Positions 1-56,037 of a stretch of 56,037 nucleotides of DNA are shown piece by piece (the stretch's first letter is position 1; each line of letters starts with the position of its first letter). Source of the stretch: an uncultured Thermogutta sp. (GTDB lineage Bacteria; Planctomycetota; Planctomycetia; Pirellulales; Thermoguttaceae); NCBI GenBank assembly GCA_937128505.1, contig CAKZMM010000131.1, positions 1-56,037 of the forward strand, read 5' to 3'. The notes beneath the pieces are model-generated. The model was not told the origin of the DNA and did no database searches. It worked only from the letters and a program-made list of their open reading frames with translations. Both the position numbers and the translations under genes were made by a program.

Positions 1-80
1 AGATTTCATGAAGTTTGTTGAGATTTCATGAAGTTTGTTGAGATTTCACGAAGTTTGACGTGATTTCATGAAGTTTGCCG
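1..80. repeat. 20-bp tandem repeat array, 4 copies
   Basis: Four head-to-tail copies of a 20-bp unit fill bases 1-20, 21-40, 41-60 and 61-80. The first two copies are identical and the others differ at a few bases. The core is ATTTCATGAAGTTTG, whose centre TTCATGAA is a perfect dyad. The array ends 10 bp before the start codon of the dehydrogenase at 91, so it lies where that gene's promoter or leader should be. It may continue upstream of the window. A related 21-bp array lies at 17949-18074. Confidence 0.9.
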
Positions 81-90
81 AGCAAAACCC

Positions 91-1146
91 ATGAAGGTCG
101 CTTATTTTGTTGGGCCACATTCGATCCGGTTGATCGAAGAGCCTTGCCCGAATATTCAAAAACCTGACGAAGCCCTGGTAAGGATGGACTGTTTGGGCGT
201 GTGCGGCTCGGATGCGCACTACTTCTCGCACGGTCGGATCGGCGATCAAGTTCTTGAGTATCCCGCGACCTTAGGGCATGAGTGCGCCGGAACGATTGTC
301 GCTGTAGGCGACGATGTGGCGGATCTTCAAAGCGGCGATCGCGTGGCGATTGATCCGGCGATAAGCTGTGGGCAGTGTGATCAATGTACGACGGGGCGCG
401 AGAACACATGCCGCCATCTGCATTTTCTAGGATCGCCGGGTGAGGCCCCCGGGGCTGCGGCAGAATACCGGGTTTTGCCGGCACGAAACTGCCTGAAAGT
501 GCCCGAGAAGGTCTCGTCGGAAGAGGCGATGCTTGCCGAGCCTCTGAGTATCGCTTTACACGCCGTTCGGTTAGCGGAGCTCTACGCGGGAGCCAGGGTG
601 GGCGTAATCGGATGTGGCCCGATAGGGCTCGGTGTCATCGCGATGGCCAAACTGATGGCCCCGGTCGTCATCTACGCATGTGACCTTCTCGAGTACCGTT
701 GTCGATTGGCCGAACAACTCGGTGCCGTGGAGACCGTAGTGGTCCATCCGCACAACGCAACGGGGCTAGTACACCGTTGGCAAACTTCGGAACCACGTGG
801 ACTTGATGTGGTTTTCGAGTGCTCAGGGGACCCGCAAGCGATCGACATCGGACAGCAGGTTTTGATCCCTGGTGGGATGCTTGTTCTGGTGGGGATTCCA
901 ATCGCACCACGGGTGGAATTCGATATCCACCGCATGCGGCGGGCGGAGTTAACCTTCCGAAATGTCCGCCGGCAGCGCGGCTGCATGATGCCGGTGCTTC
1001 GAGCGCTCGAGTCGGGTCAAATACCTTCGCACCTATTTCTGACGCATCGTTTCGCCTTTAATCAAATCCAAGATGCCTTCGAGCTCGTCGAGGATTATCG
1101 TGACGGAGTGATCAAGGCTGTGGTGAGAATCGGCCCCGGGGAATAA
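91..1146 (+). CDS. Zinc-dependent alcohol/polyol dehydrogenase (MDR family)
   Basis: This 351-residue protein is a medium-chain zinc dehydrogenase of the sorbitol/threonine dehydrogenase type, which oxidises a secondary alcohol or polyol with NAD(P). The catalytic zinc site is visible as Cys38 in GVCGSDAH and His63-Glu64 in GHECAG. The structural zinc loop is the four cysteines 93, 96, 99 and 107. The nucleotide fold begins at about residue 170 with GVIGCGPIGLG. Length is normal for the family. The ATG at 91 gives the standard N-terminus but has no clear Shine-Dalgarno sequence, and a 20-bp repeat array ends just before it. The next gene is about 490 bp away, so it is probably transcribed alone. 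The substrate cannot be told from sequence; sorbitol, another sugar alcohol or threonine are all possible. Confidence 0.93.
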   Translation: MKVAYFVGPHSIRLIEEPCPNIQKPDEALVRMDCLGVCGSDAHYFSHGRIGDQVLEYPATLGHECAGTIVAVGDDVADLQSGDRVAIDPAISCGQCDQCTTGRENTCRHLHFLGSPGEAPGAAAEYRVLPARNCLKVPEKVSSEEAMLAEPLSIALHAVRLAELYAGARVGVIGCGPIGLGVIAMAKLMAPVVIYACDLLEYRCRLAEQLGAVETVVVHPHNATGLVHRWQTSEPRGLDVVFECSGDPQAIDIGQQVLIPGGMLVLVGIPIAPRVEFDIHRMRRAELTFRNVRRQRGCMMPVLRALESGQIPSHLFLTHRFAFNQIQDAFELVEDYRDGVIKAVVRIGPGE

Positions 1147-1634
1147 CCAGAGGCAAAATTTTTGGTAAAGTTTGCCAAGGAACCTGTGCTTCAGGCGAAG
1201 ATCCACTTTTGCCTCTAGGGCGTGGGATTGTAGCTATAGGAATCCGGGTTTCAGGGGAAGAACTCATTGACCTAAAAAGAGCGAGGCTGGGGATCAAAGA
1301 ATCCGCGTTTCGGAGAAAAAAAGGTGTAGGATCTCGCTCTTCTCGCATGAGATTTGCAACTCTGGGGGCAGGGGGCGATAATCGGCAGAAAGTGTGCGTG
1401 CCGGTTCATCTAGGAGTCCAAAAAAAGACTTCGCCCCAAACCGGCAAAATACATCGAAGTTCGTTGCGGTGCCTTCTCGTAGTGTGTTTAACCGAAGGGG
1501 TAATCGAAGATGTGAAATTGGTCGCGGGATGCTCCCTTTGCTGGGGCTTTGAACCGGGCGTCAACTCGCACAAGCATCCCCGGCTTGCGCACGTCGTGAT
1601 AGGCCCAAAGAAGAACGAAAGGACTGGTTGAAGC
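1147..1634. other. Intergenic spacer, no gene recognised
   Basis: 488 bp between the dehydrogenase and the URO-D-like gene. An open frame runs through it on the + strand but its translation resembles nothing and is of odd composition. A degenerate pair, AGGAATCCGGGTTTCAGGG near 1239 and AAGAATCCGCGTTTCGGAG near 1299, repeats at about 60 bp. I see no promoter or terminator I can defend. Confidence 0.6.
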
Positions 1635-2873
1635 ATGTCCGCGTGGACCTCTCGCGAGCGGGTCCGCACCGCTTTGGAACACCGTGAACCGGATCGGGTG
1701 CCGGTAGATTTCGGCGGACATCGTTCCTCGGGAATTGCCGCCATTGCGTATGCACGGCTCCGCAAATGGATGGGACTCCCGGAACGCCCGATCAGAGTTT
1801 ACGATCCGATCCAGCAGCTTGCCATTATCGACGAGGATCTGCTGAATCTGTTCGGCGTCGACACCATCGAGTTGGGACGCGGTTTTGCCCAGAAAGGCGA
1901 ACACTGGGTCGACTGGGTCCTTCCTGATGGCACACCTTGTCAAATGCCCGTATGGGCTGCCCCCGAGCGAGTCGATGGCGGATGGATCCTCCGGAATCGC
2001 CGCGGTACCGTGGTCGGGCGTATGCCGGATGGAGCCCTGTATTTCGAGCAGTGCTGTTGGCCTTATTACGAGCAAGAGGACTGGGACCGTTTTGAAGAGG
2101 CCTTAGAAGACACGATTTGGGTAGGGATCCCAAGCCCTCCTGGCCCTCTTGTTGGGGGGCCTGGCGGGACGGCCAAATTGGCCGAGGGTGCCCGACGGCT
2201 GCGAGCCTCCACCGATCGAGCAATCCTCGGGCTTTTCGGCGGGAATCTCCTGGAAATAGGCCAGTTCATGTATCGGAACGATCGATTCCTCGAACTATTG
2301 GCCGCCGATAAACCGCGGGCCCATCGCTTCCTCGACCGGTTGGTCGAGCTTCACCTCCAAAATTTGGAGAAGTTCTTGGGTGCGGTGGGGGCGTACATCG
2401 ACATCATCGTTTTTGGCGATGACTTGGGAATGCAACACGGTCCGCAAATCTCGCCGGCGATGTACGTCGAATTCTTCAAGCCGCGTCATGCCCTCATGTG
2501 GGGCCGAGCCAAAGAGCTGGCAGATGTGAAGGTGATGTTGCATTGCTGTGGTGGCGTCCGGCCGCTTCTCCGGCACTTGATCGAGGCAGGGCTCGATGCC
2601 ATAAACCCGGTGCAGATTTCTTGCCGCGGAATGGAACCGGCAGAGCTAAAACGGGAATTCGGCAAAGACATCACCTTCTGGGGTGGCGGATGCGATACCC
2701 AGCAGATTTTGGCCTCGGGCACTCCGGCCGAAATCCGCGAGCATGTGCGCCGTCAGATGGAGATCTCGCGTCCCGGGGGAGGCTTTGTCTTCCAACAAGT
2801 TCACAATATCTTGGCGAACGTTCCGCCGGAGAACGTGGTGGCGATGTTCGAAGCTGTGGCTGAGTTCCGCTGA
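1635..2873 (+). CDS. Uroporphyrinogen decarboxylase (URO-D) family protein
   Basis: A 412-residue member of the URO-D/cobalamin methyltransferase superfamily. The N-terminus SRERVRTALEHREPDRVPVD is the signature opening of this superfamily. The C-terminal half carries HCCGG (His303-x-Cys305), followed by GGGCDTQQ (Cys353), where methyltransferases of the MtaA/CmuA type bind zinc. True HemE enzymes are shorter, about 350 residues, and lack the HxC motif. A role in haem synthesis is therefore unlikely; a methyl transfer or an uncharacterised decarboxylase role fits better. Planctomycete genomes carry many such paralogues of unknown substrate. No corrinoid protein gene lies nearby to identify the partner. 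The family call is firm, the function is not. Confidence 0.88.
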   Translation: MSAWTSRERVRTALEHREPDRVPVDFGGHRSSGIAAIAYARLRKWMGLPERPIRVYDPIQQLAIIDEDLLNLFGVDTIELGRGFAQKGEHWVDWVLPDGTPCQMPVWAAPERVDGGWILRNRRGTVVGRMPDGALYFEQCCWPYYEQEDWDRFEEALEDTIWVGIPSPPGPLVGGPGGTAKLAEGARRLRASTDRAILGLFGGNLLEIGQFMYRNDRFLELLAADKPRAHRFLDRLVELHLQNLEKFLGAVGAYIDIIVFGDDLGMQHGPQISPAMYVEFFKPRHALMWGRAKELADVKVMLHCCGGVRPLLRHLIEAGLDAINPVQISCRGMEPAELKREFGKDITFWGGGCDTQQILASGTPAEIREHVRRQMEISRPGGGFVFQQVHNILANVPPENVVAMFEAVAEFR

Positions 2874-4020
2874 GTATCGTTCTCCATGAGGCCCCCGGTT
2901 GGGGAGAAGTCTCGAAATCCAACTCTTGGAAAGTGCACTAGGGGACATTCAGCCTCCGGTCGGGGAAGAAGTCTCGTCGATGCGTTCATTCCCTGTCGCA
3001 AAGGCACGGGGTACTCTGAGGTGAATGCCGCTTGGGGGAGGAATATCGGGGAGATCTGCTTGGGTACCCCTCGCGCCGGCAAGCGAGCGAATTGTCCGCG
3101 AATTTGCGAGTGGCGGCTTTGGCCATCCACGTAGTCTGAATTACGAATTACTCGTTCAATTTACTGATCCACTCCAACACTCCGGACGCTCCCTGCCTAA
3201 TCAGAACTACCTTTCCTCAGTGCCCGCGCGAGTTTCAGCAGTATGTCTGGTAATCGGTGGAATTTGCTGCCAGAAGCCTAGGGCATGATTGGCGTCAAAG
3301 AGCGCCGTGACTAGAGTCGGAGGTCCGGTCTCCTTCCGACCGACAAGTGCATGCTTGGCTCTGGGTACACACAGCTCCGGGTTGATACAAGGCAGGATGG
3401 TGCCGGCGAAAATTCCCCCGTAAAGCTGCGGATAGGGTAAGAGGTTTGCCCAAGAGGATAACAAAAGCTTTATCCGCTCGAGCCATCTCTATTAGAAAAA
3501 GTCGTACTCAAGTCGCACTGCATAAGAGCGACTTTACTGTTGACGGGGGGAGTAGCCCGGAACAGCGGGTCTCCCCCCACCTTGCAACTATGATGCCGAA
3601 GAAATCTCGGTTTTTTTAGGTAGCCGGTCGGCCAACGCGGGACACCCACTCCAGCACGGGCTTGTTTTTCTAGAATTGGGGCTTATAGTTTAAACCACTT
3701 TGTCGAATTCGAGCTGCTGCCTTCCAGGGCTTCCTTTTTGGGGCAGTTCTGAGTGAAACACTGAGGATCGGAGAACCAAGCTGCGGATTTTTGTCTCAAT
3801 TTGAGTTTCGCTTTAGCGCGAAAAGCAAGCGGGGCTGTCGGCAGACTCATCCGTTCGGAAAAGCAATTCAGCGTCTAAAGATCGCTTCATTGATCGGTTA
3901 ATGGATCATTCCGGCGGCTGGATGGGGAGGAGTGGAAAGGAAGGGGAATTTAGGACGAAAGGGTGTATAGCTGTGTCCCCTGAGGAAACTTTAGTGTAAG
4001 GAGCGGTAAGTTTTGCTCGT

Positions 4021-4110
4021 ATGTGTTCTCTGATATCTTCTTATGTTCTCTGAAACGACGGATGTTCTCTGAAACTCTGAAACGACGGATGTTCTCTGAA
4101 ACGACGGAGA
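4021..4110. repeat. Degenerate ~19-bp repeat (TTCTCTGAAACGACGGATG)
   Basis: Several copies of TGTTCTCTGAAACGACGGA lie in tandem between 4021 and 4110. The first copies are diverged and one copy carries a small internal duplication of CTCTGAAA. It sits 770 bp before btaA and about 120 bp before the next array. No protein is suggested. Confidence 0.75.
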
Positions 4111-4235
4111 ATTGAGCCGCGGCTAAACGGTGGACCAAGCCACCGCTAAACTATGGTTCTTCGCGGAAACAAAGCGATCTTCCCTTTTTTTGCAGCGAGA
4201 CAGGGTTGGGTTGAGCGTTCAGCTTCGTGTGAGGA

Positions 4236-4433
4236 GCTCACATTCGTACTAAAAACTTACATCCTTTTTAGCAACCGACATCCGTAGTACGAACTCACAT
4301 CCGCGTTAAGCACTCAAAATCGTTTAAGAACCCAAATTGTCTTAAGAACCGAAATTGTCTTAAGAACTCAGAGTCGTTCAAGAACTCAGCTTCGTTTGAG
4401 AACTGAGATTCCACTAAGAACTCATATTCGAAT
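4236..4433. repeat. 18-bp degenerate tandem repeat array, about 11 copies
   Basis: The unit is approximately AAGAACTCAAATTCGTCT. Exact 18-bp phasing can be followed from 4272 through 4433, with unit starts at 4290, 4308, 4326, 4344, 4362, 4380, 4398 and 4416. More diverged units extend back to about 4236. The copies at 4326 and 4344 differ at one base. Because 18 is a multiple of three, an open frame of six-residue repeats appears on the minus strand, but it lacks a plausible start and looks incidental. Confidence 0.85.
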
Positions 4434-4874
4434 TGACAGTTCAGATGCGTAGTAGCCTTACAAATTCGGATTCGGAAGAACAACGCACAGGAATGGCGGA
4501 ATTGGCTTTCCATACATCGTAGGTCCGCCGTTTAAATGGGGGGCGAATGATCGGGTCATCAAAGGGTCGGTGAAACCGCGACGGACCGTTGGGCAGCCAA
4601 CACGTGGGAACAAACGCCAACTAGCGGCAAAAAATGCCAATTAATGGCAATGCTTTCCAATTCATCGAGACGGTGAGAGCTCTCAGAAAATCACAAAATT
4701 GGAACAGGACTAGAAGGGTGCGATCCCCTCGAGGCAAGACCGCACGCTCGGATGAGCGTTCTTTCATCAAAAGGATTTGAGTTCGTTTCGGCTTTCAAGC
4801 GCGTAGGCAACGGGAGCACCACGGGCAAGCCGCCGTCGCTCGGCGGAAGTTTTTCTATCCAGAGGAAACACTCC

Positions 4875-6065
4875 ATGGCTGTTGTCGAGTGGATGAGTAC
4901 ACGCGTCTTCAACTTCGTTCATCGCCATAACCTGGTCTACAACACTTGCTGGGAGGACCCTCGTTTGGACCGCGTGGCCCTGGAATTGGGGCCGGATGAT
5001 ACTGTCCTGGTCATCACTTCCGCGGGATGTAATGCCTTGGATTATGCCCTGGTTGGTCCCGCGTATATCTACGCGGTTGATATGAATCCCCGCCAAAACG
5101 CCTTATTGGAGATGAAGCTAGCGGGTATTAAGAATTTGGATTACCCGACGTTTTGGGAGATGTTTGGCGAAGGCCGGCTGCGGGGTATTCGCCGCGTTTA
5201 CGAGAAGAAACTCCGGATGGCTTTGTCGCCGTGGTCGCGGGCTTGGTGGGATCGGCACCTCGACTTCTTCGACAATCCGCGTCGCACTTTTTACTTCCGC
5301 GGAACATCGGGAGCTTTTGCCCACATGATGAATATTTATGTCGATCGGGTGCTGCGACTCCGTCCGTGGGTCAATGCAATCTTGGAGGCGAAAACCGTCG
5401 AGGAACAACGCGAGATCTACGAAAAGCACCTTCGGGACCGATTTTGGTCGCGATCGGTGCATTTTGTGATGAAGCGGGATACCGTGCTCTCCCTCTTAGG
5501 GGTTCCGCGGGCCCAACGCGAGCAAGTGGAGGAACTTTATCCTGGCGGATTGATTGAATATATCCAGCGGTGCGTTGAAGCGGTTTTCGCTCGGTTACCT
5601 CTATCCGATAACTACTTTTGGCGTGTGTATATTACTGGTCACTACACGCCGACTTGTTGCCCGGAGTATCTGAAGCCGGAAAACTTCGAGAAATTGAAAA
5701 ACGGATTGGCGGACCGTATCTCCGTGCACACAGACACCGTGCAGGGATTCTTGGAAAAACATGACGTGAGGATTTCGCGGTTTGTGCTTCTCGACCATAT
5801 GGACTGGCTTTCGGATAAGTACTTCCCCGCTTTGGAGGCAGAATGGCAAGCGATTCTACTGAGGGTGGCACCACAAGCGCGGTTCATCTGGCGCAGCGGT
5901 GGCTTGAGGACAGACTTCGTGAATCGCGTCCAGGTGAGATTAAACGGCGAGCTTTGCCGAGTCGGAGAGTTGCTGCGATATCATCGGCAATTGGCCAACG
6001 AATTGCACGAGAAATGTCGCGTCCACACTTACGCGAGTTTCCATATCGCGGATTTGGTTCGGTAA
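4875..6065 (+). CDS. btaA: BtaA: SAM:diacylglycerol 3-amino-3-carboxypropyltransferase
   Basis: This 396-residue protein (DUF3419/BtaA family) moves the 3-amino-3-carboxypropyl group of S-adenosylmethionine onto diacylglycerol to give diacylglycerylhomoserine, the first step to the phosphorus-free betaine lipid DGTS. The family signatures are clear: [12 protein letters not shown] at residues 21-32, a SAM-binding stretch [16 protein letters not shown] at 44-59, and [13 protein letters not shown] at 67-79. I place the start at the ATG at 4875, preceded by AGAGGAA at good spacing; an upstream in-frame ATG at 4752 would add 41 residues unlike the family. The partner methylase btaB follows on the same strand but 729 bp away, instead of being adjacent as in other bacteria. 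The lipid is typically made under phosphate limitation; I could not identify a Pho box. Confidence 0.93.
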
Positions 6066-6794
6066 ATCGGCTCCCTAGAAATCTAGAGTTTCCTCAGTAC
6101 AGCCGCCACCTTTTTCCTGCATGACCGGCTGAATGTCTCCCAAAAGCATCGCCCATGTGGACTTCAAGGACCGGGCGATTGGCTTACCGGAGCAAGGCGG
6201 TTTCGGTGCGATCCCCGTTTATTGAGTTCGATCCCCGGAGTTACGGCATTCACCGGGAGGAAGGGGACTTTAGGTTAGCTGGGTCGGTTTTAGCGGACGA
6301 AGCAACTGGCAAGCTTCGAACGCGAAGTATAGGGCGGTTCTCCCACGAGTGTCCCGGAATCAAAGGCGCAGAATTTACCCCGCAGAAACTTTCCAAATGA
6401 CCAGTACCTGCAACCTGCAGGAATCTCCGCTACCGCGTTGGGCCAAGCGAAGTCTTCCGCGCCTTCAAACACCGGACACAGGCAACCCCGATGACGGAGA
6501 TTCGCTTCCAGGGGCCCTTGGGTCGCTGGGTGCTTCTAATTTCGGGGATGCTTTTGGCAAGGTGGGAACTGTCCAGGAGCTCCGCACAAGAAAACATAAG
6601 AGCGGAATTACATCTCGGCACCTTGCGGCGAACCGGAAGCGAGTTTGCCAAGGTATCAGGCCGTTTCCATCGCGGTTGCGAAGTAAGGGTGAAACTTGCT
6701 GCCTTTGTGAAGCGAATATACCGCAAAAAGGTTGGATCCGAGACGATTTCGTGCTGTAATACTCTGAGAACAGTGCGCCCCCACTGAGGTCGAT
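6066..6794. other. Spacer between btaA and btaB
   Basis: 729 bp with no recognisable gene. A 136-codon open frame at 6349-6759 has a composition and sequence unlike a real protein. No terminator or clear promoter was recognised, so it is unclear whether btaA and btaB share a transcript. Confidence 0.6.
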
Positions 6795-7526
6795 ATGAGC
6801 CTGTGGAGTGATTTGAAAGTCATCTATCACATGGTCCTCAAGCCCATACGTGGGAAAGACCATGCGCAACGGCTCGAAAGCTTCTACATGGGCCAAGCGG
6901 AGCATTACGACTCGTTTCGTCGGAGGTTGCTCCGAGGACGCGAGGACTTATGGCGAGTGCTAGGCGCACCGGAAGGGGCTATCTGGGTGGATATGGGCGG
7001 CGGGACGGGGGCCAATCTAGAATTCTTTGGAGACGATATCGAAAAACTGCAGAAAGTTTATTTGGTTGACTTGTCGGCATCGCTCCTCAAGGTAGCGGAG
7101 GAGCGCGTCCGAAAGCACGGATGGAACAATGTTGTGGTGGTGGAGGCCGATGCCACCAAGTTTGTCCCCGACTGGCAGCCCGTCGATGTCGTAACCTTTT
7201 CCTATTCCTTGACCATGATCCCGGATTGGTTTGCCGCGATTGACCACGCCGAAAAGCTCTTGCGGCCCGGCGGCTTGGTGGGGGTGGTGGACTTTTATGT
7301 CGCGAGAAAGTATCCCCCCGCGGGCTTCACGCGGCATTCCTGGGTGACGCGGTGGTTTTGGCCTTTTTGGTTTGCCCGGGATAATGTGTTCCTAAGTCCA
7401 GATCATGTGCCGTATTTGCATCGGCGGTTTGACCGCGTCTTTTTTGCCGAATGCCGCACGAAGATTCCCTGGGTCCCCTTCGGCCGCGTGCCCTATTACA
7501 TTTTCGTGGGCGAAAAGCGTGCGTAA
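6795..7526 (+). CDS. btaB: BtaB: diacylglycerylhomoserine N-methyltransferase
   Basis: A 243-residue class I SAM-dependent methyltransferase that should methylate the homoserine amino group of diacylglycerylhomoserine three times to give DGTS. The SAM motif is WVDMGGGTGANLEFF, with Asp66-Gly72 at its core. It is followed by YLVDLSASLL and, further on, the post-motif region LLRPGGLVGVVDFY. The C-terminus, with HVPYLHRRF and later VPFGRVPYYIFVG, is characteristic of BtaB as opposed to generic UbiE-like methylases. The start ATG at 6795 has GAGGT a few bases upstream. Together with btaA it gives a complete two-enzyme betaine-lipid pathway. Confidence 0.9.
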   Translation: MSLWSDLKVIYHMVLKPIRGKDHAQRLESFYMGQAEHYDSFRRRLLRGREDLWRVLGAPEGAIWVDMGGGTGANLEFFGDDIEKLQKVYLVDLSASLLKVAEERVRKHGWNNVVVVEADATKFVPDWQPVDVVTFSYSLTMIPDWFAAIDHAEKLLRPGGLVGVVDFYVARKYPPAGFTRHSWVTRWFWPFWFARDNVFLSPDHVPYLHRRFDRVFFAECRTKIPWVPFGRVPYYIFVGEKRA

Positions 7527-8195
7527 GATAATTAAGCGTGCGTATTGATAGATGCGTATTGATAGAATTATGGTGTTCTGCTCGCCGCGGGGATCAGCGT
7601 GGATCACGGCGAAATTGACGGCACAAAGACCGATGAATGAATCGGTCGATTTTGCGAGAAAGAACCCCGCTAGTTGTGGAACGGAGGGCTGCAAAGGTCG
7701 CCGGGGGCGAGCAGATCGGTCTTATTCGAAAGATCAAGTGGCGGTTGAGCTGCGGAAAAGGCTTTGAACTTGGGTCGATCGTTCGGCATCTTAAAGGGCC
7801 GAGGGAGGATTCCGCGTTCTTGCTGCCAGAATAGGGCTACCGAGGAAATGTGAAAGTGTCCGTTTTGCGCGACCGGGCTTCAGGCGAATACCTGGGGTTC
7901 AAATGGGAAAATGGGCTATAGGCGAATACCTCTGATTGAAAGTCGTAAGAAAGCTTCAGCCTTGTAAAAAAGTTTCAAGGTCGCAAGAGAGCTTCAAAGT
8001 TGTGAGAGGATCGGGTGATCAGTATTTGCGAAGCGTTGGCAGATTCAATGCTGTAAGAAGCCTGCAAAATTGTAAGAGGGCTTCAAAACTGTAAGGTAAG
8101 TACAGTGGCTAGACTCGTGCAAAGCTGCCCAATCATTGGCGAGGCATTTCAGCATGGAGAAGCTGTGAAGAGAAATATTGGGGGTCGGTTCCGGT
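7527..8195. other. Spacer before the kinase gene
   Basis: About 670 bp without a convincing gene. It begins with a 14-bp direct repeat, GCGTATTGATAGAT, at about 7537-7565. Two copies of GGCGAATACCT lie at 7872 and 7920, and a 19-bp degenerate repeat array lies at 7945-8109. Confidence 0.6.
7945..8109. repeat. 19-bp degenerate tandem repeat array
   Basis: Units of about 19 bp with consensus GTAAGAGAGCTTCAAAATT begin at 7945, 7964, 7983, 8002 and 8021. After a phase slip they resume at 8053, 8072 and 8091. Each unit has a GTAAGA head and a GCTTCAA body. The array ends about 85 bp before the kinase start codon, so it occupies the likely promoter/leader region. A 19-bp period cannot encode a repeated peptide. 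Confidence 0.8.
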
Positions 8196-10451
8196 ATGAG
8201 TGAAGATGCGACAATCCCCCAAGAAGCCTGGGCTCAGCGGCTGGCTCAGGAAAAGAGTTTACAACGGTCCCAACCCCCGTTGACGATCCCGGGGTATGAG
8301 CCCGAGCGACTGCTGGGGGCAGGGGCGTATGGGGAAGTTTGGGTCTTTGTGCAGGTGAACACGGGGCGGCGAGTTGCCGTCAAGTTCTATTCTCATCGCG
8401 GGGGGCTCGACTGGTCTTTTTTAGCTCGCGAAGTGGAGAAACTGGCGTTTTTTTTCTCCGACCGGTACGTCGTGCAACTGATTGGCGTCGGTTGGGACGC
8501 TGATCCTCCCTACTACATCATGGAGTACCTCCCCCAGGGGTCGTTGGCGGATCGCCTTTCCGAGGGGCCGATTCCCCCGCAGGAAGCGGCACAGCTCATG
8601 CGAGAAATTGCCATCGGCTTGGTGCACGCTCATAACCGGGGAGTTCTCCACTGCGATTTGAAGCCGGCCAATGTACTCTTGGACCACGATCGGCGACCGC
8701 GTTTGGCGGACTTCGGTCAGTCGCGATTATCGCACGAGCAAAGCCCAGCGTTGGGAACCCTTTTCTATATGGCGCCGGAGCAGGCGGATTTGAACGCCGT
8801 GCCCGATGCGCGGTGGGATGTGTATGCCCTGGGGGCCCTGGCTTATTGCATGTTGACGGGGGAACCACCCCGGCGTTCTCCGCAGCTTATCGCCCGGCTG
8901 GAGCAAGCACGTTCCTTGAGTGAGCGACTGAGCATCTACCGCCGGGGTATTCTGGCGGCTCCGCGACCCACGGCGCATCGCCGGGTTCGGGGTGTCGATC
9001 CCCTGTTGGCCGATATTATCGACCGTTGTTTGGAGACAGACCCCGCGAAGCGTTATCCGAATGTCGAAGCCGTTTTGGGGGCTTTGGATGCCCGACATTT
9101 GGCCTTAAGTCGAAGGCCGCTACTTATTGTTGGGGTGGTGGGACCTCTGCTGATTTTGGGGGCAGTGGGGCTTTTTGCTTGGCGAGGGTTTGACCGTGTT
9201 CTGGCTACTTCCGAACAGGCGCTGAGCGACGCCGCAATCCGGAGCAACGCTTTTGCGGCCCAGTTTGTGGCCCGAACAGCTTCCAACGAATTGGAGCGGC
9301 GTTTCGAGGCGGTGGAAAACGTCGCTCACTCGCCGGCATTGCGCGAGTTAATCCGGAAATACCTGGCCGATGAGGAGCTCCATTTACTGGCGGAAAAGCT
9401 CAGCCAAGCACCGGAATCGCACGCCGAGCAAGCCAAGAAAACTGCAGAGGAACCCCTGGATGCTCTCCGCAAGAAGTTTGCGATGCATCCGCGTCGAGAG
9501 GCATTCCAAGAGGCTTTCGCGCGGTTAATTCCGCCGCGTTTTCGTCCCGGACAATCGCCGGCCGAAAGGGAGGATGTTGCCAGTTGGTTCTTCTGCGACC
9601 ACCGCGGACTTTCGGTGGCGCGGCTTCCCACCTCCGAGACCATTGGCCGCAACTATGCTTGGCGAAGTTTTTTCCATGGAGGTCCGGCAGACCTTCCGGA
9701 TCGCACCCATAGGCCGCCGGCCACAGCCCGGCTTCGCCAAACTCAGCTTTCCGCGGTTTTTCGATCCGAGGCCCATGATCAGTGGATTGTCGCCGTTGCT
9801 TGCCCGGTATACGAGGTTCCGCCCGATCAAGGCGAATTTTTGGGCGTGGTGGCGTTGACCGTTCGGGTAGGGCGTTTCTTGGAGTTGGAGGCAGGCGGCG
9901 GTGGGCTCGGGCGGCTTCAAAGCACCTTACTGGTCGACGAGCGACCCGGGAGCCACACGGGCATGATCCTCCAACATCCGTTATTTGAAAAGGTCAACGG
10001 TTTGTCAAAATACCCCTTGGGGGCTTATCGCCTTTTACCCGAGGACCTCCCGGTTACCGTGGAGAAAGGACATTCATACCGGGATCCCCTGTTCCCTTTG
10101 GAAGAGGAGTTGAACCTGGCTCCAAAAAATAAGCGGTGGCTTGCCCAAGCGGCGCCGGTCAGTGTCCGGGGAGAATCGGTGGGCTGGTGGGTCATCGTCG
10201 CGGAGCCATACGACTGGTATGAGGGCACTATTGGTTGGACGCTGGACCGGCTGCGTCAGGGGCTCATCCGATATGCCTTGATGGCAGCAGGCACCGTGGT
10301 CGCCGTAATCACCATTGTTTGGGTTTTGGCTGCGCTAATCTTTCGGGCAAACCATCGGCAGCGAATGCACATGTACTTGCCCGCACTTCCCGGAGAGCGG
10401 CAAACCCCTGTGGGTGATCTCGCAAGCCCCACCGAAACGATGCCGGCTTAA
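8196..10451 (+). CDS. Receptor-like Ser/Thr protein kinase with extracytoplasmic sensor
   Basis: A 751-residue protein in three parts. Residues ~30-300 are a Hanks-type kinase: glycine loop LGAGAYGEVW, Lys63 in VAVKFY, catalytic loop HCDLKPANVLLD (Asp154), DFG at 172-174, and APE at 193-195. All catalytic residues are present, but the usual HRD arginine is cysteine, making it a non-RD kinase. A membrane segment (~308-330) leads to about 360 extracytoplasmic residues resembling a double-Cache ligand-binding region, and a second membrane segment (~694-716) returns to a short cytoplasmic tail. I prefer the ATG at 8196; a TTG at 8178 would add six residues. A sensor loop held between two membrane segments suggests that ligand binding outside controls the kinase. 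It has no operon partner. Confidence 0.9.
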   Translation: MSEDATIPQEAWAQRLAQEKSLQRSQPPLTIPGYEPERLLGAGAYGEVWVFVQVNTGRRVAVKFYSHRGGLDWSFLAREVEKLAFFFSDRYVVQLIGVGWDADPPYYIMEYLPQGSLADRLSEGPIPPQEAAQLMREIAIGLVHAHNRGVLHCDLKPANVLLDHDRRPRLADFGQSRLSHEQSPALGTLFYMAPEQADLNAVPDARWDVYALGALAYCMLTGEPPRRSPQLIARLEQARSLSERLSIYRRGILAAPRPTAHRRVRGVDPLLADIIDRCLETDPAKRYPNVEAVLGALDARHLALSRRPLLIVGVVGPLLILGAVGLFAWRGFDRVLATSEQALSDAAIRSNAFAAQFVARTASNELERRFEAVENVAHSPALRELIRKYLADEELHLLAEKLSQAPESHAEQAKKTAEEPLDALRKKFAMHPRREAFQEAFARLIPPRFRPGQSPAEREDVASWFFCDHRGLSVARLPTSETIGRNYAWRSFFHGGPADLPDRTHRPPATARLRQTQLSAVFRSEAHDQWIVAVACPVYEVPPDQGEFLGVVALTVRVGRFLELEAGGGGLGRLQSTLLVDERPGSHTGMILQHPLFEKVNGLSKYPLGAYRLLPEDLPVTVEKGHSYRDPLFPLEEELNLAPKNKRWLAQAAPVSVRGESVGWWVIVAEPYDWYEGTIGWTLDRLRQGLIRYALMAAGTVVAVITIVWVLAALIFRANHRQRMHMYLPALPGERQTPVGDLASPTETMPA

Positions 10452-10896
10452 AGCTTCTGGGTTCAGCCACGCCGCTTTCTTGAATAGCCTTTTTGTTCAT
10501 CAGCGAAAAGATGCCTGCTCAACGCTTCTGAATTCAGCCACTGCATCCCGGGCACAAAGTCCGCGGAATCATCCCCCAGAAGCTTTGAGGATCACGTTGC
10601 CCGAGCTGAGGGGATAAGCCTGATAATGCCGAGCCGCTTCGGCGCAAATCAAGTTCAACGCTTTTCCGGTCGCAATAAACCTGATTCTACCAAGCTGCTT
10701 GTCTACTTTGGTTGTGCACGAGGTTTCACCCTGCTTTGCCAAAGCTTAGATCTCGCCGTATTCTACCTTTGTTTTAATGAATGAAGAGTCTATTTTGCTT
10801 TGACTAAAGCGTTGCAACTCCCCGATTTCGCCGGATTGTTTCCCATCTGTTTGGTTAGCCTTCGCCTCAGCTTCGAAGCACTTTTGACTTCCCTTG
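10452..10896. other. Spacer between convergent genes
   Basis: 445 bp between the 3' ends of the kinase (+) and the permease (-). Diverged repeats are visible: AAGCTTCTGGGTTCAGCCAC at 10452 against ACGCTTCTGAATTCAGCCAC at 10520, and AAGCCTGATAATGCCGAGC against AAACCTGATTCTACCAAGC about 60 bp apart. No intrinsic terminator stands out. Confidence 0.6.
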
Positions 10897-12696
10897 CTAG
10901 ATCAACGGGAAAATGGTGGCAGCGAGTATGGTGACACCTAATCCGAACACTCCTTGAGCAATGAGCAAAAGGGTCCAGGTTTTCAGGGACTCGATTTCTG
11001 TGAATCCGCCCATTCGGGCAAAGATCCAAAAGCCGCTATCGTTCATCCAAGATCCGCAGACCGATCCGCAGCCGATTGCTACCGCCAAATAAACCGGGTG
11101 GCAGTGGAGCAACTCGGGGGTAGCTCCGATGGCAGCCATCATGCTCGAGGCCGTGATCATCGAGACGGTCCCTGAGCCCTGCGCTACCTTCATGATGGAA
11201 GCAAGCAAAAACCCGAGTACCAGCAGAATCACGCCGGATGCCTGGCCCGCGCCGCCTAAAAGTTCTTGAACCGAGGTTTGAATGCCGGCCTCGCGGAGCA
11301 TGGCCCCGAAGGCACCACCACCGGCGGTGATCAGGATGATGATTCCGGCACTCATTAAGGCGTTTTCAGTGACCTGACCCAATTGCGGAAGACTCAACCC
11401 CCGAATGTAAACCAAAGTTCCCATGGCAATGACCGCGGCGATCCAAAGGGCCAAATTCGCATTTCCAAGCATGCCAAAAACGCCGGCAATCCATTGAGTT
11501 CGCGTTTGCCGGACTTGCTGCGGAAAAGCTGCCTGAAGCAAGTGCCAGTGGAAGGTTTTTCGCTCTTCCTCGTTCAATCGTGCCATGGCCGCTTGCTCGC
11601 GGCTGCCGGGATCCATGCGCGATTCCTCGGGCGTCAGCCGCTGGATTCCGAGCTGTTGAATTCGCTGGGCTTCCGGAGGAAGAGCAAGCCCAATAAAAGC
11701 CGGGTTCCGCCAGAAGTCTGGGCTATTAACTTCCAGGATGATCGATTCCTGCACACTGGTGACCAGCGAACTTGGAATGGCAACCTCGGCCGAAAGTCGC
11801 TCCAATTGCTTCCTGAGCGGTTCCGGCAAGGAGTCCCTCAGCGGCCGGGCCGCGCGGGGGGCGGATGCTGTCGATGCCTGAGCTAATACACGCGTCAACG
11901 CTGGCCAATCCATCACATCCCCGCGACGCAGGAGCGCCTCGCGCTCGGTTCGTGCCGCGATCTGAGCCAGAGTATTGGCGGAGATCAAAATCACCGGCAA
12001 AAGCACGGGTGCCAGCGATAATGTCAAATTGGGCAATCGAGCCCCTGTCGGCGCGGCCTCCTCTTCGCCCGGGTAAGGCCGCATCTCGATGGGCATCCAC
12101 CGGTTCATGATTTGGCAGATCACCAGCGAGAAGGCGGCCATGGGAATCCCGATCAAGGCACCCACCAGAATCATCAGCCCCAAGTCAATCTTGAAGGTCT
12201 CCGCCATGATCAGCGGACCGGGGGTCGGCGGGACGAGACTATGCGTTATCACGGCTCCTGCGGCAATCGCCGTCACATACAGCACGTAATCCTTGCGAGT
12301 TCGACGCCATAACGATCGGGCCAACGGAACCAGCAAATAGAACACGGTGTCGAAAAACACGGGGATCGAAAGAATGTAGCCGCTGGCCAATAAGGCGATG
12401 CTTGTGCGGCGAACCCCCAGAAGACGTTGAAATGCCAGAACAATGCGGTCGGCTGCCCCGCTGTCCATCATACATTTACCGATGATTGCCGCCAGGCCGA
12501 TGACAATCGCAATCCCCGTCGCGGTGCGGCCAAACCCTTCGGCTACACGGCCGATTTTCTGCGACATTTCCCCCGGGGAAAGCACACTCACCAGCATGGC
12601 CGCGGTTAGCAGGGCTACGAACGCGTTCACACGACCCACGATAATCAGCCCCAAGACCGTGGCAATTCCGAGGGCAAGGACAACGAGCGGTTCCAT
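10897..12696 (-). CDS. GntP-family gluconate:proton symporter with large insertion
   Basis: A 599-residue polytopic membrane protein of the gluconate permease (GntP) family, which imports gluconate or related sugar acids with protons. Family landmarks include GGRVNAFVALL-like residues near 21-30, PVFFDTVFYLLVPLA at 112-126, and HSLVPPTPGPL at 152-162. In the C-terminal half are the runs MKVAQGSGTVSMITAS and GSWMNDSGFW. Normal members have about 450 residues. The extra length is a hydrophilic, probably helical block at about 246-402, inserted between two membrane segments. It is rich in Arg, Glu and Gln and resembles no domain I know. The gene stands alone, so the substrate is unproven; related GntP proteins also carry idonate, D-serine or fructuronate. 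Confidence 0.9.
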   Translation of the reverse strand: MEPLVVLALGIATVLGLIIVGRVNAFVALLTAAMLVSVLSPGEMSQKIGRVAEGFGRTATGIAIVIGLAAIIGKCMMDSGAADRIVLAFQRLLGVRRTSIALLASGYILSIPVFFDTVFYLLVPLARSLWRRTRKDYVLYVTAIAAGAVITHSLVPPTPGPLIMAETFKIDLGLMILVGALIGIPMAAFSLVICQIMNRWMPIEMRPYPGEEEAAPTGARLPNLTLSLAPVLLPVILISANTLAQIAARTEREALLRRGDVMDWPALTRVLAQASTASAPRAARPLRDSLPEPLRKQLERLSAEVAIPSSLVTSVQESIILEVNSPDFWRNPAFIGLALPPEAQRIQQLGIQRLTPEESRMDPGSREQAAMARLNEEERKTFHWHLLQAAFPQQVRQTRTQWIAGVFGMLGNANLALWIAAVIAMGTLVYIRGLSLPQLGQVTENALMSAGIIILITAGGGAFGAMLREAGIQTSVQELLGGAGQASGVILLVLGFLLASIMKVAQGSGTVSMITASSMMAAIGATPELLHCHPVYLAVAIGCGSVCGSWMNDSGFWIFARMGGFTEIESLKTWTLLLIAQGVFGLGVTILAATIFPLI

Positions 12697-13399
12697 GAGC
12701 CTATCCCCTGAAGCGACTTGCTTTCTCTGTTGAACGGTAATTACCCTCTGGGGAAAAAGTCCTTGTGTTTGGGCGAAATAATCCTGGCTCAGTACGGAGA
12801 TGAAAAGCTCGAACTCAAAAGATGCTGAAAACGCTCGAACCGTTCGTTTCTTAAAAATGCTGGATATGACGCGACTGCGTTTTCCCCGGAAGCACGCGGA
12901 TCAAGCGGAGGGCGAAGACGTTGAAGGTTTGTTTCCGCCTGCTATCACGCGAGCTCCCGACAGCCGCTTGTTACGTCGGTAACGTGCCGAAATCCGAAAA
13001 CACCTCGCGGGAAGCAGCCAATCCACCGGCAAGGCCGATGACCGGACCATCTACCCATGTTGAGCCATTCCGCAGCTTGCCAAGCTTGCCGCAATTTAAT
13101 GAGCGGAAATGACCGACGCAAGTAATATCTTCTCAACCTGGCAATAAACCTTCCTTTCGGAAGCTTAGCCCGGGGAAAGCGGCACGATGGCAAGGTTGGG
13201 AATAACCTCTGGCAAAATCCGCCTGCAACAGGCAAGCAGTACAACCCCGGCTGCTTCGCGATGCACTGACAAGAAGCTTCCAGCGGATCCAAGCGCGATC
13301 AGGAAAACTCGCCATACCGGGGCACAAAATCTTCACAGCCGCCGGTTAGCCGGTGGGCCGCCACCTCGTCTTGACTTGTTGAATGCATGTGACGCACCT
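12697..13399. other. Spacer between two minus-strand genes
   Basis: 703 bp containing no protein I recognise. No promoter or terminator could be assigned with confidence. Confidence 0.55.
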
Positions 13400-14989
13400 T
13401 CAACGAATGATGTGCACTTGATAAGTCCCGATAAGCTTTTCGGTGACCGGATCTTGGTAAGGCACTTCCGTAAAAGCGAAGGCGGAGCCGTCGGGAGCCA
13501 TATCCGCGCGGAAGAAGGTCAGACCCGACACCTGATAAAAGTAAAGCAGCTTCCGGGAACCCCCGGGCCGATGGGTATCGAACATCATGGCACCTGCGTC
13601 TCGGATGCCTTTTTGCTCGCGGTGAACGCAAGTGGCCAGCCATCGTCCGTCGGAGCTGGTCCAAAAACCTTGATACTCGTGACCGCTGCGGAAACGCCAC
13701 CGGACTTCGCCCTCCGGACTCACGGCATGCAGCGTGTTGGCCATGGGATGGGGCCCCGGCGGACTGACCACATGCTGAGAGGCCGAGGCATACGGCACGC
13801 TGGAATTGCCGGTCTGAAAATAGGCCATCCCATCGGGCGCCAAATGCGTGTAGGTGGCTTGGGCACTGACCGGAATATTACTGATAAGAATCGGTGCCCC
13901 AAACGCGAATTCACGGAGCACCTTCACCGGATGCAACTGGAAAACGAAGGTTCTTCCGTCGAACATCCCCACCGAAGCCCGATTCCCGTCGGCAGAAACT
14001 GCTACCGAGTGCCAGAATCCGACCTCCGCAAACCAAGGCCGATAGGGTTCGAAGTGATGCCCTCCGAGGACATCGCCTGTCTTCCCATCCAAAACCACAA
14101 GCGAGCCAGATTGATAAGGATATTGCTCGGGGGTATTACCGGCCGACGATCCCACCAGCACAGCGACTCGCTTCCCCTCAGGATCGGCCGCTAAGTACGG
14201 CATGGTAAGCGGCATCGGGCCCTCCGCGGGAAATGCCCAACGCACTTGGCCCTGCGGACTGAGGCGATAAACCCGCGATAACCGCTGCATCCATTCGCGT
14301 TTGGCCGGTTCACCCCACGCGTGAATCCCTAGCACCAACAGATCCCCATCTTTCAGACAAAGCAAACGGTAACAACCGGGTAATTGGTAAATGGCGAAAG
14401 GTGCTTCCTCTCGGACGGGTTGCCCGGCTTTGAGCTCGTCGGCAAGCCGAAAGGTCCAAAGCCATTGGCCACGTCGCCAGTCCACCGCTCCCACAAATCC
14501 GTCAACGCTTTGCTCCCCGTAGTACAAAACATTCCCGTCAGGGGAAAAGCACACCTGCTTGACCATCCCCTCCGCGACCTTTCGCTGCCAAGCGACCTGG
14601 CCTGCCCCCGGGGCATACACATCGACCACAATCAATTGGCCCAGGAAGCTGCCGATGGCCAGCCGGCGACCATCGGCTGAGAATCTGACGTCAGTATCAG
14701 GCTGAAGTCCCTCCCGCGCATAGAAGCTCGCATCCTCCAAGGGAACGCGGCAAAGGACCCACGGTTGAACCGGTGTTTGCTGATCCAGGTCGGATCGCCG
14801 AGATTGCTCGGGCGGCGTGCCCTCCGCGGGAAGGGGCCATTTCTCATCGGCAAAGGCAAAAAAGCCCTCCGGAAAAGGAAAAGCACCCGTCAGCAACACA
14901 GAAATACCTACGATCACGCAGGCTAATGCTCCGAAATCATGCCTTAAAGCTCGTGCGTGAACCCACAGACAGGAAGGTCTGCTTTCCAT
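13400..14989 (-). CDS. Exported beta-propeller (WD40/PQQ-like) protein
   Basis: 529 residues. The N-terminus has a hydrophobic segment (about 20-48) after basic residues, consistent with a Sec signal peptide or anchor. The rest shows repeated four-strand blade motifs typical of propellers: VRFSADGRRLAIGSFLGQ, VCFSPDGNVLYYGEQ, VAVSADGNRASVGMFDGR, LAPDGMAYFQTG, and TSSDGRWLATCVH. PQQ-type repeats appear as GAVDWRRGQWLWTFRL and VYRLSPQGQVRWAFP. About seven blades would fit. No catalytic site is visible, so a binding or scaffold role outside the cytoplasm is most likely. It lies 420 bp downstream of the ECF transporter genes on the same strand and could be a surface partner of that importer, but co-transcription is unproven. 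Confidence 0.82.
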   Translation of the reverse strand: MESRPSCLWVHARALRHDFGALACVIVGISVLLTGAFPFPEGFFAFADEKWPLPAEGTPPEQSRRSDLDQQTPVQPWVLCRVPLEDASFYAREGLQPDTDVRFSADGRRLAIGSFLGQLIVVDVYAPGAGQVAWQRKVAEGMVKQVCFSPDGNVLYYGEQSVDGFVGAVDWRRGQWLWTFRLADELKAGQPVREEAPFAIYQLPGCYRLLCLKDGDLLVLGIHAWGEPAKREWMQRLSRVYRLSPQGQVRWAFPAEGPMPLTMPYLAADPEGKRVAVLVGSSAGNTPEQYPYQSGSLVVLDGKTGDVLGGHHFEPYRPWFAEVGFWHSVAVSADGNRASVGMFDGRTFVFQLHPVKVLREFAFGAPILISNIPVSAQATYTHLAPDGMAYFQTGNSSVPYASASQHVVSPPGPHPMANTLHAVSPEGEVRWRFRSGHEYQGFWTSSDGRWLATCVHREQKGIRDAGAMMFDTHRPGGSRKLLYFYQVSGLTFFRADMAPDGSAFAFTEVPYQDPVTEKLIGTYQVHIIR

Positions 14990-15409
14990 ATATGCCTCTG
15001 CTCCTTTTGTCGTTCTTTGAGTAACGCCATCTACGATTACCCTCGTAGAGGCACGGGCGATTACCCGTGGATTACCCCAACATCCAGCTCATCGTTCGCC
15101 GGCTATAGATCTTAAGCCGCCCGGGCCGAGCTACCAAGCAATTCGTAAGCTTACTAATTTTGGTGATAGAACGGATAAGAAAAAGAGGATATTTTCAGTC
15201 GGCGGGGGTCCATATTCATTCCGGAATCACTTTCCAAAATAATCACCGCTTACGGAGATAGTTCGATCCGATTTCTAGGCGACCTTGCGCCCTTCGAGGG
15301 TGAATACGCAGGCTTTGCGGATCTCACTTTTGCGCGTCTCTTCAACCGCTCATTCGTGGCTTGGATCCCGCTGCGATGCCCAACCCTTTCCAAGCACTTG
15401 TCTATCCCA
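14990..15409. other. Spacer between ecfT and the propeller gene
   Basis: 420 bp, moderately A+T-rich around 15130-15240. GATTACCC occurs three times within 15035-15075. No gene is recognised and no terminator was found that would separate the propeller gene from the transporter genes. Confidence 0.55.
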
Positions 15410-16276
15410 TCAAAGCCAGTCTCGCACGAAGCCATAAAAGGGTCGGAGACTTGGGAGATAAAAAACCCCGATTAAGTACACCCAAAATACAATTTTGCAA
15501 AGGAAAAGGACCGTCACCGCAAGGAGCAGCCCGATCAAAATGCACCAATCCCCCGTGCGCATCGCTTCTCGCCGGAATTGCGAGCGGGGCATCTCCAGAG
15601 AAAAGCCGCGCACCAGGATCGCCATGGCCACTTCTTGCGAGCGGCGTATGGCACCGGCCAATACCGGTCTTAGCGAAGCCACCTCGGTGCGAATCGTATC
15701 CCAAATGCCGTGCCGAAACGGCCGATAACCCTTCAAGTACATCGCGCGGCGGACGGTGCGAAACTCGTTAGCCGTTATCGGGAGAAAACGGAGGGCACTT
15801 GCCGCCATAAAAGTCAAGCTGAAAGGCACACGAAGCCAAAGCAGCCCCTCCACCAATTGCGGGGGCGAACTGGAAAAACAAATCGCGTAGCTGGTGCAAC
15901 CGACCGCCACCAGCCGCAAGGATTGGATCAAACCATAACGTAGTCCCTCGGCATAAATCTTCAGTCCATCCTCGAAAAACCAGTTAGGTTCCAGAACCAC
16001 TACGAGGGCATGCCGCGGGTGCCGTTGATAAAAAAGTCCTTGACTTACCATCAGGGCCCAAACCATAAGCCCAAGGGAGATGATCGTCAGCCGAATCTGA
16101 CTTCGACTGGGACCGGCTAAGACCAAACAAATTCCCCCCAAAGCCGCCATGCCGACGAGCATTCGCAAGCTGTCCACTAAAATAGCGGCGGCGGATACGG
16201 CAAAACCCAAACCCATCTTGACCCGAGGATCAAGCAGCTGTAACGGCCATCTTGTGGGCTGTGATAAGTTACTCAT
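15410..16276 (-). CDS. ecfT: ECF transporter transmembrane (T) component EcfT
   Basis: A 288-residue integral membrane protein of the EcfT/CbiQ/YkoC family, the scaffold that links the ATPase to the substrate-binding S-component. The N-terminus LDPRVKMGLGFAVSAAAI is the usual LDPRxK opening. Several membrane segments precede the cytoplasmic coupling helices; the two conserved ARG-like motifs appear as AMYLKGY and AILVRGFS, both somewhat diverged. Its ATG (16276) overlaps the stop of the ATPase gene by four bases, which indicates translational coupling and that the two products form one complex. Pairing with a double ATPase recalls the YkoEDC thiamin-precursor importer, but the substrate is unknown. 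Confidence 0.9.
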   Translation of the reverse strand: MSNLSQPTRWPLQLLDPRVKMGLGFAVSAAAILVDSLRMLVGMAALGGICLVLAGPSRSQIRLTIISLGLMVWALMVSQGLFYQRHPRHALVVVLEPNWFFEDGLKIYAEGLRYGLIQSLRLVAVGCTSYAICFSSSPPQLVEGLLWLRVPFSLTFMAASALRFLPITANEFRTVRRAMYLKGYRPFRHGIWDTIRTEVASLRPVLAGAIRRSQEVAMAILVRGFSLEMPRSQFRREAMRTGDWCILIGLLLAVTVLFLCKIVFWVYLIGVFYLPSLRPFYGFVRDWL

Positions 16277-17910
16277 CGATCCTCCACTTGGATAGCAGCA
16301 AGGAGATCTTCCATACCGAGGGCACGAATCCCCAGTTTAAACGCAAACTCCTGAAGGCCAGTGCGCCGCAAAGAGGTGCGCTCCAAGAGTGCCTCTTCAA
16401 AAAGGGCATCCTCCGGCAAGCCATCAAAAACCACTTCCCCCTCGTCGAGTAATACCAGCCGGGTAGCATGCCGGCACGCAAGCTGCACATCATGTGTGCA
16501 GAAAACCACCAGCTTCATTCCCATCTTTAGCAGCGACATAATCCGGTCCACCTGCCGGAGGTTCTGACCTGCCGTCGGCTCATCCAGCAGCAGGACGTTA
16601 GGACGCATCGTCATCACCGAGCCGATGGCCACCCGCAGACGCTGGCCCCGCGATAATGCGAAAGGCGATTCCTCCCCAAGCGATTCTAAATCCAGACGGT
16701 GCAGGAGCTCGGCAACCACCGCCTGCTGCTCAGGCTTCGGAAAGCCGAGTTCTCGCGGCGCGAAGCCTAGTTCTTCTCTTACCGAATCGCAAAAAAGCAT
16801 CAAATCCGGGGATTGCATCACCAAGCCAACGCGCGGAGTGAGGTTCTTCCACTCTAAGCGACCACTCCAAGGTCGCAGAAGCCCCGACAAGATACTGAGC
16901 AACGTCGTCTTGCCGGACCCATTCGCCCCCATGAGAGCCACGCGGTCCCCCTCGCAAAATTCAAGACAAATGTCCCGCAAAACCGGGCTTCTTCCCGAGT
17001 CATATCCCCCTTCCAGATGGGAAAGTTTGAGGATGACCGGACCGCGTTGCGGCCGGCTCGTAGGGCAGACATGTCGGGCCGGCAAAAGCGGCGCTTCCTC
17101 AGGAACCAAGGGACGCTCCGTTCGTCCGAGGCGACTGAAAGCCTCCGGCAAGAGCGGGACATTGAGCCCCAAATCCTTGAGCAACTCCAGCCGACAAGCG
17201 ATTTGGCGAGGACTCCCTTGGAAAACGACGGAGCCACCGTCCATCAACACCACGTGGTCGGCCAGCGGCAGCACCTCTTCCAGCCTTTGTTCCACCACGA
17301 TCATCGCCCCTTCGCCAGCCGCATGTAACCGCACCATGAGTTCCAGAATCTCGCGGGCTCCACGAGGATCGAGCTGACTGAGCGGTTCATCCAGAAGCAA
17401 GATCTGTGGGCGAAGCGCTAAAGCACAGGCGATGGCCAACCGCTGCTTTTGCCCCCCGGATAGCGCATCCGTTCGCTGGTACCGTTGCTCCGCCAAACCG
17501 ACGAGCTGTAAAACCTCATCGATCCGCTGCGCGATAACCTGGGGTTCCAAATTGAGGTTTTCCAGTCCGAAAGCCACCTCGGATTCCACACTATGCGTGC
17601 AGATCTGCGTCTCCGGATTCTGAAACACGGTGCCCACCATGCGGCAAATCTGACCGAGGCTAAGTCCGCGTATGTCTTGGCCGGCGACCCGAACCACTCC
17701 CCCAATCTCGGCCGAGGACTCGCGAAACAGGAGGCCGTTCAGGCAGCCCAAAAGCGTCGATTTCCCGCAACCGCTGGGGCCTGCCAGCAAAACAAGTTGC
17801 TTGCTGTAAACCCGGAGGTTGACGCCGCGCAAAGTCGCGGAAGATCGCCCCGGATACCGGAGCGATAACTCTTCGACTTCAAGGAGCAATTTCCGGCCGT
17901 TTTCTCTCAT
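16273..17910 (-). CDS. ECF transporter double ATPase (A1-A2 fusion)
   Basis: A 545-residue protein with two ABC ATPase domains in tandem, as in YkoD or fused EcfA1A2. Domain 1 has Walker A GPSGCGKST, Q-loop FQNPETQ and signature LSGGQKQR, with Walker B LLLDEP. Domain 2 has Walker A GANGSGKTT, Q-loop MQSPD, signature LSRGQRLR, Walker B LLLDEP and the switch histidine in FCTHD. In domain 1 the switch position reads VVEQRLEE where relatives have VVEHRLEE, so its histidine is replaced by glutamine; the two sites may be unequal. The stretch after each Q-loop (ESEVAFGLENL and REELGFAP) is typical of ECF ATPases. It overlaps ecfT by 4 bp and lies 700 bp downstream of the S-component-like gene. Confidence 0.93.
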   Translation of the reverse strand: MRENGRKLLLEVEELSLRYPGRSSATLRGVNLRVYSKQLVLLAGPSGCGKSTLLGCLNGLLFRESSAEIGGVVRVAGQDIRGLSLGQICRMVGTVFQNPETQICTHSVESEVAFGLENLNLEPQVIAQRIDEVLQLVGLAEQRYQRTDALSGGQKQRLAIACALALRPQILLLDEPLSQLDPRGAREILELMVRLHAAGEGAMIVVEQRLEEVLPLADHVVLMDGGSVVFQGSPRQIACRLELLKDLGLNVPLLPEAFSRLGRTERPLVPEEAPLLPARHVCPTSRPQRGPVILKLSHLEGGYDSGRSPVLRDICLEFCEGDRVALMGANGSGKTTLLSILSGLLRPWSGRLEWKNLTPRVGLVMQSPDLMLFCDSVREELGFAPRELGFPKPEQQAVVAELLHRLDLESLGEESPFALSRGQRLRVAIGSVMTMRPNVLLLDEPTAGQNLRQVDRIMSLLKMGMKLVVFCTHDVQLACRHATRLVLLDEGEVVFDGLPEDALFEEALLERTSLRRTGLQEFAFKLGIRALGMEDLLAAIQVEDR

Positions 17911-17948
17911 GAACGCTTCGCCCTATCACAATACCGGAAGCTGCTTGA

Positions 17949-18074
17949 CAAATTTCGTGAATTTGCACTCATATTTCGCGAATTTGTACTCATATTTCCT
18001 GAAGCTGTACTCATATTTCCTGAAGCTGTATTCAAATTTCCTGAAGTTGCATCCAAATTTCGTGAAGTGGGATT
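17949..18074. repeat. 21-bp tandem repeat array, 6 copies
   Basis: Six exact-length units start at 17949, 17970, 17991, 18012, 18033 and 18054. The consensus is CATATTTCCTGAAGCTGTACT. The centre of each unit fits TTCNNGAA (TTCGTGAA, TTCGCGAA or TTCCTGAA), which is a full or near dyad. The unit shares ATTTCnTGAAG with the 20-bp array at 1-80, 18 kb away. The last full unit on the ATPase side ends about 40 bp before the ATPase start codon at 17910. Confidence 0.9.
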
Positions 18075-18392
18075 GAAACCTTGCCGGAGGACATTTCTCG
18101 GCATTATCACTTGGAAACCCGCCGGATGCCTTCTTCGGAACGAAAGTTCGGAATGAAACAATTCCGTCAAATTGACCCCGCATTCGGGCTCAAAAGCTCG
18201 CCAAAAAACCGGGCTACTCCCGCCGAAAAAGCCTGCGGGCAAGATCATCGTAATGCGCGACCTAATTTCACCGAGGTCTTTCCAACCGTCGACAGTCGGC
18301 CGCATATCGCATTGCTCATTCGTTGCCGTGGCGCCTTTCAATAGGTCTTGCCTCCTATCTACGCGTGGTGAATTGTGGATGAAAGCGTCATT

Positions 18393-18560
18393 TTTTCGAA
18401 AGCACGAAGTTACTCCATGGTTTTCGGAAACGCGGAGCTGCCACCTGTTTTCGCAAACATGGGGCTACTCGATGTGTCCGCAAATACGGAATTATCTGTT
18501 CGCAAATACGCAGCTACGACATGTTTGCACCCTGTTCTCGCAACCACGGAACTGCTCCCG
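18393..18560. repeat. Degenerate ~25-28-bp repeat array
   Basis: About six units each contain a TTTTCGCAAACACGG-like head and a GAGCTACTC-like tail, for example TTTTCGGAAACGCGGAGCTG at 18421 and TTTTCGCAAACATGGGGCTA at 18448. Spacing varies between 24 and 28 bp. It lies just past the 3' end of the S-component-like gene at 18614. Confidence 0.7.
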
Positions 18561-18613
18561 ATTGCAGTTTTCGATTGCAGTTTTCGAAAAAGGCCGAATT
18601 GCCGCCAAACCCA

Positions 18614-20725
18614 TCATGGCTGCACCCGCCGAAGGCTCATTCCCAATCGGCGACTTAAAAGAACACCGATCGCCGTGTACAAGAACCCGGTCACAAAAAC
18701 CTGAAGAAAAACATACCACGTCGCGAAAAACAGTCGGTAGAAGACAGCCTGGAGCACGAGCGACGTGAAAGTGGTGGCAGCATCTGCTATTCCCAAAGCC
18801 ACTGCCATCGCGGGAAGGCAAGGTGTGTTTTTTCGCTCCCGAGCTCCGAAGGATGTAACTCCGAAAATTAGTAGTGCAAGCTCGCGGAAAGCGATCGACG
18901 AGCTGACGAACACAAGTTCCAGAATTCCAAACGAGCCAAAAAGCACCATCCCCATGATGTAACTGACCAGGCCGACTAAAGTCATCGCACCGACCCGGGG
19001 AACCAGAAAAAGTATCGCCCCCACAATGAGATACGTACTAACCTCGGTCAAAAGTCCGCCGACAAGGCAATTAAAGGGGCCAAGAACGGCATAAAGTACT
19101 GTCAAGACGATTTGCCCAGCAAACTGTAGCGCAAATTGTAGCGACCCAACCAGCGAGAGCATCACAAGGCGCTGGACTCCGAGTCCTTGGACCATCCGAC
19201 GATAAAAGATGGCCGTTCCGAAAAGCCAAATGATACTAAGCCCGGTGGTTAGCACCATCCACCAAGAATACACCGCGCGTGACCGCATGACCCCCAGCGG
19301 TGCTTCCAGCTCCATGAGCACGTGATCTGAGCCCAAAGCCCGGACGGTGATCCACCGCGTATAGGTTCCATCGGGCGTTCCAGGGCGAACATACACCGGC
19401 AAAACAAAATTTTCGGTCCCTCCGGGCTCCACCACGCCATAAGCCACGATCTTGCCGGTGCCGCCCGTAGACTGGAGCTCCGGCGAGGCAAAGTACTCCA
19501 CGTCTTGGCCGCTTTCTTGATGGATCACTCGACTCTCCAAAAGCAACCCAAGCGGCTCGGCACTGCGATTTTGCAAGCGAAGAGTTTGCCAGGTGAAGGG
19601 CTTGTAAAAATCCGGGATCACCACAGGAATTCCGAGCCACGTGGCCACTCGGATCCACAACGGGTCAGGCAATGCCAACGAGTCGCCAGCACGTTCCAGT
19701 TCCGCTTCGCCTCGCGAATTGGTCGGAAGATACCAGCCGACAAGGGAAAGATCGTCGCCGGAAATTTGCCGCGCTATGAACCGAATCGTCAACTCGGCAC
19801 GCCAATCAGTGCCTTCAAGATGAACCCAGGCCGGCTTGTTCGGCACCGGATACGGAATGCCGACTTGCCCGGTCCAAATCCGCTTATCGAATTCGAACTC
19901 CAAAGTTACTTCGGTTTCCCTACCCACCTCATCGGGATCAAATGATCCTGCCGCAGGTGCGGTCGAAGCACCTGTATCATGCTCGCGGCTCATTGGATCT
20001 TCGGGATGAGCTGGCGTCTCGGCCGCTGCGGAGATCCCACTTGATGCTTCCTGCTCCCTGGGGCCTGAGTCTCCCTGCTCCATTCCCCCTTCCATGCCCC
20101 ACCAAGCTTGCACACCCGGCAAAGATTGTGAAGGGGCAAACTCCCCGGACCGGTCCGCGCGCGGCAGCCCGGCTGAATTTGCCGTGCCTTCCGCCAGCAC
20201 AAACTCGGCGCTAAAGCGGACCTTGACCACCTCGGGCAAGTCACCGCGGAGTTTCTCCAGCTCAAGTAGCCAGTTGATCGTCTCCCCCGCAATCACGGGA
20301 ATACTTATTTCGCGACGCCTCGTCCCCTGGTCAACGTCCGGTAAAAGGAGCTCTTCTACCCGCTGGCCCAGGGGTAAGTGAAGCCGGAGGGCGATGCGGG
20401 AATCAAACTCCGGGGCCACGACTTCCGTAACCCATCGACCGTCCAATACTAAATCGTACCGATCCCCCGCTTGCCACGGATAATACAAGGTGAGCTGTGT
20501 CCGACCCACCACCGGGGCTTCACACAAAAGCGTTCCCGATCGATCGCGCAGCGCTACCCGATGCGACTCCCCCGTAATCTCAACAATAATTTCATTAGCG
20601 GGGCGAAAACGGACGGTAGCCGTGGGCTGGTCGCTTGTGTTCCAACGGTCGACGGCCCACCAAAGGCCCATAGCGGCGACGCAAGTGATTAGAATACCAA
20701 GGGCTACCCGACGCGCTTTGGTCAT
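18614..20725 (-). CDS. Large ectodomain fused to an ECF S-component-like membrane domain
   Basis: 703 residues. A membrane anchor (about 7-25) is followed by some 460 extracytoplasmic residues, beta-rich, with a Gly/Ser/Glu-rich linker at about 180-268. The region 375-475 looks like an Ig/NEW3-type sandwich. A second membrane segment (487-508) leads to a hydrophobic domain (515-693) of five or six helices. That domain resembles ECF substrate-binding S-components, closest by eye to YkoE: LGPFNCLVGG, then LVPRVGAMTLVGL and LFGSFGILELVF. The next genes downstream encode a YkoD-like double ATPase and EcfT, so this is probably the substrate-specific subunit. S-components normally have about 180-200 residues with no ectodomain, so the extra region could bind substrate or a surface partner. 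The ATG at 20725 lacks a clear Shine-Dalgarno sequence. The substrate is unknown. Confidence 0.8.
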   Translation of the reverse strand: MTKARRVALGILITCVAAMGLWWAVDRWNTSDQPTATVRFRPANEIIVEITGESHRVALRDRSGTLLCEAPVVGRTQLTLYYPWQAGDRYDLVLDGRWVTEVVAPEFDSRIALRLHLPLGQRVEELLLPDVDQGTRRREISIPVIAGETINWLLELEKLRGDLPEVVKVRFSAEFVLAEGTANSAGLPRADRSGEFAPSQSLPGVQAWWGMEGGMEQGDSGPREQEASSGISAAAETPAHPEDPMSREHDTGASTAPAAGSFDPDEVGRETEVTLEFEFDKRIWTGQVGIPYPVPNKPAWVHLEGTDWRAELTIRFIARQISGDDLSLVGWYLPTNSRGEAELERAGDSLALPDPLWIRVATWLGIPVVIPDFYKPFTWQTLRLQNRSAEPLGLLLESRVIHQESGQDVEYFASPELQSTGGTGKIVAYGVVEPGGTENFVLPVYVRPGTPDGTYTRWITVRALGSDHVLMELEAPLGVMRSRAVYSWWMVLTTGLSIIWLFGTAIFYRRMVQGLGVQRLVMLSLVGSLQFALQFAGQIVLTVLYAVLGPFNCLVGGLLTEVSTYLIVGAILFLVPRVGAMTLVGLVSYIMGMVLFGSFGILELVFVSSSIAFRELALLIFGVTSFGARERKNTPCLPAMAVALGIADAATTFTSLVLQAVFYRLFFATWYVFLQVFVTGFLYTAIGVLLSRRLGMSLRRVQP

Positions 20726-21870
20726 GGCGTTGATGATAGAGAAAATCCGAAATTACCGTGTTTATCCGAAATTGGCCGGCTCTCTGCCGGGGTAAGACTT
20801 CGATTTATGATCCTGATTATGATCCCGAAAAACTCGCCTTCTTGATTCGGCAACAAATGACTGGCGGAGAAATGGTCAATGCCGAACAAAAAGTAAATGC
20901 CGAAGAAAAACCGTCGCCATAGGACAAACGTGTTCCCGACAAATCAAAGGTGTTTGAGAACGAATTGAGCGAACGATGGGTCAAGGGTTCTCCATTTCGG
21001 AGGCCCGAGGTCCCCAAGTCCCGGATTTCCAAGCGTTCGGCAACTGCGGCATACCCCCCCTTTATGTTGGCCGGCACCGATCTTCCGCATTTTGCGGGTC
21101 CTAAACCCATGAACTTTTTCAGCGGCCCCATTCCTGCACTTTTCAACCGATAACGTTAGCACCGTCATCCCATAACGGCAGCACCGTTTTTCATGCGTGT
21201 ATCATGCGTGTATCAGGCCTGTATCAGACATGTAAATGCCCGGCAAGTCGTGGGCAAGCCGTTTCTTTGAACTTCAAGGCGCTAAGCAGGGCGAAGAGTC
21301 GCATGGGCTCTATAACCTATAAACCTACGCATTTTAGGCCGGCTTTTGCAAACCCCGGCGTCCTTTCCGCACTTCTTGCGGACGCGTGAAACCTGTATTA
21401 TCTAGGAACTACCGACCGCCGGGTAGCGAAAAAGGACCAAAAACTAGCCCGCGTTTTGCACGAAGTTTCCCCGGAAATCGCGATCGCACCTGTCGGCAGT
21501 CAGGCTTGCGAGAGGCGATTCGGACCAAGCCCTCCATCTGCTACGAGTTAAAACATACGAGTTGGAACAAAGCATTAGCGGTTTGATTCGGATGAAGCGC
21601 GGGGGTGCGAATGTGCGATCCAGGTCCGCCCGGTGGTCCGGGGATCGGTCCGCGATGCGGAGCAAGCTGGGGACGTAAGCTGTCGGCTGTGCGTTTTGCA
21701 CCGAATTCCACCCGTTGGTAGAGCCAAGGGTCCCGCGGATCACGACCTCGGTTATGTTGCTCCCAAAGTTGGGAATGTCCGGCACAATTGCTCCCGGTAT
21801 CGGAGCGAGACCGGAGCCGCCTTTGATTTAGATTTCCGCCGTGTTGTTCTTTATCTGAGGGCGAGCGGTT
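20726..21870. other. 1.1-kb divergent spacer
   Basis: Lies between the divergently read ECF gene (-) and dipeptide epimerase (+), so it should hold both promoters. Short repeats are visible: ATCCGAAATT twice near 20745-20775, AAATGCCGAA-type units at 20870-20910, and an 11-bp repeat at 21193-21236. No convincing gene is present; open frames at 21633-22013 read into the epimerase in the wrong frame. Confidence 0.6.
21193..21236. repeat. 11-bp tandem repeat, 4 copies
   Basis: Four units of about 11 bp in tandem: CATGCGTGTAT twice exactly, then CAGGCCTGTAT and CAGACATGTAA. It is preceded by two copies of ATAACGnnAGCACCGT about 20 bp apart. No function is visible. Confidence 0.75.
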
Positions 21871-22902
21871 ATGAAGATTTCTGTCAGCTCTCACAGTTTA
21901 AAGCTTCGTCATCCTTTCGGTATTTCCCGCGGCACAAGCACCGTTTGCCGCACCGTGGTGGTCGAGGTGAGCGACTGGGGGCAATGCGGTTGGGGCGAAG
22001 CAGGAGCCAATAGTTACTACCAAGCTTCGATTGAATCGATTACCGCCTCCGTCGAGAAGGCTCGGCCCATTCTGGGAGCTTTGGAGCCGGCACCTGCCGA
22101 GTCCCTTTGGGCCCGCCTCCACGAGGCGCTGCGCGGCGACACCTTCGCCTTATGTGCGTTGGATTGTGCCTTGCACGATTTGTGGGGAAAAATTCAGCGC
22201 AAACCCGTGTGGCAGCTCTGGGGACTTTCGCTAGCCAAAGTGCCCCCGAGCGATTACACGATCGGCCTTGATACGATCGAGGTCATGGTCCAAAAACTGC
22301 GGGAAATGCCCGGTTGGCCGATTTATAAGATCAAAGTGGGAGTCCCGCACGACCTGGAGATTGTTCGGCGGCTTCGGGCAGAAACAGACGCCGTTTTTCG
22401 GGTGGACGCCAACGCCGGTTGGCAACCCGAGGAGGCCGCCCGAAAGATCGAGGCATTAGCTGAGCTGGGAGTTGAGCTTGTTGAACAACCCCTCCCGCCG
22501 CAAGATTGGGATTCGGCCGCGTGGCTATACACGCGATCGGCCCTCCCCTTGATTGCCGATGAAAGCTGCCGCACGGAGAAAGATCTCGAGAGGTGCTTGG
22601 GGTGCTTTCATGGGGTGAATGTAAAGGTGGTGAAATGCGGCGGGCTCACCCCGGCAAAACACATCTTGGAAAAAGCACGCCGCCTCGGGATGCGGACAAT
22701 GGTCGGCTGCATGACCGAATCGACCATCGGCATCTCCGCGGCCGCCCAATTGCTTCCTTTGGTCGAATTTGCCGATCTTGATGGCGCGATTCTCCTTGCG
22801 GAGGATTTAGCCGACGGAGTCCGCTTCGAAAGGGGCTTGCCGATCTTTCCGAACACGCCCGGTTGCGGCATAACGCCACTGAGGAGTTTATCCCGATCAT
22901 AG
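21871..22902 (+). CDS. Dipeptide epimerase (L-Ala-D/L-Glu epimerase-like, enolase superfamily)
   Basis: A 343-residue member of the muconate-lactonizing subgroup of the enolase superfamily. It should epimerise a dipeptide, typically L-Ala-D-Glu released from recycled peptidoglycan. The catalytic set is complete: the KIK pair Lys153/Lys155 in IYKIKVG, metal ligands Asp179 (RVDANAGW), Glu205 (VEQPL) and Asp230 (ADESC), and base Lys255 in VKVVKCGG. The substrate-binding DLDG at 302-305, which anchors the dipeptide amino group, favours a dipeptide epimerase over a sugar-acid dehydratase. The last codons run into a repeat (about 22875-22945). Dipeptide specificity varies in the family and cannot be fixed from sequence. 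Confidence 0.9.
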   Translation: MKISVSSHSLKLRHPFGISRGTSTVCRTVVVEVSDWGQCGWGEAGANSYYQASIESITASVEKARPILGALEPAPAESLWARLHEALRGDTFALCALDCALHDLWGKIQRKPVWQLWGLSLAKVPPSDYTIGLDTIEVMVQKLREMPGWPIYKIKVGVPHDLEIVRRLRAETDAVFRVDANAGWQPEEAARKIEALAELGVELVEQPLPPQDWDSAAWLYTRSALPLIADESCRTEKDLERCLGCFHGVNVKVVKCGGLTPAKHILEKARRLGMRTMVGCMTESTIGISAAAQLLPLVEFADLDGAILLAEDLADGVRFERGLPIFPNTPGCGITPLRSLSRS

Positions 22903-22945
22903 CCCCTGAGGAGTTTACGCCGATAATAATCGGGAGTTTATCCCG
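22875..22945. repeat. ~26-bp repeat at the 3' end of the epimerase gene
   Basis: Three diverged units share GAGGAGTTTATCCCGAT: CTGAGGAGTTTATCCCGATC at 22878, CTGAGGAGTTTACGCCGATA at 22905, and TCGGGAGTTTATCCCG near 22930. The first unit encodes the last residues of the epimerase, so the repeat straddles its stop codon. Confidence 0.75.
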
Positions 22946-23519
22946 GCAACAAGCTGTGAGAAACGTGATTGAAAGCTCCCCCGGCTGCACGCCGCCCGTT
23001 AAAATGCAGCAACACCTTGACCCCATCCTTTCTCAAGAACGCATGAAATTTTTCTTTTACGGAGCCATTAAGACGGCTGGCTCCGTGTTATCGCCGTTTG
23101 TGGATCCCGAAGATTTCTTATCAGAAGGTTTATTTTCCGAAGAAGTTGGGTTGGAAAGCCAACTTCTTTTTGGGCTTAACTTCCCGTATCTTGCGGACAA
23201 CTGCTTCCGTATCTTGCGGACAAGTGCTGAGGTAGGTTCCATTCTTTTGGCCACCGTCTCTTCTTGCCTTACTTCAGATTTGCATTGCTTCGGGTTGCAC
23301 ACATTCAGATTCCGCGGCGGCGTAACTTGCTTCGCGCAGTTTCGCTAAAGGTCGTATGTACTTCGGTACATGTATGTTCATTTGTACATATATCTCTTAG
23401 CATGAAGTTATGCGTTAGCATGAAGTTGGTCCGCACGGAGGATGGGACCAGAAGCCCCCTAAAGATAGCCCCTAGTTTGGGGAACCGGTTCCTTCCGCTA
23501 CCCCGACACACCGCCCCTG
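22903..23519. other. Convergent spacer
   Basis: 617 bp between convergent genes. It contains a repeat pair, CTTCCCGTATCTTGCGGACA and CTTCCGTATCTTGCGGACA, at about 23180-23225. A short hairpin ATGTAC-TTCG-GTACAT lies at 23356-23371, and TTAGCATGAAGTT occurs twice near 23396-23427. No gene is recognised; an open frame at 22863-23348 is not protein-like. Confidence 0.6.
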
Positions 23520-24530
23520 CTATGGGGAGGCTTGCTTCGCCCGTTCGGCGTTTTGTTGTCGGGCCTTTGTCAGAACGGTCTCGATGTCCACCGGAGCACC
23601 GCCCAGGCGTTTGCTTTCGTCAGCTGCCTCCATAAAGGCGAAGATCTCGATGGTTTCTTCTTCCGGGATCGGGACGATTCCCGTCTTGAAAAACTGACAA
23701 ATTTCGATCACCAGGGGCTTATAACCCTCATACTTGCCTGCTGAGCCTTTGCCTGCGGTCCCCTCGACTTCGGCTCCGTAGCCACTGCGGGCTTCGAAAA
23801 TGCCCTCGCGACCGTCGGCCCAAATGCCTCTGACTTTTTCTTGACTGACCCGTTCCACGGTTTTGCACCCTGTGCCCATGATCGTAAAGAGTGTTTCCAC
23901 GCCGTGGATTCCGTACCAAAACAGGTCGGGGTGATGCGGTTCCAAATGCATGGGACTCCAGGCGGTGCAGCGGAGAACTTTTCCGAAAGTTTCCCCACGG
24001 CGTGCGGCCTGAAAGCCGCTGCTAAAACGCAACGAAGAGCTCGACCAAACCGGCACACCGGCTTCCCGAGCCAGCCGGAAGATTTCCAGCACATCGGCAA
24101 GTGAGGCAGCCATCGGTTTGTCGATAAACATTCGCTTCCCTGCGGCAATGACCGGTTTGGCCTGCTCCAAATGGGGACGACCGTCCACCGTCTCCAAAAG
24201 CACCACATCGACATGTTGAAGCAATTCGGGAATCGAATCGCAAATCCGGATTCCCCGTTTCCGCATCTGCTCTGTGTATTCACCCACACGATTCCAACTG
24301 GCAGGATTATCCTCAACCCCATTGGGGTAAGCCGCCACCACTTCGACCTCCGCCAGAACTCCCTCGGCTTTCGGATCGTTGATGATGTCCGTAAAGGCGA
24401 TCGCATGCGAGGTATCCAGCCCGATGATTCCTGCCCGAATGACGGCGGGCTTTGCTTCAGTTTCCTGAACTTGATTGGAGCCGATAATCAGCATCAAACA
24501 TAGCGGAAAAATGCAAACGGGCGTCAACAT
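23520..24530 (-). CDS. Exported Gfo/Idh/MocA-family oxidoreductase
   Basis: 336 residues from the ATG at 24530, which has AAAGGAGG nine bases upstream; a longer in-frame start would add 26 unlikely residues. The first 20 residues form a hydrophobic signal or anchor. The nucleotide fold begins with AGIIGLDTSHA, where the usual GxGxxG is altered. The family motif EKP appears as IDKPMA, with the conserved lysine of the active-site region present. The middle contains WYGIHGVETLFTIMGTG, where the histidine of the HxxD/E active-site motif lies. Substrates are usually sugars or inositols with bound NAD(P). It is followed upstream in the same direction by a Tat-exported TIM-barrel protein, a common pairing in planctomycetes for sugar breakdown. 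Confidence 0.88.
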   Translation of the reverse strand: MLTPVCIFPLCLMLIIGSNQVQETEAKPAVIRAGIIGLDTSHAIAFTDIINDPKAEGVLAEVEVVAAYPNGVEDNPASWNRVGEYTEQMRKRGIRICDSIPELLQHVDVVLLETVDGRPHLEQAKPVIAAGKRMFIDKPMAASLADVLEIFRLAREAGVPVWSSSSLRFSSGFQAARRGETFGKVLRCTAWSPMHLEPHHPDLFWYGIHGVETLFTIMGTGCKTVERVSQEKVRGIWADGREGIFEARSGYGAEVEGTAGKGSAGKYEGYKPLVIEICQFFKTGIVPIPEEETIEIFAFMEAADESKRLGGAPVDIETVLTKARQQNAERAKQASP

Positions 24531-24932
24531 ATCCGGCAATCCTCCTTTTGGCAGCGAACCTATGTCCCCTCTGCCTTTGCAAGGCAAGATGTCGAGGCAA
24601 CTTTCCATCTTAACGTCATATGCTTTTTTGGAATGGGCTTAACTTGGAACGAGCCTATCGAGGCAGTGGGGATGATCGGTCGGAATGCTTACTCATCACA
24701 TGGGGGGAAATAACACACCAATACGGAAGGTGAAGTCGCATTACCGGGCTCTCAAGTCGATCGAGGTTTTGCCTCCCCAATCTTCGCGGATTACTTCCCT
24801 CGCCGATCCCCGCGAATTAGTTCGCCCTCCTAAATCCTTCGGCAGAGGGGCATTTTACCGCAGGTGTTTTACCCCAAATATTTTGAGTTGTCACGCGGAA
24901 TTGGGAGAATCCGCTACGGGAGGCGATCGCGT
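24531..24932. other. Spacer
   Basis: 402 bp between two minus-strand genes. The only element recognised is the ribosome binding site AAAGGAGG of the downstream oxidoreductase at about 24540-24547. No terminator is apparent. Confidence 0.55.
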
Positions 24933-25898
24933 CTATTTCCCGGCGATAATCAGATCGAGTCGCTTGCTTCGCTCCTCGAGGCTCAGCTCGCCACTGCCTT
25001 CGATCGTCAACCAGCCGGTGTAGCCGATCTCGTCAATCAGCTTTCGAACTTTTGGCCAATTGACACTTCCCTCCCGAATCGGCACGAATTTCCCGCCGCG
25101 ACCATCGGGATTCAACAGGAAATCCTTGATGTGAAGCTTCTTGATCAGGCTACCCAACGCTTGCAACCATTCCTCCGGCAGTGCATAGCGCACGTGATTG
25201 CCGATATCATAGTATGCCTGAACCCAACGGTTTTGGAACGAAGCCACAAAGTGCGCGAAAATCGCAGGCTTAACCCACAGGTTATTCCAAACATTTTCGA
25301 GCGTGATCAGCACGCCACATTTTTCGGCTTCGGGAATAAGCTGCTCGACGGCTTTTCGCGAAGCATCGACCGATTCGTTATGAGCCTTGATATAGTCCTG
25401 ATACGGGGTGTTATCGCCGTCAACCACGCGACGAACATGACCCGTCTTCTCATCGAACTGGATATCGAATTCCCACGGTTCCGGTATTTTCATTCCCCCA
25501 ATTCGACAGGGTACCAGGAGCACGGCGTCTGCCCCGTAAGCCGCGGCGGCACGCAGCGCGCGTTTCACCGACTCGATATCCTTTCGGACGACCTCGGGGT
25601 CGGGGTTATTGAAATTGGTCCACCCCCTCATAACCGAGTGGATCTTCATCCCCAAACTATCGGCAATGGCCTTCGCTTGAGCCGCTTCCTCGGGATCGAT
25701 ATCCCAGACATTGCTTTCAATTCCGTGGAAGCCCGCGGCTTTGTGAGCCTCCAAGGTTGCACGATCGGGATTTCCGATCAAGGATTTTTTCAACCGCGGT
25801 TCCTCCTCACTAGCCAAAGCTTGATAACCGATGGAAAAAAGAACCGATGTGGTAGCGGTTTGTTGGAGAAATCCTCGGCGCGAGGTCGTCGTCCCCAT
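24933..25898 (-). CDS. Tat-exported TIM-barrel sugar phosphate isomerase/epimerase-like protein
   Basis: 321 residues from the ATG at 25898, which is preceded by GGGGAG at seven bases. This start puts the twin-arginine signal TSRRGFLQQ directly at the N-terminus, followed by a hydrophobic run ending in ALA. The mature part is an AP-endonuclease-2/xylose-isomerase-like barrel. The four divalent-metal positions can be seen as Glu in ITLENVWNN, Asp in YYDIGNHV, His in KLHIKDF and Glu in TIEGSGE. Barrel proteins of this class isomerise or epimerise sugars or inosose derivatives. Tat export means it folds with its metal before leaving the cytoplasm. The exported Gfo/Idh/MocA protein downstream may act on the same sugar. 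Confidence 0.88.
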   Translation of the reverse strand: MGTTTSRRGFLQQTATTSVLFSIGYQALASEEEPRLKKSLIGNPDRATLEAHKAAGFHGIESNVWDIDPEEAAQAKAIADSLGMKIHSVMRGWTNFNNPDPEVVRKDIESVKRALRAAAAYGADAVLLVPCRIGGMKIPEPWEFDIQFDEKTGHVRRVVDGDNTPYQDYIKAHNESVDASRKAVEQLIPEAEKCGVLITLENVWNNLWVKPAIFAHFVASFQNRWVQAYYDIGNHVRYALPEEWLQALGSLIKKLHIKDFLLNPDGRGGKFVPIREGSVNWPKVRKLIDEIGYTGWLTIEGSGELSLEERSKRLDLIIAGK

Positions 25899-27029
25899 CT
25901 TAAAGCTCCCCATACTAAAGGCTGCCAAGTTCGTGAAGACCGATTCTGGACTACTGATTCTTGACTCCTGAGCCGGCTTTAGATTACCGCTAAAATATCG
26001 CATAAAATTAAAACACATCGCATAAAACACACGGATCAAGCCGCAAAAGCTTCACCAAAAAAACGAATTGAGCTATTAAACGGTCGAAACCGAGCCGATC
26101 ACTCCCAGGCTAAATCCGGCTGTAGTATGAACCAACCGGTTTCCAAAATCAACCTTCAAGTTTTGATCAATTCCGCTCTGTAAGTCGCTTCCGGGTACTT
26201 CCTAGAAGATTAAGAATACGGAAAGTCAATGAAGGGTACCTCGTAGCACAGTAAAAACTCGGAAAAATCGCTCAATCGCACTTGGCCAGACATTAAGGAT
26301 TAAGAACACGGAAAGTCGCTCAAGGGCACCCCGCAGGAGATCAAGACAACCGAAAGCATAACCGGCAGATAACCCGGCAGGCAAATAGGATCGGCTATTT
26401 CGCGCGTTTATGGCGGCGGTGTTCCTTAAATCTAAATCCTGACGATTATTCTTTCTTGATTCGATGGTTATCTTTCTTTCTTGATTCGATGGTTATCTGC
26501 CATTTTTGAAACTCGATACACTTTCTACGTTCGCGGTTTGATTTGGTTTCGCGAGCCGGGCCCTAACTTCAGCTTTGGCTAGCGCCGGGTCAATGCGGGC
26601 TTTTCTTCGCCAACGTTGCCCCGGGGTCAAAAGTCTGGTAGATTCAACCTTATTCTATGATTAAGGTGCTTAATACTTTATTCTGTGATTAAGGTGCTTA
26701 ACACGGGGCGGCAGGCAACGTGCCGCAGGTTAAGCCCTAGGTTAATCTTATTGATAGCGTAGGCCATAAACCGTTGATAAGCGAATCCCTTGATTGGTGG
26801 CAGCTTGGGAGTGCAAATAAAGCAGCTTGTGAATGCCAATAAAGTGGCAAGTTGTTTCGGCAAATAATGCGGCGGCTTGTTTGAGCAAACAAAATTGTCG
26901 CAACCCGGCAAAAGAAGCCGTTTCTGACTCCAAATGGAGGTCGGCGAAACTGTCCCTCGGAGTAAACTTGTGTCGCATGACAAACCTTCCTCTCAGCCAA
27001 TGGGGGGTTGATTGAGTGGGGTGGAGCCA
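25899..27029. other. 1.1-kb divergent spacer rich in repeats
   Basis: No gene is recognised. Repeats include TTAAGAATACGGAAAGTC at about 26210 and again as TTAAGAACACGGAAAGTC at about 26300. TTTCTTGATTCGATGGTTATC is present twice at 26453-26500, a 28-bp unit with ATGATTAAGGTGCTTAATAC twice at 26648-26703, and the array at 26800-26895. Promoters for the two divergent genes should lie here. Confidence 0.6.
26800..26895. repeat. ~23-25-bp degenerate tandem repeat, 4 copies
   Basis: Units start with GCAGCTTG and end with GCAAATAAA: GCAGCTTGGGAGTGCAAATA, GCAGCTTGTGAATGCCAATA, GCAAGTTGTTTCGGCAAATA and GCGGCTTGTTTGAGCAAACA. The array ends about 135 bp before the regulator gene. Confidence 0.75.
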
Positions 27030-28139
27030 ATGACGAATGGACCCGCACAGGTGAGTCGGAGCACAAAGTGGAGAGCTTCCAACGAAAGTAACGATCTTGT
27101 GTTTTCGGTTTGCGCTAACTTTCTCGCCGGTGAGAAAGCTAGTTCAGTTGCTCGGCGGATCAGGGAGCAGTTCGGTCGTCCGGATATCACGCGTCAGAAG
27201 ATTTATCCGATCCTTTGTGAGGGGGTTCGGCGGGGCTATTTGGTGCTGAGTCCACCGGTGGAAAGAGATCTGGCCCTGCGATTAGCGGAGCGATTCAAAC
27301 TGCCGAGGTATGAGCAGGATGAAAAGGCCGTTACCGTAGTAGCCTCGAGCCGGGTAAACCGAAATCAGGATGTGGCGGCGGCGGCCGCGGAGTTGGTGGT
27401 GGAATTGATCGGCCGGGTGGCAGCAAATCCGGGCCGGGACAAGGTTCACCTCGGCCTTGGCGGCGGTTTGAGTGCAATGATGGTGGCCCGGCGTTTGGCG
27501 CAAAGGATTTATTCCGATTCGCAATTCCCGAAGTTGGTTCTCCACACGCTTTCGGCAGGCGGCTTTATTCCGTCCGAACCGCAAAAATCCCCGGTGACCT
27601 ATTTCAGCTATTTCGAGGGGGCGGCTCCACGGATTGAATATGTTGCCCTGTTTTCGGAGACGGTGGTCTCCAATGAAGAGTTCGAGCGAGTTCGGGCCAA
27701 TCCCTCCGTGCGTTTGACGCTGGAGCGCGCCAGGGACATCGACATCGTGATAACCTCTTTGGCCTCTGCCGACGATCCCCATGGGTTGCTACGGCAATAT
27801 CTTAGCTGGCTGGTGGAGTGTGGTGGTTTGGAGAAAAGAGCCGTTGAGGCGATGTATGAGGCGGGCTGGGTGGGCGATGTTCAGTTCCGGCCTTACTCGG
27901 CGACCGGACCGTTGACCAAAGAATGTGCGGTTCGCGCGGTCACTCTACTAGAGCTTTCGGACATGGTGAGTTGGGCTAAAAATCTCAACAAATATATCGT
28001 CTTGCTCGGCGGGCCATGCGCAGAATGTTTTAGCTCCAAAGTAAAAGCGCTTCGGCCTCTGTTGGAGAACCCGGACCTCCGGGTCTTCTCGCATCTGGTG
28101 GTCGACGTGCAAACAGCTCGGGAGCTTTTGGAGGGATGA
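27030..28139 (+). CDS. SorC/DeoR-type sugar-binding transcriptional regulator
   Basis: About 369 residues. An N-terminal helix-turn-helix (roughly residues 20-60, including SVARRIREQFGRPDITRQKIY) is followed by the SorC-type sugar-binding domain, which resembles an isomerase fold. Typical stretches are VHLGLGGGLSAMMVARRLA and, later, DIDIVITSLAS. Such proteins sense a phosphorylated sugar and repress or activate sugar genes. The start is ambiguous: the ATG at 27030 has GGGGTGGAG before it, while a TTG at 27012 adds six residues. No sugar transporter or enzyme gene is adjacent on the same strand. Its targets may be elsewhere, or may include the divergent sugar-metabolism pair at 23.5-25.9 kb (inference). 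Confidence 0.8.
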   Translation: MTNGPAQVSRSTKWRASNESNDLVFSVCANFLAGEKASSVARRIREQFGRPDITRQKIYPILCEGVRRGYLVLSPPVERDLALRLAERFKLPRYEQDEKAVTVVASSRVNRNQDVAAAAAELVVELIGRVAANPGRDKVHLGLGGGLSAMMVARRLAQRIYSDSQFPKLVLHTLSAGGFIPSEPQKSPVTYFSYFEGAAPRIEYVALFSETVVSNEEFERVRANPSVRLTLERARDIDIVITSLASADDPHGLLRQYLSWLVECGGLEKRAVEAMYEAGWVGDVQFRPYSATGPLTKECAVRAVTLLELSDMVSWAKNLNKYIVLLGGPCAECFSSKVKALRPLLENPDLRVFSHLVVDVQTARELLEG

Positions 28140-28552
28140 GGCCGGCCCGAACCGCCTCCTAGGAAAAATCAGCCCCCTCTATCGCATAGGAAAAAACCGC
28201 GTCGAAAAGCCTTAGCGTATCGGTGCAAAAACGAGGGTCTAAGTAGGGGTTTGTTTTCACGGTCCGTGACTCCGGAATATCAGGTCATGTTGCGGGGGTT
28301 CCTTCGGCGCATGCGAAAGACTCCTTTGAACCAGTTTTGCCAGGGTCGAAGTAATCCGCGTTTTTGCCGCATACGCTTCGCCATGTAACGCACGCTGTTG
28401 CAGAGCAAAGCAGAAGAAAGATGTGCCAAAACATGCAATACGCGCTGTTCATGTAATAGGCGTTTTTATAAGCGTTGTTATAAGAGAAGTTATCAGAGAA
28501 ATACCGCGAGTTTAAGAGATTATAAGGAAGAAGATTCACGGGAGATATAAGG
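28140..28552. other. Spacer
   Basis: 413 bp between the regulator and the permease gene, becoming A+T-rich near the permease. GGAGATATAAGG directly before 28553 is the ribosome binding site. No gene is recognised. Confidence 0.55.
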
Positions 28553-29836
28553 ATGTCGGTCCTCAAACTCCTTTGGGCAGAAATCCGCTATCGGAAACTC
28601 AACTTCACGATGAGCGTAACAGCCGTAACCATTGCCGTTGCTTTGTTTGTTGCAGGACCGGTGCTTGTGGACGGCTACTCGCAGGAGACGCATGCCCGGA
28701 TTTCCCGCCTTCAGGAGGGAATCGATAAGGAGCTGGCGAAGCTGGAAGACGAAACCCGAATTCTGATGCGGGATATGGGCTTCAATCTACTGATCGTCCA
28801 CAAAGATACCAACATGGCGGATTTCTGGGCGGAGGACTTTGCGGTTCACGACTTTCCTGAGGAATACGTGTATCGATTGGCCAAAGACCAACGGCTGACG
28901 CTGGTTACCCATCTGGTAGCCACACAGCAACAACGAATAAAATGGGAAAACCGCAGCGTTTTGTTGGTTGGTTATCTGCCGGAAGTCCCCCAAGCACATT
29001 TGCCGCACAAAAAGCCGATGGGATACAACATCGAACGCGGCACCGTGTTTCTGGGTTTCGAGTTGGGTCAGAACCGGGCAGAGGGGGAGGAGGTCGAGGT
29101 CCTCGGCCGATCGTTCAAAATCGCGCGGATCCTTCCGGAGCAAGGAAGCAAAGAGGACATTTCAATCTGCATGAATTTGCGAGATGCCCAGGAACTTTTG
29201 AATAAGCCGGGCAAGATTAATCAGATCTTGGCCCTGAGTTGCCGGTGCCCGGGAATGGGACCCAAACAGCTTGCCATGATTCGAAGTCAATTGGAGCAAG
29301 TTCTTCCGGAGACCCGAGTGAGCGAATTTCGCTCTATCGCCTTGGCCCGGGCTGAACAACGCGATTTGGTCGAGCGGCAGGGGCAAACGATGATACAGGC
29401 GATTCAACAATCCCGCTCCGAGGTGCAGACAATTCTGGAAACGCTTTCCGCCATCATTACGCCGATGGCGGTGCTGGGTTCGGCAATTTGGGTTGGGCTG
29501 TTGGCTTGGGCCAATGTCCGCGAACGTCGTTCCGAAATTGCCCTTTGGCACGCCCTCGGTAAATCGCCGGGTAAGGTGGCAACCCTATTTTTGGGAAAGG
29601 CTTTTCTAGTGGGACTTCTCGGCGGGGTGCTCGGGCTAGCCGTGGGAGCCATTATTGGTTGGGCATTCGGGATCGGACTGTTGGGGATTGCTCCGGAGCG
29701 ATTCGACATTCCAACCGAGTTGAGCTTGGCGGCTTTGTTCGGTGCTCCGATTCTTGCCGCACTTGCGAGCTACTTGCCGACGCTTTCGGCCTTGAGCCAA
29801 GATCCCGCCGTAATCCTCCAGGACCGCGTCGCGTGA
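28553..29836 (+). CDS. FtsX/MacB-type ABC transporter permease
   Basis: 427 residues with the MacB/FtsX plan. One membrane segment lies near the N-terminus (about 18-38), followed by about 260 extracytoplasmic residues, starting with a likely coiled coil. Three further segments lie at about 300-320, 348-375 and 393-417. The family motif after the second segment, ANVRERRSEIALWHALGKSP, is well preserved. These permeases extrude lipoproteins, peptides or lipids, or act as mechanotransmitters, and need a partner ATPase of the LolD/MacB type. No ATPase gene is adjacent, which is unusual. The start ATG has GGAG eight bases upstream. Confidence 0.88.
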   Translation: MSVLKLLWAEIRYRKLNFTMSVTAVTIAVALFVAGPVLVDGYSQETHARISRLQEGIDKELAKLEDETRILMRDMGFNLLIVHKDTNMADFWAEDFAVHDFPEEYVYRLAKDQRLTLVTHLVATQQQRIKWENRSVLLVGYLPEVPQAHLPHKKPMGYNIERGTVFLGFELGQNRAEGEEVEVLGRSFKIARILPEQGSKEDISICMNLRDAQELLNKPGKINQILALSCRCPGMGPKQLAMIRSQLEQVLPETRVSEFRSIALARAEQRDLVERQGQTMIQAIQQSRSEVQTILETLSAIITPMAVLGSAIWVGLLAWANVRERRSEIALWHALGKSPGKVATLFLGKAFLVGLLGGVLGLAVGAIIGWAFGIGLLGIAPERFDIPTELSLAALFGAPILAALASYLPTLSALSQDPAVILQDRVA

Positions 29837-30332
29837 TGGAAGGAAAGCCGTATTCCTCGGACTCCACGAAAAAGTGGGGTGAGCGGATATCGGTCGATTT
29901 TGGGAATTTCAAGGCAACTGTAGCCGACTTGCCACAGAGTTTACCGCCTTTTGGTTCCCGCCGCTCGGACGCCCTGTGCACAGTTCGCATGAGCCCTTCT
30001 GGATTGATTACCCCCGAGGGCAATACGCCGGAGCGCTTCGCGATAATCCCGCGGACGAAAAAACTCGCACACCGCGGCAACTGTGCCCTTTCTGGAGTTC
30101 AAAGGATCTTTTTGCTCAGCGGCCTTTGCGTGATAGCCCGTAGCGATTTCCCGTATTTTTCCCCTTTTTGCACCGCGGCAGCTTTTTCCTCTCTGGACCG
30201 CGGCGCGAGCCGAAAAAGGTCTGCTTTTGCACGATTATTGCCTCTGGACGATCGCGAAGCTCGGCTTACTGCTAATTGAAGCTCGGCTGATGTCCAAAGC
30301 CGGCCGATCGCTGGATCGGAAGGATGCGGCAC
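29837..30332. other. Convergent spacer
   Basis: 496 bp between the permease (+) and queF (-). ACACCGCGGCAACTGTGCCC near 30069 is echoed by CACCGCGGCAGCTTTTTCC near 30171, part of a diverged ~100-bp repeat. No gene or terminator is recognised. Confidence 0.55.
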
Positions 30333-30704
30333 TCAGCGCTCTGCCGAATATCCTGCCGAATACTCCGCCGTTACTGTTGTGGTAATCCCTCCCCGCGGAT
30401 TGAAGCGAGCGGTGACCGTCATGCGTTCCGGCGCGAGGACCGCCACCAGATCGTCGAGGATTCGATTGGTAAGATGCTCGTAAAAAATCCCTTCGTTCCG
30501 ATATTTCTGCAAATAAAACTTTAGACTCTTGAGTTCGACGCACTTTTGGCGGGGAACATAACGGAGGGTGATCGTCCCGAAGTCCGGTTGTCCGGTGCGT
30601 GGACAAACCGAAGTAAATTCGGGGCAGATAATCTCGATTTCATACGGACGATGGGCATATTGGTTTTCGAAGGTTTCCAAGATTTCGCGAAAGTTCGTAC
30701 TCAT
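30333..30704 (-). CDS. queF: QueF: NADPH-dependent 7-cyano-7-deazaguanine (preQ0) reductase
   Basis: A 123-residue short-form (YkvM-like) QueF, which reduces the nitrile of preQ0 to the amine of preQ1 for queuosine in tRNA. The catalytic cysteine is Cys34 in [14 protein letters not shown], with Asp41 in the same motif. The substrate-binding glutamate and the NADPH-binding signature follow as [18 protein letters not shown], and FYEH provides the next pair. Length is normal for the single-domain type. The start ATG at 30704 has GAGGAA eight bases upstream. It is read opposite to queC and queE and is separated from queC by 756 bp. Confidence 0.95.
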
Positions 30705-31460
30705 CGCATGAGTTCCTCGTTTTACACGTGCCGTCGGTGTTTCTGATGCACCATGTTAAAGCACTTTTCACACCCTCAGCGAAAGCTCGTTTTGGGCTAC
30801 GGCCGCACTCCATTCTAGGCGAGTTCCTCCCCGATGCGGCCGACGGCGTAAATTTCCAGCTTGCTTTGGTTCAGGCCGAAGCCCGGTTCTATCCGCGCAA
30901 GACATCCTTTTGCCCGCGGGGCAAAAGCGAACCGTAAGCCTTGACTGCGAATTCGCGGGGCGAACCGCTTCTTGTGTTCACTCCATAACATTCCAGTAAT
31001 TAAAGAGTTGCGCTTTTTTGCTCCGGTAAGCAAGGCCTCAAAAACCCCAGCGGATGCCCTGGACCTTTCCCCCAAAAAAGACGGATAATTGTAAGAAATG
31101 ATTTTAAAATCCGAGAAGCCCCGGGTGTTCGAAGAGCTAGAAGAGTTAGAAGAGCGAGTCTTAAGTGGGGACAAAAAGGCGACAAAAAGAGGAAGCACCC
31201 CGCGGGCATTGCACGTCCTTACCCCTTAAATCTTAAAAATCCTAATATGGTCCTAATATGGCATGGCGGAAGTACCCGCCGCGGGGACCACCCTCGGCCA
31301 AGCGAAGCGTGATGCAGCCAAAAAGGGTGGCTGACCCAGTTTGCAGGCATGGCGTGTGAGGCTTGGTTTTGCGGCTCAAGGGTTTCTGAGACGTCTGACT
31401 TGTATCGGGAGATGATGAAAAAATCCGATAAAACGCGGTTGAGCAAGGTGAAACGTTCGC
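30705..31460. other. Divergent spacer between queF and queC
   Basis: 756 bp that should carry the promoters of both queF (-) and queC (+). I looked for a preQ1-I riboswitch (pyrimidine-rich stem plus A-rich tail) before either start and did not find one. A purine-rich stretch with GAAGAG repeats lies at about 31130-31155. No gene is recognised. Confidence 0.55.
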
Positions 31461-32150
31461 ATGGGTCGTGAGGCAGTCGTTCTGTTATCCGGTGGTGTTG
31501 ATTCGGCAACCTGTGCCGCCATCGCCCAATCCGAGGGGTTTACAGTCTACGGTTTGACGGTGGATTACGGTCAACGCCATCGGTTCGAGCTCGAGGCCGC
31601 GCGGCGAATCGCTCAGCATTTGGGTTTAGCCCGGCATATTGTGATTGCGGTGGATCTAAGTTCCTTTGTGATCAGTGCCCTCACGGGACCTGTTGCAGTT
31701 CCGAAGGATCGATCGCCGGAGGAATGCTCGCGGGAAATTCCGCCCACTTATGTGCCGGCTCGAAACACCATCCTTCTGGCCCTCGCCTTAGGGTTGGCAG
31801 AAACCCTCGGCACGGGCGACATTTTTATCGGCGTGAATGCCGTGGATTATAGCGGGTATCCGGATTGTCGGCCCCAATTCATTGAAGCTTTCGAGCGGCT
31901 GGCTGAATTGGCAACCAAGGCGGGGTTGAAAGGGGAGCTGACCTTTCAGATTCATACACCGCTTATCACCTTGAAAAAAGCCGACATTATTCGCCGCGGC
32001 ATTGAGCTTGGTCTCGATTATTCCTTGACCCATTCTTGTTACGATCCCTTGCCCTCGGGAATGGCGTGCGGAAGGTGCGATGCGTGCTTGTTGCGGCGGA
32101 AAGGCTTTGCCGAGGCAGGGCTGGTCGATCCCATTCCATACCACGCCTGA
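31461..32150 (+). CDS. queC: QueC: 7-cyano-7-deazaguanine synthase
   Basis: A 229-residue ATP-dependent enzyme that converts 7-carboxy-7-deazaguanine and ammonia to preQ0. The PP-loop ATP motif is [11 protein letters not shown] at residues 8-18. The C-terminal zinc site comprises Cys193 (HSCYDP) and Cys203, Cys206 and Cys209 in CGRCDAC. Also typical are [17 protein letters not shown] and [15 protein letters not shown]. Length is standard. QueE follows on the same strand after 340 bp. Confidence 0.96.
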
Positions 32151-32490
32151 AAAAGAAAAATTTGTGTGGGAGTTCTCCCGAGGCGTTTTGCCGCTTGAGC
32201 CGATGATTATGCGTCATATTCTAGGGCGTGACGAAGTCCTAAATTTGCCGCAAACTTTTTGTGGTTGGTAAGGTGATAGGCGTGGGATATTGCGGTCGCT
32301 AGCGAATTCGGCAATCCAGGTTTCGCTCAGGATGCCGCTAAAAGAAAAGTCGTGGGAATGGATCGCAGGAAGATGCGAGTTTTTCGGCTCGTAAACCGCG
32401 GGATGACACCGAATCAGTTGGCGGTGCGCGGCAAACGCTCAGTAAGATCACCCGTGAGACGAGTTTGGTTTTAGGGGATTCGATCCGCGA
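32151..32490. other. Spacer between queC and queE
   Basis: 340 bp with no gene recognised. GGGAGTTCTCCC near 32169 can pair but is not followed by a T-run, so I do not call a terminator. Confidence 0.5.
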
Positions 32491-33198
32491 GTGGATGAAA
32501 AAATGGCATCAATCCGCATTGCGGAAATTTTTCGCTCGATTCAGGGGGAAGGTACTCTGACGGGCACGGAGAGTGTGTTTATTCGGGTCAGCGGCTGCAA
32601 CCTTCGTTGCTGGTTCTGCGATACCCGGTACGCCTCATGGGAACCAAACGGAATTCCCATGTCCTTGGAACAGATTCTGGAATCGGTGGCTCGCTGGGAT
32701 ACCCGACATGTGGTCATTACCGGTGGGGAGCCGATGCTTTTCCCCCTGTTGGTTCCGCTGACCGAGAAATTAAAGGAAGCCGGCCGACACATCACCATTG
32801 AGACGGCCGGCACCGTGTTTCGGCCGGTAGCTTGTGATCTGATGTCCATTAGTCCTAAGCTTTCCAACTCCACGCCTTGGGGGGCCACTAGCCCAGGGTT
32901 GATTCATAAGCATGAAGCGAATCGGTATCGACCGGAGGTAATCCGTCAGTTGGTCCAGCAATACGAGTACCAATTCAAGTTCGTGATCGATGGGCCCTCG
33001 GACCTGCCGGAGGTTGAAGCTTACCTCCGGGAGTTTCCGGAGCTCCAACGAGAGCGCATTATGTTGATGCCGCAGGGAACCGAAATCGCCGGATTGCGCG
33101 AAAAAGGAATCTGGATCGAAGAGTACTGCAAAAGCCGGGGTTTAAAATTCTGCCCGCGGCGACAAATCGAGTGGTTTGGATGCACCCCCGGAACTTGA
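32491..33198 (+). CDS. queE: QueE: 7-carboxy-7-deazaguanine synthase (radical SAM)
   Basis: A 235-residue radical SAM enzyme that rearranges 6-carboxytetrahydropterin into 7-carboxy-7-deazaguanine. The [4Fe-4S] ligands are Cys36, Cys40 and Cys43 in SGCNLRCWFCDT, preceded by the family opening IFRSIQGEGTLTG. The SAM-binding GGEP is in VVITGGEPMLF. The called start is a GTG at 32491; an ATG four codons later is possible. It provides the substrate of QueC. QueD and the GTP cyclohydrolase that precede it in the pathway are not in this window. Confidence 0.95.
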   Translation: MDEKMASIRIAEIFRSIQGEGTLTGTESVFIRVSGCNLRCWFCDTRYASWEPNGIPMSLEQILESVARWDTRHVVITGGEPMLFPLLVPLTEKLKEAGRHITIETAGTVFRPVACDLMSISPKLSNSTPWGATSPGLIHKHEANRYRPEVIRQLVQQYEYQFKFVIDGPSDLPEVEAYLREFPELQRERIMLMPQGTEIAGLREKGIWIEEYCKSRGLKFCPRRQIEWFGCTPGT

Positions 33199-33611
33199 AG
33201 GCAGCCAGAACGAAACCAAGGGGAACCACGAGTCGGAAAAGCTGCGGAAAATCTCCCCGGGCGAAGCTCCCCTCAAAGCGCTTCATTCGAAGGTCAGGAT
33301 GATCCACCCCTCGAAACGGCCCCTTGCTACGACCGAGAATCTGCCCTTTATTACGACTGGCGGCACTTCCTTCGCAATCTTGCGGAGTTTCTTGAAACCG
33401 CATTTTGCCGCCGCTTAAGTGCGCAGCTTTTGCCGGCAAGTGGGAGATTTTTTGCACAGCCTCAGGGAAGCTTTAGCATACACTTGCGCATCGGCATTCA
33501 CACGGTCAGAGGCAATGGTTGCGGAGCATTATTGTGCGCTAGCACGAAATGAAAACGCGGCCTTCTCCTCTCCTGGGACTAAAGTTGGCCGATATCTCTC
33601 AGTTGGATCGC
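33199..33611. other. Convergent spacer
   Basis: 413 bp between queE (+) and the methyltransferase (-). Short open frames exist but none resembles a protein family. AGTTGGATCGCTCAGTTGGAT near 33600 is a small duplication. Confidence 0.5.
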
Positions 33612-34571
33612 TCAGTTGGATTTCGGGGTTGCCTTTTCCAAGAATACGGTAAATGCCTCGCGGGTGCGGAAGAGTGTGGGTTCATCGGCCAATATTCTCA
33701 GGGGAATCTCGCGCACTTGATGCCTCTTTCTTTGCCAGGGGCGGTCATCGGCTCGAAGGACCACAAACCGACACTCATAGCCCCAATCGAGAAGTTGGCG
33801 CAACATCGCCGGGCCGTACTTCTGCCCCAAGTAAGCCGGATGCACCTCAATGATAAGACGGGGCTTTTGTGTGCCCAATAAACGACGCCCTCCATCGAGG
33901 ATGCGGGCCTCGAAACCTTCGGTGTCCATCCGGATTAGTTGCGGGGGATGCGGAAGCCTCTCGGTCAGTTCGTCGAGGGTGATCGTCGGCACTTCCACTT
34001 GCAGGCTATCCTGTGCCCGTGTCGGATTGAGCGTGTGCCAATTTGACGCTGACGACACATACAGCGTGGCCACACCGGATCGGTCGCTGACGGCGGCTTG
34101 AAGGCATTCCACATTGGCCACACGGTTCAAAAGCAAGTTGGTTTGAAGGACGTGAAAATTGTGCGGATGAGGCTCAATCGCGAGCACCTTACCCTGCGGA
34201 CCGACCAGCCGTGCCAGCATCAAGCAATAATAGCCGATATTGGCCCCAAGATCGATCACACACTCACCCGGGCAAACAAACCCGGCGATAAGCCGCGTGG
34301 TAATAGGCTCGTGGACTGCGTATAGCGCAAGTTCGCGGCCTATACCGGTATCGGCTGCGTCCACCAGCAGCACGTTCCCTTGCACGTTACCGAGAAGCTT
34401 GTATCGGTGCTGAGGAACAGCACCACACCGCAGGGGATGTCGCCATTTGTACCACAGCGCCCTGACCAGCCCTTGAAGCCCCTGGTCTCGAAGCAATTCG
34501 ATGGCTCGCTGGGTTTTTGCGCGAATGGCGACGTGGCTCCGCCAGCTTAAGGCCTCAAGCCAAGTGGACAT
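33612..34571 (-). CDS. FkbM-family SAM-dependent methyltransferase
   Basis: 319 residues from the ATG at 34571, which has AAAGGAAA six bases upstream; a longer frame adds 37 unlikely residues. The methyltransferase core spans about residues 95-280. Motif I is VIDLGANIGYYCLMLARLVG, then LAIEPHPHNFHVLQTNLLLN, TLYVSS and LDELTERL. The FkbM signature is RMDTEGFEARILDGG. Members O-methylate sugars, glycans or polyketides, usually in surface polysaccharide or secondary-metabolite pathways. No glycosyltransferase is adjacent, so the substrate is unknown. Confidence 0.88.
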   Translation of the reverse strand: MSTWLEALSWRSHVAIRAKTQRAIELLRDQGLQGLVRALWYKWRHPLRCGAVPQHRYKLLGNVQGNVLLVDAADTGIGRELALYAVHEPITTRLIAGFVCPGECVIDLGANIGYYCLMLARLVGPQGKVLAIEPHPHNFHVLQTNLLLNRVANVECLQAAVSDRSGVATLYVSSASNWHTLNPTRAQDSLQVEVPTITLDELTERLPHPPQLIRMDTEGFEARILDGGRRLLGTQKPRLIIEVHPAYLGQKYGPAMLRQLLDWGYECRFVVLRADDRPWQRKRHQVREIPLRILADEPTLFRTREAFTVFLEKATPKSN

Positions 34572-36543
34572 GGGTTTCCTTTCCACTACGATTGAAAGTG
34601 TCAATATAACAATCCTGATTTGAAAAAGGGCAAGCGAGCCGGTTGCGCGCCGCGCCTGAGCGATCTCGCTGCGTGCGCTCATCCTAAGCCGACGATCGAT
34701 CGCGCCTATCTTTTATCTAGAGCGATTATCTAGAGCGATCCCCGCTAATTGACTTATGCGCATTTTTGGGGTTTCAACACGCAATTTTTGCTCGAAGAGC
34801 AGCGCTAGCGAACCGATGCGGGCGAAAAACGGATGCTTGCGTTTTTAGCTTTTAACATAGCTTTTAAGACGTTTTTGTTTCGGCACGCCTTTTCCCGGAT
34901 GAGGATACGGAGTTTTCGTGACAATCTATTGAAACGATTGAAAATCCGCCATCTCGAACCCATTTCGGGCCGACCCACAGCCCGCAAGGGCAGGTCGCGC
35001 CGAGTCGGAACCAGCAATCGCTAGCTGAGATAACGCCCTTTCTCGTGGAGCAATTCACGGGCTTTATTTCCGCGGACGGCTTGGATTCATTTCAGGAGAG
35101 TAATGTCCTAAGACTAATTTCATACCCGGACGATAGCATTCGGGGCTTCGTCGGTTAAGCCCATTTTTGCTCGGTGCGGTAAGACCTTTAATTGGGGGCC
35201 TTTTTTCCGCAAGTTGCTCGTCGGCGTGAGGCAAGAACAGTAGGAAGCGGCACATACCGGTATCATCCGCTTAATTAACGCTGGAAAGCAGAGCCCCTTG
35301 CCCCTTGCTAGGTGGAAAAGTTGGGGGTGGCAAGCACGGCTCAATTCCCGTCGAAGAGGAACTTGTATCCGTCGCTTGTAAGTTACAGCATGGCCTTGTA
35401 GCAAGCGGGACCCAATTTGTATCAAAGAGGAACTGAGGAAAGTCTGGGATCGGAGGGGCTTACCAGGTGTAATTAATCGCGGAGTACCCGCGAAAAACTA
35501 TTATATTTCGCAATAAACCTCATAAAGATACGTAATATAGATGGAATTATGGGAAAAATACATCTTTAATCTGATCACTTATAACATCTTTTCTGACCAT
35601 TAAAGATCTCGCCGTTAGTCGACCAAGATTCGAGTGATATTGGCCAAATTCCCTTTTGCCGATGATCTGCCTTCTCTGAACTGCCGCCTTATCAGTTTTC
35701 GTTTTTCTAGTTTCTGGTTCGCAAACCGTAGACATCGCCGCCGCTCCCCGAAATCAGGCGGCGTAAAGATGCCGAATTCCCAAATTAGTTTTGGTATGGA
35801 TAGCTTCGGAGGAGCTTATTAACCGCGGATCGAGGTCGCCTTTGCGCTCACTTAAACCATCAGCGAATTCTCAGACTAAATTTAACCAATTTAGATAACT
35901 TATATAGCTGTTTGAATCTGGGAAATCTAATGCCTTTGATTAGATTGCAGATTCCAGAGAATTGGACGAGTGTTGATTTCCTGAGCTTAAATCGAACCGC
36001 TGTTGAGTCGAACGGCTGTTGAATCGAACCGCTGTTGATCATCGAAACTTCATGACTGAGCAATAAGAACTAGAAGGAAAGTACTCGCAGATGATGAACT
36101 AATTGGTGTGTGTAAGGCGCGAATGATCTTAATCCCCGCGGAATCTTCAGGCTCTCGGGCTCCGCTGTGAGAAATTGTCGAGAGCTCTTTTCGGCCTGTT
36201 TAATTTCCCCCCACTTGAAGCTTCCCATCGCTTAAGGGCTCCTACCTTGCTTGCGGCCGTTATTGCCCCGGCTTCATAATGGGATAGCCCTGGGATTTTT
36301 CGCACCCGAAAGCGCGGTCGAATGTCTACGGTGAAGTGACCGTGATCCATCCTCCCGTGCCTAACCTTCCGCGGAGCCAGCGGTCTGGAAAGAGAAAAAA
36401 AGAGAAGAGATAAAAAAGGTAGCTGAAAGGGATTTCGAGGCCTTTTTTGTATTCAGGTGGGGTGCCGTTTTTGAGCAAATCACTCACCGCGCGGTACGGT
36501 TGAAGGTTGCGGGTAAACAGACTTTTTGCGAAGGGTAACCGCC
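34572..36543. other. 2-kb gene-free A+T-rich region
   Basis: No protein-like frame on either strand. From about 35480 to 36110 the composition is clearly richer in A+T than the genes around it. A 17-bp unit, TCGAACCGCTGTTGA, is repeated three times at about 35993-36038. TATCTAGAGCGAT is repeated at about 34716-34740. It may be decayed DNA or a regulatory region. Confidence 0.6.
35990..36040. repeat. Short tandem repeat TCGAACCGCTGTTGA, 3 copies
   Basis: Three consecutive copies of about 16-17 bp: AATCGAACCGCTGTTGA, GTCGAACGGCTGTTGA and ATCGAACCGCTGTTGA. The middle copy differs by one C/G base. It lies in an A+T-rich region without genes. Confidence 0.8.
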
Positions 36544-36804
36544 ATGGCCGAGGAAGAAATTGGTCGGGTCACTCACTATTTCAGCAAAATCTCGGTGGCT
36601 GCGATCGAGATTACACGGGGGAAACTAGCCGTGGGGGACACGATCCACATCAAGGGCCACACCAGCGACTTCACACAGAAGGTGGAGTCGATGCAGATCG
36701 AAAACCAGCCGGTTCAGTCCGCACAAGCAGGGCAATCTGTCGGATTAAAGGTGGTGGATCATGCCCGACCGCACGACCTGGTTTTCAAAGTGTTACCGGA
36801 TTAA
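36544..36804 (+). CDS. Stand-alone EF-Tu domain 2-like protein
   Basis: An 86-residue protein that matches only the second (beta-barrel) domain of translation GTPases. Typical stretches are GRVTHYFSKISVAAIEI, then LAVGDTIHIKG, VESMQIENQPVQSAQAGQ and VGLKV. No GTPase domain is present. Such small translation-elongation-factor-like proteins occur in several phyla and are often found near U32 peptidases, but none is here. The ATG at 36544 has AAGGG eight bases upstream; an upstream in-frame start would add only six residues. Its role is unknown; RNA or protein binding is plausible. Confidence 0.85.
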   Translation: MAEEEIGRVTHYFSKISVAAIEITRGKLAVGDTIHIKGHTSDFTQKVESMQIENQPVQSAQAGQSVGLKVVDHARPHDLVFKVLPD

Positions 36805-36938
36805 GCAGCCGGCTATTCGCTGGGCAGGTCTCTTCAAAGTGGCCAGCGACTTGAGAGCCGCAGCAGAAGGGGAGTCGACAGGCGTATCTTTTTCGATTTA
36901 ACTGAAACCTTCGCAAAGGGGAGCGGCTCGATCGCCTC

Positions 36939-39095
36939 TTAGTTCGGTGCAAAGAGGTGTCGGGCCCGCTCGACTGCTTCCGCAAGCTTCTCTACTTCAC
37001 TTTCGAGGTTGTATAAGTAGAAGCTCGCCCGAGTACTAGCCGGGATCCCGAGCCTTCGATGCAGTGGCATAGCACAGTGATGACCGGCGCGAACCGCTAT
37101 GCCAAATCGGTCGAGTGCTGCCGCCAAATCGTGCGGATGCACCCCCTCGACAACGAAACTCACAATACCTGCCTTGTATTCCGGGGGAGGACCGAGGATT
37201 CGAACGCCCGGTACACCGCCCAGGAGCTCGTGCGCCCGTTGGGTCAAACGGTGCTCATGAGCAGCAATCCGATCGAGGCCGATTTGCATCACATAATCGA
37301 TAGCAGCCCCCCAAGCAATGGCCGATACGATTGGGGGCGTTCCCGCCTCGAAGCGGTCGGGGAGGGACTTGGCGGGCACAAAGCCGTCTTCACGCACCTC
37401 GTGAATCATGTGTCCCCCACCCAAGAAGGGGGGCATTTGTTCCAGGAGTTCTTCCTTCGCATAAAGCGCACCGACGCCGGATGGACCCAGCATCTTATGA
37501 CCACTGAAAGCTAAAAAGTCGATGTGCAACCGCCTCACGTCTACCGGGGCATGAGGAACCCATTGGGCACCGTCCACGAGGACCCTGGCCCCGCAGTCAT
37601 GCGCAGCCCGAATGATCGCTTCCAGGGGCACGATCGTTCCCAGGACATTGGAAACGGCGGTGACCCCCACCAAGCGAGTCTTTTCGTTCAGCAAGGACAG
37701 GAAATGGTCCAAATCCAGGAGTCCTTCCTCGGTGATTGGTACGGTACGGATGATCATATCATTTCGTTCCGCCAGTTGGTGCCACGGGACCCAATTGGCG
37801 TGGTGTTCCAGTTGAGTTAGGATGATTTCGTCTCCTGGCTTGCAATGAACCTCGGCCCAAGTCCGGGCCACTAGGTTAATCGATTCTGTCGCCCCGTGGG
37901 TAAAGATAATCTCATGGGCCGACTGAGCACCGATCACTCGGCGGAGTTTTTCTCGCGTGGCCTCAAAAAGCTCTGTGCTTTCCTCGGCCAAGGTGTGGAT
38001 CCCACGATGCACATTTCCGTAACTACGCTCGTACAATTGCCGAATGGCATCGATTACCTGACGCGGTGCCTGAGTGGTGGCGGCATTGTCCAGGTACACA
38101 AGCGGCACACCGGGGCGAATTTCGCGGGTAAGCACGGGGAAATCCGGTCGGTAAAGCGTCGGATCTAAAGGTTCGCAACCCGGTGTGATTCCCGGAGCGG
38201 CTATCCCGCTCGGCACTGCCGGCACAGTGGGGGAAGGCCCCTCCGCTGAAGTCACAAGCAGCAAGGGTGGCTTGCCGGCGGAGCGTTCTGGGGGAGTGTC
38301 TCGCCATCGAATCCTTAGCTCCCCCCCGGCCAGCCAAGCCCCCTCGGCCAGGGAATTAGGATCTTCGGCAACAGGATCCTCGATTACAGAAATCGAACCG
38401 GGAGTTGAGGTCGGATGCAAACCCTCGTGGCCTTCTTGCGAATGAGGTGCCCGATCCGGATCGCTGGGCACACCTGGCGAGGCGGGACCGGAATAATCAT
38501 CGGCTTTCACTTGGTAGGGATCATTTCGCGAATTTGATGCTGTACCATTGAGCCGATTACCACCCCCATCATTAGGATGAGCGGACGGAGTGAGCGAACC
38601 GGGATGCGATTCCGATGTGCTTATCGAATCGGTAAGGCTCTCCCGATCACGGACGGGGTAGGTTGGAGGCGAGTGACCGCCGGCAACCGGCGAATAGATG
38701 GCTTGCTGCAATACCCGCCAAGGGAGCAGGGCGCATTTTTGTCGGTTCGGGGTCAACCTTACCCCGAAAAGGGCCAACATATCTTGAGCTGTGAACTGCC
38801 GGACTTCTTCGACCGTTCGCCCATCAAAGCGTTCGACGAGCATGGAGGCGGCGGCTTGACTGATGCAGCACCCCTCACCGTCGAAATAAATGTCTTTGAT
38901 ATTCCCCCCGTCCACGACATAAAGCTCCATCCGGACCCTGTCTCCACACAGGGGATTACGATCCTCGTGGCAGTGCGTGCAATGGGGGCAACGTCCCCGA
39001 TGATAAGGCTCCTCATAATGGGGACGGATATGCTCCTCATAAATCTCTTGTTCGGCGGGGTCGAAATGAATGTCTTGCGGAGCGCGGTGAACCAT
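36939..39095 (-). CDS. Fused SufU-type scaffold and SufS cysteine desulfurase
   Basis: 718 residues carrying two Fe-S cluster proteins in one chain. Residues 1-135 are SufU/IscU-like: Cys50-Gly-Asp52 in NPLCGDR, Cys76/77 in GEGCCIS and Cys121 in RQKCALLPW, the usual zinc or cluster ligands. The stretch between the second and third cysteine is about 45 residues, IscU-like, so the SufU-specific insertion of about 20 residues is missing. Extra cysteines occur in RCPHCTHC. A hydrophilic linker (about 136-310) follows. Residues 311-718 are SufS: Lys534 in SGHKMLGPSG binds PLP, and Cys674 in RAGHHCAMP is the persulfide cysteine. Sulfur would pass from SufS to the scaffold within one polypeptide. 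Other suf genes are not nearby. Confidence 0.95.
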   Translation of the reverse strand: MVHRAPQDIHFDPAEQEIYEEHIRPHYEEPYHRGRCPHCTHCHEDRNPLCGDRVRMELYVVDGGNIKDIYFDGEGCCISQAAASMLVERFDGRTVEEVRQFTAQDMLALFGVRLTPNRQKCALLPWRVLQQAIYSPVAGGHSPPTYPVRDRESLTDSISTSESHPGSLTPSAHPNDGGGNRLNGTASNSRNDPYQVKADDYSGPASPGVPSDPDRAPHSQEGHEGLHPTSTPGSISVIEDPVAEDPNSLAEGAWLAGGELRIRWRDTPPERSAGKPPLLLVTSAEGPSPTVPAVPSGIAAPGITPGCEPLDPTLYRPDFPVLTREIRPGVPLVYLDNAATTQAPRQVIDAIRQLYERSYGNVHRGIHTLAEESTELFEATREKLRRVIGAQSAHEIIFTHGATESINLVARTWAEVHCKPGDEIILTQLEHHANWVPWHQLAERNDMIIRTVPITEEGLLDLDHFLSLLNEKTRLVGVTAVSNVLGTIVPLEAIIRAAHDCGARVLVDGAQWVPHAPVDVRRLHIDFLAFSGHKMLGPSGVGALYAKEELLEQMPPFLGGGHMIHEVREDGFVPAKSLPDRFEAGTPPIVSAIAWGAAIDYVMQIGLDRIAAHEHRLTQRAHELLGGVPGVRILGPPPEYKAGIVSFVVEGVHPHDLAAALDRFGIAVRAGHHCAMPLHRRLGIPASTRASFYLYNLESEVEKLAEAVERARHLFAPN

Positions 39096-41058
39096 ACCGA
39101 TTTCACCTCAGAAACGGCCGAGGTCCTTGGCGTTTTCGCCAGGATTTTTACGGGCCGAAGGTCTTCACACTCTTTACCGATCTCTTATGCGAAACCTTTT
39201 CATTGCAGCGGTTTGAGCCATGTTGTTTGGAAACACGGGGACTATTAGTCAATTTCTGCTGTATTGCCTAAATCACCGACCTTCATACCAAGCCTGAAGG
39301 ATTCGCGCTGCCTAAACCTTCGTGACATCTTGCCTTTCAAACTCGGGGACTTCTTTCGGGGAAGGCCGCGACATTTCGCAGCTCGAAGTTCGCTTTTACC
39401 CGGTGAAATACCCGGTTGCTTTGGGTCTTCCCCCAGGATTCTGCTTAATATGAGCGCGGACCGCTACCGGACCGACTGCTCTCCCGTATGACCGGGTAAT
39501 CCTCAGCAAACAGCTACCCAGCCGCCGGCATTGAGCCATGGGTTTTCCATAACGCAACATTATCGATGACGCAATATAATCAGGACTCCGGCCCAAAATT
39601 TCTGGATTTGGCTAGCTAGACCCCATCAATACAGGCCACACCAGCATAATGTTTATCGCTAATATGATGTCGTTGTGAACGATATGTTACCGCGAAGGCA
39701 CAAATAAATTCGACAAAGCTACTAATAGCCACTAACTAACTAATAGTGTCACAACTCTGGCGGAGGGCGGCCAAACCCGCCACCTCTCAGACATTATTCG
39801 ACTTTAGAAATTTTTGACAAGCTAAATTACCGATTATGTCCGAGTACACGTGAGGGGGCCCCTTTTTCTCCTTCTCCAACAGAGAATCGACTCAGCAACA
39901 TCGGCGATTACTCGGCACTTAAGTACGATTTCCGAAAGACAGTGGATACCAGTTGCCATCGCACTGGGACTGCGAGGGAATAACGCCGAAACACCGTTCC
40001 ACGAGCCTCCGCAACAGGGGAAAAGCAATAGGGGAAAAAGATTAGAAGAAAGAGAAATAAGCCACGAAGAGATGAGAAAACGCCCTCCGCGCTGCACGCA
40101 TCCTATTGATCACCGGTTTCGACTGTCACCGGTTTCGACGGCGGAAATTTTCGCCGCGGGAACCAACATTAAATGAATGAAAGCTGATGATATTATTGCA
40201 GTTGCACTCTAAAAACTTCATTCTTCGGTCCTCAAACTGCGTTTATTTAGTTTTCAGGTAATCATTGTCCCTGGAAAAGGAGATTTTGTGCCCTTCATCG
40301 CGAGATATGCCGCAACCCGATAGCGTCGTAGTTTAATGGCAATTAAATCGATCTAACTACTATACAGCACTATAATTTCCAAAAGGCGCTTGTGTTTTGA
40401 ACCCCCTTCTTCTCAGGAGCGCGGCAACTCCGAGTTTACCGCTCTCACCCCCCAAACCAATCACCGGGTTTGCGGGCCTTTACCGGACGATTTGCACTAT
40501 TTCATATGCTGTCCTTCATTCCTCCTTCTTTTTCTTTCTTTTTCTTTCTTTCTTTTTCTTTGCTGGTATCCATTCGCTTGATAATCGTCGTTTGATTCAT
40601 CTTAATTACGATCATGTTGACCATAATCATCTCATTCGGAGTCATCCTTAATCACCGTCAATTTTAACACCATAATATTGCATCTTGTTACGTCTTAAAC
40701 ACGATCATCTTGATCACTATTGGTTAATCGCTTTTTGCGATAGCCCTCTCCTCGGAAACCTCGTCTTTCAGAACAGTCTTTGCTCGTGCACGCTCAATTC
40801 CCCCCCAAATGTGCGGCTAACCGCTCATCCGAGGTGGTTCCGTGCAAGCTGCAGGGCCGCTTAAACCCCTCCGCCGTGAAAAACCCGCAAGTCTGTCACA
40901 AATTGACCCGATTCTAATTGGTAGGCCTACCTCCTCATCTGGAGGTTGCCCCCGGGTTCTTGCAGCCCGCAAGAGTGCAGACTTGGCGAAACCTGGGTAG
41001 TTTGCAAAGAGCTAACAGTTTCCTTTTGAAAAAGGCTTTTGAAGACAAGGACAGCTCG
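39096..41058. other. 2-kb gene-free region, partly A+T-rich
   Basis: Divergent spacer between the SufU-SufS gene (-) and the lipoprotein gene (+). No recognisable gene. The part from about 39540 to 40760 is A+T-rich, with a long pyrimidine tract at 40518-40562. AAGGA before 41059 is the lipoprotein gene's ribosome binding site. Confidence 0.6.
40518..40562. repeat. Pyrimidine tract (CTTT repeats)
   Basis: About 45 bases of unbroken pyrimidine on the + strand made of TTTC/TTTTTC units. Such tracts can form triplex DNA or slip during replication. It lies in a gene-free region. Confidence 0.85.
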
Positions 41059-41628
41059 ATGGTTAGCCGAGTTCGGTGGTGGATGCTCTGGAGCCTTTTA
41101 GGGATGCTCCTGTTGTCGGGAACAGGGTGTGCGACCTACGGCCCCTCGTTGGGGGTGCTTGCGGTGCCCATACCCGTTTCACCGTTTTTCCAGGATGAGC
41201 TTGAGGATCGCGCCTGGCACCGCGAGCGATACGAGATGGTGCCTATCATGGGACCAATAACTGCCGGTGGGCCTGCGCGGGCACTAGATCCCCCGTCACA
41301 TGATGAGATCATGCGGGCCCTGGAGAAAGCTCGCCCCTTGGAAGGTGGAATCCCTTATTTGCATGAAGTCCAGCGGAACAACGTGCGGATTGTCATCGAG
41401 CCAATCGCCGACTATGTGGATCCGCCGCGCGTTTACCCGTTAATCGGGCCGGCTCAACTCCACCATGCCCACTATAAATGCATCATTTACTTCACCGAGG
41501 TCACCCGGGTTGGTTGGCCGATACCTCACACGGTCAAAAACGAGGATGCCCAAGAGGTGATCTACATCGATCACTGCCATCTGCACCTGGTGGGAGATGC
41601 TGATTTCGGGGCCGGGTCACCTTACTGA
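41059..41628 (+). CDS. Putative lipoprotein of unknown function
   Basis: 189 residues from the ATG at 41059 (AAGGA seven bases upstream). Residues 1-24 form a signal: basic start, hydrophobic run LWSLLGMLLL, then SGTGC with Cys24 as the possible lipid-attachment site, although the box is not canonical. The mature part has no domain I know. The segment DPPRVYPLIGPAQLHHAHYK, followed by three His/Cys residues near the end (DHCHLH), is distinctive and I believe it recurs in planctomycete exported proteins. The His/Cys clusters could bind a metal (inference). It precedes the TPR-ExbB-ExbD operon by 400 bp on the same strand and may or may not belong with it. Confidence 0.72.
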   Translation: MVSRVRWWMLWSLLGMLLLSGTGCATYGPSLGVLAVPIPVSPFFQDELEDRAWHRERYEMVPIMGPITAGGPARALDPPSHDEIMRALEKARPLEGGIPYLHEVQRNNVRIVIEPIADYVDPPRVYPLIGPAQLHHAHYKCIIYFTEVTRVGWPIPHTVKNEDAQEVIYIDHCHLHLVGDADFGAGSPY

Positions 41629-42078
41629 ACAGTTAGGTGCCGAATCCTCAGGGAACCACGCATTCCCTCCTTCAGCAAGAGTCCCGGCAGCCAACCTCCT
41701 AGCTCAAGATGCTTCGCTAAAAGGGAAGAATTACCGCGGAAAGATGGAAGATGGGTAGCCGAAAGTGCGGGTGAACCTCCAGTGTAACTGCCATCTAGAA
41801 ACTAGCTCCGTTTGACGTTTTTAGAAAGATTTACGAGGTATTTTGGTCCGGCCAGTACAGGCACAGAAGGTTAACAAGGAAGGTTAATGTGCATGGGTGA
41901 ACGCCGAAAACGTCAGGTATATCCACGAAGGTTTGAAAAGGCGTTTTTAATACTCGAGTAGTTCAACGTAAAAAGCGAAGGCATCAGTAGGTCGTCCCGG
42001 TGAGATCCGGTCCTTCCGGAGCCCCCCGGGGCGATTGTGCTAAGTAGGGCCGGGTTTGAAACTGTTTCGATCGCAGAC
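41629..42078. other. Spacer before the TPR gene
   Basis: About 450 bp between the lipoprotein and the TPR gene. No gene, terminator or repeat array stands out. Confidence 0.5.
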
Positions 42079-45000
42079 ATGATAGCTCCAGGTTCAAACC
42101 GCGGCGGCAGAAAGCTGGTGGCCTATTTGGCCCTTGCCTGGTTGCTTCTTGCAGCCGGCAGCTTCCCACGTCTTGTTAGGGGGCAGCAAAATCTCTGGTG
42201 GCAAGAAAGTGTTGGACGGCAGGACGATGCAGCGGGGCAAGAAAAAATCGCGGGGAAAGAAAATCTCGCAGGGCAGCGAAACCAACCGGGGCAGGAAAAT
42301 GATGCCAAGGAGCGGGATCGATATCGGGTGGCCGTTACCCACTTTGCAGAGGGCCGCTGGGAGTTTGCCGTAGCAGAGCTTTCCGAATACCTCGCCCAAT
42401 GGCCCCAAAGTCCGAAGGCACCCGAATTGCGGGTGTATTTGGCCGAATCGCTGATCCAGCTCAGGCGGCTGCCTGAAGCGCGAGAATACTTCGAGGGAAT
42501 TTCTCAGGATCTTGCCGAAAAAACCATCACCATCCCCGAGCGGCTTCAAGGCCTTGTCGAATTCCGACTGGGCGAATTGCCCTTCCTAACGCAGGCCTAT
42601 CCTGAGGCCGAAACGCGGCTCCAAAATTTCTTGACCACATATCCAAAGCATTTTTTGGCCCCATTTGCGGCGAATTACTTGGGGCAAATTTCGTTGGCCA
42701 AAAACGACTTATCGAACGCGGAACGACTGTTTCGGGAGGCAATCGAGCGATTTTCTGAGCATATCGCGGTGGATGAGTGCCGCTTCGGGTTGGCTCAGGT
42801 TTTGGAACGCCAAGGAAAGCTCGAGGAGGCGGCCCGACTGTACCTCGCCTTATCGGGTAAACCTTTAAATCCTCTGGCAACAGAATCACTTTTTCGCCTA
42901 GCTCGAATTCAATCCCGTTTGGGGTTTGTTGAAGACGCCCTAGCCAGTTTCCAGGAGCTTGAGCGTGCCGCGACGGATGATCTACTTAAGGCGAAAGCAA
43001 AGCTGGCTCAAGGGAAACTGCTTATTCGGATGGGACGCCATCCGGAGGCGAGGCCCCTGCTTCAGGAGGTGACCCCGTTCGAGTCGCTCGCGGCGGAAGC
43101 CTACTTCTGGCTAGGTACATCGTATTGGGCCGAGAGATATTACCGCGAGGCTTCCGAGGCTTTTGCGGCCTCGTTGGGTAAGGAAACCGACCCCCACAGA
43201 ATCCCCCTTGCACGCTTGCGCTTGGCTGATTCGCTTTTGGCCGCCGGCCAAGCTGCGGAGGCATTGGTTCACTACGATCAATTGCTTAAGGGAATGATCG
43301 ACGATGGGCGGCCGGGTAATCCGCTGGTCCCCTATGCTGCGATCGGGATGGCCCGCGTGCTCTTAAAACAGGGTCGCCACGCTGAGGCGGCCGAAAGCTG
43401 TCGGCGGGTTCTCGCAGCCCCTCAAGGAATAAACCCGGAGTGCCGCGATGCCCTGCGAGTTTTGGCGGGGATCGCGCTAGTGCACATGCAGTGTTTTGAG
43501 GAAGCAGAAAGCATTTTAGCGGAGAAAGTTGATCCTCCTCAAGAGATTCATAACACCTCCGAGATTGATCACACTTCTTCGGGAGCAATCTCGAAAGGCG
43601 ATCTAAAGGCAGATTCCATCCGCCAATTATTTCGCGTTTATCTACTCGCTTTGGCGAAGGAGGGTCAAGGCAGGTATGCCGAGGCACTCGAGGATTTTTG
43701 TCGTGTCTCGAAGGAAGCCGGCGGCGATTTAACTCCCTTTGCCCGGTTGGGCGAAGCACGGTGCATGATCGGCCAATCACGGTTTCAGGAGGCCGCCGAG
43801 CTCCTCTCAGGGTTAAGAAGCGCCGATACCCCTCCCCCGGTAGCCCTGAAGGCCTACTCCCTATCGATCATCACTCAAATACGGTTGGGAAACTGGGACG
43901 CGGCCAAATCTGCGTACGCGGATTTTATCCAGCGCGATTGGGCCGAGGCTGAAATCGTGGAGCTTTTACATGCGGTTGCCCGGGAACTTGCCCACTCGCA
44001 ACCTCACCCCTGGGCGTTAGAAGTTTTTTCCGAACTCGCGGGGCGAAAGCCAAATTCCCCCTTGGGCAACTGGGTCCTCCTTCAGCTTGCCTGGTGCGAA
44101 TATCGATTAGGGCTGCAACAAAAGGCGGAGAAAACTCTGCGAATTCTGGTGGGAAAAGTGCAGGAAGAAGAGCTTCTTGTGGAAGCGGCCTTACTGCGGG
44201 GCCAAATTCTTGAAGAGCTCGGCTCCCCGGACGAAGCCCTGCTTATGTATCGGCGGGCTGTAGAAGGCGCCGCGGGCCAGAAGCTTGCCGAAGCGATTTG
44301 GTATCTGGCAAGCTGCTATCACCGGCTCAAGCGATGGGCGGAGGCCAGCACGTGGTATCGAAAGCTTGATGAGGAATTTCCCTCATTTCTGCAGGCAGAT
44401 CAAGTCCTCTACTTTTGGGCACTGGCGGAGCGTGCGGCACACTCGGTGCAAGCGGGGCAGGAGGCCGGGCCACCGAAACCAGAAAGTTTTGGGGAAGCAG
44501 AAAGCTTGCTGGAGAAGCTCCGGAAGCGTTTTCCGAACAGTGCGTACTGGTTCGAAGCTACTTTGCTCTTGGCCGAATGGGCCACGGAGTCGGGGCGGCT
44601 TGACCGGGCTCAAAAATTTTTAGACGAACTCTCTACCCGGGCAACCGAGTCGGTCGCCGCTACCCCTCGGCACAGGGCCAAGTATTTGCAGGGGGAGCTT
44701 CATCTATTGGAAGGACGCTGGGACGAGGCCGAACAAATTTTCCGAGGTTTGCTCGCCGAACAACCGGAGCCACGACTGGGGATTCAGGCACAGTTCGGGA
44801 TGGCCGAAGCTCTCTACCGGCAGAATGCGTATGAGGAGGCCCTCAGCGAATTCGAGGCCTTTTTGAAAACGGCGTGTGAAAAGGCGGGTCTGTCGGAGCC
44901 ATGGTGCTCGCTGGCCAGGCTGAGGAAGCTCCAAATCTTATGCCACCAACGGTGGTGGCCGGAAGCAATCGAGCTTGCCGAAGAATTGTGGCGGAATCCC

Positions 45001-45420
45001 TCGGACCAAGAGCACCTTGATGAGGTGTGTTTGCTGCGGGGTACCGCCCATTTTGGCCGGGCTGAATTCGCAGAGGCTCGGAACTGGTTTGAAAGGGCGA
45101 TCGAATTTTCCAAGGGGAACAACACGGCCGTTGGTGCCGAAGCTCAATTCATGATCGCGGAAACCTTCCTGCATCAGGGGGATTACCGCCAAGCATTACG
45201 CGAGTATTTACGGCTCGACATCCTTTATCCCCTGCCGCAGTGGCGAGCACCGGCAACCCTTCAGGCGGGCAAGTGTTACGAGAAACTAGGGCGCTATCAA
45301 GAGGCGGCGGGACAATATCGACGCTTGCTCCAGGAATGGTCTCAGAGCCCCTGGGCTCAGGAGGCCGAAGAAAGACTAAGGGTCTTAGACGGATCGCCGC
45401 AAGTGGGCGTGAACCGTTGA
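42079..45420 (+). CDS. Large exported TPR protein, first gene of the ExbB/ExbD operon
   Basis: About 1113 residues. A signal sequence (RKLVAYLALAWLLLAAGSF) is followed by a short Gln/Gly/Glu-rich segment made of six-residue repeats. The rest is almost entirely tetratricopeptide-like helix pairs with the usual pattern of A, Y, G and A positions, such as GRWEFAVAELSEYLAQWP and GRYQEAAGQYRRLLQEW. There are probably 20 or more. No enzymatic domain is visible. TPR proteins of this sort (compare CpoB/YbgF of the Tol-Pal system) act as periplasmic scaffolds. The start may be the ATG at 42079 or a GTG at 42037. It is followed after 50 bp by exbB, then exbD and the toroid protein gene, so its product probably works with that complex. 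Confidence 0.88.
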   Translation: MIAPGSNRGGRKLVAYLALAWLLLAAGSFPRLVRGQQNLWWQESVGRQDDAAGQEKIAGKENLAGQRNQPGQENDAKERDRYRVAVTHFAEGRWEFAVAELSEYLAQWPQSPKAPELRVYLAESLIQLRRLPEAREYFEGISQDLAEKTITIPERLQGLVEFRLGELPFLTQAYPEAETRLQNFLTTYPKHFLAPFAANYLGQISLAKNDLSNAERLFREAIERFSEHIAVDECRFGLAQVLERQGKLEEAARLYLALSGKPLNPLATESLFRLARIQSRLGFVEDALASFQELERAATDDLLKAKAKLAQGKLLIRMGRHPEARPLLQEVTPFESLAAEAYFWLGTSYWAERYYREASEAFAASLGKETDPHRIPLARLRLADSLLAAGQAAEALVHYDQLLKGMIDDGRPGNPLVPYAAIGMARVLLKQGRHAEAAESCRRVLAAPQGINPECRDALRVLAGIALVHMQCFEEAESILAEKVDPPQEIHNTSEIDHTSSGAISKGDLKADSIRQLFRVYLLALAKEGQGRYAEALEDFCRVSKEAGGDLTPFARLGEARCMIGQSRFQEAAELLSGLRSADTPPPVALKAYSLSIITQIRLGNWDAAKSAYADFIQRDWAEAEIVELLHAVARELAHSQPHPWALEVFSELAGRKPNSPLGNWVLLQLAWCEYRLGLQQKAEKTLRILVGKVQEEELLVEAALLRGQILEELGSPDEALLMYRRAVEGAAGQKLAEAIWYLASCYHRLKRWAEASTWYRKLDEEFPSFLQADQVLYFWALAERAAHSVQAGQEAGPPKPESFGEAESLLEKLRKRFPNSAYWFEATLLLAEWATESGRLDRAQKFLDELSTRATESVAATPRHRAKYLQGELHLLEGRWDEAEQIFRGLLAEQPEPRLGIQAQFGMAEALYRQNAYEEALSEFEAFLKTACEKAGLSEPWCSLARLRKLQILCHQRWWPEAIELAEELWRNPSDQEHLDEVCLLRGTAHFGRAEFAEARNWFERAIEFSKGNNTAVGAEAQFMIAETFLHQGDYRQALREYLRLDILYPLPQWRAPATLQAGKCYEKLGRYQEAAGQYRRLLQEWSQSPWAQEAEERLRVLDGSPQVGVNR
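42184..42309 (+). repeat. In-frame 18-bp tandem repeat within the TPR gene
   Basis: Seven units of 18 bp begin at 42184, 42202, 42220, 42238, 42256, 42274 and 42292. The consensus is CAAGAAAATCTCGCGGGG. They encode six-residue repeats such as GQEKIA, GKENLA, GQRNQP and GQENDA between the signal sequence and the first TPR. The same kind of degenerate short-period array fills many spacers in this window; here it has been kept in frame. Confidence 0.85.
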
Positions 45421-45423
45421 GGC

Positions 45424-45446
45424 GGAAGTTTGAACTTCCTTTTTTC
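45424..45446 (+). terminator. Possible intrinsic terminator between TPR gene and exbB
   Basis: GGAAGTTTGAACTTCC followed by TTTTTT lies four bases after the TPR stop and 25 bp before exbB. The stem is five to seven base pairs and A+T-containing, so termination would be partial. It could lower expression of exbB, exbD and the toroid gene relative to the TPR gene. Confidence 0.5.
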
Positions 45447-45470
45447 CCTCATTAAACACGGCGATAGCAC

Positions 45471-46469
45471 ATGCACATCAGGGCAGTAGAGAAAACCCAA
45501 CAAAACCGACTCGGGAAGGCTCGCGCGTTCTCTTGGGGGGCGGTTACCGTCTTATTGACCGCGCTGTTGCTTACCGCCACCTTCGGGATTTGGCCCGAAG
45601 GATTGCGAGTGTATTTCCACGGCATCTTTGAGAGCGAACTCCTCGCGTCGCCGGGTGGTCCTCAATCGCTCGGCGATGTACCCGACTTTGGCGGCCAGCA
45701 AGCCGGTCACCAACAAGGCGCTCCGCCGACGGGGCAGCCGTCGGCTCTTGGGCCGATGGTTTCCGAGGCCCCCATTCCTACACGGAACCTATGGAGCATC
45801 ATCCGCGATGGCGGCCCCTTGATGATTCCCATCGCCATCTGTTCGCTCATCTTGTTCACGGTGGCGTTCGAAAGGTTGATCAGCTTGCGCCGAGGCCGGG
45901 TAATTCCTCGGCCATTTACCCGGCGGTTCTTGGAGCAGATGAGTGCCTGCGAGCTGTCGAAGCAGCAAGCTTTGGAACTTTGCTTGCAAGACGGAAGTCC
46001 TGTCGCCGAAGTGTTTGGGGCGGCTGTACGAAAATGGGGCCGACCTGCCGTCGAGGTGGAACAAGCTGCCTTGGATGCCGGCGAGCGAGTGGCCAACGAA
46101 CTGCGGCGTTACTTCCGGGTTCTCAACGGTGTTGCCACGATTAGTCCTCTCCTTGGGCTTCTGGGCACCGTCTTAGGAATGATCCACGCCTTTAACGCCG
46201 TGGCGACGGCCGATGCCCTCGGGCGGCCCGAGCTTTTGGCCAACGGAATCAGCCAAGCCTTGCTGACTACGGCGGCGGGCTTGACCGTCGCGATTCCGGC
46301 CCTGATCTGCTACCTGTACTTCGTGGGACGAGTGGACCGCTTGATTATGGAGATTGATGCCTTGGCTCAGGAGGTGGTTCATCTAGTATCGGCGGAGTCC
46401 GTGCAAACTGAAGCGGAAAAACCGCCCGCCCAAAAGTCGCGGAAAGTGCGTAAAGAGTCGGCGGTATGA
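45471..46469 (+). CDS. exbB: ExbB/TolQ/MotA-family proton channel protein
   Basis: 332 residues. An N-terminal hydrophobic segment (21-40) and a Pro/Gly/Gln-rich stretch (60-105) are additions to the core. The core has three membrane segments at about 113-137, 220-242 and 263-288. Family motifs are GGPLMIPIAICSLILFTVAFE, ATISPLLGLLGTVLGMI and ISQALLTTAAGLTVAIPA. In E. coli ExbB the last motif starts with a glutamate (Glu176); here that position is Gln262. The protein should form, with ExbD, a proton-driven motor in the cytoplasmic membrane that energises a partner spanning the periplasm. The partner is probably the toroid protein encoded at 47421. Confidence 0.93.
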   Translation: MHIRAVEKTQQNRLGKARAFSWGAVTVLLTALLLTATFGIWPEGLRVYFHGIFESELLASPGGPQSLGDVPDFGGQQAGHQQGAPPTGQPSALGPMVSEAPIPTRNLWSIIRDGGPLMIPIAICSLILFTVAFERLISLRRGRVIPRPFTRRFLEQMSACELSKQQALELCLQDGSPVAEVFGAAVRKWGRPAVEVEQAALDAGERVANELRRYFRVLNGVATISPLLGLLGTVLGMIHAFNAVATADALGRPELLANGISQALLTTAAGLTVAIPALICYLYFVGRVDRLIMEIDALAQEVVHLVSAESVQTEAEKPPAQKSRKVRKESAV

Positions 46470-46997
46470 GCCCTCTTACTTAAGGAAGCCATTTTGCTCT
46501 CAAAAGGCGGAAAGCCATTCGTCTTCAAAAAAGGTGGCGGTAAGCCTTTAGTTTCCACAAACGCAGCAGAAAGCCTTTAGTCGTTAAAAAATGCGGCAGT
46601 AACCCCTAAGTCTTCAAAAGATGGGGAGGGTGTTCGAAAACTTGCGGGAGGTGTGCCGAGTTGATGGCAAAAAGGAACATTAGGCCGGGAAGGGAATGCC
46701 GCGAGGCATTTAGCGAGATTCGCGAGATTTCGCCTGAGTCATGCGATCTTGGTAAAGCGGTTTCGCCTGATCCATGAGATCTTTTTAAACTCGCGGATTT
46801 CGTAAAGGCATCGGGCTTTTGGCGTAACCAAGCGATGCCCTAAACAATTGGGTCATTAAATTGGCAGAATACCTGTGATTTTAGCTAAGGGAAAGTCGAC
46901 CGACGAAATCCTCGGCTTCAGAGCCATTCGACCTCCAAAACAGGTTGCAAACCTCGAATCTTGCGGAGGGTATTTCTTGCACCAATCGGAGGAGCCC
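46470..46997. other. Spacer between exbB and exbD
   Basis: 528 bp, long for an operon whose two products form one complex. It contains the repeat array at 46484-46626 and a second set with TTTCGCCTGAnTCATG at about 46728-46780. GGAGGAG at 46988-46994 is the exbD ribosome binding site. No gene is recognised. Confidence 0.65.
46484..46626. repeat. 29-30-bp tandem repeat array between exbB and exbD, 5 copies
   Basis: Units begin at 46484, 46509, 46539, 46568 and 46598 (25, 30, 29, 30 and 29 bp). Each starts GGAAAGCC-TTTAGTC, continues TTCAAAAAA and ends in a GGCGG-like block. The alternation of 29 and 30 bp rules out a coding repeat. It splits an otherwise compact operon. Confidence 0.85.
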
Positions 46998-47417
46998 ATG
47001 CCGCTGAAAACGCAACGCGATGAGCCACCTGCCCTCAACCTCACCCCCATGATTGATGTGGTATTTCTGCTCATCATCTTTTTCATGTTGGGGACGAAGT
47101 TTACGGAGCTAGAGCGGAAAATTGAGTTGAGGATTCCCGAGGTCACACGAGCCGAAACCCTCACGCCTGCCCCCGATCCGCGAATCATCAACGTTTATCG
47201 CGATGGAACGATTACTTTGGACCGGGAAACGGTCAGCTTGGATCAGCTCAAGGAAAAGCTTGCCCAGGCCGCCGAACAGTACTCGCAACTGGGAGTACTC
47301 GTCCGCGGCGATGCCCAGGGATCGTTTCAGCGAATCGCGGAGGTATTAAACGCTTGCAAGCAGGCCCAAGTGCGACACTTAGGAATCGCTGTGCGACCTA
47401 GCCAGAGTCGGGAGTAG
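46998..47417 (+). CDS. exbD: ExbD/TolR-family protein
   Basis: 139 residues from the ATG at 46998, preceded by GGAGGAG at ideal spacing; a longer frame starting at 46875 is less likely. A short basic N-terminus leads to the single membrane segment LTPMIDVVFLLIIFFML, in which Asp20 is the proton-carrying aspartate equivalent to Asp25 of E. coli ExbD. The periplasmic domain (about 45-139) ends in the usual fold with LVRGDAQGSFQRIAEVLNAC. It should sit inside the ExbB pentamer. The stop codon lies three bases before the ATG of the toroid protein gene. Confidence 0.94.
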   Translation: MPLKTQRDEPPALNLTPMIDVVFLLIIFFMLGTKFTELERKIELRIPEVTRAETLTPAPDPRIINVYRDGTITLDRETVSLDQLKEKLAQAAEQYSQLGVLVRGDAQGSFQRIAEVLNACKQAQVRHLGIAVRPSQSRE

Positions 47418-47420
47418 GCC

Positions 47421-49781
47421 ATGGATTCGGCGTGGTTTTTTCTTGCAATCGACCTCGCACGGCATCGGTGGACGCCGTATTTCTTTGGGCCACGTTGGAT
47501 GATCGGTTGGCTATGGCTCGGTTTAGTCGGCTTAACCATCACGCTATTTGTGCTCATGGCTACTCGTTGGGGGCGATCTCGGCCTTTGCGGAAGTGTCTC
47601 CTCCTATCGCTTTGGGCCCATGCGTTGCTTGCCGGATTCGCCACGATGATCGAGATTGCTACCCCGGAGGCGAATTCGCCAACCCCCGAACCCGTTGCAC
47701 TCGCCCTGACGGAAGCTCGCCTGGCGGAGCAACCGACACCTCCACTCAGCAGCTCCCCTTCGGGAGTATCCTGGGAAACGGTACGCCCGGTATCGCTCGC
47801 CAGTCCGAGGTCTGCGGTCGATCCGTTTTCGCAGTCGCCGCCGCTTGCACAAGTACAAGCCCCGGAGCTGAGTCCCGAGCCCTCCGCCGCGACTGGTTTT
47901 TCGTCGCAACCAGAAGTTGTACCTTTTCCGGAACTAGATCCGGTATCGCCGGCGCCGCTTGATTTGAACTCATCGCCGGTGGCGGATCGGTTTGAGGCGA
48001 AGGAGACTCCGCATCCATCGGGACGCTTACTTGCCGCCCCTGCGATTAAACCATCCGAGGAGGTTCCGCGCGGCTTCGATTCCTCCGCGGACGCTCCAAC
48101 GAAAAAGCATGCTGCGATATTGCCGCCACAATCCGAAGCCAAAATGCTCGTTCCGCCTTTGGCTCGAATTAGCCCCCCGTTGGCCAGGCCGCCTGAGCCG
48201 TCGGCCAATCCGTCCGCTGGATCAAAAGGAAACCGTTTAGATCCGGAACTCGATTCGCAAACAGGACTGCTGGTTCCCCACGATCTGACGGCCTCTTTGA
48301 GCCGCCCGGCGCTGGAGCCAACCATTGACGATATCGAGACCCGAATACCACTGAACAGCGAGACCGAGTCACCACGCGGCCCATCTTCGACCGTATCGGT
48401 ACCGGTTCTGGGGGACAGTGTAGCCGCGGCTGAGCCCCAAGGTGTGGAACCGCCGACGCCATTCGATGAATTAGTCGAAGTGAGCCCCCCTGAACGGAAC
48501 ATGGTTCCCTTTGACCAGTTGCCTCCAAGGCCCGCGCCTCTTGGTCCGGGCAAACCGCTAATTTTGGACCGGGCGGGCCGGGAGTCGGACGTCTCCTCGG
48601 ATTCAAAGGGGGCATTGCCGGGGCTTTCGGTTCGTCGGGGGGAGCGCTCGGTTAGTCCCCGCGCCGAAATCTACCGCCTGCGGTTTGCTCCGGACCGCAC
48701 CGTTCAGGCGATTGCCCGGGGAGCGACACCGGCTACTGAGGCTGCTGTCGAGGCGGCCCTGGCTTGGTTGGCACGTAATCAGGAGCCGGACGGACGCTGG
48801 GACGCTGTCAAACATGGGGCAGGGGTCGAACGTTTCGTCGCAGGCAGAGACCGCCAAGGAGCCGGAAGAGGAGCCGACACCGGTATGTCGGGCCTTGCGC
48901 TTTTAGCCTTTTTGGGGGCAGGGCACACCCATCAGGATGGCCCCTATCGCCCGGTCGTGCAGCGCGGGATCGACTTTCTGGTCCGGTCTCAAAAAACCGA
49001 TGGAAGCCTGGGCGGCAACGCCAGCCATTACGCCTTCATGTATTGCCACGCTATGGCACTGTTCGCCTTGGGTGAGGCCCTGGCACTGACCGGCGACGAG
49101 CGGTTGCGACCGGTCGTCGAGAAAGCCGTGGCCTTCACCATCGAGTGCCAGGACCCTGTCGGCGGCGGATGGCGGTATCTGCCAAAGGAAGCCGGAGACA
49201 CGAGTCAATTGGGTTGGCAATTGCTGGCCCTCAAAAGTGCGGAGTATGCCGGCGTCGAGATACCCCAGGAAGTTTACCAGAATGCTAATCGCTTTTTGGC
49301 GAGCGTCTCAAGTGGGTCGGCTGGCGGATTGGCTGCTTATCGGGCGGTAGAGCGCCCCAGCCGTCCTATGACGGCCGAAGCTTTGGCTTGCCGAATATTC
49401 TTGCAGGAGGCTCCGAATACTGCGGCGGCCCGTGAGGCCGCCCAATATCTAATGGGTGAACTGCCGGGCTATACCGCTCCAAACTTCTACTATTGGTACT
49501 ACGGCACCCTGGCCCTGTATCAAATGCAGGATGAATCGTGGCATAGATGGAACGCCGCCCTTCGGCAAACCCTAGTCACTACCCAAAGAAAAGACCGGCC
49601 GTACGACGGCAGTTGGGACCCCAATTGCCTATGGGGCGGCTATGGAGGAAGAGTCTATACGACCGCACTTGCCACACTATGTTTGGAAGTTTACTACCGT
49701 TACCTCCCAATACTCCAGATGGTGGAAAGCTATCATTTCGAGCGCGTGTCTAACTTGCAAAACCCCGAGAAAAGACGGTAA
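47421..49781 (+). CDS. TonB-like anchor fused to a squalene-cyclase-like alpha/alpha-toroid domain
   Basis: 786 residues. Two membrane segments lie at about 28-47 and 59-78, separated by a basic loop (RWGRSRPLRK) that should face the cytoplasm. The second segment, LLLSLWAHALLAGF, carries Ser63-xxx-His67, the SxxxH motif by which TonB and TolA couple to ExbB/ExbD or TolQ/TolR. About 340 Pro/Ser/Glu-rich residues follow, as in the periplasmic spacer of TonB. Residues about 425-775 are a prenyltransferase/squalene-oxidase-repeat toroid: AALAWLARNQEPDGRWD, IDFLVRSQKTDGSLGG and AVAFTIECQDPVGGGWRY. The Asp-rich DCTAE/DXDD motif of true cyclases is not evident, so it is probably a binding domain. 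GGGAG precedes the start and exbD ends three bases upstream. The family is known in planctomycetes; the TonB-like reading is inference. Confidence 0.9.
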   Translation: MDSAWFFLAIDLARHRWTPYFFGPRWMIGWLWLGLVGLTITLFVLMATRWGRSRPLRKCLLLSLWAHALLAGFATMIEIATPEANSPTPEPVALALTEARLAEQPTPPLSSSPSGVSWETVRPVSLASPRSAVDPFSQSPPLAQVQAPELSPEPSAATGFSSQPEVVPFPELDPVSPAPLDLNSSPVADRFEAKETPHPSGRLLAAPAIKPSEEVPRGFDSSADAPTKKHAAILPPQSEAKMLVPPLARISPPLARPPEPSANPSAGSKGNRLDPELDSQTGLLVPHDLTASLSRPALEPTIDDIETRIPLNSETESPRGPSSTVSVPVLGDSVAAAEPQGVEPPTPFDELVEVSPPERNMVPFDQLPPRPAPLGPGKPLILDRAGRESDVSSDSKGALPGLSVRRGERSVSPRAEIYRLRFAPDRTVQAIARGATPATEAAVEAALAWLARNQEPDGRWDAVKHGAGVERFVAGRDRQGAGRGADTGMSGLALLAFLGAGHTHQDGPYRPVVQRGIDFLVRSQKTDGSLGGNASHYAFMYCHAMALFALGEALALTGDERLRPVVEKAVAFTIECQDPVGGGWRYLPKEAGDTSQLGWQLLALKSAEYAGVEIPQEVYQNANRFLASVSSGSAGGLAAYRAVERPSRPMTAEALACRIFLQEAPNTAAAREAAQYLMGELPGYTAPNFYYWYYGTLALYQMQDESWHRWNAALRQTLVTTQRKDRPYDGSWDPNCLWGGYGGRVYTTALATLCLEVYYRYLPILQMVESYHFERVSNLQNPEKRR

Positions 49782-50055
49782 GAGGTGGTCAAAGAGCTCG
49801 GTCCTGATTAAGATTTTAATTGTGATAGATGCCGTAAGACGAAAGGCGTTATAAGCTGCTTCCAAACACCCGTTTTGGCGCATGAAAGGTTTTTTGCCAA
49901 AAATAATAATGATTTTTAGAGGGGATTGTGCCGACTAGGTCTACGGCGGACTTTGCGGGGCTCGAAAGACCCAATCTGACACATGGAGAAGAAAAAATTT
50001 TCTATGCCCCCCAAAAGGGGGATTGACATTTAGAAGCTCTTGGATAAAGTTATAA
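49782..50055. other. Spacer after the ExbB/ExbD operon
   Basis: About 270 bp with no gene. A CCCCCC-AAAA-GGGGG hairpin lies at 50007-50021 just before the promoter-like sequence at 50023. There is no T-run after it. Confidence 0.5.
50023..50050 (+). promoter_or_regulatory. Sigma-70-like promoter before a candidate small RNA
   Basis: A perfect -35 TTGACA at 50023-50028 is followed after 16 bp by TAAAGT at 50045-50050 as a -10 (four of six matches to TATAAT). Transcription would begin near 50057. A TATAAC at 50051 is an alternative but would leave a 22-bp spacer. There is no open reading frame downstream, only two hairpins. Confidence 0.45.
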
Positions 50056-50124
50056 CCGAGGAACGTTCCTCGGCTTCTCGCCCTCCGTAGGTCCCTGCCC
50101 CGCCTACGGAGGGCTCTCTTTTTT
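50056..50124 (+). ncRNA. Candidate small RNA, two hairpins, ~70 nt
   Basis: Directly after the promoter-like sequence comes a perfect 18-bp palindrome, CCGAGGAACGTTCCTCGG (50056-50073), then a strong terminator hairpin with a T-run. A transcript starting near 50057 and ending near 50124 would be about 68 nt with no coding potential. It matches no RNA family I recognise. The same structures could instead simply be a double terminator for the operon that ends at 49781. Confidence 0.35.
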
Positions 50125-50126
50125 TG
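50081..50126 (+). terminator. Strong intrinsic terminator
   Basis: An 11-bp perfect stem, CCCTCCGTAGG (50081-50091) pairing with CCTACGGAGGG (50103-50113), with an 11-base loop, followed by CTCTCTTTTTTT. The T-run is on the + strand, so it ends transcripts from the left: either the candidate small RNA or the ExbB/ExbD operon, 300 bp upstream. Confidence 0.88.
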
Positions 50127-50808
50127 CAAGCTCATTAGCCAAAGCGGGCCTGCATTCTGTCGAAAAGCTTGTGTTCCGCGGACGCTTGTGCCCAGGAACT
50201 AAAACTACGTTTTTCGGTAGCCATTCTCCGCTCGAAAACTTCTACCTCTAAAATCGGCTCAACCCTGAATGCCGAAGCGTTAACATCACATCTTGTTCGA
50301 AGCATTCATATCACATTTTCGCAGCTTTTTCCCGCTGCAAAATCTTGTTTTGGGAAGCCTACCTACCCGGGTTTAGATCCCGGGCAACCGACCGAGGCTC
50401 TTTGGAACCGCACTTTTGCTTTCCATCTTTTGGGTCCAACAGAAGATTTTTGTCCTGACAAGCGGGCTACCTCTCGATCCCCCGGAGCCAGGAATGAGGC
50501 GTGCGGAGATCGCCGCGCCAGTCGCCCCATCTTTCCCTCTGACAGGCCGGTCGCCAATGATGTCCTAAGCTTCCCGCGCTCGTTGATCCGCTTAGCAGTC
50601 ATCCGCTTAGCAGTCAACAGCAAAGATGATTTTGAAAGCACCGAGCTCCCCGCTCTGGCAAACCCGCCGGCAACGGAGCCAAAGCAGCGTCTTACACGGC
50701 TTGCTCACAACGCAGGTAGCCAGTTCCGGATTCGCGGCCGCGTACTTTGAACGATACCGGCTCAGGAGAGTATGCAGTAAACGGGAACTAACCTCTCACA
50801 AAGCGGAA
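50127..50808. other. Spacer after the terminator
   Basis: About 680 bp up to the 3' end of the glycosidase gene (-). An open frame at 50169-50750 does not resemble a protein. CCGCTTAGCAGTCA occurs twice at about 50588-50618. Confidence 0.55.
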
Positions 50809-52302
50809 TCAATGGGCGGGGGCCGTGAGAGGAGGCAACTGTGCCGCCAGACTATCGAGGACGAGCACCCAATCATGGCCGCGGCCTGAGCCCGGGGCCT
50901 GATACCGAACCCGCGATTTCCGCGGTTCTTCACCGATTAGTCGTCCCAGCCCTGTCCGCGGATCGAACCACCAAGCCCGAATCCGATCTCCTTGAAGGGC
51001 CGACAGAGTGACTTCGACCGATCCGCCCGTAGGTAAAGAGACCATCAAGAAACTCCCGTCATCGGCCCGCGATGCCCGGCGGTGATCAGCTCCCGAAAGC
51101 TCGGAGCCGGCGACAATTGATTGATCCGGCACCAATTTCCAGAAAGGCCGCAGGGAGAAAAGCTTTTTCATATACCCCATCTGTGCACTGCCTGGATGGC
51201 GAAGCGCTTGCTGCCACGGCGTCCGAGCGGAGGCGACCGGCGATCGCCCCGGCGCATACATTTGCCAAATGTTGTGATTGCCGTATGTATGGCCGCATGC
51301 ACCGCTGAGCATCGACCAATACGCCGCTTGCCGGACATCCCAATCGTCGAACCAGCCTTTTTCTGCGTTCCAGCCAATGGGGTGATCTTCATAGCGTGGT
51401 TCGCCATCTAACACCGGTTTTTGCGGCCGCAACAGATAGGTCTCATAAGTCGTTCGATAATTCGGCAAATTCGGCTCCGAATGTCCCGACTGAAACATGT
51501 TGAAGTTTAGCCACTCGTCGTTATGAAACCATCGAGCGGAATTCCCGCCCCCCTGAGGATGATAGGTCAGAAGGTGCGCGCCGCCATCACCCCGCCTGAG
51601 CCCTTGGGCCATCGCGCGAATGATCTCGAGGTGGCGGTCGCTCTCCGGGTTGCGATCGCCCCCGAGGATCCAAATAATGGGCTTATCGCGGTATCGCCGA
51701 CCGAGCCACTCTCCGTATCGTAGGGCATTTTCCGCGTCAAAAATCTCCGGCCCCCGCCCCCATTTCTTATTCCACTTATCGCCCCAAGTCGGAAGCATCC
51801 CCATGAAAAGCCCCAGTTCTTGGGCCCGATTCACAATCCAATCCACGTGGTCCCAGTAGTCATTTTCCGGACCTTCCACCACAAGCGGCCGCGTAGGGTC
51901 CAGGTCCACCAGCGGAATGTGCCCATACGCGTTGGGGGATTGAAGTCCGTCCAATTCGGCAAGCACCACAGCCTGAATGACGGTGAAACCCTTCGCGGCT
52001 CGGTCCCGCAGATAAAGCTCCGCTTCCTCCCGGTTAAGCCGATGGAAGAGTTCCCAGGCCGTATCCCCCAGATAGAAAAACGGCTGTCCCTCAGCGGTCT
52101 CAAGGTAACGACCATTGGCACTGACGCGCAGCCGCGACGTCTGAGCCCAAGCCTCGGGCAAATTTGCAACCACTACCCCCAGCAAAAGAAACCAGCAAAT
52201 GGCAACCTTGGCCAGCCAAGCGATCGAAAACCCTCCGCGAACCGGGTAACGAAGGCAACTCGTAAAGCATAAGACTACTTTCGATTCCCATGGTGGCAAC
52301 AT
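50809..52302 (-). CDS. Exported GH140-like glycoside hydrolase (DUF4038)
   Basis: 497 residues with a signal segment (about 25-52, ending near AWAQ). The barrel begins with the DUF4038 signature RYLETAEGQPFFYLGDTAWE at 65-84. It continues with the family's TWGDKW and the likely catalytic acids Asp216 in ILGGDRNPE and Glu301 in VLDGEPRYE. The region GACGHTYGNHNIW is also typical. A C-terminal beta domain (about 400-490, with WWFDPRTG) corresponds to the collagen-binding-like domain that follows this catalytic domain. The characterised GH140 member is an apiosidase acting on pectin side chains; the substrate here is not certain. A sugar isomerase gene lies 222 bp upstream on the same strand. 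Confidence 0.88.
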   Translation of the reverse strand: MLPPWESKVVLCFTSCLRYPVRGGFSIAWLAKVAICWFLLLGVVVANLPEAWAQTSRLRVSANGRYLETAEGQPFFYLGDTAWELFHRLNREEAELYLRDRAAKGFTVIQAVVLAELDGLQSPNAYGHIPLVDLDPTRPLVVEGPENDYWDHVDWIVNRAQELGLFMGMLPTWGDKWNKKWGRGPEIFDAENALRYGEWLGRRYRDKPIIWILGGDRNPESDRHLEIIRAMAQGLRRGDGGAHLLTYHPQGGGNSARWFHNDEWLNFNMFQSGHSEPNLPNYRTTYETYLLRPQKPVLDGEPRYEDHPIGWNAEKGWFDDWDVRQAAYWSMLSGACGHTYGNHNIWQMYAPGRSPVASARTPWQQALRHPGSAQMGYMKKLFSLRPFWKLVPDQSIVAGSELSGADHRRASRADDGSFLMVSLPTGGSVEVTLSALQGDRIRAWWFDPRTGLGRLIGEEPRKSRVRYQAPGSGRGHDWVLVLDSLAAQLPPLTAPAH

Positions 52303-52524
52303 TTCTGCGGATCCCTACAAGCGCAAAAGGTTCCCGAGAGGCACGGTCAATCCTCCTAATACAATCTTGAAAAGTCGAAGCTAAAGTACTCTCGAGCTCG
52401 CACCTTTTTCGGTAGCGTCCACAAAAAGCTTTGGGAACGCACCGACTTACGAAATACATAAGCTTAAAGACCGATTCACACCGCAAAACTTGCGACACTT
52501 GCGAGCTACAGAATCGGCCGCCCA

Positions 52525-53541
52525 TCAACCGTATTGAGCCTGCTCCTTTTTATCGAAGGCAGCGTCGAAGGCACGGCGACTGGGTTCGAAGTCCTTTTGC
52601 CGGACGAATTGGCATGCCTCTCGAGCACCATGATCGCGGTCCATTCCGCTGTCTTCCCATTCCACGGAAAGAGGCCCGGTGTAGCCGACTTCATTCAGGG
52701 CCCTGATGATCTCCTCGAAATTCACACTTCCCCGCCCTGGTGAGCGGAAGTCCCAAGCCCGACGCGGATCGCCAAAATTCACGTGGCTTCCCAGCAGCCC
52801 GGCTCGACCATCGAGCTTCACAATTGTGTCTTTCACATGCATGTGGAAGATTCGGTCGCGAAATCGCCGGATGAATTGGGCAGGATCCACCCCTTGCCAG
52901 ATAAGGTGACTTGGGTCGAAGTTGAAGCCGAACTGCGGATGGTAATCGATCGCTTCCAGCGCACGCTCGGCGGAGTACAGATCGAACGCGATTTCGGTAG
53001 GATGCACCTCCAAAGCGAATTTTACGCCGCACTCTCCGAAGACATCCAAAATCGGTTTGAACCGCTCGGCGAAGAGCTTATATCCGTCATCGATCATACT
53101 CTGCGGCACCGGTGGGAAAGAATAAAGGAGGTGCCAAATACTTGAGCCGGTAAACCCATTCACGATTTTCACACCAAATCGGGCAGCAGCCCGCGCGGTA
53201 TTCTTCAATTCCTCCACAGCCCGAGCATTGACCCCGGCCGGATCCCCATCCCCCCACACGTAAGCAGGCAAAATAGAACGGTGCCGCTCATCAATTCGGT
53301 CAAGCACCGCCTGGCCCACCAAATGGTTGCTGATGGCAAAGCACTTTAGGTTATAACGCTCCAAAAGCTCGCGTTTACGGGCGCAATACTCGCTGTCCGC
53401 CAAGGCCTTATCGACCTCGAAGTGATCCCCCCAACACGCCAGCTCCAAGCCGTCGTAGCCGTAGCTGCTGAATTTCTGAGCCAACTGTTCCAAAGGAAGG
53501 TCTGCCCATTGGCCAGTGAACATTGTTACAGGTCGGGCCAT
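52525..53541 (-). CDS. TIM-barrel sugar phosphate isomerase/epimerase
   Basis: 338 residues, cytoplasmic, of the xylose-isomerase-like/AP-endonuclease-2 superfamily. The four metal ligands are visible as Glu178 in ALEVHP, Asp209 in GFNFDPSHL, His235 in FHMHVKDT and Glu294 in SVEWEDSG. The N-terminus [20 protein letters not shown] is typical of the planctomycete subgroup annotated as sugar phosphate isomerase/epimerase. Members interconvert ketoses or process inosose. It probably acts on the sugar released by the neighbouring glycosidase; 222 bp separate the two genes. Confidence 0.9.
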
Positions 53542-54746
53542 CTCAAATCCTCCATTGCATGGTGAGCCTTGAAACGCTGAAACCCGTTACGTGCGCTAGC
53601 GATCGCCAAAATCTCCGTTTCGATTTAAATCAAATCCATCTCGATTTCAATCAAGACCGATTCTCACGCAAGCACGCCGCAAATTCCGCAAAGCCGAGCC
53701 CCGATTCAATCAGACTCCCGATTCGTAACTCGGGCGCAAAGCCACCTCAAAAGATCCTGACCAAGTTTATTTCTGCCTCGATGGCAAGGCATTGGGGGTT
53801 TTTCACAGCTCCTTACCGCTCAAACCTCCTCGAGAAAATTTCCCAATTCAGATCAGCTTTAAGAAACCCCTACTAAAAACCTTCAATAAAGCACTCTTTA
53901 CGACGCTGGCTACAGCTCGACGGGTTTATCATTGTGACAAATCTTTGACAGCTTGCAAGCACCCGCAGGCTTCTGCAACAAGCTCCACGGCGATCATGGG
54001 CCGGGTCAATCCCCGCTAACTGCCGGGGTAGCTCTTCCCGATTGGCCACCGCCTGTGCGATTGCGGAGCAGCATGCGGCTCCATCGAGGCCTCCCCAAAA
54101 TCCGGGGAACAAATCCCCCTCGGAACCACAGCCTTATCCGGGTGTCACAAAGGTCGGAATTTGCGTTACCCCAAATCGTGGTATTCCGTCACATGGCGAA
54201 AGACTGCCGGCGTCACCATCCCCCGTCGGCGGGGATCCAAATTCTAGGCAACCTGGCCAGCGCTGTGTTACACTGCAATCGGAGCCCCATGCCAGGAAAA
54301 ATGGGAGTTTTTGAAGAGGTTTTCCAATTAGGGGGTTCGCAATGAATATAGAGCCTCTAAGGACGATTGCCTTCCGCCCGCGGAAGGGATTGATCCTCAC
54401 GTGCCGGAAATCGCTGAACTCCTCCACGAAATTTGGAACCGCTTGGCGAAAATCCGCATGCAGCCGGCCGATAGCCGCGGTGGCAGATTCCCAAACTCCG
54501 ACTCTAAATCGAACCGCATCGCAAGGATCTATCCCCAAGCAAGGTTTTCCCGCAGGGGGGGCCAAATTGAGAATGGCAATTTTCGGTGCTTCATCCTCGT
54601 CAACCTCGGACTTAGCTTCATACCCGCACGGGGTAGACCTTCGATCATATCGGAAGATAAACCCCCAGTTATGTCGGGGGATCAACCTGCGTTTATCTTA
54701 CGAACCGGGTTTGCGGCAAAATCTCCCCGGATCCACTCTTCCTACT
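53542..54746. other. 1.2-kb divergent spacer
   Basis: Holds the promoters of the isomerase (-) and the exported protein (+). A diverged pair of 21-bp units, TTTCGATTTAAATCAAATCC and CTCGATTTCAATCAAGACC, lies at 53618-53660. An open frame extends upstream of the next gene to 54342, but the translated part before 54747 is Ser/Arg-rich and not protein-like. Confidence 0.55.
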
Positions 54747-55841
54747 TTGTCCCGCACTTTCTCGCGCATCGTCGGCATTTTCCTAAGAGTTAGCGTGGCG
54801 GTCACGGTCTGTTGGAGTCCCGGCATAAGCCGCGCAATGGATCAGCTTAGCCTCCCTGGTGTAAGCAAAGGCCCAGGTCGCACGGAACTTGAGCTTCTGA
54901 TCGGACCCCGGGCCCCCATTACCGCCGGTCAGGATTGGGCCCGAGCGTTGACCTCATTGGGCGTGCCGAGCGTTCGCGTGTCCAGCAGCCAGTTGGCCGA
55001 AGAGCCGAGGATCGAGGTCACCGGCCCCCAGAACGCCCCCATCTACCGTGTCATTGGCCTGATCCTCCCCAACGGCGACATCCTTGTCCCGGGGAAGCGA
55101 TTTTCACTTCGGCAAGCCAAGCAGTTCGCTCAGTGGCTTGACGAATTGGCACGACTCGGTCCCGAGGAAACCCGGCCCCAACTGGGGAAATTCCGACTCA
55201 CCGGAGAACAACTCCTTAAGCTGCACGAATCCCTCTCACTGCCGGTGGGATTTTCCACGAAAGGAGTTCCACGGGCGGATGTAATCCGGCGCATCCTGCC
55301 TCAGCTTGGTTACCCGGTCGATTGCTCGCAAGAATTGCTCGCTCCACTACCGGCCGAGGACACCATCGCCGAGGAGCTCATCGATTTGTCGCTCGGCACG
55401 GCGTTCGCCTACATTTTGCGTCCCGCGGGTCTTGCGCTGGTGCCGACGCCCGATGAACGCGGTGGGATTCGGTTAAACGTCGTAGCATCACGACCGGGCT
55501 TGGAAATTTGGCCCGTCGGTTGGCCCTCGGAGAAACCGCCCACGCAGCTTTTGCCGGAAATGTACCGATTCTTGGAAGTGAATATCCAAGGAGCTTCGGT
55601 TTCCCGATTGATCGAGGCGATTGTTGAAAGAACGAAGGTACCGGCACTATGGGATTACAGCGCCTTGGCCCGACATGGGATCGACCCGGCAAAAACAGCC
55701 GTCCGCTTTCCCCCGAAAACCAGCACCTATGCCGTCATTTTGCGGCACTGTCTGTTTCAGGCAGGCTTAAAATACGAAATTCGCGTGGACGAGGCCGACA
55801 AGCCTTTTCTTTGGATCACGACTACAAAGCCGCTTGAATAA
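54747..55841 (+). CDS. Exported protein of unknown function
   Basis: About 364 residues if started at the TTG at 54747, which gives a good signal sequence (a basic start, then VGIFLRVSVAVTVCW and SRA before the cut). The next ATG is at 54837, just after that segment, and the frame is open back to 54342, so the start is uncertain. The mature part begins with TELELLIGPRAPITAGQDW. The last 100 residues, with MYRFLEVNIQGASVSRLIEA and YSALARHGIDPAKTAVRFP, resemble the small beta-alpha domains (STN-like) of secretins and TonB-dependent systems. I know no function; similar proteins appear in planctomycetes. Confidence 0.68.
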   Translation: MSRTFSRIVGIFLRVSVAVTVCWSPGISRAMDQLSLPGVSKGPGRTELELLIGPRAPITAGQDWARALTSLGVPSVRVSSSQLAEEPRIEVTGPQNAPIYRVIGLILPNGDILVPGKRFSLRQAKQFAQWLDELARLGPEETRPQLGKFRLTGEQLLKLHESLSLPVGFSTKGVPRADVIRRILPQLGYPVDCSQELLAPLPAEDTIAEELIDLSLGTAFAYILRPAGLALVPTPDERGGIRLNVVASRPGLEIWPVGWPSEKPPTQLLPEMYRFLEVNIQGASVSRLIEAIVERTKVPALWDYSALARHGIDPAKTAVRFPPKTSTYAVILRHCLFQAGLKYEIRVDEADKPFLWITTTKPLE

Positions 55842-56012
55842 GGCCGAGTAACTTGGGGAGCACCGAGGTGGCCCCATTGGCGGAAAACATCATGGAATGG
55901 TTTCCAAAAAACCCTTGAGCCCACCGGGACAACTGATGAATAACCGCGGTAGCCCTCATTCAATTAGAAAAATCCCTGCGCGCACCGGCATGATGCGCTC
56001 GGGAGAAATTTG

Positions 56013-56037
56013 ATGCTGAGTACGAGCAAAAAATCCC
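56013..56037 (+). CDS. Possible start of a gene running off the window
   Basis: ATG at 56013 has GGGAGAA six to twelve bases upstream and opens a frame (MLSTSKKS) that continues to the window end. Only eight codons are visible, so product and reality cannot be judged. If real it follows the exported protein gene by 170 bp on the same strand. Confidence 0.35.

Follow-up and report, generated by a model that had tools for sequence, protein, structure and literature searches.

A predicted ExbBD-coupled transducer of TonB/TolA layout with a squalene-cyclase-like toroid tip in Planctomycetota

Introduction

What does an ExbBD motor act on when the gene behind exbD encodes a membrane-anchored protein that ends in a squalene-cyclase-like toroid? 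The question is raised by a locus of an uncultured Thermogutta sp. The stretch of DNA analysed, called the window in the following, is the entire contig C131 (CAKZMM010000131.1; 56,037 nucleotides), which belongs to a 5.58-Mb draft genome estimated to be 98% complete. An initial annotation, made from the sequence alone, proposed a force-transducing protein in which the C-terminal TonB/TolA domain is replaced by the toroid, perhaps to pull on or carry a lipid or an outer-membrane partner, and stated that no gene of the window encodes an ordinary TonB. This last statement held, and a TonB_C domain is absent not only from the window but from the whole draft genome.

The operon and its products

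Four genes on the plus strand follow each other in the order TPR protein, exbB, exbD and transducer (Table 1), with a gap of only 3 bp between the exbD stop codon and the start of the transducer open reading frame. Among the NCBIfam models, TolQ and TolR fit the motor pair best and YbgF/CpoB fits the TPR protein best. The TPR protein matches TIGR02795 (tol_pal_ybgF) at 7.9e-67 with 223.3 bits summed across the repeats (cut-off 90.1), and the ExbB subunit matches TolQ at 4.8e-26 and ExbB at 3.8e-16, both under the equivalog cut-offs. For exbD the open frame also allows a start at GTG 46875; the ATG at 46998 is probably the correct one. The gap between exbB and exbD contains imperfect direct repeats of about 30 bp (window 46487-46629; four copies of 35 nt at a spacing of 29-30). 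Downstream, on the opposite strand, an apiosidase-like protein is encoded (window 50809-52302, minus strand; PF13204, 1.4e-123).

Table 1. Genes of the operon and segments of the transducer, in window coordinates
Feature	Position	Strand	Basis
TPR-repeat protein, 1127 aa, hydrophobic N-terminus, CpoB/YbgF-like repeats; operon gene 1	42037..45420	+	TPR_16 2.7e-48
ExbB/TolQ-family motor subunit, 332 aa	45471..46469	+	PF01618 2.4e-27
ExbD/TolR-family motor subunit, 139 aa from ATG 46998	46998..47417	+	PF02472 3.8e-28
Toroid-tipped TonB/TolA-like transducer, 786 aa	47421..49781	+	ORF
Membrane hairpin, residues 24-74, with basic loop	47490..47642	+	AlphaFold2 full-length model
Anchor Ser63	47607-47609	+	
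Anchor His67	47619-47621	+	
D-box-like strand VALALTE, residues 92-98, His+25 to His+31	47694..47714	+	Motif defined according to PMC10907165
Disordered Pro/Ser-rich linker reaching the modelled toroid	47715..48653	+	AlphaFold2, composition
Alpha/alpha toroid, squalene-cyclase/prenyltransferase superfamily, residues 412-786 as modelled	48654..49778	+	Pfam, AlphaFold2, fold search

In the AlphaFold2 model of the full protein, membrane helices are located at residues 24-47 and 55-74. The second hydrophobic segment, which is preceded by TRWGRSRPLRKC, contains Ser63-LWA-His67. Residues 80-408 have a pLDDT below 50 nearly throughout, whereas most residues of the toroid between 416 and 761 exceed 90. 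The linker, residues 81-408, contains 18.6% Pro and 31.4% Pro plus Ser; its 328 residues come close to the approximately 340 Pro/Ser-rich residues of the initial annotation. The other features listed there, namely SxxxH, the basic loop, the spacer, the toroid and an exbD that ends 3 bp upstream, were all confirmed by the open reading frame, AlphaFold2 and Pfam. In the relatives described below, the Kyte-Doolittle mean is 1.6 or higher for the first hydrophobic segment in 90/90 anchors and for the second in 79/90. In 88 of the 90, the net charge of the loop between the helices is +2 or more, which is compatible with a basic cytoplasmic loop.

Conservation of the anchor and of the gene order

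Sixty genomes, including that of the window, were searched; 58 encode some relative of the toroid and 42 a strong orthologue (E <= 1e-100). Flanking DNA was fetched for 40 of the other 41 strong-orthologue genomes, G058 being the exception. From 409 loci, the 80 most similar to a full-length profile were taken as named loci, a procedure that favours complete proteins; their records bear labels such as Pirellulales, Pirellulaceae, Thermoguttaceae or Planctomycetaceae and include Blastopirellula marina DSM 3645, in which the operon is present (L125). The anchor set was reduced from 121 proteins to 96 distinct ones, of which 90 have a readable anchor; five of the six left out lie at a contig edge and one, L051, is split between two frames. 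Deduplication left 87 of 110 ExbB and 90 of 115 ExbD sequences. Alignment A1 comprises 37 of 41 sequences, with L051, L070, L075 and the truncated L064 omitted, and the ExbB alignment A3 comprises 34 rows from 37 references.

His67 is present in all 90 distinct relatives and is the sole fully invariant position of the anchor. Ser63 is found in 87, the other three (L057, L149, L172) having Ala, and Cys59 is likewise found in 87. L070 and L075, though outside A1, carry SxxxH. The remainder of the full SHLS motif is not kept: the position of its Leu (His+7, position 74) is occupied by Ala in 75/89, and that of its Ser (His+11, position 78) by Gln in 24 and Arg in 19 of 86. These two residues are less conserved in the Ton system too (PMC12215075).

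An exbD gene ends within 250 bp upstream in 87/89 loci, exbB lies within 1 kb in 81 of the 82 loci with sufficient upstream DNA, and a TPR gene was recognised within 3 kb upstream in 56 of the 68 loci with sufficient contig, a BLAST count that may miss diverged TPR genes. In L073 the end of exbD is about 2.2 kb off. Two results had been named beforehand that would have refuted the proposal, an SxxxH not conserved beside exbBD and a second hydrophobic segment that does not span the membrane. Neither was borne out, the latter in view of a modelled helix of membrane type and the hydrophobicity in most relatives.

A D-box-like strand at the spacing of TonB

According to crystal structures, a TonB strand in which hydrophobic and hydrophilic residues alternate is gripped by a dimer of ExbD immediately outside the membrane (PMC10907165). 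In 75 of the 90 relatives, the stretch from His+15 to His+45 contains a strand of the type hydrophobic-x-hydrophobic-x-hydrophobic, compared with 21 of 486 windows of equal length elsewhere in the linkers. The strand starts at His+25 in 40 proteins and at His+24 in 21, together 61/90. The strict D-box pattern is found in 34/90 versus 39/486 control windows. The relaxed pattern was framed post hoc, after the N-termini had been read, and a shuffle control was added. In 500 rounds of shuffling the segments, the relaxed pattern appeared on average in 12.6 and at most in 24 of 90 (observed 75), and a strand at His+24/25 on average in 1.0 and at most in 5 (observed 61). In E. coli TonB, the peptide of residues 43-54 reads QPISVTMVTPAD (PMC10907165) and the anchor His is His20 (PMC12215075), which places Ile45 at +25 and thus at the spacing of this family.

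The predicted interface with ExbB and ExbD

In cryo-EM structures, Ser16 and His20 of TonB contact Ser34 and Trp38 of ExbB, and Trp38 connects to Pro190 (PMC12215075). The equivalent of Ser34, Ser125, is kept in 84/84 ExbB sequences and that of Pro190, Pro276, in 87/87. Position 129, which corresponds to Trp38, is occupied by Leu (35), Val (19), Met (9) and others; Trp occurs in 0 of the 85 rows that have a residue there. The register of TM1 rests on an ungapped profile alignment that is sub-significant (0.6 bits to E. coli ExbB) and gave the same result for two different ExbB proteins. The pore residue Asp61 of ExbD (numbered from GTG 46875) is kept in 90/90.

Ser at ExbB position 129 occurs only in the loci of the three proteins with Ala63. 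Among 206 columns, position 129 is the only one strictly diagnostic of the Ala63 set; two more columns are unique except for one other row. The combination may reflect a swap of residues across the interface. The three loci form a single clade, with ExbB identities of 89-93%, and therefore represent one event. An untargeted scan for co-variation between the anchor and ExbB revealed no enrichment: pairings of the anchor helix with ExbB TM1 accounted for 6 of the top 100 pairs (4.9% expected) and those with TM3 for 7 (6.2% expected).

The toroid

The Pfam model SQHop_cyclase_C matches the toroid at 3.2e-10, best over residues 428-530. The Pfam search found no TonB_C in the 786-residue protein, in agreement with the replacement proposed in the initial annotation, and neither the Pfam search nor the toroid model revealed a vWA fold at the C-terminus. 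Modelled alone with 42 sequences, the toroid reached a pLDDT of 90.9 and a pTM of 0.90. Foldseek placed AprG on top (9lfq_E, 1.8e-5), followed by squalene-hopene cyclase (8paj_A, 2.1e-5). In a second fold comparison, squalene-hopene cyclase 2sqc_A ranked highest (Z 26.8, rmsd 2.9, 288 residues), ahead of further terpene cyclases and sugar-active alpha/alpha barrels. Complement TED-like toroids appeared among the fold and weak Pfam matches at lower rank. The pectate lyase PL10 model PF09492 ranged from 22 bits, below the cut-off, to 27.6 bits, just above it, in some relatives.

A terpene cyclase was considered and rejected. DxDD is the catalytic motif of class II (squalene-hopene) cyclases; it is missing here and occurs once, in one of 42 toroid sequences, and the NCBIfam cyclase model scores 54.5 bits against a cut-off of 322.7.

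Tyr541, Asp593, Tyr690, Tyr694 and Arg744 are kept in 42/42 toroids, five paralogues included, His543 in 41/42, and Glu653 in all 37 sequences of alignment A1. According to DSSP, these residues are located near the starts of predicted helices. These are probably the inner helices of the barrel, an assignment of our own made without coordinates. Alpha/alpha barrels of this kind bind ligands near the starts of their inner helices. The position of the polar residues therefore makes it probable that the toroid holds a specific ligand there, for instance a glycan, a peptide or the head group of a lipid, or else a partner protein. This is an inference without binding data. The TPR protein encoded upstream could be the first candidate for such a partner, again by inference.

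Paralogues and distribution in the phylum

The genome of the window encodes eight ExbD domains, spread over five contigs, and seven MotA/ExbB domains. Nine places in it match the transducer. In five of these, a membrane helix carries SxxxH: the window protein, L097 (1251 aa, SLLFH, behind a second exbD), L078, L079 and L080. Motor genes were not found in the fetched flanks of the last three. L082, L083, L084 and L095 lack SxxxH in a membrane helix. At L095 (6407-12531), two exbD genes and one exbB are accompanied by a 299-residue membrane protein without a Pfam match and by a protein with toroid and HEAT repeats but no SxxxH.

A second, longer paralogue family occurs in TPR-exbB-exbD operons. 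Nine toroid proteins of more than 1000 residues from several genomes were compared (L097, L215-L219, L224, L230, L231); a tenth, L232, was excluded, as it is cut by the contig start. An exbD gene is adjacent in 8/9, the His is present in 8/9, and Ser occupies the Ser position in 6/9. In L231 (3158-7333), whose gene also lies in a TPR-exbB-exbD operon, the membrane helix has no His (VVALFCYFW).

In a different order of the class to which the genome of the window belongs, 12/12 proteins (L181-L192) combine SxxxH with an adjacent exbD. For three genomes of that order longer flanks were available (L225, L226, L227), and in 3/3 exbB was not near the exbD-transducer pair; ExbB-family genes are located elsewhere in these genomes. 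Across the phylum the profile matches 135 of 148 sampled genomes, which is uninformative about anchors. Outside the class, 14 loci (L194-L207) were scanned crudely: eight contain SxxxH or AxxxH within a hydrophobic stretch and six do not. BLAST detected no exbD in their short flanks, and four of these genomes (L222, L223, L228, L229) revealed no motor genes in longer flanks either. L224 (6011-9823), also outside the class, has the operon order TPR-exbB-exbD-transducer; in its transducer, TolB-type PD40 repeats (4.6e-29) separate the hairpin from an N-terminal membrane segment, and the anchor reads Ala-x3-His.

A model and its alternatives

Architecture, operon linkage, motif conservation and fold are shown by computation. 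They are best explained by a TonB/TolA-type transducer of the proton-motive force whose tip is of a new kind, a reading we consider likely, with the reservation that docking, force transfer and the ligand are inferred and that no complex was modelled or measured. In this model, the second membrane helix would dock against the outer surface of the ExbB pentamer via Ser63 and His67, the D-box-like strand just outside the membrane would be taken up by the ExbD dimer, and ExbBD would pull on the periplasmic toroid by way of the disordered linker of about 330 residues. Since the toroid takes the place of the TonB_C/TolA domain, the protein would work in the manner of TonB and TolA without being a member of either. 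The force-transducer inference of the initial annotation is thus supported; the D-box spacing and the change in ExbB at the predicted contact also fit, though no complex has been predicted. Its suggestion of a lipid or outer-membrane target remains a guess without a supporting test, and a role with TonB-dependent receptors is disfavoured. Arguing against the model are the missing Trp38 and SHLS Leu and Ser, the presence of two membrane helices instead of the one in TonB and TolA, and L231, which lacks the His. The weak TM1 register, the modest excess of the strict D-box pattern, the origin of the Ala63/Ser129 combination in one event and the exbD-transducer pairs without a nearby exbB in the other order also count against it.

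That the toroid protein has no coupling to the motor and stands in an exbBD operon by chance appears very unlikely. In its favour, the genome of the window also encodes membrane-anchored toroids, L078, L079 and L080, whose fetched flanks contain no motor genes. These orphans, however, also have SxxxH in a membrane helix, and the linkage to exbD in 87/89 loci, the invariant His, the D-box spacing and the interface swap argue against chance. Equally hard to sustain is a substitute TonB that serves TonB-dependent receptors. TonB_C is absent from the genome of the window, which does encode ExbB and ExbD domains, and from its two congeners. Yet the receptor Plug domain was also undetected in these three genomes and in 13 more of the 42 strong-orthologue relatives, many of them drafts, and in genomes with both receptors and TonB_C the two can be neighbours (e.g., G042, 5485155 and 5485981). 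TonB_C was found in 16/60 relatives and Plug in 32/60; among the strong-orthologue genomes, 29/42 lack TonB_C and 16/42 lack Plug. Genomes that carry the orthologue without TonB_C or Plug indicate that the transducer is not tied to receptor uptake. A membrane-tethered enzyme (a terpene cyclase, sugar lyase or epimerase-like), the activity of which is gated by the ExbBD motor and which has no force-bearing tip, has more to recommend it but is still unlikely. The closest fold by Z score is squalene-hopene cyclase, the top Foldseek match, AprG, is an enzyme, sugar-active alpha/alpha barrels match, and invariant polar residues lie near helix starts. Against it stand the near-absence of DxDD (1/42) and the low cyclase score (54.5 versus 322.7), and ligand binding would yield equal conservation.

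The remaining alternative concerns the role rather than the mechanism: a Tol-like envelope-anchoring or division machine in which the toroid would hold on to a partner in the periplasm or the outer membrane instead of TolB-Pal. TolQ, TolR and YbgF/CpoB are the best models for the neighbours, with the TPR gene recognised in 56/68 loci; TolB_N was not found in the genome of the window, yet three OmpA-type domains were, outside the operon; and in the distant relative L224 the transducer itself carries TolB-type PD40 repeats. Against it, the operon contains no TolB or Pal gene, and several such proteins per genome hint at specialised clients rather than at one essential envelope machine. On balance we lean slightly away from this reading as an explanation in its own right. 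It is, however, compatible with the force transducer and, because of the TolQ, TolR and YbgF models, it may serve as the likeliest guess on what the preferred transducer does.

Relation to known systems and significance

The transducer shares with TonB and TolA an SxxxH in the motor-docking helix, a long disordered Pro-rich spacer, a location beside exbBD and a D-box-like strand at equal distance. It differs in having two membrane helices in place of one, in not keeping the SHLS Leu and Ser, and in ending with a toroid where TonB and TolA have a C-terminal domain that acts by beta-strand addition. With Tol-Pal it has in common the CpoB/YbgF-like TPR protein and the TolQ-like and TolR-like subunits; it lacks the TolA C-terminal domain, and its operon lacks TolB and Pal. 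Squalene-hopene cyclase and prenyltransferase toroids have the same fold and QxxDGxW-type repeats, whereas the transducer has a single barrel, no DxDD and a membrane anchor. Similar in layout are the SHLS-anchored vWA proteins that PVC bacteria, Planctomycetes among others, encode behind TPR, tolQ and tolR genes (Williams-Jones et al. 2025; PMC12204202). There too, TPR, tolQ-like and tolR-like genes precede the gene for a protein that has an SHLS anchor, a disordered linker and a tip other than that of TonB; unlike here, the tip is a vWA domain and the tolR-like genes are frequently paired. The authors expect more undiscovered systems, and their main text does not mention toroids, cyclases, squalene, terpenes or prenyl. 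No report of toroid-tipped transducers was found in the open-access literature searched, which left subscription papers and preprints mostly outside, and a text search of the phylum proteome paper PMC8567305 gave no match.

The findings could be extended to a phylum-wide class of ExbBD-pulled proteins, several per genome, in which cyclase-fold toroids replace the tips of TonB and Tol and the motors pull on toroids that hold lipids, glycans or peptides. This would amount to a force-driven periplasmic transport or remodelling unlike Ton and Tol, a proposition for which we see slightly more reason to hesitate than to accept. As far as we found, motor-driven transducers of TonB/TolA layout have been described with the TonB/TolA domain as tip and, from 2025 on, with the vWA fold; the toroid would be the third class. 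If the model is correct, it would give the many planctomycete proteins known as 'squalene cyclase-like' a testable mechanical role, and it would help to explain the function of ExbBD motors in diderm bacteria without a detectable TonB.
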